The notes under the pieces: model-generated
Databases searched by the model: none
The model's input: only the letters and a program-made list of their open reading frames with translations
What the model was told of the DNA's origin: nothing
Position numbers and translations under genes: made by a program
Part shown: positions 1 through 49,446 of the stretch, in pieces
Layout: every line of letters begins with the position of its first letter
Numbering within the stretch: position 1 is the first letter of the stretch
NCBI GenBank assembly: GCA_020429915.1
Contig: JAGQKV010000018.1
Location: forward strand, 197,770 to 247,215
Origin: Candidatus Omnitrophota bacterium
GTDB taxonomy: Bacteria; Omnitrophota; Gorgyraeia; Zapsychrales; Zapsychraceae
Length of the DNA: 49,446 bases
Reading direction: 5' to 3'

Positions 1-694
1 CCGGTTCCACATCTTCGGTGCCGCGTGGATAGGACGCGGAGACGACCAACTCCAGGCCCAGATCCGCGGCCGCCTTCTCCGCCATGTTAATGCCGTCGAA
101 ACCGAAACTGTCGTTCTGATAAAAGACGGCGAACTTCCGGACTCCCATGTGGTCGCGCAAATGCGTCAGGGCGGTAAGGATCTCCTCAGCGTAGGAAGCG
201 CGGATATTGAATATCATACGGTGTGGCGGATAACGAAATATCTGCGCGCCGGTCAGGGCGGCCACCAGCGGGACTTTCTCCTGCTCACAAATAGGAATGA
301 TCCGCTTGGTTGTGGGCGTCCCGACGTAATTGAACAAGGCGAAAACACCATCTTTAACGAGCAGGCGTTGTGTGTTTAAAACGCAAATCGCCGGATCGTA
401 GGCATCGTCGTAACTGATGACCCGAATCCGCCGCCCATTTATCCCCCCGGCCTCATTGATCTCATTCAGATAACTTTCCGCGCCGATCAAGTAGGTCCGT
501 CCGAGAAAACCGGCGTGCCCGGATAACGCCAACGAGGAGCCGATCAGGATCTCATTTTCAGAGACTCCGGGCTCCGCATCCGGACGGGCTTTTTGACGGC
601 CGTGACCATCGCCCCCCCCGCATCCGCTCATCCAAAACATGGCAACGATGACCGCACCAAACCACATTCCTGTCCAATGGCGTCTGTGCATCAT
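1..694 (-). CDS. branched-chain-amino-acid-type substrate-binding lipoprotein (3' end off window)
   Basis: I translated this frame by hand; it is open from an ATG at 694 (a second, adjacent ATG at 691) to the left edge, so about 231 residues are visible and the C-terminus is missing. The N-terminus is a type II signal peptide with a lipobox-like MSGC near residue 24. It is followed by a segment typical of periplasmic-binding family 6: the ILIGSSLALSG start, then YLNEINEAGGINGRRI and ISYDDAYDP, and later VPLVAALTGAQ and FYQNDSFGFDG. Family members bind amino acids, amides or urea for ABC importers or act as sensors. It starts 15 bases after the stop of the triple-PAS gene, with a GAGGATGAGG ribosome site, so the two are surely cotranscribed. 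No permease or ATPase gene is visible on this side, so a sensory role is at least as likely as transport. Confidence 0.85.
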   Translation of the reverse strand, partial: MMHRRHWTGMWFGAVIVAMFWMSGCGGGDGHGRQKARPDAEPGVSENEILIGSSLALSGHAGFLGRTYLIGAESYLNEINEAGGINGRRIRVISYDDAYDPAICVLNTQRLLVKDGVFALFNYVGTPTTKRIIPICEQEKVPLVAALTGAQIFRYPPHRMIFNIRASYAEEILTALTHLRDHMGVRKFAVFYQNDSFGFDGINMAEKAAADLGLELVVSASYPRGTEDVEP

Positions 695-708
695 AGGCAA
701 CCTCATCC

Positions 709-2091
709 TCAATCTTCGTCCGGGCCCAGAAACGACAGATCGTACGGCTCCGCCCGGCCCAATTCCCTGCTGAGTGTGTTAACCTGTTTTTTTAGGTCAA
801 TAAGGGTATTCTCCCGGTCGATAGCCAGATCCTGAAATTGTTCCAACTCCTCAATAAGTAATTTCATCTTGATCTCAGCCTCCTTGCGGTCTGTGATATC
901 ATGGTACATACCCAGCACACCGCAAACACGACCTTCCTCATCCGTGAGGGGAACCTTGCTCGTCAACAGATAGATTGTCCTGCCGTCGGGCGTGGACTGC
1001 GGTTCCTCAAAATTAATCCGCTCTACGCCGTTGTCCATAACATTCAAGTCGTCCTGCCGGTAAAGTTCAGCCTGATCCCGCCAGCTCATCGCACGGTCAT
1101 CCTTGCCGATCATATCCGCGGCACACGACATCCCGGCGTCTTTGGCAAATAAGTCATTGCATCCCAAATACCGCAATTCCCGGTCCTTCCAGAAGACCCG
1201 CATGGGTAACAAATTCAGGATTCGATTCAAGAGTTTTTCGGCATCCCGGATTTCAGCAAGATTGACCTGTATATTATTCTCGGCTTGACGCCGCTGACTT
1301 ATGTCACGCAACACCCCAAGGGCGCACCACCGATCGTCAATCTTCAACGGAGAGAGAAACAATTCCATCGGGATTTCGGTCCCGTCTTTGCGCCGGCCTT
1401 CCGTCTCGACGATTTTATTCAGAACTTGTCCGATCCCCGTGTGCCGGAACTTGGCGACGGCTTCGCGCGCGGCCTCATGATAGCGCTGGGGAGCCAGGAT
1501 GGAATGCAGATCCTTGCCGACGACCTCCTCTTCGGTGTAACCGAAGATCCGCTCCGCTCCGCCGCCCCAGAAACGGATACATCCGGAGTGGTCCATGATA
1601 ACGACGGCATCCTGTATCGCTTGGCAGATAGTATTTAACATCGCACTGCGGTCCGCGCCCTCAGCGGCCTCGACCAGCTTCACGCGCTTCTCACATTGAT
1701 GCAATGCCTGCTCAAGCACTTTGTAACGCGAAATATCCCGCCCTTCCGCCAGATAGGAGTGGACTTCTCCCATCCCATCAAAGCGTACCGTAAATTGCCA
1801 GCGTTGATTGCGGATAGTCCCGTTGGACTCGGAAAAGGTATGCTCGAATTCCGCCGACGGTTCCTCACGCGAAAGGCGATTCAACATCCGGCTAAATGCT
1901 TCGTGGTCGGCGGGGCTCACCAGAGCCGTAAACGGTTTGCCGACCGGGTCCGAAACGACTTTCTCAAAATGCTGACGGCAACACCTGTTTAACTGTGTAA
2001 TCTTAGTATCGGGGGAAAGGATACAGAGGTGGGTTTGGAGGGCGTCGATCAGTTGAATGAGCTGGTCCGGAACATCCGTGAAATCAGTCAT
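709..2091 (-). CDS. triple-PAS signalling protein with C-terminal coiled coil, no kinase domain
   Basis: The 460-aa product has three PAS domains at roughly residues 8-128, 150-275 and 288-408. Each is followed by the usual D-I-(S/T)-x-R/DR end (RDISRYK, RDISQRRQAE, HDITDRKEAE). They are joined by short helical linkers, and the protein ends in a charged helix (about 408-447). There is no transmembrane segment and no HisKA, HATPase, GGDEF or EAL domain. The ATG at 2091 is chosen over one at 2139 because GGAGGACCT stands directly before it. The gene lies between a stand-alone receiver gene (upstream) and a substrate-binding lipoprotein gene (downstream). The C-terminal helix, with EELEQF, DRENTLIDLKKQVN and ELGR, resembles a tail I recall from other PAS proteins (E-L-E-R-F...R-x-x-x-M-I-E-L-K-x-E-V-N). 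The output partner is unknown. Confidence 0.85.
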   Translation of the reverse strand: MTDFTDVPDQLIQLIDALQTHLCILSPDTKITQLNRCCRQHFEKVVSDPVGKPFTALVSPADHEAFSRMLNRLSREEPSAEFEHTFSESNGTIRNQRWQFTVRFDGMGEVHSYLAEGRDISRYKVLEQALHQCEKRVKLVEAAEGADRSAMLNTICQAIQDAVVIMDHSGCIRFWGGGAERIFGYTEEEVVGKDLHSILAPQRYHEAAREAVAKFRHTGIGQVLNKIVETEGRRKDGTEIPMELFLSPLKIDDRWCALGVLRDISQRRQAENNIQVNLAEIRDAEKLLNRILNLLPMRVFWKDRELRYLGCNDLFAKDAGMSCAADMIGKDDRAMSWRDQAELYRQDDLNVMDNGVERINFEEPQSTPDGRTIYLLTSKVPLTDEEGRVCGVLGMYHDITDRKEAEIKMKLLIEELEQFQDLAIDRENTLIDLKKQVNTLSRELGRAEPYDLSFLGPDED

Positions 2092-2177
2092 AGGTCCTCC
2101 GCTGGTTACGTGATCAAATGCGTATAATTCGATACGCACCGGAGTGGAAAATCAGGCAGGAGTAATACGTGTAGGAT

Positions 2178-2555
2178 CTATGCCAAATAATTCTGTACGA
2201 CTGCAACCAGCTTTTCATTATCGAACGGTTTGGCAATGGACTGATATTTTTCGCCGCCGATGGTGATCTCCCCCAGCCCCCCAGCTTCGTCTTCCGTCGA
2301 AACCAAACCGGTGAGGCAGATCACCGGAATCCGCTGCAAATCGTCGTCGGCCCGCAACCTGATCATCATCTCCGAACCGTCCATGCCCGGCATCATAATG
2401 TCAAGCAGGATCAGGTCCGGTTTGTGCTCCCGGGCCATCCCCATACCATCCTGTCCGTTGCAAGCCACCAAAGGGTGAAAACCGGCATACTGCAGGACAG
2501 CGGCGATCGCCTGTGCTAAGTCCTGATCGTCGTCAACAACGAGTACCGTCGGCAT
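2178..2555 (-). CDS. stand-alone response-regulator receiver protein (CheY-like)
   Basis: The 125-aa protein is one receiver domain and nothing else. The acidic pocket is at D8-D10, the phospho-acceptor is D52 (LLDIMMPGMDG), the switch threonine is T82 (CLTGL) and the conserved lysine is K109 (IAKPF), so it should be phosphorylatable. An insertion between T82 and K109 (GGLGEITIGGEKY) makes the beta4-beta5 region slightly longer than usual. The start at 2555 is supported by GGGAGGGAT just upstream. It is the first gene of the operon running into the triple-PAS protein and the binding lipoprotein, and it has its own sigma70-like promoter. The cognate kinase is not in the operon. Confidence 0.92.
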   Translation of the reverse strand: MPTVLVVDDDQDLAQAIAAVLQYAGFHPLVACNGQDGMGMAREHKPDLILLDIMMPGMDGSEMMIRLRADDDLQRIPVICLTGLVSTEDEAGGLGEITIGGEKYQSIAKPFDNEKLVAVVQNYLA

Positions 2556-2608
2556 ATCCCTCCCGGCATAAATACAAATTTTGCCTAATCTTCGATATTC
2601 TTAGAATT

Positions 2609-2637
2609 AATATAGAAGTAATTACCTGCCGGGTCAA
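2609..2637 (-). promoter_or_regulatory. sigma70-like promoter of the receiver/PAS/binding-protein operon
   Basis: On the minus strand TTGACC (2637-2632) is followed after 17 bases by TATATT (2614-2609). The predicted transcription start is about 45 bases before the receiver start codon at 2555. Confidence 0.6.
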
Positions 2638-2691
2638 GACGGCAACCGATTATTTTAGGGGGCCCGATAAGGCAATCGGATTGCTCATAAA

Positions 2692-3339
2692 TCAATGGGA
2701 AAGAATGACGACCCGTTCGGTCTGATGAAGGACACGCCACCCCCATTCCGTAGCGATCCACGGCCAAGTGTCGGCGTGATAAAAGTTGACATGCGTGGGT
2801 TCCCGGTGGTACCACCAGTCCCGGAAAGAATCCACGTCGCGGTACATTCCGGTCATGATCCCCAACAGCCCGCCCTCCCGCTTGACCAGCTGAGCGAACC
2901 GCTCCCACTCCCGCCGCGGTTGGTAGAAATGCTCCACCGTCTCGGTGCAGGTGACAAAATCATAGGAGGCCTGCAGCAGGTCGTCTTCCGGATAGTAGAC
3001 CGGATCGTAAACCAACGTTTCGAAACCGAGCCGCCGCAACAGTACCGAGGCGGTCGGTCCCGGTCCGCAACCGTAGTCGAGTCCGCGCGCGCCGGCCGGC
3101 AGAAGTTTACTGAGCGGTTCGATCAATTGGTTGAGAAAGTCGACATACCCGTGGTCCTCCGGATGGTTCTGGTGCAAATCGTAACGGGCGCGTTCCTGGT
3201 CGGGGGTCAAAAACTGATCGGGCGACAGGAAGATGATCCGGCAGCGGCCGCACCGGTAGTAATCCCGGCGGCCGTAGCTCTTGTCGGTCCGCTGATGGAC
3301 ATGTTCGCTATCGGAAGCATGACACAATGGGCAGATCAT
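2692..3339 (-). CDS. zinc-ribbon class I SAM-dependent methyltransferase
   Basis: The 215-aa protein begins with a four-cysteine zinc-ribbon pattern (C3, C6, C30, C33). It continues into a Rossmann methyltransferase with motif I GLDYGCGPGP (about residues 86-95), an acidic strand end at VYDP, and a C-terminal HVNFYHADTW motif typical of the Methyltransf_23 group. Such enzymes often modify sugars, lipids or cofactors; the substrate is not evident. It is the last gene of a six-gene operon: its ATG overlaps the TGA of the GT39-like gene by one base. That context suggests it acts on a glycan, lipid carrier or glycoprotein made by the upstream transferases, which is inference. Confidence 0.85.
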   Translation of the reverse strand: MICPLCHASDSEHVHQRTDKSYGRRDYYRCGRCRIIFLSPDQFLTPDQERARYDLHQNHPEDHGYVDFLNQLIEPLSKLLPAGARGLDYGCGPGPTASVLLRRLGFETLVYDPVYYPEDDLLQASYDFVTCTETVEHFYQPRREWERFAQLVKREGGLLGIMTGMYRDVDSFRDWWYHREPTHVNFYHADTWPWIATEWGWRVLHQTERVVILSH

Positions 3340-4868
3340 CAGAAGTAGGCGACATTATTGTTAAGGGCAATGGCGTGATAAACCTTCAATGCCTTGAGGG
3401 CGGCATAGAACAGCGCCAGGCTCGCCACAGTCAGTCCGGCGTAACCGTAGACATTCTTCTGCCGCAACAGCATTTGATAACCGACAACGATCGTCGAAGC
3501 GATGAGGATCACCGTCGGCGTCACGAATTGCACCGCGTAGCGTCCCTGAAAGTTTTTCCAGACCGTGGCAAATAACAGGACCCATACACTGCTCAGCAGC
3601 AGAAACACCTCCTGCCGCCGGCCCAGCGGCGCGCGCAGAAAGGCAACGAACATCAGCAGATAAAAAGGCGAATACTCCAGGTGCTGTTTGAAATAGAAGT
3701 ACCACGGTTCCTGCCGGTATATCTTCATGTCCCACCCTGCGTTGGGAATTTCCGCCCAATTGAGAGACTTCAGCGCGCTGGCCACATACGGTTTGTGCAG
3801 ACACAGCAAGGCGAAGAACAGCCCGATCGCCGCCATCGCGGTAAACGGAAGCCACTGTGGCCCCGATCCGGCTCGCGGGTCCTGCGCCGCCGCCTTGGCC
3901 AGCCGCTGGTAAAGGACGATACCGCCCCAGACCGCGGCAATCGCCGCCGCGGCAAAAAGCGCGAAATAAAGCATCTTGCGCGGACCGGCCGTCTGCCGCA
4001 GGACCATCATCGTAAACGTCTCCATGCCGTACACCTTCAAATTGGTGATCAGCCAGGGCAGGAACACGACAAAGGCGATACCGAAAAATATGTAGAACTC
4101 TTTGGACCGCAGGAGTTCCCGCCGGTAGATCAGAATATAAGACAACAGGACCGGCACCACCAACACGGCGGTGTATTTGGTCAGCATCGCCAGACCGAAC
4201 ACCACGCCCGCCGGGTAGAACCAGGCCCGGTGTTCTTCGCAGGCTTTGAACAACAGATACAACGTGGCAAAGGTGAAAAACGCCAGCGTCGCGGCTATCC
4301 ACACCTTTTGCCCGCACAACGTGATATTAAGATCGATAGCCAGCAGAAACAGCGCGGCGTAAGCGGTCGGATAGCCGAAGTACCGCCGCGCAAACCGAAA
4401 GCACAGGACCAGCAGCAGACAGACCATCACGTTCGAGACCTTGGACCCGGCCTCATACAGTTCCTGATAGCTGTAAGCGGATTTTTGCTCCAGCATCGCG
4501 TAGGACATCGACACCAGCCACGGAAACATGGGCGGATGTTTGTACAACGGCCGCTTCATGTAGTTGGGCAGCAACCGCGACCGGTGGCGCTCTTCCCACA
4601 AGCGGATCGTGTTGTAGGGATCGCCCTGTTTCAGATTGACCGCGAGATTGACATAAACGCTTTCATCAAATGTATAAGCCCCCTGCCGGCGTTCATAATC
4701 GGCCCCGTGAATAAGCAACAAAAACGTAACCAGGCAGGTCAGTATGAGCACCGGCCACGCCATCAATTCGTACCAGGTTTTCTTGGACTTGGGTTCGGCG
4801 AGTGCGGACGTCGCGCCGCGGCTGAGGGTCGGTCCGCGGGAGGCCTTCCTCTTCTTATGTTTGCTCAT
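3339..4868 (-). CDS. GT39/PMT-like polytopic glycosyltransferase (ArnT/PMT_2 type)
   Basis: The 509-aa protein has a basic cytosolic N-terminus (SKHKKRKASRG) and about ten to eleven hydrophobic helices. The first periplasmic loop carries an acidic F-D-E-S-V-Y motif, as expected for GT-C enzymes that use polyprenyl-phosphate sugars. Further loop features are LYKHPPMFPW and, near the C-terminus, a short periplasmic segment with QEPWYFYF. GT39 enzymes transfer mannose, arabinose or similar sugars from lipid carriers to proteins or lipids on the outer face of the inner membrane. It lacks the TPR tail of its three upstream neighbours. It overlaps the preceding gene by four bases and the methyltransferase by one base, so it is translationally coupled to both. 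Donor and acceptor are unknown. Confidence 0.85.
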   Translation of the reverse strand: MSKHKKRKASRGPTLSRGATSALAEPKSKKTWYELMAWPVLILTCLVTFLLLIHGADYERRQGAYTFDESVYVNLAVNLKQGDPYNTIRLWEERHRSRLLPNYMKRPLYKHPPMFPWLVSMSYAMLEQKSAYSYQELYEAGSKVSNVMVCLLLVLCFRFARRYFGYPTAYAALFLLAIDLNITLCGQKVWIAATLAFFTFATLYLLFKACEEHRAWFYPAGVVFGLAMLTKYTAVLVVPVLLSYILIYRRELLRSKEFYIFFGIAFVVFLPWLITNLKVYGMETFTMMVLRQTAGPRKMLYFALFAAAAIAAVWGGIVLYQRLAKAAAQDPRAGSGPQWLPFTAMAAIGLFFALLCLHKPYVASALKSLNWAEIPNAGWDMKIYRQEPWYFYFKQHLEYSPFYLLMFVAFLRAPLGRRQEVFLLLSSVWVLLFATVWKNFQGRYAVQFVTPTVILIASTIVVGYQMLLRQKNVYGYAGLTVASLALFYAALKALKVYHAIALNNNVAYF

Positions 4869-7078
4869 GGGTGTCCTTTGGCTGATGGGGATTGGACCTG
4901 CTGGGCCTTTTGCATAAGTAGTGTCGCCTCTTTTTTCAGACCGGCCCCGGCATAGATCGACGCAAGCTGTTGATAGACCGGCGCCGACTGCAACGGGATG
5001 CTGTTGGCGTTCTGGAACGAGAGCGTAAAATTCTTTTTGTCTTTGAGGCGATGATACCCCAAGGCCAGGTTGTACTGAATAACGGCTTGATCGTACGCAG
5101 ACCCGCCCAAGGCCAACGCCTTTTTATATAGCTCCACGGCCTCCTGGTGGCGGCCGAGATCACTGTACGCGCTGGCCAGATTATTGTAGAACTTCGTATT
5201 GGTGGGTTCGATCTCGATCCCCTTTTTATAAAACTTGATCGCCTCCAGCTTGAATTGTTTCGTTTCCTTGGTAAAGCGGCGCGCCTCCTCCGCCATTCCT
5301 TTTTTCCGGCTGGTCTCGGCCAGTTTCTTGGCGATCAAAGACTTTTGGTTGTAACTGATAGCAATATTGTTGTAGGCCTGGGTCAGGCTCGGCATGTAAT
5401 TGATGGCCTGTTGATAGTGTTCGATCGCTTTGTCGAAATCCTGCTGGCCCTTATAAAGATTGCCCAGATTGAAATGAGCGTTGAAGTAGTTCGGCCGAAT
5501 CTTGAGCGATTTTTCATACGCATCGATCGCTTTTTTGGTCTCGCCGAGCCGCATGTAGATGGTCCCGAGATTGCTCCACGCGGCGTAGTAACTCGGGCGC
5601 AACTGGATCGCACGTATCGTGGAATCCCGCGCGTCCTCGATACGGCCCACGCGGTAGTACGCCTCGCCGAGATCGGCATGCAAACGGCCGCTGTTCGGTG
5701 CAAATTCCCGGGTACGCTCGTAAAAGGCGATTTGATTCAACCAGGTCTTGTTCTGCTGGTAGGTGCGCACGCCGAAAAACAGGCTTAACCCGGCCACGAT
5801 CACCACCACCGGCCCCAGCATGGCCTTGTTGCGTACGGTCCAGTCGGCGAACAAATGACCGATAATTAAAAACAGGCCCATCACCGGAATGTACAACCAG
5901 TGTTCCGCCATATACGCGTTGACCACCACGAACGTGTTGGACACCGGAAACAATCCCACCAAAAACCAGAGGATGCCGAAAGTCACATAGGGTTTGCGAT
6001 TGCGGAACCAGATCGCCACCGCGACCGTAGCCACGAAAAGGAGCAGCCCGAGCACCGCCCGCGGGTCGGACCACGGGAACATCGGCCGCAGATACTCCAT
6101 ATGCAAATGGAACGGCGCCACCAGCAGTTTGAAATAGGAGCTGTAGGCCACAAAAAATCCGGGGAGCCGTTCGAAGACCGAGGTCTTGGTCGGCTCCTTC
6201 AGCCCCATCCCCCCGAGAATCTCCAACTTGCGCAAAATAATATAAACCACCGCGATCGTCCCGTAGATCACAAAAGGCTTCCACGGGATTTTCTTACGCA
6301 TCGCGAAGTGGTACATCAGGGCAAATACCGGGACCATCAGCCCGTTCTCCCGCGACAGGACCCCGAGCAGATAGCACAGCCCCATGCCGATCCCGTCGAG
6401 GATATTTTCCCTCTCCACCATCCGGAAATAAAACACCAACGAGGCCAGCATAAACATCGAGGACAACGGATCGGCGCGGCCGGCGATATAAGTGACCGCT
6501 TCAGTGTGGACCGGATGCAGGACGTACAGGACCGCCGTGATAAAAGCGATAAAATTGCTCGCGAATAACTTCACCACTAACAAGTAGAGGAAGACCGCGA
6601 CCAACAGATGGCAGACAATGCTCGTCAAATGAAAGCCGAACGGTCGCATCTTCCACAAGGAATAGTCGAACATATACGTGATGGTCTGTACCGGACGGAA
6701 GGACGAGTGTTTGTAGTACAGCTTCTCGCCCCCCAGGTTACCGAAAAGGACCTTGTCGAGATTACTCCAGCTGCGGATGTCGGTATTGTTGCGGATCAGG
6801 ATATTGTCGTCCCAGATAAACTCGCCCTGCAATGCGTTGGCGTAAAAGATAAAACCGACCAGAGCCACCGCCAAGACCAGCCACCAGTTCGGGCGCACCC
6901 TCTTATCCGTGAGGGGCGCGAATCCGGCCTCCTCTTTCCCGACCGGTTTATCCTTGGTCTTAAGGGAGTCGATATAACGCTGAACGGTGCGTTCCTTGAG
7001 ATTCAGATGGTGGGCGATTTGCTCGGCAGTGTGTTGATCGTGGTGTTTAAGGATGTATTTGCGGTGTTCCGGTTTCAT
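4865..7078 (-). CDS. TMTC-like membrane glycosyltransferase with N-terminal helix-turn-helix and C-terminal TPRs
   Basis: The 737-aa protein has three parts. Residues 1-45 form a basic helix-turn-helix-like segment (AEQIAHHLNLKERTVQRYI). Residues about 64-430 are a polytopic membrane domain. Residues about 440-730 hold about seven TPRs. The first outside loop has the paired acidic residues D90-D91 (FIWDDNILIRNN), and a later helix has HPVHTEAVTYIAGRADPLSS. Both patterns match eukaryotic TMTC and PMT-type O-mannosyltransferases more closely than the other four family members here, which have QRF(T/A)SLA instead of GRADPLSS. The likely role is transfer of a lipid-linked sugar to exported proteins, with the TPRs recruiting substrate or partners. 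The N-terminal HTH is unexpected for such an enzyme. The gene sits 11 bases after the upstream paralogue and overlaps the GT39 gene. Confidence 0.85.
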   Translation of the reverse strand: MKPEHRKYILKHHDQHTAEQIAHHLNLKERTVQRYIDSLKTKDKPVGKEEAGFAPLTDKRVRPNWWLVLAVALVGFIFYANALQGEFIWDDNILIRNNTDIRSWSNLDKVLFGNLGGEKLYYKHSSFRPVQTITYMFDYSLWKMRPFGFHLTSIVCHLLVAVFLYLLVVKLFASNFIAFITAVLYVLHPVHTEAVTYIAGRADPLSSMFMLASLVFYFRMVERENILDGIGMGLCYLLGVLSRENGLMVPVFALMYHFAMRKKIPWKPFVIYGTIAVVYIILRKLEILGGMGLKEPTKTSVFERLPGFFVAYSSYFKLLVAPFHLHMEYLRPMFPWSDPRAVLGLLLFVATVAVAIWFRNRKPYVTFGILWFLVGLFPVSNTFVVVNAYMAEHWLYIPVMGLFLIIGHLFADWTVRNKAMLGPVVVIVAGLSLFFGVRTYQQNKTWLNQIAFYERTREFAPNSGRLHADLGEAYYRVGRIEDARDSTIRAIQLRPSYYAAWSNLGTIYMRLGETKKAIDAYEKSLKIRPNYFNAHFNLGNLYKGQQDFDKAIEHYQQAINYMPSLTQAYNNIAISYNQKSLIAKKLAETSRKKGMAEEARRFTKETKQFKLEAIKFYKKGIEIEPTNTKFYNNLASAYSDLGRHQEAVELYKKALALGGSAYDQAVIQYNLALGYHRLKDKKNFTLSFQNANSIPLQSAPVYQQLASIYAGAGLKKEATLLMQKAQQVQSPSAKGHP

Positions 7079-7089
7079 GCCACGCGGGA

Positions 7090-9042
7090 TTAGGGTCCGG
7101 ACGGGACCGCGGATTGCTGCTTGAGAACCGAGAGCAATTTGCGTTTCAGGGCCCGGGCCTTGCTGTGATCGGGGTTTAATTCCAAAAGTCTATTATAATC
7201 ATCCAAGGCCAAATGTAAATCACCCTTTTTGAAGCGGGTGGTGGCCCGGCCGAACAAAGCGCTCTGATTCTCCTTATCCAGTTCAATGGCGCGGCTGAAG
7301 TCATCCAGGGCCAGTTCAAACTTCTTCAACCGGGAATAGACCTGGCCGCGGCTGGTGTATCCGCGGACGAAACTCGGCCGCAATGCGAGCGCCCGGTCGT
7401 AATCTTCCAGGGCGCGGTCATACCTCTTCATCTGGTAATACTTGTTGGCGCGGTTGTGAATGGCCTCGACCGCCTGCGGATTAAGAGTGATGACCCGGTC
7501 ATAATCGGCAATCGCCCTCGCGTAGTCCTTGACGTAGCTGTAGTAATTGCCCCGGTTGATGAGGGCCTCCTGATAATCCGGCATGATCTCAAGCGCCCGG
7601 TTAAAGTCCTGGATCGCCCGTTCGGGTTTTCCCAGCGCGAAATAGGCCATCCCGCGGTTGCTGTAGGCGGCGTGATTGCGGCCGTATTTTTCGATGGCCG
7701 TATCCAAATGGTGAATCGCCGTCTCCCACTGGCTCCTCTCGACGTAGGCGATCCCCAGGTTCATGTGCGGACGGGACTTCTCCGGCGCCTTGGCGATCAC
7801 ATCCTCCCACATCGCGATATCATCCGCCCATACGAAATTACGCTGATAGGTCAGCACGGCCAGCGTGAGGGCAATCACGGTCGCGGCGGCGAGGCATTTG
7901 CGCCGTGAGCGGAATGTCTTGAGGAGCCACGCGCTGATGCAGAGAAAAAATCCAAAGGACGGCAGGTACATGCGGTGTTCAAAGATCACGTGCTTGATGA
8001 CAATCACCGAGGACTCCACCGACAGGGTCAGAAAAAACCAGAAGATGCCGAAGGCCAGCAACCGGTTCGATCCCACGCGGCGGATACCGTAGGCAAAGAT
8101 GGTCACCAGCAGGACAAAGCACCAAAAGGTGCGCGGTTCCAGCATCGAGTACGAGGCGGGAAAATCGTACAGCAGGTTCTGTCCCACGGGCAGGAACATC
8201 AAACTCAGATACGTGCAGATGACCCGGAATTGGGTCATCAAATAGACCATGTTGTACAACTCATCCCCCCGGTGCGAACCGGAATGGTGTTGAATGGTCA
8301 GCATCGCGGGGGCATTGAACTTGAAGATCGCCGGCACGATCAACAGGAAAAGTCCGGTGCCGCCTACGATCCGCCAGTCAATGCGCCCGCCCTTCCCCCG
8401 CGGACGCACAAAGAGAAACTCCACCAGTAAAATCGCCACCGGCAAGGTAATGGTAATCTGCTTGGTGAACATCCCCAACAGCGCGCTGAAGCCAGCTGCG
8501 GCAAAGAAAGGCAACGCCCGGCGGGGATACAGCCGCGCCTGCAAATAGCACCACACGCTCAACAGATAAAACAGCGTCGCCAGTGACGCAAAACGCTGGG
8601 CCATGTAAGCAACGGCCTGCGTTTGCATCGGATGCGCCGCAAAAAGCATCGCGGTGATCAGTGCCACCAGCTCCGCATCCGGCCGCAGCGGATCATCGCG
8701 CATCTGTTCGCAGCGGAATAACAGGCGCACCAATGACCACACCAGGAGTATGTTGACCATATGAATGCCGATATTGGTTACGTGAAAACCGAGCCAATTG
8801 TAACCGTGAATCGCATAATTCAAGGCAAAGGTAAAATAACCCACAAAACGGGCCGGGTGCTTCCACGCGTGCCAGATGGCATGGATGTCGGTAATGTCGC
8901 GGATATTCGCATTACTCTTGATGTACCCGATATCGTCGAAAATCGGCGGACCGTGAAGCACATTGGAATACATCGCACCGGTGGCTATCAGCAGAGCGGC
9001 CACGGCCAGCCGGTAGCGGTGAGTTTTAAGCCAGTCCGTCAT
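7090..9042 (-). CDS. TMTC-like membrane glycosyltransferase with C-terminal TPRs
   Basis: The 650-aa product starts with a short basic segment and a membrane helix. An outside loop follows with D36-D37 (IFDDIGYIKSN), then about nine to ten further helices up to about residue 405 and about six TPRs to the end (YSNRGMAYFALGKPERAI is a typical unit). The helix motif HPMQTQAVAYMAQRFASLA marks the second subfamily seen in this window. The acidic pair in the first loop is the expected catalytic feature of GT-C O-glycosyltransferases, so the likely activity is sugar transfer at the periplasmic face of the inner membrane. Its ATG overlaps the stop of the upstream paralogue (ATGA). Donor and acceptor cannot be read from the sequence. 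Confidence 0.85.
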   Translation of the reverse strand: MTDWLKTHRYRLAVAALLIATGAMYSNVLHGPPIFDDIGYIKSNANIRDITDIHAIWHAWKHPARFVGYFTFALNYAIHGYNWLGFHVTNIGIHMVNILLVWSLVRLLFRCEQMRDDPLRPDAELVALITAMLFAAHPMQTQAVAYMAQRFASLATLFYLLSVWCYLQARLYPRRALPFFAAAGFSALLGMFTKQITITLPVAILLVEFLFVRPRGKGGRIDWRIVGGTGLFLLIVPAIFKFNAPAMLTIQHHSGSHRGDELYNMVYLMTQFRVICTYLSLMFLPVGQNLLYDFPASYSMLEPRTFWCFVLLVTIFAYGIRRVGSNRLLAFGIFWFFLTLSVESSVIVIKHVIFEHRMYLPSFGFFLCISAWLLKTFRSRRKCLAAATVIALTLAVLTYQRNFVWADDIAMWEDVIAKAPEKSRPHMNLGIAYVERSQWETAIHHLDTAIEKYGRNHAAYSNRGMAYFALGKPERAIQDFNRALEIMPDYQEALINRGNYYSYVKDYARAIADYDRVITLNPQAVEAIHNRANKYYQMKRYDRALEDYDRALALRPSFVRGYTSRGQVYSRLKKFELALDDFSRAIELDKENQSALFGRATTRFKKGDLHLALDDYNRLLELNPDHSKARALKRKLLSVLKQQSAVPSGP

Positions 9043-11264
9043 ATACTCCCCATCGCCTTTCTGGTCCGGTCAAAATAGGTGTCGTCGACGTCGTAGCCGA
9101 GATCACGCGCTTGCTTGAAATCGGCCAGCGCCTGGTTGAAGTCACGCAGCTCATAGTGACTCAGTCCGCGCAGCATAAAGGCGTCGGCCGCCCGGGGGGT
9201 CTGTTTCAGGTAGAGGTCGAGTTCCTGCGCCGCGCGACGGAATTCTCCCTGCCGGTAGTAAATTTTTCCGCGCTCCAGGTAAACCTTGACCAGCCCGGGC
9301 CGCTGCCGCGCGACCGCGCCGTAATCATCCAACGCCCCCGCCAGCCGCTGCAGGCGTGTGCGCACATAAGCGCGTTGCAGATAAACCTCCGCGGTCCCTT
9401 TCCCGCGCGCGATCAAGACAGTCAAATCTTCCTCGGCCCGTTCATAGCGGCCGAGGGCCTGAAAGACCTGCGCGCGGTTGCGGTACAGCTCAGCCAAGGC
9501 CGGATCGTGGGCAATACCCGCACTGAAACTCTCCAACGCACCGGTCAGGTCGTTGACCCCCATCAGCAATGCCCCGCGCACATTGTAGAATTTGGCATCG
9601 GCATCAACGTCCTTCATCTCATTCAGCAGGCGCAGCCCGTCGGCGTAACGGCCGAGGTGCCCCATGACCAATGCCCGGTTGACGGTCGCACCGTTCATAG
9701 TCGGATCGAGACGGTGCGCTTTCTCAAAGTCGTCCAGCGCCTCGTCGTAACGTTTGGCCTGCAATAGGATCGCACCGCGGTTCAGATAGGCCCCGGCCCG
9801 CCGCGGATTGAGTTTCAACACCCGGTTGATGTCATGCAGGGCAAGTTCCAGATTTCCGATGTCCAGCAGCAGCTGACTGCGGTTCACGTACGCGAGTTCA
9901 TAATCCGGATCGATGAGTACGGCCTTGTTAAAGTGGTCGAGCGCGGCCGCCGGATTGCCGGCTTTCAGATACTCGTAAGCCAAATTGTAGTGCGCCCGTG
10001 CGTTGTCCGGTGTCTTGCGGACAACGTCGGTCCACATCGCCACCCCGCTCTGCCACACGCGGTTGCGCTGGACCGTCAGCACGCTCAATACCGCGATCAG
10101 CCCGGCAGTGACCGCCACCCGGGCCGGCCGGGACCGGATCCCGGTATGCAACGCCCAAGCGACCGCCAGCAACAGCCCCACGGACGGCAGGTAGGCACGG
10201 TGTTCAAAGATCACATGCCGGATCGGGATCACCGTCGCTTCGACGAGCAACACGATAAAAAACCACAAAATACCGACGCTGACGAGCCGCGCGCGGTCCC
10301 ACAACACCAAGGCCGCACAGAACAACAGGGCCAGCACTGCGGCACTGACTAACATCCGCGGGTCCGTCCACCCCGCGGTCACCGGGAAATCATAAAGCAG
10401 CGTCTGCCCGGCCGGCCAGACCAGCAACCGCAGATAAGTCGCCACCACCCGCGGCTGGGTCAGGGCGTACGTGCCGGCGTTGATAATATCGCCCGGATGA
10501 TTCCCGTTTTCATGGGTAATGCTCAAGATGCGATCCGCACGGAAATGATACAGTGCCGGGATCACCGCCCCCGTCAACAGCGCCGTAATTAACAGGCCTG
10601 CCGCGGCCCCGGGCCGGCGACGATCAAAGAAGGCGAACTCCAGTAAAATAATCATCAGCGGGACGGTCAATGCGATTTGCTTGGTAAACATTCCGCACAG
10701 AGCACTGATCAAAGCCGCCGCCCACCACCCGGCGCGTCCCGTCCCCACAGCACTCAAACGGCCGCGCAGGTAGCACCACAGGGTCGCCAGATAGAACAAC
10801 GCCGCCAACGAAGTAAACCGCTGGGTAATGTAGCTGACGGCTTGCGTGTTCAACGGATGACAGACAAACAAGGCGGCCGCGGTAAAGGCAAGTCCGTAGG
10901 CGCCGTCAGTCCCCCGCCCGCGTTGAACGGCCGGGGTCCCGGCGAGCGCCAGGACCAACGCATACACCAGTAGCGTATTGATCAGATGGATCAGGAGATT
11001 GACGATGTGAAAACCGAACGGCTCCGGCCCGCCGAGCCGGTAATTCATCCAGAAGGTCAGGTAGGCCACCGCCCGGCTGGGATGCGGCAGGGCCGCCCAA
11101 AGTCCGGCCGGACTGCCGGCGCGCAACGCCTCATTGTGGACGATCACCGGGTGGTCATCAAACTGAAAGTCCCCGCTCAGACTGTTGATATAAACCGCGA
11201 GTCCGAGCATAACCAACATCACGGGCAGCAAGACCTTGGGCCAGAAGGAAGAATAGGTGATCAT
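9039..11264 (-). CDS. TMTC-like membrane glycosyltransferase with nine-TPR tail
   Basis: The 741-aa protein has the same plan as its neighbours: an N-terminal membrane helix, an acidic loop with D36-D37 (FQFDDHPVIVHN), about ten membrane helices, and a tail from about residue 415 to 735 holding about nine TPRs, the longest tail in the family here. The helix motif is HPLNTQAVSYITQRFTSLA. The FDD-x-x-x-I-V-x-N pattern closely resembles the first luminal loop of eukaryotic TMTC proteins. No clear ribosome site precedes the ATG at 11264, which lies only 7 bases after the DCC gene stop, so translation may depend on coupling. It is likely a lipid-linked-sugar-dependent protein glycosyltransferase; substrate unknown. 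Confidence 0.85.
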   Translation of the reverse strand: MITYSSFWPKVLLPVMLVMLGLAVYINSLSGDFQFDDHPVIVHNEALRAGSPAGLWAALPHPSRAVAYLTFWMNYRLGGPEPFGFHIVNLLIHLINTLLVYALVLALAGTPAVQRGRGTDGAYGLAFTAAALFVCHPLNTQAVSYITQRFTSLAALFYLATLWCYLRGRLSAVGTGRAGWWAAALISALCGMFTKQIALTVPLMIILLEFAFFDRRRPGAAAGLLITALLTGAVIPALYHFRADRILSITHENGNHPGDIINAGTYALTQPRVVATYLRLLVWPAGQTLLYDFPVTAGWTDPRMLVSAAVLALLFCAALVLWDRARLVSVGILWFFIVLLVEATVIPIRHVIFEHRAYLPSVGLLLAVAWALHTGIRSRPARVAVTAGLIAVLSVLTVQRNRVWQSGVAMWTDVVRKTPDNARAHYNLAYEYLKAGNPAAALDHFNKAVLIDPDYELAYVNRSQLLLDIGNLELALHDINRVLKLNPRRAGAYLNRGAILLQAKRYDEALDDFEKAHRLDPTMNGATVNRALVMGHLGRYADGLRLLNEMKDVDADAKFYNVRGALLMGVNDLTGALESFSAGIAHDPALAELYRNRAQVFQALGRYERAEEDLTVLIARGKGTAEVYLQRAYVRTRLQRLAGALDDYGAVARQRPGLVKVYLERGKIYYRQGEFRRAAQELDLYLKQTPRAADAFMLRGLSHYELRDFNQALADFKQARDLGYDVDDTYFDRTRKAMGSI

Positions 11265-11271
11265 AGATATT

Positions 11272-11679
11272 TTAGGGTAAGAACTTGGCGCGCTCCTCGG
11301 CCGTGGGCAGCCGGCATTGCGCGCGCTTCTTGAACCACTGGTACCGGCGTTTGGCCACGAACTGGTAGAAAAAGTCCCGAAAGTCCCGCGGCATGACCTT
11401 AAACCACCCCAGCATTCGCCATCCCCCGCCGAGGTCGCTGAGGATCGTCAGGACCGCGTCCGAAGCGCGGGTGAATTTGCCTTCGGCATCGCGGTAAATG
11501 ATGCTCCATTCGTCGGTGTTGGCCGGCAGCGGCGCAATAAGGCCGGCAGCCGTCTCCCCCTGGATCGGCGTGAACATAAAAATGCCCTTGCGGTCGCGCC
11601 GGATGACCCAGTCAACAAACCGGTTACACAGGCCGCAGACGCCGTCAAAAAAAATGAGTCGCTGCGTTGTTTCGGACAT
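11272..11679 (-). CDS. DCC-family (DUF393) thiol protein
   Basis: The 135-aa protein matches the DCC family: the defining D-x-x-C-x-x-C motif is FFDGVCGLCNR (C15, C18), followed by the usual W-V-I-R-R-D segment, and the length is normal. Family members are predicted thiol-disulfide oxidoreductases with a thioredoxin-like fold; few have been tested. No signal peptide is seen, so it should act in the cytoplasm or at the membrane. It is the first gene of the glycosyltransferase operon (7 bases before the next gene) and has its own promoter. A link between a DCC protein and the downstream membrane transferases is unexplained. Confidence 0.9.
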   Translation of the reverse strand: MSETTQRLIFFDGVCGLCNRFVDWVIRRDRKGIFMFTPIQGETAAGLIAPLPANTDEWSIIYRDAEGKFTRASDAVLTILSDLGGGWRMLGWFKVMPRDFRDFFYQFVAKRRYQWFKKRAQCRLPTAEERAKFLP

Positions 11680-11742
11680 GGGAGCCTTTCGCCGCGCGGA
11701 GGCGTACGCAGGGTCGTGTTCGGGATACGGATAATTGATCTC

Positions 11743-11771
11743 ATACTACTATTTATGCCGGGGGGTGTAAA
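11743..11771 (-). promoter_or_regulatory. sigma70-like promoter of the DCC/glycosyltransferase operon
   Basis: On the minus strand TTTACA (11771-11766), a 17-base spacer and TAGTAT (11748-11743) lie about 64 bases before the DCC start codon. The promoter is divergent from the one at 11818-11847. Confidence 0.5.
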
Positions 11772-11817
11772 GCGAATAAGCGGTCTTGCGGCCCCAGCCG
11801 TCCGGCGGTCCGGAATT

Positions 11818-11847
11818 TTGGGCACTCCGCAGGCCGTGTGGTATACT
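11818..11847 (+). promoter_or_regulatory. promoter-like pair before the leader RNA
   Basis: TTGGGC (11818-11823), an 18-base spacer and TATACT (11842-11847) would start transcription near 11854, about 30 bases before the structured leader. The -35 element is weak and the spacer is one base long. TTGACA at 11875-11880 is an alternative -35, but no -10 follows it at the right distance. Confidence 0.4.
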
Positions 11848-11883
11848 TGAACCGCCTTAGGAAGTATTGACAATTTGGTTCTT

Positions 11884-12015
11884 GGTAAACTCACCGAAAG
11901 GTGGGGGCCCTGTCCGGAGGGATCCGGAACAGGACATGGGTCTTCCGAACGAAGATCCTTGGACAAAGCCGTGAGCCTAACCCGCGCCAACCGCGCGGCA
12001 TGGCTGTCTGGTTGC
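11884..12015 (+). promoter_or_regulatory. candidate c-di-GMP-I (GEMM-I)-like riboswitch aptamer with a two-hairpin insertion
   Basis: GGTAAAC (11884-11890) leads into a CACC-GAAA-GGTG hairpin (11892-11903), close to the GGCAAAC/GAAA-tetraloop half of GEMM-I. Further on, GGACAAAGCC (11961-11970) resembles the GACGCAAAGCC segment. CCTAA (11976-11980) and CATGG (11999-12003) flank a CCGCGC/GCGCGG stem and nearly form the 11-nt GAAA-tetraloop receptor used by GEMM-I. Between the halves sit two extra hairpins, 11909-11933 (CCTGT-CCGG arms with one bulge) and 11938-11958 (eight pairs). That insertion is not in the textbook GEMM-I layout. An intrinsic terminator and a secreted-protein gene follow at once. 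The ligand assignment is inference; it could be another RNA class with a tetraloop-receptor pair. Confidence 0.55.
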
Positions 12016-12019
12016 CGTC

Positions 12020-12040
12020 AACTATTGTAATCGAATAGTT
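12020..12040 (+). promoter_or_regulatory. hairpin between aptamer and terminator
   Basis: AACTATT (12020-12026) and AATAGTT (12034-12040) form a perfect 7-bp stem with a 7-base loop directly after the candidate aptamer. Upstream TTGAC (11875-11879) could pair instead with GTCAA (12017-12021), so the hairpin may be part of a switch. No ligand effect can be shown from sequence. Confidence 0.45.
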
Positions 12041-12054
12041 TACGTAATATTTGA

Positions 12055-12100
12055 GCCCCTCATCGCCGTTCGGTGAGGGCCTTTTTTTGCAAAAAGGCCC
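12055..12100 (+). terminator. intrinsic terminator with a competing hairpin in the leader of the secreted-protein gene
   Basis: GCCCCTCA (12055-12062) can pair with TGAGGGC (12074-12080), and seven T follow (12082-12088): a standard rho-independent terminator 32 bases before the start codon. GGGCCTTTTT (12077-12086) can instead pair perfectly with AAAAAGGCCC (12091-12100), consuming the 3' arm and the U tract. The two folds exclude each other, as expected for a transcriptional expression platform. The ribosome site GAGGAGG follows at 12107-12113. Confidence 0.7.
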
Positions 12101-12119
12101 GCGTATGAGGAGGCTTTCC

Positions 12120-12383
12120 ATGTTACGCCGGACGTTTCGCATCACCGGACTTACTGTCCTGATCTTTATGATCACGGTCTCGCCGTTTGCCACGGCGCAG
12201 ACGGTGCAGTACCACCTCTCGGTGACCATCCCCGCCATCCCCGGTGTCAACGTCCCGCCCTTTGAGGACGAACGGGATCCGGCACTGGCGCTTTCCCACA
12301 CCGATACCGGCCTGGAGATGATCGAGGAACACATCCGGCTCGGTGACCGCGACATCCTGTTGCGGACATATGTGGTACGATAA
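12120..12383 (+). CDS. 87-aa secreted protein of unknown function under leader control
   Basis: The ATG at 12120 has GAGGAGG seven bases upstream. The product has a clear signal peptide (LRRTFRITGL core, cleavage likely after ATA, about residue 26) and a mature part of about 60 residues. That part starts QTVQYHLSVTIPAIPGVNVP, contains an acidic stretch (FEDERDP), and ends in LLRTYVVR. There are no cysteines after the signal peptide and no recognised domain. It is the only gene downstream of the riboswitch-like leader before a convergent gene, so the whole regulatory apparatus serves this small protein. It faces the end of the barrel-protein gene of the export locus, so an accessory surface or matrix role is possible but speculative. 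A longer start at 12105 is possible but lacks the ribosome site. Confidence 0.75.
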   Translation: MLRRTFRITGLTVLIFMITVSPFATAQTVQYHLSVTIPAIPGVNVPPFEDERDPALALSHTDTGLEMIEEHIRLGDRDILLRTYVVR

Positions 12384-12413
12384 TTCCAGTGTCCGCCCGC
12401 AGGAAGGGGTTCA

Positions 12414-12527
12414 ATGAATTACTCTCGCAGTTTTATCCTCATTCTCTATTCTCACCGCAACTCCATCCGGCCCCAAATGGACAACGAAATGTTCGACAGA
12501 ATCGTACGCACAGCGAAGCATGTATGA
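12414..12527 (+). CDS. possible 37-aa ORF (doubtful)
   Basis: An ATG at 12414 follows GGAAGGGG after four bases and opens a 37-codon frame ending in TGA at 12527, just before the convergent barrel-protein gene. The product would be basic with one short hydrophobic stretch (FILILY). There is no homology I recognise. It may be chance or the tail of the leader-controlled transcript. Confidence 0.2.
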   Translation: MNYSRSFILILYSHRNSIRPQMDNEMFDRIVRTAKHV

Positions 12528-12533
12528 TCGGCC

Positions 12534-15500
12534 TTACTTAACGCTGCGCTTCAACGGAACGTGGAACATGAAGGTCCGCCCTTCCTGAACGGTGATCTTG
12601 TTCTTGAGACGGATCGTGGGAAGGAATTCGCGCGGCAGGGCGTTGACATCGATGGTAAGGATGTGATCACCGGGGGCAACGTCGTAGAATTGGTACACCC
12701 CTTCAAAATCAGCGGCCGCCACTTCGGAGCCGTCCAACCGCATCAATGCCTTGGCGATCGTGGGTTCGTTCGCTTCGTACTGCTTGTTGCCGTTAACATC
12801 TTCGAAAAACACTCCATAGACGCCGGAACGGATTATGAATCCGTAATCAATCACGTAGGTTTCTCCCTGCCGGACGGCGATATCCTTCATGAGGTACGAT
12901 TGCAGGGAGTAGCCCTGAGGCAGGCTGCTGAAATCCAGACCGGTCTTGATTTTCTTGGCGCGTGCCGTGCCGCGGTAGGTCCCGCGCGGGCCGGTGGTGA
13001 CGGTGGAATTTCCGATCCGGACCACGATCCCTTCTACTCCGGGTTCTCCCGGATCTTGGATCTCGTTGCGGTTAAAGTCCTTGTATACGGTTCCACGCAC
13101 GGTGGCCGTCGGATCCCAGCGGAACATCGTCTCCCAGTCCGTGCGCATCCCGAAACGCACATCGGCGTCATTGTAGGCCGGCTGTGTGGCCGACTCGCTG
13201 AGGACATTGCGCAGACTCCCGTCCAAAAAAACCTCCACCTGCGGGACCGGCCGATAACTGATACCGATGCTGCTGCGGATGGTATCGGATCCCGCCAAAA
13301 AGCTGAAACGCCCTTCGGTATTCTCCTCGTTGCGATACGAAACACTGGCCCGACCGCTGAGCTTTTTCCCGAAATTACGCGCGTAGCTCACCCCCATGCT
13401 CATAACATTAGGTTCGTTGCGCTCGCGCGGTTGTTTGACCTCCACATACGACTGTTCGTAATTGGCGAAAAAGCTGAGCCGGTCGATCAAGGGGATCCGG
13501 ATTCCCGCCCCCACGCCGTAACGGTCATACTCGGACGTCGGGCTCTTGTCGAAGCGGCTGAGCTGCCCGCTTAACGTCACATACGTCGACAGATCCCGTT
13601 CGAAGATAATCCGGAACGTTTTGGATAGCGAAGTGTTCCAGCGGATCGACAACCGCGGGGAAATCAGCTGCGGCGTATGCGAAAAAAAGAGAGAATTGCT
13701 CCAGGTGTACCCGTGGCCCAATTGTTGCGTATAAACGGTTCCCAGATCGATATTGATATTATCCGGGTCGTCCGGATTCTTTTGTTCGCGATCCCGGTAC
13801 AAATCGAGATTTGTGGTCAACTGTCGGTCTTCCGGCCGGTAATCGAAGATGATGTTGCCGCCCACCTCCCCACTGTCTGCCGGGCGCGAGCTGATCGTGG
13901 TGAATCCATCCTGCAGATCGCGCAGATTGACCCGCAGCCGGGCATCTCCCTCTTGATAGTCAGTCAGCAGCAATGTACCGAAGTTATGTTCATCGTAAGC
14001 GACTTCCAAATGAGCGTCCACCTCGCCGAAGCGGTTCTTGACTTCCACGGAAAAGACCTTGTCATTGAGAAAACGCGGGCGCTCTGTCCCGTGACCGCGT
14101 GCATAGTTGAAGGCGAATTGAAGCTCGTCCTCGGGAAACAGCAACACCCGTGCGCCTTCAATATACGACTTACGGACTTCACTGACGCCTTGTGAAGTCT
14201 GCAGAAATACGGCGCGGTCCTGGCCCTTAAGATAACTAAACTGCACCTTACGATCCAGCGCGAAACTATCGAATAAGACACCGCGGAAAAACCGTCCGGG
14301 CAACGACAGGTCGGAAAAACGCTTGGAGGCATCCCAACCGCGGATGGAAAAATCCTCGAACGGTCCCAGATTCGCGTTACTCAAGCCGAGGGTGCGGCCG
14401 GTATTTTCAGTGGAATCGGCAAAGCGAAAAAAGTTTGCGGATGCATCCAGAAAACCATAAGGCGTGTCTCCATAGATCCCGACCCACTGGGTGAAACTGA
14501 GGTTCTGTCTGTCCAGATTATGGGGACTGTCTCCCAAGTAAAAGCTACCCCAGTTATTTGAATAGCTAATCCGGAAGGGCGTCGCATGCCGTTCGAAGGC
14601 ATCGCCCGCCTGCTGGCTGATAGCGGCATTCGTTGTGGGAAGGACCCCTTTCAAATTAAACGTCCAGCGGCCGCGCTCATCCCAAATATGAAAAATTGTC
14701 GTTCCCCGACGGTTCATCGTGATCCGGACGCGATCCGTGGATTCCCGTTCCGCTGAACTGACTTCCGGATTAATAATCAAAAAACGCGTCACACCATCGC
14801 CTTCTAAAACCAGCGATTCGCCGAATTCGATCTCAAGTATGCTCCCGGGCTGCCGCTCCCAGAGTTCGTCATTCAGCCTAATGACCGCGGCCGTCCGGAT
14901 GACATCTTTCCCGTCACCAGCCCCCCCGCGCTGATCCTCCCTATTTTCAGTCCGAATTTGCTGTCGACGGTCGGCTGCGGATTCCGGTTCACTGGTCACC
15001 GCCTCGTCAGGGCCGACGTCAGTGGGCGGCGGGACCGGGATGCTGCGGCCGGCGGTCTGAGGGTAGCCGGTCTGCCGGTACTGAGCCGGAGGTTGTGCCA
15101 CGGTCGTCAGTGTACGAACGGCCTGTTGCTTGAGCTTCTGAGACTGAATGATCCGTGATACGTCGTTGGGACGCCGGGCGACCTCTTGCCGGGCGGCATC
15201 AATCTTACGTTGCCGCTCCCTTTCCAAACTCTCGCTGTCATTGCGGTACTTGGCCAGAATTGCGTCGACTTCCGGAGGATGATCCACGGTGTAGATCCGG
15301 CCCGAAACGTGTTCGGCGCGGATGGCGCTGACTTGTACCGGCTCGGCCTCAACGTGAAGAGTGTCGCCGTACTGTCGCAGACTGCGTTCGTCCGTCAACG
15401 GAGCGACCTGTCCGCGGCGGACGAGGTCGACGTGATGAATCAGTTTTTGAACCCCGGGCACCGACGGATCCACGTGATGGGCCGCCGCGTAGAAAAACCG

Positions 15501-15806
15501 GGCATTGCGGTAATCGCCCCGCATATAATATGCGGTGGCCATGTCAAAGTAGTGGCGGAGGGATCGCCGGTAATTGCTGAAGGCGGGAAGCTGCTCCAGC
15601 AGATCAAAAGGTTCTCGTTGCCGGGGGGCGGCGAAGTGGGCGGCCTTTATCAATGACAACGCGGCCGGAAAGTCCTCGTCCTCAAGTGCCAGAGTGGCTT
15701 TGATAATGTAGTCGCGATAATTGGACACACTTTCGGCATACACGGTCTGACCGCCGAGCAGGACGGCCAAAAAAAGACATACGAAGAATTGTTTGAAACG
15801 TATCAT
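12534..15806 (-). CDS. large outer-membrane beta-barrel protein, usher-like, with N-terminal TPR region and C-terminal SdrD/CNA-B-like domains
   Basis: The 1090-aa product has a signal peptide (cleavage near QTVYA, residue 24). A helical TPR-like segment (about 25-130) and a proline-rich linker follow. Next is a small domain (about 305-390: EIEFGESLVLEGDGVTRFLI, DRVRITMNRRGTTIFHIWD) resembling the pilus-formation N-terminal domain of CpaC/secretin partners. A long region of amphipathic strands (about 410-910) suits an outer-membrane barrel. The C-terminus has two CNA-B/SdrD-like sandwiches, each with a D-x-N-x-N motif (YKDFNRNEIQDPGEPGVEG; FEDVNGNKQYEANEP). Ushers of chaperone-usher systems have barrels with appended sandwiches, but I see no certain FimD/PapC signature. 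The start is the ATG at 15806; 15815 would be TTG. It is the last gene of a four-gene export locus. Function as a secretion pore or usher is inference. Confidence 0.75.
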   Translation of the reverse strand: MIRFKQFFVCLFLAVLLGGQTVYAESVSNYRDYIIKATLALEDEDFPAALSLIKAAHFAAPRQREPFDLLEQLPAFSNYRRSLRHYFDMATAYYMRGDYRNARFFYAAAHHVDPSVPGVQKLIHHVDLVRRGQVAPLTDERSLRQYGDTLHVEAEPVQVSAIRAEHVSGRIYTVDHPPEVDAILAKYRNDSESLERERQRKIDAARQEVARRPNDVSRIIQSQKLKQQAVRTLTTVAQPPAQYRQTGYPQTAGRSIPVPPPTDVGPDEAVTSEPESAADRRQQIRTENREDQRGGAGDGKDVIRTAAVIRLNDELWERQPGSILEIEFGESLVLEGDGVTRFLIINPEVSSAERESTDRVRITMNRRGTTIFHIWDERGRWTFNLKGVLPTTNAAISQQAGDAFERHATPFRISYSNNWGSFYLGDSPHNLDRQNLSFTQWVGIYGDTPYGFLDASANFFRFADSTENTGRTLGLSNANLGPFEDFSIRGWDASKRFSDLSLPGRFFRGVLFDSFALDRKVQFSYLKGQDRAVFLQTSQGVSEVRKSYIEGARVLLFPEDELQFAFNYARGHGTERPRFLNDKVFSVEVKNRFGEVDAHLEVAYDEHNFGTLLLTDYQEGDARLRVNLRDLQDGFTTISSRPADSGEVGGNIIFDYRPEDRQLTTNLDLYRDREQKNPDDPDNINIDLGTVYTQQLGHGYTWSNSLFFSHTPQLISPRLSIRWNTSLSKTFRIIFERDLSTYVTLSGQLSRFDKSPTSEYDRYGVGAGIRIPLIDRLSFFANYEQSYVEVKQPRERNEPNVMSMGVSYARNFGKKLSGRASVSYRNEENTEGRFSFLAGSDTIRSSIGISYRPVPQVEVFLDGSLRNVLSESATQPAYNDADVRFGMRTDWETMFRWDPTATVRGTVYKDFNRNEIQDPGEPGVEGIVVRIGNSTVTTGPRGTYRGTARAKKIKTGLDFSSLPQGYSLQSYLMKDIAVRQGETYVIDYGFIIRSGVYGVFFEDVNGNKQYEANEPTIAKALMRLDGSEVAAADFEGVYQFYDVAPGDHILTIDVNALPREFLPTIRLKNKITVQEGRTFMFHVPLKRSVK

Positions 15807-15948
15807 GCCGCTCAACCGTAGGCTGCCGGGTAATGGTCCCGTAAATTCGCTGCATTGGTCAATCCTTCCCTTTTACAAGCCCGTCTCCGACGGCGGATGG
15901 TTTCTCGTATCACTGGGGTGATCAATGCCTGGCTGTGTAAAACGCGCG

Positions 15949-16743
15949 CTAGTCCCGAACTTGCCTGATTTGATACTGTCCTGTATTGAATTTCGTCAAA
16001 TCGATTTCTTTAGTAACACTTTCCCCTCCACCCAAGTCGAAGGTGATCACCATTGTGTAGTCGCCGACGGCAAGGGCTCCATCGAGCACCACGGAGAATT
16101 CCGCCGCCGTATCCGGCATGACATACATCGTGTCGATTTCTCCGCGATCGGCGGGGACGCCGTCGTTATCAACCAGGTAGTACACCCCCCGCGGAAAGAG
16201 AAAGACATCGCCCTCATTCGCGAACCGCCCGCGAATAAATTCATCCTGAACACGAACTTCGTCGACCACAGCCGACTTGTCGCTGTCGACCGTTTCCAGG
16301 TAGAACAACGACCCCAGTCGCGTGATAATATTGACCCCTGTGTTTTGCGGTGACGCTGACAGGGACCTTTCGAAAAAAAGGACTCCGTAGTGGCCGCCGG
16401 TCGCATCCTCAGGGACCTTGATTGTATAGCGGATTTCGCGCTTCCCCTGCGCGGGGACGGTCAACACCTGGGGAGAGTACGTTACCCACTCTCCCATCGA
16501 ATATTTCGAGGTCCCCGGGGGAGTAAAATTCTTTTTCCCGGTGTAGGGCGGGACATATTCAAAGTCCTGCCAATACACGCGGATATCGACGTCCTGTTGT
16601 CCGGTGTTGTGAATATTCATCCCGTCCACCACCGTCTCTCCGGGAGTGACGGTCAATTGGACCCGACTCTCTTCCATCAGCAACTGAGCCCCCGCCTTCG
16701 TCGCAAACAGGACCAAAAACGCTGTCATTAGAATTCTTTTCAT
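15949..16743 (-). CDS. PapD-like periplasmic chaperone (two Ig-like domains)
   Basis: The 264-aa protein has a signal peptide (cleavage near KAGA, residue 19). The first beta-rich domain begins with a strand (RVQLTVTPGETV). It then carries SPQVLTVPAQGKREIRYTI followed by VPEDATGGHYGVLFFE, the pattern of PapD-type and DUF916-type Ig domains (proline, basic anchor, then V-P-x-x-x-x-G). A second sandwich (about 150-255) follows. Pilus chaperones complete the fold of subunits in the periplasm and deliver them to the usher. It lies after two secreted beta-sandwich genes and before the barrel gene, as a chaperone would. A DUF916-like surface-binding role is the alternative. Confidence 0.7.
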   Translation of the reverse strand: MKRILMTAFLVLFATKAGAQLLMEESRVQLTVTPGETVVDGMNIHNTGQQDVDIRVYWQDFEYVPPYTGKKNFTPPGTSKYSMGEWVTYSPQVLTVPAQGKREIRYTIKVPEDATGGHYGVLFFERSLSASPQNTGVNIITRLGSLFYLETVDSDKSAVVDEVRVQDEFIRGRFANEGDVFLFPRGVYYLVDNDGVPADRGEIDTMYVMPDTAAEFSVVLDGALAVGDYTMVITFDLGGGESVTKEIDLTKFNTGQYQIRQVRD

Positions 16744-16758
16744 AATCTCATTCCGGTT

Positions 16759-16789
16759 AAAAGAGGGGCGGCCCGACGGACCGCCCCTC
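16759..16789 (-). terminator. intercistronic terminator between subunit and chaperone genes
   Basis: On the minus strand GAGGGGCGG (16789-16781) pairs perfectly with CCGCCCCTC (16771-16763) around a 9-base loop, and TTTT follows (16762-16759). It lies 16 bases after the subunit stop and 16 bases before the chaperone start. It probably lowers expression of chaperone and barrel relative to the subunits, as in many fimbrial operons. Confidence 0.7.
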
Positions 16790-16804
16790 CTGAGTTGCCA
16801 TTAA

Positions 16805-17437
16805 TTACGGTACGTCAAAAGAAGCGGTAATTGTGAATGTTCCCGAGTACGTCCCGGTTGCATCGGCCGGCGTAAACGGAACCGCGTTTCCTTCTTCCAA
16901 ACCCGGATCGCCGGTGGCGATACCGAAACTGATCCGGGCAAAGCCGTTGGCGTATTGCGTTTCATCAAGTCCGCCTGATGTATTGGCCTCATCAAGGCTC
17001 TCGCCGCGAATCAGGTTGACGGTTTGTGTTCCGTTGCCGTTGTCCACGACCTCCAGATACGCCACTGTTCCATGTCCGCCCAGCCCGGAACCGTCATTCA
17101 AGGCACCGTTGGGATTGAAGGTGTCGACATATGCGAATTGAAGATCGGGGAATCCGGCACCGTTCGTGCCGACATCGACGACCCAAAAGTAGGCCGGCAG
17201 AAAGATGCCGAGACCCGCGTCGAGATCCAGTTGCCCGAAATCCAAAGTGTCGAATCCCGCGGCCTGTACTTCAAAAACGTCCGGGGTTCCCGGGGTGACT
17301 TTGCTGACTGTGTAAACGGCCCCGTCAGCCGGCGGGATATAGGCATCGATAAAAAAATCGGTCTGTGCCGCTGCCGGTGACGCGGCCAAGACGACCGCCG
17401 TTACTCCGGAAATTATAAATAATGCAAGCTTTCGCAT
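16805..17437 (-). CDS. secreted beta-sandwich protein, candidate major subunit
   Basis: The 210-aa product has a signal peptide (cleavage after PAAA, about residue 24). The mature chain is acidic, glycine- and threonine-rich and beta-predicted, with DFFIDAYIPPADGAVYTVS at the start. It ends in ATGTYSGTFTITASFDVP. This C-terminal strand (G-x-Y-x-G-x-[FI]-x-I-x-x-x-F) recalls the last strand of chaperone-usher and spore-coat-U subunits. It also matches the module ends of the neighbouring 464-aa protein. There are no cysteines in the mature part. The ribosome site GTGAGGT precedes the ATG. The terminator directly behind it suggests this and the preceding gene are the most expressed of the locus. 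No family is firmly recognised; a cohesin-like fold is another possibility. Confidence 0.7.
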   Translation of the reverse strand: MRKLALFIISGVTAVVLAASPAAAQTDFFIDAYIPPADGAVYTVSKVTPGTPDVFEVQAAGFDTLDFGQLDLDAGLGIFLPAYFWVVDVGTNGAGFPDLQFAYVDTFNPNGALNDGSGLGGHGTVAYLEVVDNGNGTQTVNLIRGESLDEANTSGGLDETQYANGFARISFGIATGDPGLEEGNAVPFTPADATGTYSGTFTITASFDVP

Positions 17438-17555
17438 GAATTACCTCACTTGGTTATTGGGTTTACGGATAGTTGGCTTATTTCCCACGGCGTGCTGGGC
17501 CGCCGGAAATCAGATGTGGTGTTGGTTCACCTCCTTTTTTTCCCGATGTTGACGT

Positions 17556-18950
17556 TTATTTTTCCTCCAACGTGTAGCGAACGGATGTCCTGTAGTCCCC
17601 CGCCCGCATACGGGAATGGGGTCGCAAACGGTAGATTACACGAAAGCTGGCCGGAGACCCGAATTCATCCGAGTAATACATGACATGTTCACCCTCCGGG
17701 ACCGGGACAAATTTGGGATCGGTCACCCGGCCGCGGATATCTTTGGATAACTCCTGCTTGTAAGTAAAATTATCGCGCTCAAATTCCTCCCCCGCATCGT
17801 TGGTCAAGGCGGAACGGACATTCTGACTGACCAAATAAGGCTGTCCCGTGTTGGTGTTGACCGTGACCAGGACCTCTTTGTATTGCGGTTCGTCCGTCGG
17901 GAGCAGGCGTTGAAAAGACATTCCGCCGGGCGGATATTCGGTCGTCATTTCAAAGACCGGCGCGATGACGATTTCCAAATCCACGGGCAGTGCGTGCGTG
18001 GCGGTTTCGGTCTCGACGATGTACTGCAGGCGGCCATGGAATGTCCCGGCGGTCTGCGGCGGATCCTTTTCCTCGTTGATCCGGAAACGCATCCAGATTT
18101 CATCGGCCGCGGCGCTCCCCTCATAAATCAACTGCCGCTGACGGCTCAGCGGAACCGGCTGCGCAACGGACAGCTCGCCGAGCTCACCGCCGGTGGCCCA
18201 CAATTGGACTGTTCCCTCCCCCATATCGGTGTTGAGGTCATCCACGGGATAACGAACGACTTCCTGGTAAATACGCAGCTGCCCGCTACGGTTCCCGCTG
18301 AAACTAACGCGAAAATAGTCGTCTTGAAAGCCAGGATTGTCGGAGTATAGCCGTACGATGTCGGAGCCGCGGCCGCCCTCCCGGCGCACATCGAGTTCAC
18401 CCTCAACTTCCAGATACGCATTGAGTATCCGTTCGTCCACACGGCTGCCGCTCCCGATGGGACGTACGGTGTAAAGGATTTGACCGGAAAAATTTCCGGA
18501 GCGGGTAATGCGGTCGGCGTCGACCTGGTAGATCAAGGTCAAACCGTCACTGAGACCATTGTTGGTCGAGGTGTAAATCAGTTGCTCGGTATAACCGAGT
18601 TCCTCTACGGTTTGCAACTCCACGGATCCGGCACTGTTGGATCCGGTCAGCACCGAAACCCGAATCGTATCGTGGTCGAGGGCCTCACCACGCTCATTGG
18701 TGAACGGCTGGCTGACGCGTTGAAAAACCTGATACTGCGTGGCTTCGGTGGAGTTGATGCGGATGCGGACTTCCTGGGTCGTGGCCGCGGGCAGATCGAC
18801 GCGGCCGAAACGAATGCTGTTTCCTCCGCTCACGGGGGTGACACTCAGATTCAATCCGGCATGCGCTGGCGCCGCACACAGCAAAATGGTTGTCACCGCC
18901 AACAACTGCAGATATTTGCGACCAGGCTTGTAAAGGTTTGTCCGGAGCAT
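17556..18950 (-). CDS. secreted protein of three tandem beta-sandwich modules, candidate multi-domain or tip subunit
   Basis: The 464-aa product has a signal peptide (cleavage near PAHA, residue 31). It then has three similar modules (about 32-170, 175-310 and 320-464). Each contains a strand like QLIYTSTNNG / QLIYEGSAAA / HVMYYSDEFG. Each ends in SGNFSGQILYTV / AGTFHGRLQYIV / AGDYRTSVRYTL. The first and third share TQEVRIRINSTEATQYQVFQ-type and FTNERGEALDHD / LTNDAGEEFERD segments, so they arose by duplication. The module ends resemble the C-terminus of the downstream 210-aa subunit. It is the first gene of the export locus. A tip adhesin or concatenated pilin is the favoured idea, without direct proof. 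There are no cysteines in the mature part. Confidence 0.7.
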   Translation of the reverse strand: MLRTNLYKPGRKYLQLLAVTTILLCAAPAHAGLNLSVTPVSGGNSIRFGRVDLPAATTQEVRIRINSTEATQYQVFQRVSQPFTNERGEALDHDTIRVSVLTGSNSAGSVELQTVEELGYTEQLIYTSTNNGLSDGLTLIYQVDADRITRSGNFSGQILYTVRPIGSGSRVDERILNAYLEVEGELDVRREGGRGSDIVRLYSDNPGFQDDYFRVSFSGNRSGQLRIYQEVVRYPVDDLNTDMGEGTVQLWATGGELGELSVAQPVPLSRQRQLIYEGSAAADEIWMRFRINEEKDPPQTAGTFHGRLQYIVETETATHALPVDLEIVIAPVFEMTTEYPPGGMSFQRLLPTDEPQYKEVLVTVNTNTGQPYLVSQNVRSALTNDAGEEFERDNFTYKQELSKDIRGRVTDPKFVPVPEGEHVMYYSDEFGSPASFRVIYRLRPHSRMRAGDYRTSVRYTLEEK

Positions 18951-19061
18951 CGTTTTTGTTCCCCGAAGAGCGTCGTAAGTTAAGTAATATTACTAGATAT
19001 ATTCTAGAAAGAGGCGCGGAAATAGTCAATATGACAGACCAGGACATGCGCCGCGGCAAAT

Positions 19062-19083
19062 ATTCACCACGCGCGTGGTGAAT
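19062..19083. repeat. perfect 22-bp palindrome upstream of the export locus
   Basis: ATTCACCACGC is followed immediately by its exact reverse complement GCGTGGTGAAT. It lies 34 bases after the methyltransferase stop and 112 bases before the export-locus start codon. It could be an operator for a dimeric regulator or a 9-bp terminator hairpin with a GCGC loop, although the minus-strand tail (ATTTG) is a poor U tract. Confidence 0.7.
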
Positions 19084-19116
19084 TAATTCAATTAGTTGAA
19101 ATGTATGGGGTTATAG

Positions 19117-19767
19117 CTATTTTACGGCGTGGCCGTAAATGTGAGGGCGGTTGACCAAGGCGATTAGGCCCGGTCCGTTCTGTAAATAGTGCTGACACTC
19201 CACCTGAGTGAAGCCTGCTGCGGCGATGGCGCCGGCAATATCCCGTCCCGGATCGCATCCATCTGAAAAAAAACGCCACGGCGTATACGGGGCAGCCCGC
19301 TGAACAAAGCGGCGTACGGGATTCGCGCGGTCGATGACATGCTCCAGGAACAGAAATCGGCCGCCCGATTTTAACAGGTCGCGAACCGACTTCAAAGTAC
19401 CGGCCAAATCGCTCACCGAACACAAGACCATAGTGCTGACCACAAAATCGGCGCGGCCTTTGTCTTCGCGCACGGCTTCGTCGAGAGCCGTGTGCAAATC
19501 CGCCGTGATATTGAGCTCCCGTGCCTTCCCTTTCAAGACCGGATGCAATACGGGGTTCGGTTCGATACCGGTCCAGGAGATTCCGGAAGGGTAGTAACTC
19601 AGATTTACCCCGGTACCAGGGCCGATCTCGAAAACGCGTCCATGCACTTCTTTAAACAACGCGTTTTTTCTGGCGGCATACATCCGGTGATTCAGATCGT
19701 CGCCGCCGAGCAGAAATCGCGCGAAGATTTGCTGACTGAGGGTGGCCGGCCTCGTCGACGCGGCCAT
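19117..19767 (-). CDS. class I SAM-dependent methyltransferase (UbiE/METTL7-like)
   Basis: The 216-aa protein has motif I FEIGPGTGVN (about residues 46-55), an acidic GIEPNP after strand 2, ADFVVSTMVLCSV at motif IV, and GGRFLFLEHV. The segment SDGCDPGRDI near residue 170 is typical of the METTL7/phospholipid-methyltransferase-like branch. Its probable substrate is a small molecule, lipid or thiol. The ATG lies one base after the stop of the subtilisin gene (TAAC-ATG), so translation is coupled to an exported protease, an unusual partner. There is no signal peptide, so it acts in the cytoplasm. Confidence 0.85.
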   Translation of the reverse strand: MAASTRPATLSQQIFARFLLGGDDLNHRMYAARKNALFKEVHGRVFEIGPGTGVNLSYYPSGISWTGIEPNPVLHPVLKGKARELNITADLHTALDEAVREDKGRADFVVSTMVLCSVSDLAGTLKSVRDLLKSGGRFLFLEHVIDRANPVRRFVQRAAPYTPWRFFSDGCDPGRDIAGAIAAAGFTQVECQHYLQNGPGLIALVNRPHIYGHAVK

Positions 19768-19768
19768 G

Positions 19769-22099
19769 TTACCAGGCCGTCACATGAACGTCGTCCACGT
19801 GCCCGTCTTCCGACCCGAAGTTCATGAGCCCCCGAAAGCGCAGCTGCAACTGGGATATCCCCGTCACCTGCACGCTCTCCGTAATCCATGCATCCTCCGG
19901 ATCCACATCCCCGCTGAGCCGCCGCATTTCCTGCCAGCTCTGTCCGTTGTCGGTGGAGATGTCGAACGCAATATACTCGCCGAGGTCCAGATAACTGCGG
20001 ATCAACCAAGTGAATTCCACCGTGGCGTTGTCATGCCCGGCCAGGCTGATGGCGACGGATGTCAGAGCCCCGTTTTCCGTAGGGCCGTCGACATTGGCGG
20101 AATACCGGCCTTCGCTTGAGCGGATAAAAGAATCCTGCCAATCACTCTGTCCGTCTTCGGTCCACAACCCGTTCCACTCCCCGTTTTCGAAGCCGTCGGT
20201 AAAGACTTCCACGCTGCCCCCCGGGGGAGTGACGTCGGCCACATTGACGGTGGCGGTATCGCTGTCGGTGGCGCCGTCGTTATCGGTGACCGTCACGCTG
20301 ACCGTATAATTTCCCGCAGTGGCATAGGCATGCTGCACAGAAACACCGCTGCCGCCGGTACCGTCGCCGAAATTCCATGCGTACGAGCTGATTGTTCCGT
20401 CGGGATCAAACGAGCCCGAGGCATTGAAGGTGATGCTCTCACCGGCATCTCCTGAATACGGCCCGCCGGCATCAGCGGACGGGGCCTGATTGGCACCGGT
20501 GATAGCCGCCGTGGTCGTAGCCGCGGCCGAACTGGCCTGTCCGTCGTTGACCGTTAAGGATACGGTGTATGTCCCGGCGGCGGAATAAGAATGCTGCGGT
20601 GTGGCGCCGGCACCCGAAATTCCGTCACCGAAGTCCCACAGGTATGTCAACGGATCCCCGTCGGGATCAGACGAGTCGCGGCCGTCGAAGCCTACGGACT
20701 GGCCGCTTATTCCCGTATAGGGTCCGCCCGGATCTGCCTGGGGCGGATTGTTGACCGGCGGTGGGGATCCTCCGGAATACTTTAAGGCCGCCTCGGCGTC
20801 CAGCAGCCCCCAACCGGTATCGGGATCCCAACCCGGCGCGCCCAGATCCTTGGCCGTGTTTTGCAATGCCGCCCGAATTTCGTCGGGGGTAGTGGCTACG
20901 CCCGCGGCAATCAACAATGCGGCCACCCCGCTGACATGCGGAGCCGACATGGAAGTCCCTTGATAAAGGTAATAATTAAAAGTCGAGCGGTCTTCCGGCA
21001 GGAAAGACTGCTGCAGGACACCGTCGAGGATTCCGTCTCCGTTCTGGTCGACGTTAAGATCCCCTCCCGGGGCCATGATGTCGAGCTCCGCGCCCCAGTT
21101 GGAATAAAAGGCGCGCGTCTCATCGTAACGCGTGGCGCCCACCGCAATACAATACTCGCCGTAGCGCGCCGGATAACCCACTTCGTCGCGGCTGTCGTTG
21201 CCCGCGGAGCATACCAGCGTAACGCCCCGTTCGTGCGCGTACTGGCAAGCGTTTCGGATGGCCGTTGAAGAAAACCGGCTTCCCAGACTGAGGTTAATGA
21301 TATCCGCCCCGTTGTCCGCCGCCCAGATGATCCCGTCGGCCACATCAAAAGAACTTCCGTAACCATTGGCGTTGATAACCTTGACCGGCATCAACGTCGT
21401 TTTAAAGGCGATACCTGCCGCTCCGGCAAAGTTATTGGTATTTTGAGCGATCGTACCGGCGACATGCGTCCCGTGGCCGTAGTCGTCATTCGGGTGATCG
21501 TCATTGTCGACAAAATCGTAACCCGGAGCGAAGCTGGTCTGGGACAGTTCCGGCGCCTGATAGTATTCCTCCGAACGAAATGAATTGATCACATCGGTGT
21601 AATCTTCGTAGGCGATCCCCGTATCCACGATCGCGACGACGACGCCGGGGTTCCCACCCCGATTCACGTTCCAGGCGTTGCGCATATGGATCCCGCCGGT
21701 ACCCGAACTGTCGAAATTCCACTGGTACGGAAACCATTCATCATTCGGTGTGTAATGCAAATGCACCTTATAGTTCGGCTCCACATACTCGATATTCGGG
21801 TCCTTACGGCACTCCTCGATAAAATCTTTCATGCGCCGGCCGGCCGGCAGACGGTAACGGTTGATTCCCAAACGGGCGTTGCGCCGCATTTGATGCAGGC
21901 CCAGCCGCGCGGCCAACCCCTGGCGCGCATTGTCGGGAACGTCTTCCCGGTATTTGATGATAACTTCACCTGGCATATAATCGACGCCTTGCCAAGGATT
22001 GGGTTTGGTTTTGAACGGCGGTTGCTGGGCGCTGGCGGGAAGCGCTTGGCTGATGAGAAATAAAAAGATGAGGATCAGGGAATTTAACTTGGTTGTCAT
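19769..22099 (-). CDS. exported subtilisin-family (S8) serine protease with two PKD domains
   Basis: The 776-aa product has a signal peptide (cleavage after ASA, about residue 24) and an inhibitor-like propeptide (about 38-115). The catalytic domain has all key residues: D159 (AIVDTG), H209 (YGHGTHVAGT), oxyanion N301 (SAGND) and S383 (GTSMSAPHVSG). Two PKD domains follow (about 450-535 and 540-620; WDFGDG and WNFGDG motifs). A C-terminal beta-sandwich (about 630-776: EVFTDGFENGEW, VEFTWLIRSYLDLGEYIAFD) resembles carbohydrate- or protein-binding P/immune-inhibitor-type modules. It should be active outside the inner membrane, degrading or processing proteins. AAAGGA stands before the ATG. There is no PEP-CTERM or T9SS tail. 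Confidence 0.93.
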   Translation of the reverse strand: MTTKLNSLILIFLFLISQALPASAQQPPFKTKPNPWQGVDYMPGEVIIKYREDVPDNARQGLAARLGLHQMRRNARLGINRYRLPAGRRMKDFIEECRKDPNIEYVEPNYKVHLHYTPNDEWFPYQWNFDSSGTGGIHMRNAWNVNRGGNPGVVVAIVDTGIAYEDYTDVINSFRSEEYYQAPELSQTSFAPGYDFVDNDDHPNDDYGHGTHVAGTIAQNTNNFAGAAGIAFKTTLMPVKVINANGYGSSFDVADGIIWAADNGADIINLSLGSRFSSTAIRNACQYAHERGVTLVCSAGNDSRDEVGYPARYGEYCIAVGATRYDETRAFYSNWGAELDIMAPGGDLNVDQNGDGILDGVLQQSFLPEDRSTFNYYLYQGTSMSAPHVSGVAALLIAAGVATTPDEIRAALQNTAKDLGAPGWDPDTGWGLLDAEAALKYSGGSPPPVNNPPQADPGGPYTGISGQSVGFDGRDSSDPDGDPLTYLWDFGDGISGAGATPQHSYSAAGTYTVSLTVNDGQASSAAATTTAAITGANQAPSADAGGPYSGDAGESITFNASGSFDPDGTISSYAWNFGDGTGGSGVSVQHAYATAGNYTVSVTVTDNDGATDSDTATVNVADVTPPGGSVEVFTDGFENGEWNGLWTEDGQSDWQDSFIRSSEGRYSANVDGPTENGALTSVAISLAGHDNATVEFTWLIRSYLDLGEYIAFDISTDNGQSWQEMRRLSGDVDPEDAWITESVQVTGISQLQLRFRGLMNFGSEDGHVDDVHVTAW

Positions 22100-22137
22100 G
22101 AATCGTCCTTTAGTTGTCGAATGGATGTGGAATGAAT

Positions 22138-22854
22138 TTAACGCAGCTTTTGGACCTCCCGGAGGACCTCGGCCGGATCGGCACGTTTCTTGTAGTCGGG
22201 ATCGATAAACGCGTAGGTGATCATACCGTCGGTATCGATCACATAGGTAGCGGTCAGCGGCAGGCGCCGTGATTTTTCGCCGCTGTATTCATCTAGGTCG
22301 ATATGCCCTTCGAAATGTTTCTGGATCACCGTCGGCACCCGATACGCGATGCCGTAACGCTCAGCCACCTGATGATTGGGATCGCTGAGCACTTGAAATC
22401 CGAGGTCGTTTTTCTTAAGCGTGGACAGGGTGTGATCATGCGTCTGCGGACTGATCGCGATCAGTGTGGCACCCGCGCGCTCGAATTCCGCGGCGTATTT
22501 CTGGTACTCCTGCAATTGAATATTGCAGTACGGACACCACTCGCCCCGGTACCAGATGAGGACGACCGGTCCGTACTTGAGCCGTTCCTGCAATGAAATC
22601 CGCAATCCTGAGGCGCTATTCAGAGAAAAGTCCGGCGCGATATCTCCGACCTGTTTGGCGGACTGCAGCACCCCTGAAGCGGCGACCTGATCGATGCCGG
22701 CCTGAAAATCGGCGACCTTATCCGGCTCTGCCGTTTCCAGAAACGCATCCCGCTTCGCGTCGAGCTGTTCCTGCAACGTGGCCGCGGAAACCCAAGTTGC
22801 CAGCACGGCTGTCATGACGCACACGGCGCCACCTACTCTTAAAATAGACTGCAT
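22138..22854 (-). CDS. exported peroxiredoxin-like protein (AhpC/TSA family)
   Basis: The 238-aa protein has an N-terminal hydrophobic signal (about 5-24) and a helical stretch. The peroxiredoxin-like domain then starts at GDIAPDFSL (about residue 70). The active site is WYRGEWCPYC with C107 and C110, a thioredoxin-like CPYC rather than the usual P-x-x-x-T-x-x-C, which marks the peroxiredoxin-like-2 group. Further motifs are AISPQTHDH and VLSDPNHQVAERYG. It probably reduces peroxides or disulfides in the periplasm. AGGAGAGG precedes the ATG. Its neighbours are the exported protease and an exported TPR protein; another exported CPYC protein lies at 24188-24742. Confidence 0.85.
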   Translation of the reverse strand: MQSILRVGGAVCVMTAVLATWVSAATLQEQLDAKRDAFLETAEPDKVADFQAGIDQVAASGVLQSAKQVGDIAPDFSLNSASGLRISLQERLKYGPVVLIWYRGEWCPYCNIQLQEYQKYAAEFERAGATLIAISPQTHDHTLSTLKKNDLGFQVLSDPNHQVAERYGIAYRVPTVIQKHFEGHIDLDEYSGEKSRRLPLTATYVIDTDGMITYAFIDPDYKKRADPAEVLREVQKLR

Positions 22855-22938
22855 GCTCTATCCTCTCCTGTAACTGGAATGTGCCTAAGAATGGCGCGTT
22901 GCCGGATCAGCGGACGAACGCCCCGTCCGCGCATGTCT

Positions 22939-24120
22939 CTACTTGAACGGCCACCAGCTGGTTTCGTATTCGACGGTCTCGATGCGCTCCTCAAGGGCCG
23001 CAATCAACGGCTTGGCGCCGCTCTTCTTGGCCAGGATCAGCGCTGTCCGGTAATGTGGCAGTGCGCCGCGCATCTTCTTGTGTCCGAATTCGTACAACGT
23101 TCCGAGCTGATAATGGACGTAGGGATCATCCGGTTGCAACTCCATGGCCTTGTTATAAGCCTCCTCGGCCTTGTCATATTCGCCGACACCCTGATGGCTT
23201 TGGCCGAGGTAAAGATAGGCCCGGTAATCGTCGGGAACGTCTTCAAGGTATTTATCGAACAACGGAATGGCATTTAAATAAACCTCATCCTCGAAAAGAC
23301 TGACTGCGAGCATGTAATACAATTCGCTGCTGTCGCCGCCGCGGTTGATGGCCTTGCCCGCGTTGATGATCGTGTCCGTATATTTCTGCTGGTAAAACTG
23401 CGCCATGGCCAGATAGGTGTAGGCATCGACGTTTTCGAAGTCAATATCCAGCAGCTGCTTCGCATATTCCTCGGCTTCCTGGTAATTCTGCTTCTGGAAC
23501 AGGGCCGAGATCAGTGTCATCAAGGCCTGTTTATTCTCGGGTTCGATTTGCACATATTTCTTCGCGTACATAACGGCCCGGTCCATATTCTCGGATTGTA
23601 CTGCCGAAGAGAACAGCATCGGGATGATCATTTTCAGTTCGACGTCGACGTTAAGACTGATGGCCTTCTCCAGTCCGTAAATGGCATCTTTGTAATTGCC
23701 TAAATAGTAGTGCGCCGTGCCGAGATGAAAATAGTCATCGGCATCCATACCCTGTTTGGTCTTGGACCCTTCGAGGATCTTGTTGAAGTAGCCCTTGGCC
23801 TCTTCCTCTTCGCCTTTCTGCTGAGCGACCTCCCCGAGCAGCAGCAGGCTCGGGGCGTGAAACTCGTCGGCCTCCAATGCGTGGCGGATCTTTTGTAACC
23901 CTGACTGAAGCTGACCGGCCTGCAATAACATAATGGCGTCCTGATAGGCCTGATCGGCTTCGGATAGAGGTTCGGCATCTTCCTCAGGTTCGGGTTGCGC
24001 GTCCGTTTCCGGCGTGGGCTGACGCGTGGCCACGCCGGCTTGGAGGGCCGATTGCTGTGCCCATGCCGATGGTGCAATCAATGTCATCAACACCAGTAAG
24101 ACCATCACCCCTATTCTCAT
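22939..24120 (-). CDS. exported TPR protein
   Basis: The 393-aa product has a signal peptide (cleavage after AWA, residue 21) and a glutamate/proline-rich linker (about 30-55). About nine TPRs follow, filling the rest (for example DDYFHLGTAHYYLGNYKDAI and YRAYLYLGQSHQGVGEYDKA), with a short aromatic tail (SWWPFK). It is presumably a periplasmic scaffold. It has no enzyme domain. It lies between two exported redox proteins, so it may hold them or their substrates together; that is inference only. Confidence 0.85.
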   Translation of the reverse strand: MRIGVMVLLVLMTLIAPSAWAQQSALQAGVATRQPTPETDAQPEPEEDAEPLSEADQAYQDAIMLLQAGQLQSGLQKIRHALEADEFHAPSLLLLGEVAQQKGEEEEAKGYFNKILEGSKTKQGMDADDYFHLGTAHYYLGNYKDAIYGLEKAISLNVDVELKMIIPMLFSSAVQSENMDRAVMYAKKYVQIEPENKQALMTLISALFQKQNYQEAEEYAKQLLDIDFENVDAYTYLAMAQFYQQKYTDTIINAGKAINRGGDSSELYYMLAVSLFEDEVYLNAIPLFDKYLEDVPDDYRAYLYLGQSHQGVGEYDKAEEAYNKAMELQPDDPYVHYQLGTLYEFGHKKMRGALPHYRTALILAKKSGAKPLIAALEERIETVEYETSWWPFK

Positions 24121-24187
24121 GAATCAAATCTCCCCTTTCCAGAATCGGCGGTCCCGAACCGCCGTCCTGATTTTCCACACGCCGGGA

Positions 24188-24742
24188 TCATTGCAACGCG
24201 CGTTGCACGGCCCTGATATCATAGCCGTGGATAATGGTGTCTCCAATCTTGAGCAACGGAATACTGCTGCCGTTTAGGTCTTCATAACGCCGCCGCGCCG
24301 CCTGGTCGTAGTCTATGTTGAACCGCTGGTAATTAATCCCGTTATTCTTGAGCCAGGCCTCCATCTTGCGGCAGTACGGACACCACAGGGTCATATACAG
24401 TTCGACCGCCGGGGCTTGGCCGGCGGCTGCCTTCTGCCGAACATCGACGGATTCTGCCGCGCCGCCGTTCTGCGCATTCCGGACGAGTTTCCACCGGTCC
24501 TTTAAGTCTTCAATCTGGGGATACGGGTTGTCGCCGTTGTCATCGATGCTTTCAATAAGCCGGTAGGGCACCCCGACCACTTCGGAATTGCGGGAAAGAC
24601 TGAGAGCGGTGGCACCATGACTGACAATTTCGCCGGAAAGCTGTACACCGGATGTCAGACGGATATTCTCCGCGCTGCTCCTGCCGGCCGGAAAGATCAA
24701 TATGGTTAGCGCCGCAACGGCGATGAGTGATGTTGATTTCAT
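24188..24742 (-). CDS. exported glutaredoxin-like protein with N-terminal small beta domain
   Basis: The 184-aa protein has a signal peptide (cleavage near SSA, residue 24). A small beta domain follows (about 26-66: IRLTSGVQLSGEIVSHGATA, VVGVPYRLIESID). After a linker comes a glutaredoxin domain (about 112-184) with C121-P-Y-C124, IPLLKIGD and HGYD as in the GSH-binding region. It probably works as a periplasmic thiol-disulfide exchanger. It is transcribed divergently from the radical SAM gene; a TGTGCTATAAT extended -10 lies upstream at 24790-24780. Confidence 0.82.
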   Translation of the reverse strand: MKSTSLIAVAALTILIFPAGRSSAENIRLTSGVQLSGEIVSHGATALSLSRNSEVVGVPYRLIESIDDNGDNPYPQIEDLKDRWKLVRNAQNGGAAESVDVRQKAAAGQAPAVELYMTLWCPYCRKMEAWLKNNGINYQRFNIDYDQAARRRYEDLNGSSIPLLKIGDTIIHGYDIRAVQRALQ

Positions 24743-24781
24743 ACGGGCAGAGGTATTTGCTCCTGATATTAGAAAGGAGAT

Positions 24782-24827
24782 TATAGCACACTTTCGCCGC
24801 TTTCACCCCCTCAAAAATTGTGCTATA
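24782..24827. promoter_or_regulatory. mirror-image extended -10 boxes in the divergent intergenic region
   Basis: TATAGCACA (24782-24790) and TGTGCTATA (24819-24827) form a perfect 9-bp inverted repeat. Read outward, each is an extended -10 element: TGTGCTATAAT toward the glutaredoxin gene and TGTGCTATAGT toward the radical SAM gene. The latter ends about seven bases before the ATG, so that transcript may be leaderless. Confidence 0.5.
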
Positions 24828-24835
24828 GTAGGGCC

Positions 24836-26743
24836 ATGAACAATCCCCGCCCCCTGCTGCCGGCCGCATTTCACCTCACCAATTCCTGTATCTTACTGAT
24901 TTTCCTGGCTTTCTGGCTGGACGTCTTCTTCAATTACTTTAATCTGACCGGGCAATCCTGGATCTCGGCCGTACTGATCGTCCCGCTGCGCATCCTGATG
25001 ATGGCCGGTATCCTGGCCACCATCCCGGAACTGGCCAGCCGGGAGCACTATCTGATCAACCGTCGGCGGTTTATCAAGAATGCCCGCCAGTACTGGCCCC
25101 TGTACGCCTTCATGGCGACGATCCTTGTGCTGATCCATATGGTGCTGGTTGTCAGCGGACTGATTCCGCCGCGGTTCGAGATCTACCACGCCTTCGCCCA
25201 CTTCGACGTACTCATCGGCTTCTTTCTGCTGCACACCGTGTTTTACGGAAAATATCTCGAACCGATGAAGTTACCGGGACGACGCGTCCGGTTGTCGGGC
25301 TCCGAATCAGCGACGGTCCTGGGCATCTATGCCCTGAAGTTGTTTTGCTTCTATCTTCCCTATTATTACCAAAATGCGGTGATCGAATTGCCCCGGTTTG
25401 CTTCTTTGTTTATTATCTACCTTGATTTCCTGCTGCTGGCCTATCTGGCCCAGGCGATCGTGCGGACCTATCCCGAGCTGGATGCCGAATACAATCCGGA
25501 CAAGGAAATCTTTTTTATCAATCCGTTAGGCGGCGGCATTTTTTACTACATCAGCTCGATGTTCATGCCGCGCCACACTCCGGCATTTATGGTTCTGCGG
25601 GCACTCACCCCTGAGGGCTACCGATTCCGGGAATTCAGCTTCAAGACATGGCATCCGCATTATTACGCCCCGAACAAACTGGTGGCCATTACCTGTTTTA
25701 CCTCCAATTGCTCTGACGCCTACGAGATCGCACAAGAGTTCCGGCGGCGAGGGTCGACCGTAGTCCTGGGCGGTCCGCACGTCACTTATATGCCGGAGGA
25801 GGCCCTGGAATTCTGCGACTGCGTCGTTCTCGGCGAGGCGGAAAGTGCCTGGCCCGAGATTATCGCCGACTACGAGGCCGGTGCGATGAAGCAGATCTAC
25901 CGGGGACACGCGCTGGACAACTGTCACGAGCTGATCCATGCCGAGTTGATGAAATCCCCGCCGGCTATGGTCCGTGATTTTCTGGAGACCACGCGCGGCT
26001 GTAAATTCCGCTGCAGCTTTTGCGCGGTCCCCAATCTCAGTGAGGGTAAGGTCCGGACCAAGAGCATCGACGATCTGGTCCAGCTGCTGAAACGGGTGCG
26101 CACCGAGTACCGCGAGGTGACCTTTATCGACAACAATATCTATTCCGATCCGGGATACGCCCGTGAGTTGTTCGAGGCCATCAAACCGTTGAATATGCGC
26201 TGGATGACGCAGTGCACGATCGACGTTGCCAAGAACGAGCAGACCCTGAGGCTCATGCGCGAGGCCGGCTGCAAAGGGCTTTTAATCGGCTTTGAGATTT
26301 CCGAGGGTTCTTTCGAGAAACAACAGGGCGGGAAGCTATCGATGGCGGACAATTTTAGGATCTATGCCCGAAAAATCCGCGAACAGGGGATCAAAATCAA
26401 GGCTCACTTTATTTTCGGGTTCGACTCCGACCGGCTGCGCAACCTCATTAAATTCTGGAGATTCTGCTTTTCCATTCATCCTGTCGTCACGGTCATCTCC
26501 GTACTCACGCCGTTTCCCGGGACCAAGGTCCATACGGATATGCTGCGCGAAGACCGGATCACCGATCTGAACTGGCGGAACTACGGCGGGCACACACTGG
26601 TGTTCCGGCACGATCACATCAATAATTTTGTTCTGCGTAAGGGCTGGCCGGTCATCTATTTCTTCTTCTTTTCCACCACTTCGTTTATCGGCCACATTTA
26701 CCTGGCGGTTATCTTCGTGGCCGGAGTGGTGCACTTCATGTAG
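24836..26743 (+). CDS. membrane-anchored B12-binding-type radical SAM enzyme
   Basis: The 635-aa protein has six membrane helices (about residues 10-220). A cytosolic cobalamin-binding-like Rossmann region follows (about 230-345: AITCFTSNCSDAYEIAQEF, VVLGGPHVTYMPEEAL, CVVLGEAE). Then comes a radical SAM core with C389-x3-C393-x2-C396 (TTRGCKFRCSFC), DNNIYSD and LIGFEISEGS. Two more hydrophobic segments close the C-terminus. In the B12-type region the usual D-x-H-x-x-G cobalamin ligand is not evident, so cobalamin binding is uncertain. The fusion to a six-helix membrane domain suggests a lipid or membrane-bound substrate. The ATG at 24836 follows AGTAGGG; a TTG 18 bases earlier is less likely. 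Its 3' end overlaps the convergent next gene by 46 bases. Confidence 0.85.
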   Translation: MNNPRPLLPAAFHLTNSCILLIFLAFWLDVFFNYFNLTGQSWISAVLIVPLRILMMAGILATIPELASREHYLINRRRFIKNARQYWPLYAFMATILVLIHMVLVVSGLIPPRFEIYHAFAHFDVLIGFFLLHTVFYGKYLEPMKLPGRRVRLSGSESATVLGIYALKLFCFYLPYYYQNAVIELPRFASLFIIYLDFLLLAYLAQAIVRTYPELDAEYNPDKEIFFINPLGGGIFYYISSMFMPRHTPAFMVLRALTPEGYRFREFSFKTWHPHYYAPNKLVAITCFTSNCSDAYEIAQEFRRRGSTVVLGGPHVTYMPEEALEFCDCVVLGEAESAWPEIIADYEAGAMKQIYRGHALDNCHELIHAELMKSPPAMVRDFLETTRGCKFRCSFCAVPNLSEGKVRTKSIDDLVQLLKRVRTEYREVTFIDNNIYSDPGYARELFEAIKPLNMRWMTQCTIDVAKNEQTLRLMREAGCKGLLIGFEISEGSFEKQQGGKLSMADNFRIYARKIREQGIKIKAHFIFGFDSDRLRNLIKFWRFCFSIHPVVTVISVLTPFPGTKVHTDMLREDRITDLNWRNYGGHTLVFRHDHINNFVLRKGWPVIYFFFFSTTSFIGHIYLAVIFVAGVVHFM

Positions 26744-27345
26744 CGTCGGTACACGGGATCCGCATTCATCACGATATTGCCTGCGAAGTATAAAATAAAG
26801 ATCATCAACGCCCCCCGCCAAAAACTCATCACAAATAAAAAGACCACCAGGAACGCAACAATAATCAGCCACCGGCGTAACAAAATATCGGTCCAGGCGA
26901 TGCCGTCCACCAACGACCGGACTCCGTATTCCCGGCCGAGCCGTTCCCCGATCTGGTAAAGCGTATACCGGGTAAACGACGCTTCGTCATAGTGGATGTC
27001 CACCACCGCCCGGCTGATGGTATGCAGAGCCTCCTTGAGCGGGCGCTCCACAACCGCCAATCCTCCCCACAGCGGAAAGAGCAGCAGGGCCAGGGCATAG
27101 TGTTGGGTCAGAATGACCGCGCCGATAACAGACAGGACGCCTGCCAGCGCCACCCGGTGCCACATCCGCCACCGAGCCAGCCGCCGATACGTCGCGTTCA
27201 TCTCCTCGGCCCCGGAAACCGCCGCGCGCACCGTGGGCCGGTCCGTTAAAAACAGGAACCAGCGAAAGACTTGCTGGTCGGTGAAAATGGTATTGCGAAA
27301 GGATTGTCGGGTTATCTTGGGCGGATGTAAAAACGGATTGCTCAT
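26698..27345 (-). CDS. membrane protein of unknown function, converging on the radical SAM gene
   Basis: The 215-aa protein has two membrane regions: a helical hairpin at about 65-100 and another pair at about 155-195. A basic N-terminus and a cytosolic middle (RAVVDIHYDEASFTRYTLYQ) flank them. I recognise no family. Its last 15 codons overlap the last 15 codons of the radical SAM gene on the other strand. That makes coordinated regulation by antisense transcription possible. Confidence 0.65.
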   Translation of the reverse strand: MSNPFLHPPKITRQSFRNTIFTDQQVFRWFLFLTDRPTVRAAVSGAEEMNATYRRLARWRMWHRVALAGVLSVIGAVILTQHYALALLLFPLWGGLAVVERPLKEALHTISRAVVDIHYDEASFTRYTLYQIGERLGREYGVRSLVDGIAWTDILLRRWLIIVAFLVVFLFVMSFWRGALMIFILYFAGNIVMNADPVYRRYMKCTTPATKITAR

Positions 27346-27402
27346 GTGTTTGCGGTTTGTCGGGTCAGCGGGGATTCCCGGAGAGATCCGGAATGAAGGG
27401 TG

Positions 27403-28188
27403 TCAAAACAAATACTCACGCAGGCTGTCGATAAATGAAACCATGGTGTAACGGCCGATATATTTGCTGGCGCCGACAATCATGCATTCGTTCTTGGCTT
27501 CCTTGAGCTGTTCGATCGTCTCCACATCCGACAATTGCTCGGGATCAAAATGCGTAAAAGTGACAATCTTCAGATTACTCAAACGGGAAAAGCAGCGCAT
27601 CGCCCGGATGATCTCCGGTGTGCGCAGCCCATCCAGCAGCACATCCAGCAGGACGATATCGGGTTGCTCTTCGTAACAATTTTTAATCAGCACAAAAGGA
27701 TCATCCACCACGCGTGTTTTACAGCCCAGATCGCTGAGGATCTGTTCCATTTCCCGCAGCACGGCGGGCTTGCTCCCGGTGAGAAACACCTTGGCGTGTT
27801 TGGTCGGCTTTTCATCACGCCGCAGAAAGCCCTCGATTTTTTGCAACAGATCGCGGCCGTCGAACGGTTTGGTCAGGAAATCATCGGCGCCCAGGGCTCG
27901 GAACGAGCCTTCCATGTTGGAACGCGCGGTGAGGATGATGACAGGAATTTTTGAGGTGTCGGGGTTGTCCTTCAGATTCTTGTAAAAGGTAAAGCCGTCC
28001 ATGACGGGCATGACCACGTCGGTGAGAATGAGATCAAATTCGTGGCTGCTGACCTTCTCGATCGCCTCGCGACCGTTGTAGGCCACTTCCACCATAAAGC
28101 CGTTGCGCTCGAGCTTCCGGCGGACCATATCAACCAGGTCGGCCTCATCATCCACAACCAGGATTCGCTTTGTTGCCGTCTGAAGCAT
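27403..28188 (-). CDS. tandem two-receiver response regulator
   Basis: The 261-aa protein has two receiver domains. The first (about 7-124) is complete: acidic pair D13-D14, phospho-acceptor D57 (LTDVVMPVMDG), T87 and K107. The second (about 132-261) keeps an acceptor-like D182 (LLDVLLDG). It lacks the acidic pair (VFLTGSKP instead of V-D-D), so it is probably not phosphorylated and may serve dimerisation or binding. There is no DNA-binding or enzymatic output. GGAGGGGAACGT precedes the ATG. It follows a small gene and the TMTC-like pair on the same strand. Confidence 0.9.
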   Translation of the reverse strand: MLQTATKRILVVDDEADLVDMVRRKLERNGFMVEVAYNGREAIEKVSSHEFDLILTDVVMPVMDGFTFYKNLKDNPDTSKIPVIILTARSNMEGSFRALGADDFLTKPFDGRDLLQKIEGFLRRDEKPTKHAKVFLTGSKPAVLREMEQILSDLGCKTRVVDDPFVLIKNCYEEQPDIVLLDVLLDGLRTPEIIRAMRCFSRLSNLKIVTFTHFDPEQLSDVETIEQLKEAKNECMIVGASKYIGRYTMVSFIDSLREYLF

Positions 28189-28247
28189 ACGTTCCCCTCC
28201 TCCTCTGCAAGTATATCACGCCCGACCGACCGGGTCACCCCGCATAG

Positions 28248-28532
28248 CTACGAACCCGCCGCCGGCCGGTATTCCAGCTCCGCCGTCATGAACATGCCCA
28301 GCATCCCGTGCAGCGGGGTCAGCAGATACCCGAGCCCCTTGACCAGCGGATAGCTGAATCCCGGCGCCAGGGCCCGCATCATCTGGTAAAACTCGCTGTA
28401 AATCTGTCGCAAGAACGGCTTGCGCTGCAGAATGCGCCGGTGGACGAGCGTCGTGGATACGTCGTCGAGATTCTCGCTCAATTGGGATGCTTCGGGAAGG
28501 GCCAGGAAACTGAGGAATGAAGTTTTTGACAT
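28248..28532 (-). CDS. 94-aa hypothetical protein
   Basis: The frame sits between the TMTC-like pair and the two-receiver regulator on the same strand. The product is mostly helical with a hydrophobic C-terminal half (GFSYPLVKGLGYLLTPLHGM). There is no recognised domain and no clear ribosome site. TATAAT at 28561-28556 could be a -10. It may be coding, but support is only context and frame length. Confidence 0.5.
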   Translation of the reverse strand: MSKTSFLSFLALPEASQLSENLDDVSTTLVHRRILQRKPFLRQIYSEFYQMMRALAPGFSYPLVKGLGYLLTPLHGMLGMFMTAELEYRPAAGS

Positions 28533-28572
28533 GATCGGATACCGTGGCCTCTATTATAGCGGAATCCGGCCC

Positions 28573-30540
28573 TTAATCCACATTTAATATCGTTTCACGC
28601 GCCGCCTTGAGCTGGGGGGTAGCGGCCTCAAACCCCATTCGCTGGGCGTCGCGCATGTCGTCCCGAGCCCCTTTTCGGTCCCCCAGGTTGTAGCGGCTGA
28701 GCGCACGGAAGAAATGCGCTTCGCCATTGTCCGGAACAAGCGCCAAGGCCTGATCAAAATACTGCAACGCCTGCCGGTCGTCTCCCTGATATTGACTGAC
28801 GAATCCCAGTCCGATCATGGCCTGCGGATGACGCGGATCGGTAGCGAGCAGCCGCCGGTAATAGCCGGCGGCGGTGTCATAGTCTCCGTCCTGCTCGCTC
28901 AGCTGTCCCATACGATAAAGCACGGCGGGATGACGTGGATCGATACTTAGCGCGGTCGCCAAGTCCCTGCGGCCGCCGTCCGTATCCCCGCGTTCGAGGC
29001 GCAGATTCCCTCGATTGGCATAGACCTGTGCCCAAATCGGCTTATAGCGTCCGCTACGATAATCCTCGCTGGTTTCAAACAGAGCGATCGCCCGGTCGAA
29101 ATCGGCAAGGGCAAGATCCTCGTCGCCCAGGGCCAGGTAGGCCAGCCCCCGGTTGTTGTACACGCGTCCGGCCCCGGGATTGCGGGCGATGGCCTCGGCA
29201 AAATACGACAGACTTTCACGGGCGCGGCCCTCCGCGAGGGCGGCCATCCCCAGATTATTGTAGGCCCGTACCTTGGCGGGTGCCTTGCGGACTATGTCCG
29301 CCCACAGCGTCGCTTCGGTCTGCCACACCGCATTGCGTTGATAAGTCAGGACGGTCAACACCGCCACGATCATGCCGGCGGCTGCCAGCAGGCGGTTCCG
29401 GCGGCTCACCAAGCGGCACAGCATCCACGCGGATATAAAGGCCAATCCTGCCGACGGCAGATAAACGCGGTGCTCGAATATGACGTGCGGTATCGGAATA
29501 ATGCTCGACGTCACGGCGATCGTTACAAAAAACCAACCGGTACCGAGCGTGATCTCGGGCAACCGCGACCGCGCCGCGACCGCGCCGCCGGCCAACAAGA
29601 GCAGCAAGAGGAATCCGGCGATCACCTTCCCCTCACGCCAATCCGTGGAGACCGGAAAGTCGTAGTCCAGCGTTTGTCCCGCAGGCCAAAAGTACAGTCG
29701 CAAGTAGGTCGGTATAACCCGCGTCTGCGTCAACGCGTAGCGCACGGCATTCAACCGTTCTCCGGTATGCGAACGCGAAGGCAGCTCACGGCCGACGATG
29801 TTTACCGCGTTGAAACCGAAAAACGACGGGATGATCAAAAGCAGGACGATCAGCACCGCCAGGATCATCCGGCGTTCCCGCAACCAGCCGCCGATCCGGT
29901 TCTCAAAACAGCACCACTCGAGCCACAATACCATAAAGGGGATCGTAAAGCAGATCTGTTTGGTGAACATCCCCAGCACCGTAAAGACGGCAAACAGGAC
30001 ATACTCCGGCCGCCATCCTGGCCCGGTCCGCAGGCGGCCCCGCAGATAACAGACCACCGCGGCCAGGTAGAACAACGTGGCCAGCGAAGTAAAACGCTGG
30101 ACGATGTAAGTCACCGCCTCGGTTTGCAGCGGATGCGCGGTAAAGATCAAGGCGGTGAGCAGCGCGCAACCGTATTCCCGCCCGGTGGACAGCCGGCCGG
30201 CCAGCTGCGGTGTGCGCAAAAAGAGCAAGGTCATCCACCAGACCAGAAATCCGTTGCCGGCGTGAATGAACCAGTTCACCAGATGGTAACCGAAGACGTT
30301 GTAATCGTGAAAATGATAGTTTACGGCGAAGGTATAAAAAGCGACAAACCGCGACGGGTGGCCCAGCGCCCGGTATATCGCGCGCCAGTCGGTAATGTCG
30401 CGCAACGCGGGTTTGTTGACGATGTAGGTGTAGTCGTCAAAATGAAATTCCGCGTGAAAACTGTTGGCATAAGCGAGTCCGGCGACGATCAGGATCAGCA
30501 GTCCGGCGGCAAATCCGTGCGCACGATCGGTCATATTCAC
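28573..30540 (-). CDS. TMTC-like membrane glycosyltransferase with C-terminal TPRs
   Basis: The 655-aa product has the family layout: first helix, outside loop with D35-D36 (FHFDDYTYIVNKPALRD), further membrane helices to about 405, then five to six TPRs (AYNNLGMAALAEGRARESL, VYNNRGLAYLALGDEDLAL). The helix motif HPLQTEAVTYIVQRFTSLA belongs to the QRF(T/A)SLA subfamily. Translation probably starts at the GTG at 30540, which overlaps the upstream TGA (GTGA) and has GGAGG eight bases before it; an ATG is two codons further in. It probably transfers a lipid-linked sugar to exported proteins. Together with the next gene it forms a second cluster, separate from the operon at 4865-11264. Confidence 0.83.
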   Translation of the reverse strand: MNMTDRAHGFAAGLLILIVAGLAYANSFHAEFHFDDYTYIVNKPALRDITDWRAIYRALGHPSRFVAFYTFAVNYHFHDYNVFGYHLVNWFIHAGNGFLVWWMTLLFLRTPQLAGRLSTGREYGCALLTALIFTAHPLQTEAVTYIVQRFTSLATLFYLAAVVCYLRGRLRTGPGWRPEYVLFAVFTVLGMFTKQICFTIPFMVLWLEWCCFENRIGGWLRERRMILAVLIVLLLIIPSFFGFNAVNIVGRELPSRSHTGERLNAVRYALTQTRVIPTYLRLYFWPAGQTLDYDFPVSTDWREGKVIAGFLLLLLLAGGAVAARSRLPEITLGTGWFFVTIAVTSSIIPIPHVIFEHRVYLPSAGLAFISAWMLCRLVSRRNRLLAAAGMIVAVLTVLTYQRNAVWQTEATLWADIVRKAPAKVRAYNNLGMAALAEGRARESLSYFAEAIARNPGAGRVYNNRGLAYLALGDEDLALADFDRAIALFETSEDYRSGRYKPIWAQVYANRGNLRLERGDTDGGRRDLATALSIDPRHPAVLYRMGQLSEQDGDYDTAAGYYRRLLATDPRHPQAMIGLGFVSQYQGDDRQALQYFDQALALVPDNGEAHFFRALSRYNLGDRKGARDDMRDAQRMGFEAATPQLKAARETILNVD

Positions 30541-32234
30541 GGCGCGAGCCTCCGCACCTTTTCAATTTCCTCGTCGGCAATCGGCACCCCGAGCGCCACC
30601 GCACGCTCAAAGTCTTTCAGTGCCTCGGCATAGCGTTTGGCCCCGTAAAGAAGATTGCCCCGTCCGAGGTAGGCGTTGCCGTAATCCGGATCGGCGGCGA
30701 TCGCCGCGTTGTAATCCCCCCAGGCCAGGTCAAAGCGTTTGATCTGACCGAACAGCCCGGCGCGATTCGTCAGGGACACGGCGGAATTCTTGTTTAATTC
30801 AATCGCCTTGGAATAATTCCACATCGCCTCTTTGAGGTTGCCCTGCATCTCGTAAACGATACCGCGGTTATGATACAGGCGGTAATTGTCCTGCCGGATG
30901 GCGATCCCCGCGTCGAGAATCTCGGCGGCCGCCTCATACTCGCCCTTCATCAGATGCGCCACCCCCAGGTGAATGTAGGGCCGGACTTTGCGCGGGGATT
31001 TGTGCATGATATCGCGCCACAGGGTTTCCTCGCTTTCCCATACCTTGTTGCGTTGATGCGCGGTCCAGGCCAGGACCGCAACGATGACGGCCATGGCAGC
31101 CGCCTGCCGTCGCGGGCAATTGAATAACCGGTCGGTCGCCGTGGCCAACGCGAGAACGAACCCGACGCTGGGCAGATAGCACCGGTGTTCGAAGATAACC
31201 TGATAGATCGGGATAAATGTCGATTCCAGCCCCATGGCGATAAAAAACCAGCAGATACCGAAGCCGGTCAAGGGATCCCGGCGCAAACGTCCGATCCCGT
31301 AGCCGAAGACCGCCGCCACCAGCAAAACCCCTGCCCAGGTGCCGTGCTCCCACAGGCTCGTCGAAGCCGTAAAATCATAGTCGAGTGTCTGCCCCACCGG
31401 AAAAACCATCAGCCGGAAGTAGACCGGCACCACACGGAATTGCGTCAGCATGTAAGTGTACCAGGTCAGGGCATCGCCTTCATGCGAGCGGGACTGGATG
31501 GCCACCTTAAACAGCCGACCGAAGTCCCAGCTCTGCAAGGTCGGCACCAGCAAAAACAGCCCCGCGAAGACCGCCACCTGCCACCAGACCAAACGGAAAC
31601 GCCGTCCGCGCTGTAAGAAGCAAAATTCGTATAGGATAATCATGACCGGGAGCGTCAGTACGATCTGCTTCGTAAACATCCCCGCCACGGCGCACACCGC
31701 CGCCCCCGCCCACCAGGATACGCGCCGCCCCGACGACAAACTGAGTCGCCCGCGGATATACAGACAAAAAGCCGCCATATAAAACAGCGTGGCCAGCGCG
31801 GCGAAGCGCTGGGCAATATACGTCACCGCCTGGGTATTGACCGGATGCACGATAAAAAGCGCGGCCGCAAACAAGGCCGCCGCCGCGGGCCTGCGCGCCG
31901 GACGCGGCCCTGACTCCAGAGTGAGCCGGCAGAACCAGTAGACGAGCAGACCGTTGACGGCATGGATGAAGATATTGACCAGGTGATAGCCGGTGACATC
32001 CGCGCCGTGAAAGTGATAATTCAGGGCAAAGCTGAGCATCCCCAGAAAACGGGACGGCTTGGCCAGCGAGTGCCAAATCGCGCCGATATCGGTGATGTCC
32101 CGGATCTTGAGATTCTCAGTGATGAAGTAGTAGTCGTCGAAATGAAACGCGTAGCCGAGGGTATGACCGTAGACCAGTGCGGTCAGGATGACCAGGGTGA
32201 GGACAGCGGCTAAAGACATTAAGGCTTTCGGCAT
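30537..32234 (-). CDS. TMTC-like membrane glycosyltransferase with C-terminal TPRs
   Basis: From the ATG at 32234 the product is 565 aa. It has a membrane helix, an acidic loop with D33-D34 (FHFDDYYFITENLKIRD), about ten helices to about 400 and four TPRs (YHNRGIVYEMQGNLKEAMW, AYLGRGNLLYGAKRYAEAL). The helix motif is HPVNTQAVTYIAQRFAALA. An in-frame ATG at 32297 would overlap the recombinase-like gene by 47 bases and add residues that do not look like part of the family, so the shorter start is preferred. It is the shortest of the five family members because its TPR tail is short. It overlaps the next paralogue by four bases. Confidence 0.82.
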   Translation of the reverse strand: MPKALMSLAAVLTLVILTALVYGHTLGYAFHFDDYYFITENLKIRDITDIGAIWHSLAKPSRFLGMLSFALNYHFHGADVTGYHLVNIFIHAVNGLLVYWFCRLTLESGPRPARRPAAAALFAAALFIVHPVNTQAVTYIAQRFAALATLFYMAAFCLYIRGRLSLSSGRRVSWWAGAAVCAVAGMFTKQIVLTLPVMIILYEFCFLQRGRRFRLVWWQVAVFAGLFLLVPTLQSWDFGRLFKVAIQSRSHEGDALTWYTYMLTQFRVVPVYFRLMVFPVGQTLDYDFTASTSLWEHGTWAGVLLVAAVFGYGIGRLRRDPLTGFGICWFFIAMGLESTFIPIYQVIFEHRCYLPSVGFVLALATATDRLFNCPRRQAAAMAVIVAVLAWTAHQRNKVWESEETLWRDIMHKSPRKVRPYIHLGVAHLMKGEYEAAAEILDAGIAIRQDNYRLYHNRGIVYEMQGNLKEAMWNYSKAIELNKNSAVSLTNRAGLFGQIKRFDLAWGDYNAAIAADPDYGNAYLGRGNLLYGAKRYAEALKDFERAVALGVPIADEEIEKVRRLAP

Positions 32235-32250
32235 GAGACTGAATATCCCT

Positions 32251-33186
32251 TTACGCCGCAGGCAAAAAGACCCGGTAGCGAAAGACGCGTGCCACATCGG
32301 GTACGCCGAGCAGGCGGTTTAAGCGGGTCAACGTCGCCCCGCGAACCAACACCTCCCGGATAAAGGTGTTGCGCAGCCGGTACACATTGACCGGGGGCGG
32401 CCAGCGGAGTTCGGAAAAAACCGGGTCCGCATCCTTTGCCTGCCCGCGCAATTCCCGGAACATTTCGTAGAGACGCACGTCCAAAGGGACTCTGCGAATC
32501 ACGGCTTCCTCCGCATCGCCGCGACGGACTTCAATTTCGCGCTCCGCCATGTCGACGTCACGCCACAACAGAGCCCGTACCTCATCGGGCATCAGTCCGG
32601 CGTACAGCGTCACGGCCAGAACCCGGTCATCCGCCGGACTCAGCGACTCCCGCAATTGATAAAGCTCGGACTCGGCATACGTGCGGGGTTCACGCCGGCC
32701 GGGTTCGGGAACATCCGCGATGTGGCGCAGCGGATTGTCATTGAGCCAACCGAGGGCCAAGGCGTACTGAAACATCTCCCGCAGAAGATACAATGTGAAA
32801 TTGATCAGCACCGGTTTCCCCGGATGCTGCGCGCGCAGCTGCTGCCGGTAGTCCTCCATAATCCGGGGCGTGACCAGCCGGAGGTAACGCGGTTCGGGAA
32901 GGGCCGATTCCAGAAAAATGCCGAGATGCCGCGCCGCCGCTGCAAAACGCACAGCTGTCACGGAATGATGGGACTGCGCGGCGTAGGCAGTGAACCGATC
33001 AAAGAAAAGCGCGCAGGTCGCGGTCCCGGGAGGGACCTCAGGCGCAGTGATGGTCAGTGACGCCTCGATTTCGGACAGCTTGGCTTGCGCCTCGGTCAAA
33101 GACCGCCCGGCCTTCTTGCGAAAACGCAGACCGTTGCCGTAGAAATCGACAAAGTACTCTCCGTTGATTTCGATGATCTTTCCCAT
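32251..33186 (-). CDS. tyrosine-recombinase-like protein with degraded active site
   Basis: The 311-aa protein has the integrase layout: a small N-terminal arm-like domain (1-45), a core-binding SAM-like domain (about 55-150) and a catalytic-fold domain (about 165-311). In the catalytic domain Arg-I is replaced (AGLMPDE, M199 for the usual G-L-R). The box II histidine is replaced by Y269 (YRLRN, with R272 kept). The L-G-H histidine is V295 and no hairpin lysine is evident. The nucleophile position Y304 is retained. Loss of Arg-I makes strand exchange unlikely; a DNA-binding role remains possible. No att repeats or other mobile genes are nearby. It lies 16 bases upstream of a TMTC-like gene. 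Confidence 0.75.
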   Translation of the reverse strand: MGKIIEINGEYFVDFYGNGLRFRKKAGRSLTEAQAKLSEIEASLTITAPEVPPGTATCALFFDRFTAYAAQSHHSVTAVRFAAAARHLGIFLESALPEPRYLRLVTPRIMEDYRQQLRAQHPGKPVLINFTLYLLREMFQYALALGWLNDNPLRHIADVPEPGRREPRTYAESELYQLRESLSPADDRVLAVTLYAGLMPDEVRALLWRDVDMAEREIEVRRGDAEEAVIRRVPLDVRLYEMFRELRGQAKDADPVFSELRWPPPVNVYRLRNTFIREVLVRGATLTRLNRLLGVPDVARVFRYRVFLPAA

Positions 33187-33246
33187 AACTGATGGCGATG
33201 AAATGTTCCGGACAGCGGAACCGGGCGGGCGCGACGCAGCGACGGA

Positions 33247-34719
33247 CTAGTCGGATCCTTCCAATGACTCGACAAAAGAATCAACCAGATCCTGATCGAG
33301 TTTGTCACCCATCTTACGCAGCTCCTCGATTGCCGTTTCGTTGCTCAGGCGGTCACGATACGGACGGTCCGTGGTCAACGCATCGTAAATGTCGGCGATC
33401 GTCATGATCCGGACCAACGGCGTGATCTCTTCCCCCTTGAGCCCGTCGGGATAGCCGCTTCCGTCAAGCTTTTCATGGTGATGGCGGACCAGATCGCACA
33501 AGTGGCGCAGCGAGGTAATCGGCTTGATGATCGTCTCACCGATCTCGGGATGCCGCTTCATCAGGACCCACTCCTGATCATTCAACGGCCCCGGTTTGTT
33601 CAGCACTTCGTCGGGAATGCCGATCTTGCCCAAGTCATGCAGACGGGCGGCGTCACGCAGAGTCTTGATGTCGTCGTCATCCAGCCCCAGTTGTTTGGCA
33701 ATCATCACGCAGTACTTGGCCACCCGGTCCAGATGCCCGCGCGAATACCGGTCCTTCGCATCGACGGCCAGCGCCAGCGCGGAAATCGTCTCGAAATACG
33801 TCGTCTCGATGTCATGACTGAGAACGGAGTTCTCGATGGCCACGGCGGTTTGTGTGGCCAGATTAAAAAAGAGATTGATCTCGTCATTGTCGAACGTCCC
33901 TGACGGATCGCTGTGACTGAGGATCATCAACCCCTTGGGCTTTTCCCTGACGAGCAGCGGCGAACAAATGAAAGGCCCTTCCACAAACTTCTTCAGATAC
34001 CGGGACTGAAACTCGGGAAACGGTTCGAGAAAGACGCGCGGTCCTTTGGTCTTGAGGATCTCCTTCAGCCGGGAATCGTCCGGCACCCGGATGGCCCCCA
34101 CCTTGTAACCGGGATCACTTTGGATCCCCGAAGCCATCTTAAAAACAAGCTCCTTTTCTTCCCGGTTGTAAAGGAGGATCAATCCGCCTTTGCCGTTCAG
34201 AGCCTTGATGATCGTTTCCAGAATAAGTTCCAGGAAACTGTCGATATTCTGCATGTTGGAGATGCCGTGGCCGACGCGGGTCATGACCTCGTGCAGGGTC
34301 TTCTTGGTCAACTCCAGGCTGCGCACATTGTCTTCGAGCCGTTCGGTGATGGCCTGAAAGGACTGGGCCAGGGCAGTGATCTCGTTTTGTTCGCCGGCCA
34401 ACTCGGTCACCTTTTCCGGCGTCAGCACCCGCTGCAGGGCCTTGGTGCTGGCCTTGTTCAGATCGATCAGGGATTGGACGACCCTGCGCATGGATGCGTA
34501 GCCGATGATAACCCCGCAGGCTATGAAGATTAGTGCTACGTTAAAGGAGGTCTCGGTGATGACGATCTTGCCCTGAGTACGAAAATCCCAATAGAAGTAA
34601 AACAGCACCAGCATCGGGACGAGCGACATCAACAAAAAAAGGACCGTGAATTTGCGCATGATGGACGCATTTTCAATCGATCCTGTAAAGTGCGGTTTGT
34701 GTGAACTCTGTTCGGTCAT
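33247..34719 (-). CDS. membrane GAF/HD-GYP protein, probable c-di-GMP phosphodiesterase
   Basis: The 490-aa protein has two membrane helices (about 22-44 and 57-77) with a short periplasmic loop and a HAMP-like/coiled-coil linker (about 78-150). A GAF domain (about 155-298) precedes an HD-GYP domain (about 305-485). The HD-GYP residues are present: H361-D362 (RLHDLGKIGIP), H390, H413-H414 and GSGYPDGL (GYP at 422-424). Such domains hydrolyse c-di-GMP to pGpG or GMP. The N-terminal helices and GAF domain point to control by an envelope and/or small-molecule signal. There is no clear ribosome site before the ATG at 34719; a start at 34659 (MRKFTVLF) is an alternative. Confidence 0.92.
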   Translation of the reverse strand: MTEQSSHKPHFTGSIENASIMRKFTVLFLLMSLVPMLVLFYFYWDFRTQGKIVITETSFNVALIFIACGVIIGYASMRRVVQSLIDLNKASTKALQRVLTPEKVTELAGEQNEITALAQSFQAITERLEDNVRSLELTKKTLHEVMTRVGHGISNMQNIDSFLELILETIIKALNGKGGLILLYNREEKELVFKMASGIQSDPGYKVGAIRVPDDSRLKEILKTKGPRVFLEPFPEFQSRYLKKFVEGPFICSPLLVREKPKGLMILSHSDPSGTFDNDEINLFFNLATQTAVAIENSVLSHDIETTYFETISALALAVDAKDRYSRGHLDRVAKYCVMIAKQLGLDDDDIKTLRDAARLHDLGKIGIPDEVLNKPGPLNDQEWVLMKRHPEIGETIIKPITSLRHLCDLVRHHHEKLDGSGYPDGLKGEEITPLVRIMTIADIYDALTTDRPYRDRLSNETAIEELRKMGDKLDQDLVDSFVESLEGSD

Positions 34720-34811
34720 GATTAGGCGTTAATCAGGATTAGCCCGGGGTAATAATCATATTGTAGCGAGAATCACAGCAAATACCAGTTCAGATCATTA
34801 TTTTTTAATAC

Positions 34812-35438
34812 TTATTTCTTGGCTGCTCGCCTCCTTTTCAAAAGGATACCATGCAACTTGCGGGCCGCCAAACGGGATGTGCGGTCCCACTGAAAATAGA
34901 AGTTTTCGTCGTAAGTCCCCTTATAACTGACGCCCAGAATGGCCAGTTTGAATTCTTCGTACAGAAACGTCTTCAGGACCTTCTGCAGCTCCGGAAACGC
35001 GGTGGGATCGTCCACGTAATCATCGGTGTACTCCAAATGGTAGAACATGGTGGCCAGCGACTGGGTCTTCTTTTGCAGGCTGTCGATCTCGGACTTCAGG
35101 GCGTCGCGGTTTCGCGCCCGGTCGAGGATTTCGAAGACGTCATAGGTGGCCTTGACGATGTCGTCCTTGCCGATGGAGTAAAAGTAGAACAGGTACTCAG
35201 GGTCGTCGCTCATCTTTTTGACGATCTCCGTAACATCCTTCCGCTGGTACCCCAGGGGCAGGCTATAGTCGATCTGCACCGCCGGCCGCTCTTCGGCGAC
35301 CTGCTGGCTCACAAACGGCTTAAAGATCAGCAACAACACCAACACGGGGGCACCGAATATGAGTACGCCCAAAAACAGCTTCAGCAGACTTTTACCGAGG
35401 GTGGGACGCTGGGATTTTCTGTAATAACTTCGCTTCAT
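34812..35438 (-). CDS. single-pass membrane protein of unknown function
   Basis: The 208-aa product has a basic N-terminus, one membrane helix (about 18-40) and a soluble, mainly helical domain that should lie in the periplasm (IDSLQKKTQSLATMFYHL is coiled-coil-like). It ends in a basic tail (LLKRRRAAKK). No family is recognised. It lies 16 bases after the repeat-protein gene and before the HD-GYP gene, so the three may form one transcript. Confidence 0.7.
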   Translation of the reverse strand: MKRSYYRKSQRPTLGKSLLKLFLGVLIFGAPVLVLLLIFKPFVSQQVAEERPAVQIDYSLPLGYQRKDVTEIVKKMSDDPEYLFYFYSIGKDDIVKATYDVFEILDRARNRDALKSEIDSLQKKTQSLATMFYHLEYTDDYVDDPTAFPELQKVLKTFLYEEFKLAILGVSYKGTYDENFYFQWDRTSRLAARKLHGILLKRRRAAKK

Positions 35439-35454
35439 AGGTATCAGGTTGAAA

Positions 35455-36657
35455 TTACGGCGTGCGGCCGTCCGGTTGATCGAAATTGCGACGCTCGATG
35501 ATGGTTCCGTTCACGTACGTGTTTTCCTGCGCCAGATTGCCCTGCTCGTCAAAAAAGCGATGACGGCCGAACTTCTCGCCGTCGCGGTAAACTTCCTCGC
35601 TGCGCAGCTGTCCTCCGGCGAAAAAGCTCTTGCTTTCACCTTCAAGTTTTCCCGCCTTGATCGTCCAGCGCTGTTTCAGCTGCTGGTTCGGATAAAATTC
35701 TTCCAGCGTGCCGTCCTGTTTGTCGTTCACATATTTGCGCGACACCCACAGCTGGCCGTCCTCAAAATACTGCCGGGAATCGCCGCTCTCCCGGCCGTCG
35801 GTGTATTCCCGCTCCAGGCTGATCTGCCCGTTGGCGTAATAATGCCGGGTGGTACCGTGCTGCCGGTCTTTGCGGTAGGTCGCTTCGACCTTCAATTGAC
35901 CGTCCGGATAGAATTCCTGCGTCCGGCCGTCCAATTGACCGTCCCGGAAATCGCTTTTCAGAATCACTTCGCCCGTTGGCGAGTAGGCGATCGATGTCCC
36001 GTCGAGCTGATCGTGTCTGAAGGTCGCCTCCCATTTAAGAGTCCCGTCGGGATAAAATATCTTGGCCGGACCGTCGCGCTCACCGTCTTTATACGACCAC
36101 TCTGCCTCGAGACTTCCGTCGTCCCGGTATTCCTTCAGCGGACCGTCCCAACGCTCATGACGGTACGTGGCTTCGCTCTTCAACGTGCCGTCTTCATAGT
36201 ATTCGCGGCTTTCCCCCTCCAACAGGCCGGTCCGAAAATTGAGAATGAACTGGGTCTTGCCGTTGGGGAAAAAGTACTCGCTCTGCCCGTTTAATTGGTC
36301 GCCCTCATATCGTTCACGCGACTTTAACGTGCCATCAGCATAGAATTCGCGGCTCTCGCCTTCCAGAATCCCGTCGGCATACTGTTTTTCTTCGGCCGCG
36401 CCGCCGTCCTCGTGATAGCTGCGGAAAAGACCGTGAAGCTGCCCATCGCGGTACTCGGCCTCACTTTTCAGCCGGCCGTCGCGAAAGTAAGTCAGGCTGC
36501 GGCCGTGACGCACACCCTCACGATATATGTGGCGGGCCTTGAGCGCGCCGTGCTCGTAAAACTCTTCAATGGGACCGTTAAGGGTGGTATCGGATTGGGC
36601 GGTGCAAACCGAACAGAACAGCAGGAGCGGAAGAAGTGTTAGCGAAAGTGTCTTCAT
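35455..36657 (-). CDS. exported MORN/YwqK-type repeat protein
   Basis: The 400-aa product has a signal peptide (cleavage after CTA, residue 20). About fifteen repeats of 23-24 residues follow, with the pattern G-x-x-x-E-[FY]-Y-x-D-G-x-L-K-x-E-x-x-Y-[RK]-D-G-x-x-[HD]-G (for example EFYPDGQLKVEATYRKDRQHG). Such repeats form a long beta-hairpin stack, as in MORN proteins and the YwqK family. The common database label toxin-antitoxin YwqK antitoxin does not imply a toxin here and none is adjacent. It probably acts as a binding or structural protein outside the inner membrane. Confidence 0.88.
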   Translation of the reverse strand: MKTLSLTLLPLLLFCSVCTAQSDTTLNGPIEEFYEHGALKARHIYREGVRHGRSLTYFRDGRLKSEAEYRDGQLHGLFRSYHEDGGAAEEKQYADGILEGESREFYADGTLKSRERYEGDQLNGQSEYFFPNGKTQFILNFRTGLLEGESREYYEDGTLKSEATYRHERWDGPLKEYRDDGSLEAEWSYKDGERDGPAKIFYPDGTLKWEATFRHDQLDGTSIAYSPTGEVILKSDFRDGQLDGRTQEFYPDGQLKVEATYRKDRQHGTTRHYYANGQISLEREYTDGRESGDSRQYFEDGQLWVSRKYVNDKQDGTLEEFYPNQQLKQRWTIKAGKLEGESKSFFAGGQLRSEEVYRDGEKFGRHRFFDEQGNLAQENTYVNGTIIERRNFDQPDGRTP

Positions 36658-36801
36658 ATCGGGTCGCCGGCAAGGATTGAATCGGTTGATGAAAGGCTGA
36701 AACGCGCAAACGGCTCGGGCAATATGTACCTGAAGATGCTGCTTCGTGAGGTGAGCGGCTCCCGATCACCTGACGGCGCAGGAATGACCAATCTTCTTCG
36801 T

Positions 36802-36826
36802 AGCTCCCCGCACACGGCGGGGAGCT
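36802..36826 (-). terminator. hairpin after tRNA-Ser, candidate terminator
   Basis: AGCTCCCCGC and GCGGGGAGCT form a perfect 10-bp stem with a 5-base loop, 13 bases beyond the tRNA 3' end. No U tract follows on the minus strand (ACGAAGAAG), so termination or 3'-end protection is only suggested. Confidence 0.45.
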
Positions 36827-36839
36827 GGGGAAGAATAAA

Positions 36840-36927
36840 TGGCGGAGAGGCAGAGATTCGAACTCTGGGAACCTTTCGGCTCAACGGTTTTCAAGACCGC
36901 CGCTTTCGACCACTCAGCCACCTCTCC
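36840..36927 (-). tRNA. tRNA-Ser (UGA anticodon)
   Basis: An 88-base gene that folds as a class II tRNA. The acceptor GGAGAGG (36927-36921) pairs with CCTCTCC (36850-36844). GTGGCTGAGTGG forms the D region, the anticodon loop is CTTGAAA (anticodon TGA), the variable arm is long (GAGCCGAAAGGTTC), and the T loop is GTTCGAATC. The discriminator is G73 and CCA is encoded (36842-36840). A promoter lies about 90 bases upstream at 37046-37019. serS is nearby on the same strand. Confidence 0.97.
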
Positions 36928-37018
36928 GATAACTTTCAAAAGAACTCGCACGGCCGAACTCCCGGCAGGAGAACCGCTTGGGACCGTGCGTGTAAAATCC
37001 GGGTAAAGAGTCCCTAAT

Positions 37019-37046
37019 AATATAGGTATAAATTCTGATATGTCAA
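37019..37046 (-). promoter_or_regulatory. sigma70-like promoter of tRNA-Ser
   Basis: On the minus strand TTGACA (37046-37041) and TATATT (37024-37019) are separated by 16 bases; TATTAT two bases further gives an 18-base spacer. The predicted start is near 37012, giving a leader of about 85 bases before the tRNA. Confidence 0.65.
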
Positions 37047-37052
37047 CGGATT

Positions 37053-37436
37053 TTATTCAGGCGGCAGGTCTTCGAAGATGACGGCTTCCCCCCGAAAGCG
37101 GAACATATGGGCCTGATGCCCCTCGCCCTGTTCGCGCCGGACACGGATCACGGCGTTGGCCCCCAATTCCTTTGCCTCTTCGGCCAGGTCGAGCATGGCC
37201 TCACGGGCCACGTACTGGGCGTACTGATCCCGCAGGCCGGTGTCCGTGGTGTACTCCCCGAAGACCTCACCTAAACTGCGGTAGGGATAATCCCCGGGAG
37301 GAACCCCCTGGTAGGCGCGCAGCGCCGGCCCTTTGGGGGCGGTCGCGCATCCGACCATAAGCAGTATCCCGGCCAGATACGTCAGCACGTTGCGTCGTTT
37401 GAATCGGGTTGTCATAAGGAAAATCCGCGGCTTCAT
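37053..37436 (-). CDS. small lipoprotein (YbjQ-like segment)
   Basis: The 127-aa frame encodes a type II signal with lipobox LMVGC (C30 from the first ATG, C23 from the ATG at 37415). After a short linker comes a compact domain with [20 protein letters not shown], which resembles the E-A-x-x-L-G-A-N-A-V motif of the YbjQ/RcsF-like family. It then ends in [13 protein letters not shown]. The first ATG overlaps the serS stop by four bases. The ATG at 37415 gives a more usual lipoprotein signal length, and neither has a strong ribosome site. The function is unknown; an envelope role is likely. Confidence 0.75.
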
Positions 37437-38710
37437 CCGCGGCGGGAGATCTTTTCCATCCCCCCCATATACGGCCGCAGGACCTCGGGGATAATGACTT
37501 CGCCGTCGGCGGTTTGGTAATTCTCGAGGATGGCGACCACACAGCGGGCCAGGGCGACGCCGGAGCCGTTGAGGGTGTGCACCAGGGTCGGCTTCTTGAC
37601 ATCGCCGCCCTTGTAACGGATGTTGGCGCGCCGCGCCTGGAAGTCTTCGAAATTCGAACAGCTGGACACTTCCAGATACTTGTCCATCCCGGCCGCGTGC
37701 GCCTCGATGTCAAAACACTTGGCCGCGGCGAAACTCAAGTCCCCGCTGGCCAACAGCAAGACGCGGTAAGGCAGCTTCAAAAGCTGAAAAATCTTCTCGG
37801 CATTGGCCACCAGTTTCTCGAGCTCATCATACGAACTCTCGGGCTCGACGAATTTGACCAGCTCCACCTTGTCGAACTGATGCACGCGGATCATCCCGCG
37901 CGTATCCTTCCCGTAAGACCCGGCCTCGCGCCGGAAACAGCTGGTGTAGGCGGTGTAATAAACGGGCAATTCCTCGGTCTTCAAGACCTCATCGCGGTGA
38001 ATATTGGTGACGGGAACCTCGGCCGTCGGGATCAGATAAAACGGATCATCCTGCAACTTGTACATATCCTCGGCCATCTTGGGCAACTGACCGGTACCCG
38101 TCATGGAATCGGCGTTGACCAGGACCGGCGGAAACACTTCCGTGTAACCGTGTTCGCGGGTATGTACATCGAGCATAAAATTGATCAACGCCCGCTCCAG
38201 CCGCGCGCCCGCCCCCTTGAACAGGATAAAACCGGCGCCCGAAATCTTGGCCGCGCGTTTAAAGTCGATAATATCCAGGGCCTCGGCAAGTTCAATGTGC
38301 GTCTTGGGTTTGAAATCGAAAGTCACCGGCTCGCCCCAGGTGCGTACCACCTCATTTTTATCTTCACCGCCGACCGGGACCGATGCGTGCGGCAGATTGG
38401 GAATGCCGATGATCTGCTCCTTGATCGAGTTCTGCAGTTCCTGGACCTGCGGCTCCAGGGCCTTGATCTTGTCGGAGATGACCTTCATCGCCGCGATCTT
38501 CGGTTTGGGGTCCTCCTTGGCGGCAATGGCCTGACTGATCTCGTCGTTGGCCGCGTTCTTTTCGCTGCGCAGGTCGTCCAGGTCCGTCATCAGCTCGCGC
38601 ATGCGTTTGTCGTTGGCGAGAATGGCCTCGATATCGACGGAGAAATTCTTTTTGGCCAGCCCCTCACGCACAGCGGCGGCATCATCGCGGATCAATTTAA
38701 TATCAAACAT
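37433..38710 (-). CDS. serS: seryl-tRNA synthetase
   Basis: The 425-aa protein is full length. The N-terminal coiled-coil tRNA-binding arm spans about 30-100, and the start [12 protein letters not shown] is typical. Class II motif 2 is [20 protein letters not shown], followed by [10 protein letters not shown]. The serine-site region has [13 protein letters not shown]. Motif 3 is [20 protein letters not shown] and ends with the usual [10 protein letters not shown]. It charges tRNA-Ser with serine in the cytoplasm. It lies five bases after a receiver-protein gene and overlaps a lipoprotein gene. There is no T-box or other leader in the five bases upstream. The cognate tRNA-Ser gene is about 500 bases downstream on the same strand. 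Confidence 0.98.
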
Positions 38711-38715
38711 GGAGA

Positions 38716-39156
38716 TTACCTTTGCTGGTCATCGTGAAAGTGCCGGGACAGGATTTCGTCGATCTGGCTGGCAAGCAGGCGCGGATTGATGGGTTTGCAC
38801 ATATAGTTCTCGGTATTGGGTCCGTCGAAAAAGTCGATCACCTTGGCCGGAGAATTGTCGCCGGTCAGAAAGATCACAGGGATGTTGGAGGTTTCGTCAT
38901 GGTCCCGCAGACGTTTGCACATTTCGACACCGTCCATATTGGGCATGTGACAGTCGGACAAAATCAAATCCGGAATCTCGGAGAGCGCGACGTGGTAGCC
39001 GATCTCGCCGTCCACCGCGGTCAGTACGCGGCAGCCCAGCCGGTCCAGGGCCTTGGCCACGATCTTGCGGTCCACTTCGTTATCGTCGACGATGAGTATT
39101 TTGCGGTCCTGATACTTCCTGTCGGCAGGAAACAAATTTTGAAGGAATTTGAACAT
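38716..39156 (-). CDS. stand-alone receiver-domain protein
   Basis: From the ATG at 39156 the product is 146 aa. It has a hydrophobic and basic N-terminal helix ([10 protein letters not shown]), then a complete receiver domain with D24-D25, D68 ([11 protein letters not shown]), a threonine in FLTGD and a lysine in CKPIN. There is no output domain. An upstream in-frame ATG at 39219 lies on the -10 element of the promoter and has no ribosome site, so it is rejected. It is the first gene of the operon leading into serS, an unusual coupling of a two-component protein to an essential synthetase. Confidence 0.85.
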
Positions 39157-39218
39157 CAGTGGGTTGCTTTCCTGAAAACCCGTCGGCCAAATTGTTGTAA
39201 CTGTTAAGAACTCTATCA

Positions 39219-39247
39219 TTTATAACACACATGCCGGGGAAAATCAA
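39219..39247 (-). promoter_or_regulatory. sigma70-like promoter of the receiver/serS operon
   Basis: On the minus strand TTGATT (39247-39242), a 17-base spacer and TATAAA (39224-39219) form a good match. The -35 overlaps the stop codon region of the upstream lipoprotein gene. The transcript would start near 39212. Confidence 0.6.
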
Positions 39248-39798
39248 AGCCCTTTAAATGTGTCGAGAAAATGGTCGAATACCGCCCGGTTATGCTCGAA
39301 ATAATGTTCTGTAAGTCCTTCGTAAACAATATGATACATCCACTTTTCCTGCGCGTAGCCGCACCGCACCCCGCTGATTCCGATCCCCTGATGGTTTGTG
39401 TAGCGGTACTCAAGACAATATCCGGGCAGCCCCGATATGGTGACGGGACGATTGGCCAGCAGGTGAAAGTCGGTCACCCGCATATCGGACTGCAGGATAT
39501 CCAGCTGCAGTTCCGCCAGTGCCCACGGCTCCATGTCCGCGGTAAAACGCTGTTTGTTTGTCGCCAGGTCGCGCCCGAGTTTGTCGCGTTTGACCAGGAT
39601 GTAGTCGATGGTAAACCCGTCGCGGCTGATGATAAAGGCGTCGGAAAGCGGATCGCGGTACCAGTCGGCGGCGTTAATTTCGGCGCGGAACTTTTCCCCG
39701 CCGTCGCTCACCGGTCCGGACGGCAGCGGTGAATAAATCGCGCAGCCGCCGAGCACGACGGTCAACGCAAGCGGGAACAGCCGGCGGTCAACGCGCAT
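39244..39798 (-). CDS. lipoprotein of unknown function
   Basis: The 184-aa product has a lipoprotein signal with lipobox VLGGC (C19). The domain that follows has W-Y-R-D-P-L-S-D-A and F-T-I-D-Y-I-L-V-K-R, and ends in FDHFLDTFKGL. Similar short lipoproteins in other diderms are uncharacterised. It overlaps the M48 peptidase gene by 11 bases. With the two upstream genes it forms a three-lipoprotein operon, so a common envelope role is likely. Confidence 0.75.
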   Translation of the reverse strand: MRVDRRLFPLALTVVLGGCAIYSPLPSGPVSDGGEKFRAEINAADWYRDPLSDAFIISRDGFTIDYILVKRDKLGRDLATNKQRFTADMEPWALAELQLDILQSDMRVTDFHLLANRPVTISGLPGYCLEYRYTNHQGIGISGVRCGYAQEKWMYHIVYEGLTEHYFEHNRAVFDHFLDTFKGL

Positions 39799-40975
39799 CG
39801 GTCCACTCCGTGTAGTAAGCCAGGTCCGGGGCGCCGGGATTCAATGTGGCGTAGCGTTGCAACGCGGCAGCGGCCCCGTCGGAGTCACCCACCTTGAGCA
39901 GCACCTGCCCCTTCCCCCGCCACGCCTCCGGCAATCCGGGGTCCAGCGCCAACGCGTCGTCGTACATGGTCAGGGCCTTACCGAAGTCGGCGCGATCCTT
40001 GACGCGGCGCTGCGGTTCCTCCGGCGTGGTAATACGTTTGCGGAAGATCTCGCCCTTTAACCAGTAACCGCGGGCGTCATTGGAATACCGGCTGGCGTAA
40101 ATCTCGACACGCTCCAGGGCCGTGGTGAACATTCCCTTGCGGATCCAGGAACGGATCGCGGCCAGCCGCACCTCCCGTGTGGCGTCCAGAAAACGGTCCC
40201 GGTTCATCAAAGTCCCGCGCGGTCGTCCGGCCGGCAACGCGCTGATCAGGCTTTCAAAATGCGTGACGCGGTTGCGGATGCGCGGATGCGACGAAAAGAA
40301 CTGCGGCGTGCGGATGCCTTCCTTGATAATGAATTTCTCGATGCGCTGAAACAGCAGAACCGCCTGTCCCGGTGAGTACTCCCGCCGCAAAAAGGCCTCG
40401 AAACCGTGCTCGTCGGCCTGACTTTCGAACTGCTGGGAAAATCCGGTGACCGCAGCGAGATGACCGATCGAGCTGAAGGGCACGATCAGATTGATCGATC
40501 CGAAAAACGCGGCGTTGCTGGCTGCGGAGCGGCGCGCCAGCAGCTGGTGCCGCTCGAGGATATGGGTGAGCTCATGCCCGAGGACGATGGCCAGCTGGGC
40601 CTCGTTGTCCATCATGCCCAGCATGGCCGTGGTGATGTAGATCCGCCCGTCGGGCATCGCGTAGGCGTTGACCAGGGCGTCGTCGATGATCTTGACCTGG
40701 ATTTCCAGGTGATCGGCCTCGAACCCGACCGGCAGCATGAATTCCGTCACCTGGGTCAGATAACGTTCAAGATCCGGATCGGTATACAACACACCGCTGG
40801 CGTCGATCTGGCGGTTGAATTCCGCGGTACGGTTGAACAACCGCTGTTCATCGTCATAGACTTCAAAACCGGTTTGGTTGACGTCCGGCAGGTCCGTGGT
40901 CGCGCAGCCGCTCAACAGGACGGCCGCGGCCGCCACGCTCATGGTGCCGGCGCGGAGAAATCGGCGAACATCCAT
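39788..40975 (-). CDS. M48-family metalloprotease lipoprotein (BepA/LoiP-like)
   Basis: The 395-aa product has a lipoprotein signal (lipobox LLSGC, C24). The M48 catalytic region has H134-E-L-T-H138 (LGHELTHILERHQ) and the third zinc ligand in FESQADEHGFEAF (about residue 188). An S-S-H-P motif follows, and the C-terminal part is TPR-like (about 290-390). The family degrades or helps assemble outer-membrane proteins. The start at 40975 keeps a basic n-region (MDVRRFLRAG) and has AAAGGA eight bases before it. The ATG at 40942 would leave too short a signal. It overlaps its neighbours on both sides. Confidence 0.92.
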   Translation of the reverse strand: MDVRRFLRAGTMSVAAAAVLLSGCATTDLPDVNQTGFEVYDDEQRLFNRTAEFNRQIDASGVLYTDPDLERYLTQVTEFMLPVGFEADHLEIQVKIIDDALVNAYAMPDGRIYITTAMLGMMDNEAQLAIVLGHELTHILERHQLLARRSAASNAAFFGSINLIVPFSSIGHLAAVTGFSQQFESQADEHGFEAFLRREYSPGQAVLLFQRIEKFIIKEGIRTPQFFSSHPRIRNRVTHFESLISALPAGRPRGTLMNRDRFLDATREVRLAAIRSWIRKGMFTTALERVEIYASRYSNDARGYWLKGEIFRKRITTPEEPQRRVKDRADFGKALTMYDDALALDPGLPEAWRGKGQVLLKVGDSDGAAAALQRYATLNPGAPDLAYYTEWTDAR

Positions 40976-41649
40976 TCGACCGTCCTTTCAACGTCAGTTG
41001 CGCTACGCAGGTTCAGATTTTCAAAAGGGGCGCTTCGTTTGAGCCACAAATAGTCACCGGTCTCGGCGTCAATGAGCGCCATGATCATGGAATCATAGCC
41101 ATAATCGACCAGACCCAGGTTGGCCGCCGCCACCCATTTGCGGCCGGCCGTGCTGGTATTGTCGGTGCCGTAGACAAACAGCAGCGCGTCGGCGTTAAAC
41201 AACTTGGCCAACTCGGCCGCGCCCGGGCCGAGGGTGTAATCAAAACCGGAGACCTTGGACGGAAAAGCCGTGACGTCGAAGCCGTGGCGCATAGCCGCGC
41301 CGGTCACGGTTTCGAACAGCGCGCGGTATTTGCGCCACAGCGGTTGATAGTACTGAAGCAGATAATCCTGCTCGGCAAATACCAGGTTGAGGCCTTCCTC
41401 TTCTTCCAGCCGTTTGGTCACAGCGGCGCTGAGCAACTCCTGTGCCTTGTCGCGCCACTCATCGATGAGCTCGGCGTTGCCGCCGGCCTGCACCTGAAAG
41501 AGGTTGAGCTTCATCGGCATAACCGCCACCGTCCGCAATTGCGGGCGCCGCCGGGCATAGTCCGGCGCGGTCAGCGTGGTGCCGCCGGTGGCGGCACAGC
41601 CGGTCAGGGCAAAGGCCATGATCATGAGGGAAATTCCGGTCCTGGGCAT
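40939..41649 (-). CDS. lipoprotein of unknown function
   Basis: The 236-aa product has a lipoprotein signal with lipobox ALTGC (C18). A domain begins with RTVAVMPMKLNLF and includes a helix with AQELLSAAVTKRLEEEEG. Later segments are ADALLFVYGTDN and IMALIDAETGDYLW. The outline recalls CsgG/DUF4136-type outer-membrane lipoproteins that bind or assemble envelope components, but the match is weak. It is the first gene of the lipoprotein/M48 operon and overlaps the M48 gene by 37 bases. Confidence 0.72.
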   Translation of the reverse strand: MPRTGISLMIMAFALTGCAATGGTTLTAPDYARRRPQLRTVAVMPMKLNLFQVQAGGNAELIDEWRDKAQELLSAAVTKRLEEEEGLNLVFAEQDYLLQYYQPLWRKYRALFETVTGAAMRHGFDVTAFPSKVSGFDYTLGPGAAELAKLFNADALLFVYGTDNTSTAGRKWVAAANLGLVDYGYDSMIMALIDAETGDYLWLKRSAPFENLNLRSATDVERTVEWMFADFSAPAP

Positions 41650-41656
41650 GCCCGGA

Positions 41657-42085
41657 TTATAGCGTAAAACGGCGAATTTTCAAACCGGGAATAAAACGGT
41701 AGTCTCCCGCATTTCCCGTGAAGAAGCACAGGTCCGCACACCGGGCGGTGGCTGCCACGAGCGCGTCGGCCATTATCATTCCGTGACTGAGCGCGAATGC
41801 CTCCAGGAAGGACAGCGCCTTGACGGTAACGGGCACATCCATAACGTGGTGGATAATTTGCGGCTGAGCCAGAAAAGCCTTGATGGCCTTCAATTCCCGG
41901 CGGCTGCGGGCCCCCTGGATCAGCTCCATCACCGTGACCGAACTCACCGCGTAGGTCTTCAGCCGGTTGAGCGCGCGGCGTGCTTTGTCATTGCCGCGCA
42001 TGCACCAGATCAGCACGTCCGTATCAACGAGAACGGTCGCGGCGTCTCTGGTCGTGGACGTATTGGGTCGGGTCTTGGATATCAT
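41657..42085 (-). CDS. PIN-domain toxin (VapC-like)
   Basis: The 142-aa product starts at 42085 behind AAGGACCGGG. After about 17 variable residues it has the PIN core: D20 in LVDTDVLIW, E in VMELIQGARS, D in MADALVAATA and the final acid/N motif FFTGNAGDYRF. These acidic residues form the metal site of VapC-like RNases. It overlaps the antitoxin gene by 62 bases, more than usual. A longer frame up to 42175 lacks a ribosome site. It is the likely toxin of the pair. Confidence 0.85.
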   Translation of the reverse strand: MISKTRPNTSTTRDAATVLVDTDVLIWCMRGNDKARRALNRLKTYAVSSVTVMELIQGARSRRELKAIKAFLAQPQIIHHVMDVPVTVKALSFLEAFALSHGMIMADALVAATARCADLCFFTGNAGDYRFIPGLKIRRFTL

Positions 42086-42263
42086 CCCGGTCCTTCCATA
42101 AGTTGTAGAGACTCTCGTGGCTGACGGCGGGAACGCCGTCCGTAACAGGCACGATCTTGGCGTACGGTTTGCCATGTTTAGTGACCGTGACCGTCTTGCC
42201 CTGCGATACCAAATCGAGGATTTCCTTCAGTTCCATGCGTAACTGCTTGATGCTGGTTTCCAC
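42024..42263 (-). CDS. PHD/YefM-type antitoxin
   Basis: The 79-aa product starts at the GTG at 42263, directly after AAGGAGGGGGT; an in-frame ATG at 42296 lies inside the operator repeats and is rejected. It shows the PHD pattern: a short N-terminal beta-helix part (ETSIKQLRMELKEILDLVSQ) with GKTVTVTKHGKPYAKIVPV, then an acidic C-terminal tail (LWKDRDDIQDP) that would bind the PIN toxin. It probably represses its own operon through the repeats at 42276-42296. Confidence 0.85.
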   Translation of the reverse strand: METSIKQLRMELKEILDLVSQGKTVTVTKHGKPYAKIVPVTDGVPAVSHESLYNLWKDRDDIQDPTQYVHDQRRRDRSR

Positions 42264-42275
42264 ACCCCCTCCTTT

Positions 42276-42296
42276 GTGTACATTATTAGTGTACAT
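42276..42296. promoter_or_regulatory. repeat operator of the PHD/PIN operon
   Basis: GTGTACAT occurs twice (42276-42283 and 42289-42296), 13 bases apart. Each copy contains the palindrome TGTACA. Position just before the antitoxin start suits an autoregulatory site. Confidence 0.6.
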
Positions 42297-42312
42297 AAGA
42301 GAGGTCTCAGTG

Positions 42313-42951
42313 TCAATGGCGCGATTTCGGTCTTGCCGCCCGCAGCAGGCTCAGACCGAGAAACATACTCGCAGCACTGACCGGCTCGGGCACAGCCGCG
42401 GTCGGTTGCTGCGGCACCGGACCTTCGCCCGGAGAAAAGATCGCCGGAGAGACGTCGGTATGCAGAACAAACTCCCCGTTGCCCCCTGGTGCGCGGACGA
42501 TGGATTGGTCCTGGGCCGCCAGATCGTCGTAGGTGACGCTGTCGATCAGCACCCCGGCCGCGTTGAACAGCGAGACCGAGTCGGCAGAATTGTTCAGACT
42601 CAACGATCCGGTGCTGCCGGTAAGCGCCTGGATCCCGGGTAAATCAGGCGTACCGGCCCCGAAGACGACGAGATACTGGTAGGGATCGAGCACCACCCCG
42701 GCGGCAAACGTATGCCGGATCTCCGCCGCATCGGCCAAGGTCCAGCCCGTCAGATCGACGGTCAAATCATCCGGATTAAACAGCTCGACGAATTCGTCGC
42801 CCGAACTCGACCGCGTCCCGTCATGGTTCGCGTCCCCCGCCAGCCCCGTGGGCGGGTCGGCGAGGATCTCGGTGATCAACAGGGACGCCTCCACCCGCCC
42901 GGCAATGATGATACTCGACAGAATGGCCCCCAGAATGAAGTGCAAACGCAT
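42313..42951 (-). CDS. lamin-tail-domain secreted protein with PEP-CTERM anchor
   Basis: The 212-aa product has a signal peptide (cleavage after VEA, residue 22). A lamin-tail domain (about 24-165) follows, with LLITEILADPP, DEFVELFNPDDLTVDLTGW and a later QYLVVFGAG. After a linker the C-terminus has VPEPVSAAS, a hydrophobic stretch (MFLGLSLL) and a basic end (RAARPKSRH), the tripartite PEP-CTERM sorting signal recognised by exosortase. Such proteins are exported, cleaved and released or attached to the exopolysaccharide-rich surface. AAGGAG precedes the ATG. No exosortase gene is in the window. A structured element lies upstream at 43075-43191. Confidence 0.9.
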   Translation of the reverse strand: MRLHFILGAILSSIIIAGRVEASLLITEILADPPTGLAGDANHDGTRSSSGDEFVELFNPDDLTVDLTGWTLADAAEIRHTFAAGVVLDPYQYLVVFGAGTPDLPGIQALTGSTGSLSLNNSADSVSLFNAAGVLIDSVTYDDLAAQDQSIVRAPGGNGEFVLHTDVSPAIFSPGEGPVPQQPTAAVPEPVSAASMFLGLSLLRAARPKSRH

Positions 42952-43074
42952 GATCTTCTCCTTGTTGTGATGAATTGTGATTTAGCGAGGGGATAAAATA
43001 GGACTGCGTCGCATGGGAAGGCGCATCATCCCGGTCCGGCTCCGGGAATTACGTCCGGTAACAGTCGGCATGGT

Positions 43075-43191
43075 GCGGGCCTCCGCCTCAATGACGGAGA
43101 CCCGCGGTTTGGATGAACACGGTACCACTCGTTTCCCCTCGTCGTGGTTTTTTCCCCTGTACCTCTCTTGACAGAGATGCGTTCATCCAAA
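43075..43191 (-). ncRNA. candidate structured RNA between SpoVG and the PEP-CTERM gene
   Basis: TTTGGATGAAC (minus strand 43191-43181) pairs perfectly over 11 bases with GTTCATCCAAA (43118-43108). Inside are a TCTCT/AGAGA hairpin and a GGTA...CCAC/GTGGTACC helix with a purine-rich internal loop; the motif AGGGGAAA occurs twice. A second strong hairpin (43105-43075, GCGGG and CTCCG arms) follows. It lies between the SpoVG stop and the PEP-CTERM start. It fits no riboswitch class I recognise. It could be a leader, an attenuator or a DNA site. Confidence 0.5.
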
Positions 43192-43195
43192 TTAA

Positions 43196-43468
43196 CTATC
43201 TTACGGATGACTTGTAAGCTGTCAGAACGACATCCGCGATCTGCTGCCTCACTTCATTACTTAGACAACGGACACTTTCGTACCATTTTTTATCTTTGCC
43301 CTGATCTTGGGGCATTGACATAAATAGTCCTTCCCGCCCTTCGATAACCTTTATCCCTTTGATTAAGACCGCGTCATTGATGGCCACATCGGCGAACGCC
43401 TTTAACGGCTTGTCACCTTCAATGGCGTACAGCTTGTAAACCTTGACTTCCAGTGCGTCAATCATCAT
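43196..43468 (-). CDS. spoVG: SpoVG-family protein
   Basis: The 90-aa protein matches SpoVG over its length: KAFADVAINDAVLIKGIKVIEG, then GLFMSMPQDQGKDKKWYE, and QQIADVVLTAY near the end. In Firmicutes and spirochaetes SpoVG binds RNA and DNA and affects septation and virulence-gene expression; it also occurs in several diderm phyla. ATG codons at 43468 and 43465 are both possible. GGAGG stands two and five bases before them, which favours the second. It is preceded by the beta-propeller gene (30-base gap) and followed by a structured element, which it might bind or regulate (speculation). Confidence 0.92.
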   Translation of the reverse strand: MMIDALEVKVYKLYAIEGDKPLKAFADVAINDAVLIKGIKVIEGREGLFMSMPQDQGKDKKWYESVRCLSNEVRQQIADVVLTAYKSSVR

Positions 43469-43498
43469 TGCCTCCTCTGTTCCGATTGCTCGTTTTGA

Positions 43499-45103
43499 TC
43501 ACTCCCCTGCTTCGGGCTTTACAGAACGGCTGAATCCGCCTCCGGTAAGACCGTCAAGAAGGGCCGTCAATTCGGCGATACGTAATTCGTAAGTCCACAC
43601 AGGCTGTGCGTCCGGGCCGGGTGTACGCATCTCGATTTGCAACCGGCGCCGTTCAAAATATAACCGGGTCACCTGATTAATAATATCTTCCCGAAGTTCC
43701 ACCATTAGTTTTGCCCGTGCATCGATACTCGTTTGATCTGTACTCCAAATGACATCGGACAAGTCCCAGGACAGGGATACATCCCACCCGATGTCCCGGC
43801 TTGATGATTTGTCGTCAGGCCCGACGTAATGCGTCCCCCCTGACGAAGAACTGCCCCACAAACTATCCGACCGGGACCATCCGCGGCCGCCGTCGACTCC
43901 GATATCGACATCCGGAACCCACGCTTTCAAACGCGCCTCCTTCTTCCAGCGACTGATTTTATCGGGATGAACATCGGCATAGGCGATGGCCAGTCGATGC
44001 AATTCGGCGATACCCGGCTCACGATCAAACTCCGATCCGTCCATGGACATCATCACCGCTGTTAACGGTTTCCGGTTGGGATCCCGCGTCAACAGGGTGA
44101 GCAGTTCGGACTGGTCCAATTGATAAACACCATCCTCGCCGACAGCCCAAATTCGACCGTCAGCTTTTGTCATGGCTAAATCGAACGTCTGCACCGTTCC
44201 CATTCCCTGCAGCAGCGGCCGCCAATAGCCTTCGCCGTACGAGTAAACACCGCGCTCCGACGATACTAAAAAGGAAGGCTCGGCAGGCACTGCGTCACTA
44301 TCCGGGACTCCCAGCGGAAGTATCGACCGGATTTCATGAAACGGCGGAGGCCCTGCCTTTAGGGACCGCCAAACGCGGTCGTTACCGCGGATGAGAAAAT
44401 TTCCATCCGCACCGAGAAGCAGCACGCCTTTGGAAGTCAAAGCGATGGATCGTCGGTGAAAATTGTCAGGATCTTCAGATTCGTCCAACGGTGTTCCCCC
44501 GGAATAGATCGATTGCGGCGCCCCTGTGTCTGGGTCAAACATAACGACTCTTGAATCCGTGACACAGAACAGGCGGCCTTGCTCGTAATCCAAGTCATAC
44601 ACAGGAGAACGGTCTACGGGAGGCACCGGACGCCATTGGCTTTCCCCCTCTATACGCGTCAGCAGCCCCCGCCCTGTTCCCAGATATACGCGCCCGGATT
44701 GAAAAACAACACGCCGGCAGTCACGGGCCGAATCATCCGAGGCGCTGTAAATACGCTTGGACTGTCCATCCCGGATTCTGACTTCATAAAGACCTTGAGT
44801 GGTGGCCAATAGGAGTACTCCCAGATCGTCATCAAATGCCAAATCTTGTATTCGCTGTCCGGATTGGCTTAAGGAAATCACACGATCAAAATCATCGTCG
44901 CTCGTTTTTTGATAAACCGCCTCGGACGAAGCGGCAAAAAACAAACCCGGATCTTCACCATGCACATAGAGATATCTGATGGGTGAAGAACTTTTACCGA
45001 CATGCACTGGTTGCCAAACCGTGGCGTACGCTTGACGCGAATTAGGCATAGGGAAGACGATCAGCATGCAGACTACCGCCGTTAAAACATTGGCCCGTCT
45101 CAT
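43499..45103 (-). CDS. exported beta-propeller protein with conserved helical tail
   Basis: The 534-aa product has a signal peptide (cleavage near AYA, about residue 27). A beta-propeller-like region follows (about 30-335) with repeated blades such as VLLLATTQGLYEV, VYLGTGRGLL and FLVSSERGVYSY. A serine/glycine-rich segment contains VSLSWDLSDVIWSTDQTSID. A C-terminal helical tail has LMVELREDIINQVTRLYFER and ELTALLDGLTGGGFS. The tail motif (R-L-x-V-E-L-R-x-D-I-x-x-x-V-T-x-L-Y-F-E-R-R) looks conserved, suggesting an outer-membrane-related family; the function is unknown. GAGGAG precedes the ATG. It follows the 95-aa gene by 27 bases. Confidence 0.8.
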   Translation of the reverse strand: MRRANVLTAVVCMLIVFPMPNSRQAYATVWQPVHVGKSSSPIRYLYVHGEDPGLFFAASSEAVYQKTSDDDFDRVISLSQSGQRIQDLAFDDDLGVLLLATTQGLYEVRIRDGQSKRIYSASDDSARDCRRVVFQSGRVYLGTGRGLLTRIEGESQWRPVPPVDRSPVYDLDYEQGRLFCVTDSRVVMFDPDTGAPQSIYSGGTPLDESEDPDNFHRRSIALTSKGVLLLGADGNFLIRGNDRVWRSLKAGPPPFHEIRSILPLGVPDSDAVPAEPSFLVSSERGVYSYGEGYWRPLLQGMGTVQTFDLAMTKADGRIWAVGEDGVYQLDQSELLTLLTRDPNRKPLTAVMMSMDGSEFDREPGIAELHRLAIAYADVHPDKISRWKKEARLKAWVPDVDIGVDGGRGWSRSDSLWGSSSSGGTHYVGPDDKSSSRDIGWDVSLSWDLSDVIWSTDQTSIDARAKLMVELREDIINQVTRLYFERRRLQIEMRTPGPDAQPVWTYELRIAELTALLDGLTGGGFSRSVKPEAGE

Positions 45104-45130
45104 TACGACTCCTCAAGTTGTTTGTCGTTG

Positions 45131-45418
45131 CTACTCGGGAAAGGCCTGCCGATAAATTCGCTTCGTACTCATCATGGACAAGGCCTGGTCTACCGCCTGT
45201 TTCAGTTCTGGATTGGCCCGCTGAACAATCTGAACATAGGCCTCCAGATATTGCAGCATGGCTTCGAGTCCGAGTTCACGCCGCATCCTGAGCAGGATAC
45301 TTAATTGGGTGTAGACCGCGATCGAATCGGTTATTCTCAGTTTATGAGGGGAATTTGTGGGTGAGTGGTGGGGGTTATTCTTGGATTTCCGATTTTCTCC
45401 GTCATTATTCTCATTCAT
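45131..45418 (-). CDS. 95-aa helical protein of unknown function
   Basis: From the ATG at 45418, which follows AGAGG, the product has a polar, asparagine-rich N-terminus. The helical body that follows includes LSILLRMRRELGLEAMLQYL. There is no signal peptide. It is the first gene of the operon with the beta-propeller and SpoVG and has a good promoter at 45475-45447. ATG codons further upstream lie between the -10 and this start and lack a ribosome site. No family is recognised. Confidence 0.6.
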   Translation of the reverse strand: MNENNDGENRKSKNNPHHSPTNSPHKLRITDSIAVYTQLSILLRMRRELGLEAMLQYLEAYVQIVQRANPELKQAVDQALSMMSTKRIYRQAFPE

Positions 45419-45446
45419 CGCTCGCATCCTCTTGGTTGATAATGGA

Positions 45447-45475
45447 AGCATAACATTTGTTTGATGATTTGTCAA
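45447..45475 (-). promoter_or_regulatory. sigma70-like promoter of the propeller/SpoVG operon
   Basis: On the minus strand TTGACA (45475-45470), a 17-base spacer and TATGCT (45452-45447) match the consensus well. Transcription would begin about 22 bases before the ATG at 45418. Confidence 0.65.
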
Positions 45476-45515
45476 ATTTATTTGTTTCAGACCACTTTTA
45501 TCCTGAACGTATCAT

Positions 45516-45531
45516 ATTCATTTTAATGAAT
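45516..45531. repeat. ATTCATT-TT-AATGAAT palindrome in a divergent promoter region
   Basis: Two 7-base arms around a TT centre lie between the divergent promoters of the propeller operon and the XRE-cupin regulator. The site is a candidate operator for the adjacent regulator. Confidence 0.4.
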
Positions 45532-45603
45532 TTAAGGATATTAACATTTTGATGTGCGCCTTTGCGTCGGCTACCCCATATTTTGTTTTAATGTCAAACT
45601 TTG

Positions 45604-45631
45604 TTGACTTATGTTCTAACCATGCTATTCT
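45604..45631 (+). promoter_or_regulatory. promoter of the XRE-cupin/receiver/kinase operon
   Basis: TTGACT (45604-45609), a 16-base spacer and TATTCT (45626-45631) would start transcription near 45638, about 55 bases before the regulator ATG. Confidence 0.5.
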
Positions 45632-45692
45632 TAACCAGACATACTTCCCTCCACGCCTGTGGCTAACCGATCACTTTGCAAAAGGAACTGGC

Positions 45693-46244
45693 ATGTACAT
45701 TGGCAATAAACTTAAAGAACTCCGCAAGTCCAAAGGCCTGACGCTGGTACAGCTCTCGCACAAAAGCGGTGTCCAGGTGGCGACCCTCAGCCGCATGGAG
45801 AATCTGAAGATGACCGGCACCGTAGATTCCCATATGGCCATCGCCCGCGCCCTGGGAGTGGACGTAACCCAGCTCTACGCGGACATTATCAAAGAAGAAC
45901 GGGCGGTTGACGTCAACGATCAAAAGACCCCCAGGGACGTATTTGTACACAGCAAGAAGGCTTCGTATGAAATCCTGACCGGAAACGTGCTGCAGAAAAA
46001 GATGATGCCCACCCTGCTCACCCTCGAAACGGGCGGCGGCACCAGCCCGGAGCAAAGCCCGTTCGGGACCGAGAAATTCGTCTACGTCCTGGATGGGAAG
46101 ATTATGGTACGTGTGGGAGAGGAAGAATATCCCCTTGTCCGGGGAAATTCCATCTATTTTGAAGCGTCATTCGTCCACACCATAACCAACAACGGCAATA
46201 AGACCGGAAAGGCGCTCGTCGTCTCGACACCGGCGGCACTATAA
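45693..46244 (+). CDS. XRE-family regulator with C-terminal cupin domain
   Basis: The 183-aa protein has an N-terminal HTH (LKELRKSKGLTLVQLSHKSG, about 6-60) and a C-terminal cupin (about 110-180: EKFVYVLDGKIMVRVGEEEY, GNSIYFEASFVHTITNNG). Regulators of this build (PuuR-like) sense small molecules through the cupin. The ATG at 45693 follows AAAAGGAACTGGC; earlier frame starts lack a ribosome site. It is followed after 31 bases by a receiver and a kinase gene, so it may regulate them, itself and the divergent propeller/SpoVG operon. Confidence 0.9.
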   Translation: MYIGNKLKELRKSKGLTLVQLSHKSGVQVATLSRMENLKMTGTVDSHMAIARALGVDVTQLYADIIKEERAVDVNDQKTPRDVFVHSKKASYEILTGNVLQKKMMPTLLTLETGGGTSPEQSPFGTEKFVYVLDGKIMVRVGEEEYPLVRGNSIYFEASFVHTITNNGNKTGKALVVSTPAAL

Positions 46245-46275
46245 ATTCAGTTTATTTTGAGAAGGAGTTAACCTG

Positions 46276-46644
46276 ATGACAGAAAAAACCCGAAAGATCC
46301 TCATTTGCGACGACGAAGAAGGCATCCGCGAATCGCTCAAGCTGATTCTGGAGGATCACTACGACTTGATCCTGACTGCCGACAGTGAACAGTGCCTGGA
46401 TTGCCTGGCCCATACCCCGGATGTGGATTTGGTCATGCTGGATATTAAGATGCCGAATAAAAACGGACTGGAAACGCTCAAAGAAATCAAGGCCAGGCAC
46501 TCGTCGCAAAAAGTAATGATGGTCACAGGATATCAATCTGTCGAGCTAATCAGCGAACTTACCGAGCTGGGCGCGGAGGGGTATGTGACGAAGCCTTTTG
46601 CTAAAGAAGAACTGTTGTTAAAGGTCATTAATACTTGTGGATAG
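46276..46644 (+). CDS. stand-alone receiver-domain protein
   Basis: The 122-aa protein is a complete receiver: D12-D13, D56 (MLDIKMPNKNG), T in MMVTGY and K in TKPFAK. There is no output domain. AAGGAG stands before the ATG. The kinase ATG at 46653 comes eight bases after its stop, so it is the likely partner of that kinase, possibly as a phosphate sink or diffusible regulator. Confidence 0.93.
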   Translation: MTEKTRKILICDDEEGIRESLKLILEDHYDLILTADSEQCLDCLAHTPDVDLVMLDIKMPNKNGLETLKEIKARHSSQKVMMVTGYQSVELISELTELGAEGYVTKPFAKEELLLKVINTCG

Positions 46645-46652
46645 GAAAACCC

Positions 46653-48257
46653 ATGTATGTAATTGATCCTTTTGCGATATCAGGCATATTGATTCTGATT
46701 ACCTATTTACCCCTTTGCGCACTAATATTTGTCAAAGGGCCTAGCAAGGCTACAAGAATGTACGGACTTCATTTATTGGCCGTCTCTGGCTGGGGATTGG
46801 GATCTATCTTATTGGGGACGTCAAATGAACCCAGCACATCCTTAGCAATCTGGAAGTATTCTTACGCTTGCGTACTGTGTATACCAGTTTTCTTTCAACA
46901 TACTGTTTCGAAACTCCTAGACAACAAGAATCAATTATACATTATCTTTGCATATTTTCAGCTAACAGTATTTGTGACACTATCTTTATCAGGCCATATT
47001 GTCAGTAATACAGGAATCCATTTTAAGAATTTGTACTATTTTGCATATTCTCACACCTATTTAGCATCCTTCGTCTGCTGGGTACTTATCGTAATCATCG
47101 CCCATGTACAGCTGTTCCAATACCATCGGCATAAGCACAGCGTGCAACACAACAAAACTCTATTTTGGGCGGCATTAGGTTTTTTTGGCGGTATATTCAA
47201 TTTCCTTCCTGTTTTCGGCATAAGACTGTATCCCTTTGGAAACTTTCTCATACCCATATATGTTTTCATTATTACTTATGCGATATTTAAATATCATCTT
47301 TTTGAAATAAAATTAGTTATAAAAGAGAGCATTACGTACTCATTACTAATAACCATAGTTTCCATATTTTATGTCACATGCGTTGTTTGGATGGAAAAAA
47401 CAATCCAATCTATTGTTGGCTATGACTCAGTCTATATCAGTATTATCACGGCATTCTTGTTCGGCCTTCTAATTATTCCTTTAAAGAATCATCTCCAAAA
47501 GTTAATAGATAAATTATTCTTTAAGAAATCACCCAATGAAATTGCCTTGGAAAACAAGCAACTTCTGCAACAAATAACACAATCCGAGAAATATCGCACA
47601 CTCGCCACCCTCGCAAGCGGCATCGCTCACGAGATTCGCAACCCACTGACAATCATTAAAACATTCACGGAATTCCTTCCGCAAAAGCACCGGGATGAAG
47701 AGTTTGTTCAAAAGTATTCCGCACTCACCGCGAAGGAAGTCACTCGCATCGAGGATCTGGTGAATCAGTTGATGAGCTATTCGAAGCCCAATCCGCCCCA
47801 GTTCCGGCCGACAGCACTGCGGAATCTAGTTATAGACAGCTTGGACGTACTGAGTAGTCAGTTACTCAGCCGAAAAATCCGCTGCCGGCGCCAAATCGAT
47901 ATCGGCAGCGAGACCCACGTGAATGTCGACCCGAACCAAATTCATCAGGTTATATTCAATATCGTACTGAATGCGATCGAGGCCATGCCCTCCGGCGGTG
48001 AACTGATCGTCTCGGCGGACCTCCTGTCAGACCCCGGTGGCAACCGGGTGCGCCTGAGCTTCCGTGATTCGGGCCCCGGCATCGAACCGGACCATCTCAA
48101 ACAAATCTTCGACCCCTTCTTCACGCAAAAGGATTTTGGGACCGGGCTGGGCCTGGCTATTGTCCAAAGCATTATCGAGAATCACAATGGGAGAATCATT
48201 GCCCGCAGTAAGGTCGGGGAGGGCACGGAAATGGTGATTGAACTACCGGCGGATTAA
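46653..48257 (+). CDS. 7TM sensor histidine kinase
   Basis: The 534-aa protein has seven to eight membrane helices (about 6-285) like the histidine-kinase N-terminal 7TM region. HisKA follows with H326 (LASGIAHEIRNPLTIIKTF) and then HATPase_c with N-box VIFNIVLNAIEAM, G1 SFRDSGPGIE and G2 DFGTGLGLAIV. It should phosphorylate the upstream receiver. The ATG at 46653 follows GGATAGGAAA; a GTG at 46635 overlaps the receiver stop. The membrane part (about 46660-47580) is far more AT-rich than the kinase part, which matches the rest of the window, so the gene looks like a recent fusion. It meets the convergent HD-GYP gene with a four-base overlap. Confidence 0.93.
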   Translation: MYVIDPFAISGILILITYLPLCALIFVKGPSKATRMYGLHLLAVSGWGLGSILLGTSNEPSTSLAIWKYSYACVLCIPVFFQHTVSKLLDNKNQLYIIFAYFQLTVFVTLSLSGHIVSNTGIHFKNLYYFAYSHTYLASFVCWVLIVIIAHVQLFQYHRHKHSVQHNKTLFWAALGFFGGIFNFLPVFGIRLYPFGNFLIPIYVFIITYAIFKYHLFEIKLVIKESITYSLLITIVSIFYVTCVVWMEKTIQSIVGYDSVYISIITAFLFGLLIIPLKNHLQKLIDKLFFKKSPNEIALENKQLLQQITQSEKYRTLATLASGIAHEIRNPLTIIKTFTEFLPQKHRDEEFVQKYSALTAKEVTRIEDLVNQLMSYSKPNPPQFRPTALRNLVIDSLDVLSSQLLSRKIRCRRQIDIGSETHVNVDPNQIHQVIFNIVLNAIEAMPSGGELIVSADLLSDPGGNRVRLSFRDSGPGIEPDHLKQIFDPFFTQKDFGTGLGLAIVQSIIENHNGRIIARSKVGEGTEMVIELPAD

Positions 48258-49446
48258 ATCCGCCCCTGCCGGTACAATTCCAGGAAGGCACGTACGGGGA
48301 TGGGGCTGAACTGCTTCTCGGCGTTCCGGGCGATTTCCTTGATGGCGACCTCTTTCTCCATCCCCTTGCGGTAGGGCCGGGATGAGGTCATGGCATCGAA
48401 GGCGTCGCCGACCGCGATAATCGCGGCGGTCACCGGGATCTCGCCGCCGGCCAGGCCGTCGGGGTAGCCGCGGCCGTCAAAGCGTTCGTGATGATGGCGG
48501 ATACCGTCGACACACTCCTGCGGGAGATTAAGCGGCCGGATCATGTCGGCGCCCTTGGCCGGATGCGTCTTCATAATCTCGTACTCTGCATCGGTAAGGT
48601 CGCCGGTCTTGTTGAGAATTTTTTCGGGGATGGAGATCTTGCCGATATCGTGCAGGAGACCGGAAATATAAAGATTTTCAAAAAAGGTGTTATCAAAGCT
48701 CGCGCTGCCGTTGGACACCATCTGCCGGGCCGTGGCCAGCGCGTACTTGGTGACCCGTTCGGTGTGACCGTGGGTGTATTTGTCCTTGGCCTCAATCGTG
48801 GAACCGAGTACGATGATGGTCTGAATAAACAGCTCGCGGTTGCGCTTGGCCTCTCGGCTGAGGTCGTTGAAGAGCTCGGCATTACGGATGGCCATGGCCG
48901 CGTCCGAGGCAAGCGCCGCGAAGAAGTCCAGCTCGTCCTGCTCGAAACGGGTTTCGTCATGTTTCTGTCCGAGCAGCAGCAGGGCCAAAAGTTTGTCCTG
49001 GTAGAACGCGGGCACCAGCGCCTGGGCGTTGAGCGTGTCCATCTGCTCGGCCACCCGCGGCAGCAAGTCCTTGACCCCGCCGCCGCTCTCCTTTGAGACC
49101 ACATTTTCCCGCCAGATAATACGGTTGATTTCTTCCAGTACGATCGCGTTACGTCCGCGGATCAGAGGACGGAACCCCTTCTCCACAAACAACCGGATGA
49201 TGGGGCTTTCCTTGCTGAACTTGGTGAAACCGACGGGGATCCGATGGCCGGCCTCGCCGCGGGAGATATTGATAACGTAGCGGTCTTCATCCGACTCGTA
49301 GAGGATCATCGCCGCGTGCTTGATACGTAGCTTGCGCACGATCATGCGCACGATAAGCTTGATCAGCAGCTTGGGATCATGGATCATGATCATACCCCGG
49401 CTGGCTGTTTCGAGCTCCTTTTTGAAATCGATCTTGGACAGGGGTT
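48254..49446 (-). CDS. GAF/HD-GYP protein, probable c-di-GMP phosphodiesterase (5' end off window)
   Basis: The frame stays open to the right edge. The codons before the ATG at 49393 (PLSKIDFKKELETASRG) read as protein, so the true start lies outside and this ATG is internal. The visible part has a GAF domain (about the first 190 residues after that ATG) and an HD-GYP domain with LLHDIGKISIP, RHHHERFDG and GRGYPDGL, so all key residues are present. A signal-controlled c-di-GMP hydrolase is likely. No membrane helix is visible in this part. Confidence 0.92.
   Translation of the reverse strand, partial: PLSKIDFKKELETASRGMIMIHDPKLLIKLIVRMIVRKLRIKHAAMILYESDEDRYVINISRGEAGHRIPVGFTKFSKESPIIRLFVEKGFRPLIRGRNAIVLEEINRIIWRENVVSKESGGGVKDLLPRVAEQMDTLNAQALVPAFYQDKLLALLLLGQKHDETRFEQDELDFFAALASDAAMAIRNAELFNDLSREAKRNRELFIQTIIVLGSTIEAKDKYTHGHTERVTKYALATARQMVSNGSASFDNTFFENLYISGLLHDIGKISIPEKILNKTGDLTDAEYEIMKTHPAKGADMIRPLNLPQECVDGIRHHHERFDGRGYPDGLAGGEIPVTAAIIAVGDAFDAMTSSRPYRKGMEKEVAIKEIARNAEKQFSPIPVRAFLELYRQGRI

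Follow-up and report, generated by a model that had tools for sequence, protein, structure and literature searches.

A candidate chaperone-usher-like surface fibre system in Omnitrophota, with a presumed outer-membrane barrel that escapes usher models

We analyzed a stretch of 49,446 nucleotides (the window) from a Candidatus Omnitrophota bacterium (assembly GCA_020429915.1, contig JAGQKV010000018.1, positions 197,770 to 247,215). The original prediction was that four consecutive genes in this window encode an export system resembling the chaperone-usher systems, and we found all four open reading frames, on the minus strand and within the predicted span. The first, TRI (17556..18950), encodes a secreted protein of 464 amino acids with three homologous modules, which we propose is a pre-joined tip. 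SUB (16805..17437) encodes a secreted subunit of 210 amino acids with an N-terminal strand and a conserved last strand. CHAP (15949..16743) encodes a periplasmic chaperone-like protein of 264 amino acids with two Ig-like domains. BARREL (12534..15806) encodes the proposed export platform, a protein of 1090 amino acids with a TPR region, a pil_N-like domain, a presumed outer-membrane barrel, and C-terminal SdrD_B domains. (This length counts from the ATG at 15806; the 1093-amino-acid form in the list of open reading frames starts at an upstream TTG.) A fifth gene, SMALL (12120..12383, plus strand), was overlooked in the original prediction. It lies beyond BARREL's end, on the opposite strand, so that the two genes are convergent, and it encodes a secreted protein of 87 amino acids with a donor-strand-like N-terminus.

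In 24 of 30 related loci, TRI, SUB, CHAP, and BARREL are all present in this order, adjacent and co-oriented. Of the other six loci, five (L036, L037, L040, L056, and L057) run off the end of their contig, and the sixth (L039) is a marginal match to domains alone. Because the flanking genes vary between loci, we consider the four genes to be a unit; extra SUB genes are present in some loci. BARREL matched 30 of the 56 genomes that we searched, including the window's own, which also has one match each to the CHAP, TRI, and SUB profiles. In a sample of the phylum, 291 of 385 genomes matched the BARREL profile at E ≤ 0.001, but this tally is inflated because many match by their TPR or SdrD_B domains alone. 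The best E value fell below 1e-40 in 102 of the 385 genomes (a hand count), several of which cover just part of the protein (e.g., G061 and G372). When genome contigs were scanned with the CHAP alignment, 46 loci matched, three of them weakly (L106-L108). Of the 43 others, 39 are labelled as Omnitrophota or Omnitrophica, and the remainder are L063, L075 (Candidatus Elulimicrobium), L076 (Candidatus Aceula), and L081 (Planctomycetales).

Some loci and neighboring genes are worth recording in their own right. One contig (L112) has two BARREL genes inside 20 kb, with subunit-like genes near them, and L101 has three CHAP-like genes and several SUB-like genes, with BARREL absent from the stretch covered. 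In the window, two adjoining genes on the minus strand (7090-9042 and 9039-11264) encode large membrane proteins whose C-terminal parts contain TPR-like repeats. One of these proteins belongs to a cluster of 13 related open reading frames over three loci, and copies of them also adjoin the operon in L041 and L042. Upstream of the operon, past a methyltransferase-like gene, is a gene for a secreted subtilase-like protein (19769-22099, minus strand) with PKD-like repeats, as judged by eye.

CHAP had been described as a PapD-like chaperone. We looked for the paired Ig domains of such chaperones in its predicted structure and found them, and its structural neighbors are WxLIP (DUF916/DUF3324) and the alpha-class chaperone CfaA. 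WxLIP is the best structural match and is also the most frequent Pfam family among members of the CHAP family (20 of 25). When compared as profiles, CHAP aligns with EcpB/EcpE (E = 3.8e-7) and with eight classical chaperones (E = 1.3e-4), while reversed controls gave 0.31-0.54; a comparison between the two known classes of chaperone reached just E = 4.8e-4. In a ranking of 54 targets, CHAP itself, EcpB, and EcpE were followed by SUB (28.3 over 23 columns) and then by FimA (25.8 over 41 columns). FimC alone gave no profile match to CHAP, and a search of PDB sequences with the CHAP profile yielded EcpB at 0.014 only.

Some of the functional residues of pilus chaperones are also recognizable. A paper that covers EcpB (PMC4654587) describes a proline, Pro60 in EcpB, as invariant across the chaperone superfamily, and a tyrosine, Tyr169, as a second residue that anchors the carboxylate of the subunit. 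The equivalent of Pro60 in CHAP is Pro91, which is kept in 22 of 25 members (with serine in two and valine in one), and the equivalent of Tyr169 is Tyr207, which is kept in all 25. Arg89 of EcpB/CsuC, which anchors the subunit's C-terminus, is absent: the aligned position is Gly120 in 25 of 25 members, a correspondence that depends on the hhalign register and on an offset of 20 residues for the signal peptide.

The likeness to WxLIP brings to mind the WxL clusters of Gram-positive bacteria, which also have small and large secreted partners. On that model, CHAP would act as the WxLIP of a diderm, in stable complex with TRI and SUB at the surface or the cell wall, BARREL would be a pore or an anchor, and no fibre would grow. 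We consider this quite improbable. WxLIP has a membrane helix at its C-terminus, whereas the model of CHAP finishes with a strand (257-263) and has no such helix, and the rmsd of CHAP upon superposition is 7.4-7.8 with WxLIP as against 4.0 with CfaA. The WxL domain is not among the Pfam families listed for 25 SUB and 25 TRI members. Furthermore, the Gram-positive clusters differ from the Omnitrophota unit in that the latter includes a presumed outer-membrane protein, and the paired modules with and without donor-like strands (see below) fit polymerisation instead.

The three weak loci from the scan with the CHAP alignment (L106, L107, and L108, from two Patescibacteria and one uncultured bacterium) encode proteins that resemble CHAP (39-58 bits) and that, as judged by eye, have a hydrophobic stretch at the C-terminus. 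These genes adjoin subunit-like secreted proteins, without BARREL, and are a possible monoderm counterpart.

We propose instead that the secreted proteins are subunits of a fibre. The three modules of TRI are homologous to each other (E = 2.4e-18 for modules 1 and 2, 8.3e-18 for modules 1 and 3, and 5.2e-9 for modules 2 and 3), and module 3 has a weak match to WxLIP_PGBD (0.0027). In 7 of the 20 distant loci that we fetched, CHAP and BARREL are accompanied by paired single-module genes (L112-L117, from other classes of the phylum, and L118, from the window's class). In all seven, one gene of the pair opens, just after the signal peptide, with a strand that resembles the linker before module 3 of TRI; for example, HVSFEIKPTF in L114 corresponds to VDLEIVIAPVF in the window. 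Thus, the strand that serves as a linker in TRI extends the N-terminus of a separate subunit in other loci. The other gene of the pair, which is nearer to CHAP, starts like module 1 of TRI and has no N-terminal strand, again in all seven loci, so by sequence this feature of a tip subunit is seen both in one gene of each pair and in TRI. Paired modules with and without the strand are the pattern that is predicted if each subunit donates its N-terminal strand to the preceding subunit and the tip has no strand. The three homologous modules, together with their separate-gene versions, also support the suggestion that TRI is a multi-domain tip like those of the alpha type.

SUB itself (the window protein) matches no Pfam family at E ≤ 1, but its last strand has a pattern, GxYxGTLTxTA, that is conserved in an alignment of 25 members. 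The mature proteins start with a strand motif in 71 of 87 rows of the SUB group and in 29 of 40 rows of the SMALL group; these counts include contigs that were fetched twice (e.g., L041 and L064), and the groups are mixed, with at least three SMALL proteins in the SUB group and four SUB rows in the SMALL group. Elsewhere the motif is found in 39 of 296 other open reading frames with a signal-like start and in 7 of 79 TRI, 11 of 83 CHAP, and 10 of 78 BARREL rows, and shuffled sequences gave rates of 0.09-0.20. Searches of PDB sequences with the SUB and TRI profiles returned nothing useful. The profile alignment of SUB with the subunits of E. coli K-12 covered only 17 columns, and we discarded it. 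One genome has an array of about six subunit-like genes ahead of CHAP and BARREL (L119:118-5599, plus strand), and one of these subunits has a weak match to SEF14_adhesin (0.0039, below the cut-off).

The mature N-terminal strand of SMALL resembles that of SUB. Its gene has AGGAGG six bases ahead of the ATG, and the mature protein (about 60 residues) has a strand such as YKISVTIP or VQYHLSVTIP, then a variable middle, and then a conserved end such as LLRTIVVK. A profile of SMALL was built from 23 sequences that were picked by the strand motif, so the conservation of the strand among them is not independent. This profile has a convergent match in 34 of the 38 named loci that contain BARREL's end; 20 of these contigs, as matched by length, also supplied training sequences, and outside the training set the count is 14 of 18. 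(L080, L084, L088, and L100 were missed, and L066, L072, L073, L095, and L101 were left out of the count.) Among 20 further distant loci, SMALL was convergent and above 20 bits in four (L123-L126).

BARREL had been described as a barrel with TPR, pilus-formation-like, and CNA-B-like domains but without a clear FimD signature, and both the domains and the missing signature agree with what we found. In Pfam, the window protein matches SdrD_B (1.7e-9, above the cut-off) as well as T2SS-T3SS_pil_N (2.9e-4) and TPR_2 (0.02), both below the cut-off. Over 25 homologues and at E ≤ 1, SdrD_B is found in 25, pil_N in 22, and TPR_2 in 13. Residues 395 to 912 contain about 20 amphipathic segments, of which five could each accommodate two strands, by a rough estimate, so we presume from the sequence that this region is an outer-membrane barrel. 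None of the families matched by the window protein at E ≤ 1 is an usher family, and no secretin domain is among these seven families; in this respect BARREL differs from secretin systems (T2SS and Tad), as no secretin domain was found after its pil_N domain. Similarly, there is no usher or secretin family in the best 25 of the 39 Pfam families over 25 BARREL members. The usher family PF00577 has no match in the window's own genome or in any of the 385 genomes from the phylum, while the E. coli control was found. When PDB sequences were searched with the BARREL profile, most of the hits were TPR designs.

These results raise the question of whether BARREL is an usher by descent. The logic of the fibre could be the same even if an unrelated outer-membrane protein with TPR, pil_N, and SdrD_B domains took over the role of the platform; we see this as a genuine possibility, but lean against it. 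As far as we know, TPR and pil_N-like N-terminal domains do not occur in ushers, and no usher family was matched. Furthermore, eight single ushers scored 17.3-32.9 against a 58-member BARREL profile, which overlaps with five control barrels (LptD, FhuA, BtuB, PgaA, and BamA; 16.1-26.3) and with reversed ushers (18.6-29.4), so that single ushers are indistinguishable from the control barrels. Against a 25-member BARREL profile, EcpC and FimD, each used singly, gave nothing. On the other side, the 58-member profile aligns with a profile of all eight ushers at E = 5.6e-5 over 429 columns, as compared to 0.078 and 0.0071 for reversed controls, and the alignment is collinear from the barrel through the C-terminal domains and reaches close to the C-terminal end of each. 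No comparison other than that with the full eight-usher profile stood out. When the profiles were split, the C-terminal parts alone scored 25.8 over 109 columns (16.5 reversed), the barrel parts scored 27.0 (20.3 reversed), and nothing aligned between the N-terminal parts. Overall, the profile evidence for homology between BARREL and ushers is suggestive only.

Alternatively, BARREL might be a general exporter, for instance of a polysaccharide, that merely adjoins genes for surface proteins. Like PgaA, it has an N-terminal TPR region and a barrel, and PgaA was the highest-scoring of the control barrels (26.3), but this score is inside the range of the reversed ushers. Given that BARREL is constantly linked to CHAP and the subunits, even in the distant loci, and that no polysaccharide synthesis cluster constantly adjoins it, we find this explanation very hard to credit.

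Among known systems, the alpha-class (alternative) chaperone-usher pili, such as the E. coli common pilus (EcpABCDE) and CFA/I with CfaA, are among the closest to the Omnitrophota locus. The locus differs from them in that it has no usher family, in the glycine of CHAP in place of Arg89 of EcpB, in the TPR, pil_N, and SdrD_B domains that flank the barrel, and in its three-module tip and convergent donor-like small protein. Classical and archaic pili (Fim, Pap, Csu) are set apart by their PF00577 usher, which the 385 Omnitrophota genomes do not have, and also because CHAP has no profile match to FimC alone and SUB has no Pfam match. Because neither the usher family nor one hallmark of the chaperones (Arg89) was found, we do not file the locus as a proven member of the chaperone-usher class.

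Nevertheless, it is likely that these genes encode a chaperone-usher-like system in which donor-strand exchange assembles a surface fibre. The signal peptides of TRI, SUB, and SMALL would take these proteins to the periplasm. CHAP, whose modelled fold resembles both PapD and WxLIP, would hold subunits whose Ig fold misses a strand, and BARREL, in the outer membrane, would receive the chaperone-subunit complexes and thread the fibre outward. TRI would exit first as the pre-joined tip, in line with the strand pattern of its modules, and SUB would then add repeatedly, with the N-terminal strand of each copy going to the preceding copy. SMALL, whose strand is donor-like but whose length does not suffice for an Ig domain, might fill the last acceptor groove, and thereby end or anchor the fibre. 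A paper on another such filament (PMC9715654) states that donor-strand filaments need a self-sufficient terminal subunit; that SMALL would meet this need is conjecture.

A bolder proposal is that this is a third kind of donor-strand fibre machine, found across the phylum. It would combine a TPR/pil_N-like/barrel/SdrD_B platform that is not an usher by descent; a tip of three subunits that their own donor strands link into a single chain; a fibre whose terminator is a donor-strand protein that stands alone and is encoded by a separate, convergent gene; and a chaperone that links the WxLIP of Gram-positive bacteria with the pilus chaperones of Gram-negative bacteria. We think that this full combination is rather unlikely. 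The fibre system does, however, probably link WxLIP and chaperone-usher proteins structurally.

Omnitrophota are uncultured and mostly ultra-small, and they are suspected of living on other cells. The fibre would probably be used for attachment to surfaces or to partner cells. A large survey of Omnitrophota (PMC10066038) lists, as factors for attachment, type-4a pili, Tad pili, and giant proteins; neither "usher" nor "fimbria" appears in its main text. Our literature search found no description of such a system, but it was limited to open-access papers and hence is weak evidence of absence. These genes add another candidate to the attachment organelles of Omnitrophota. They are shared across the phylum, and the presumed outer-membrane pore of this candidate fibre machine escapes usher models. 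With a tip that is fused in some loci and split into separate genes in others, and with a small protein that resembles a donor strand, the strand logic can be read from sequence and put to a direct test. Finally, as CHAP resembles both the WxLIP of monoderms and the pilus chaperones of diderms, the system bears on the origin of chaperone-usher pili.
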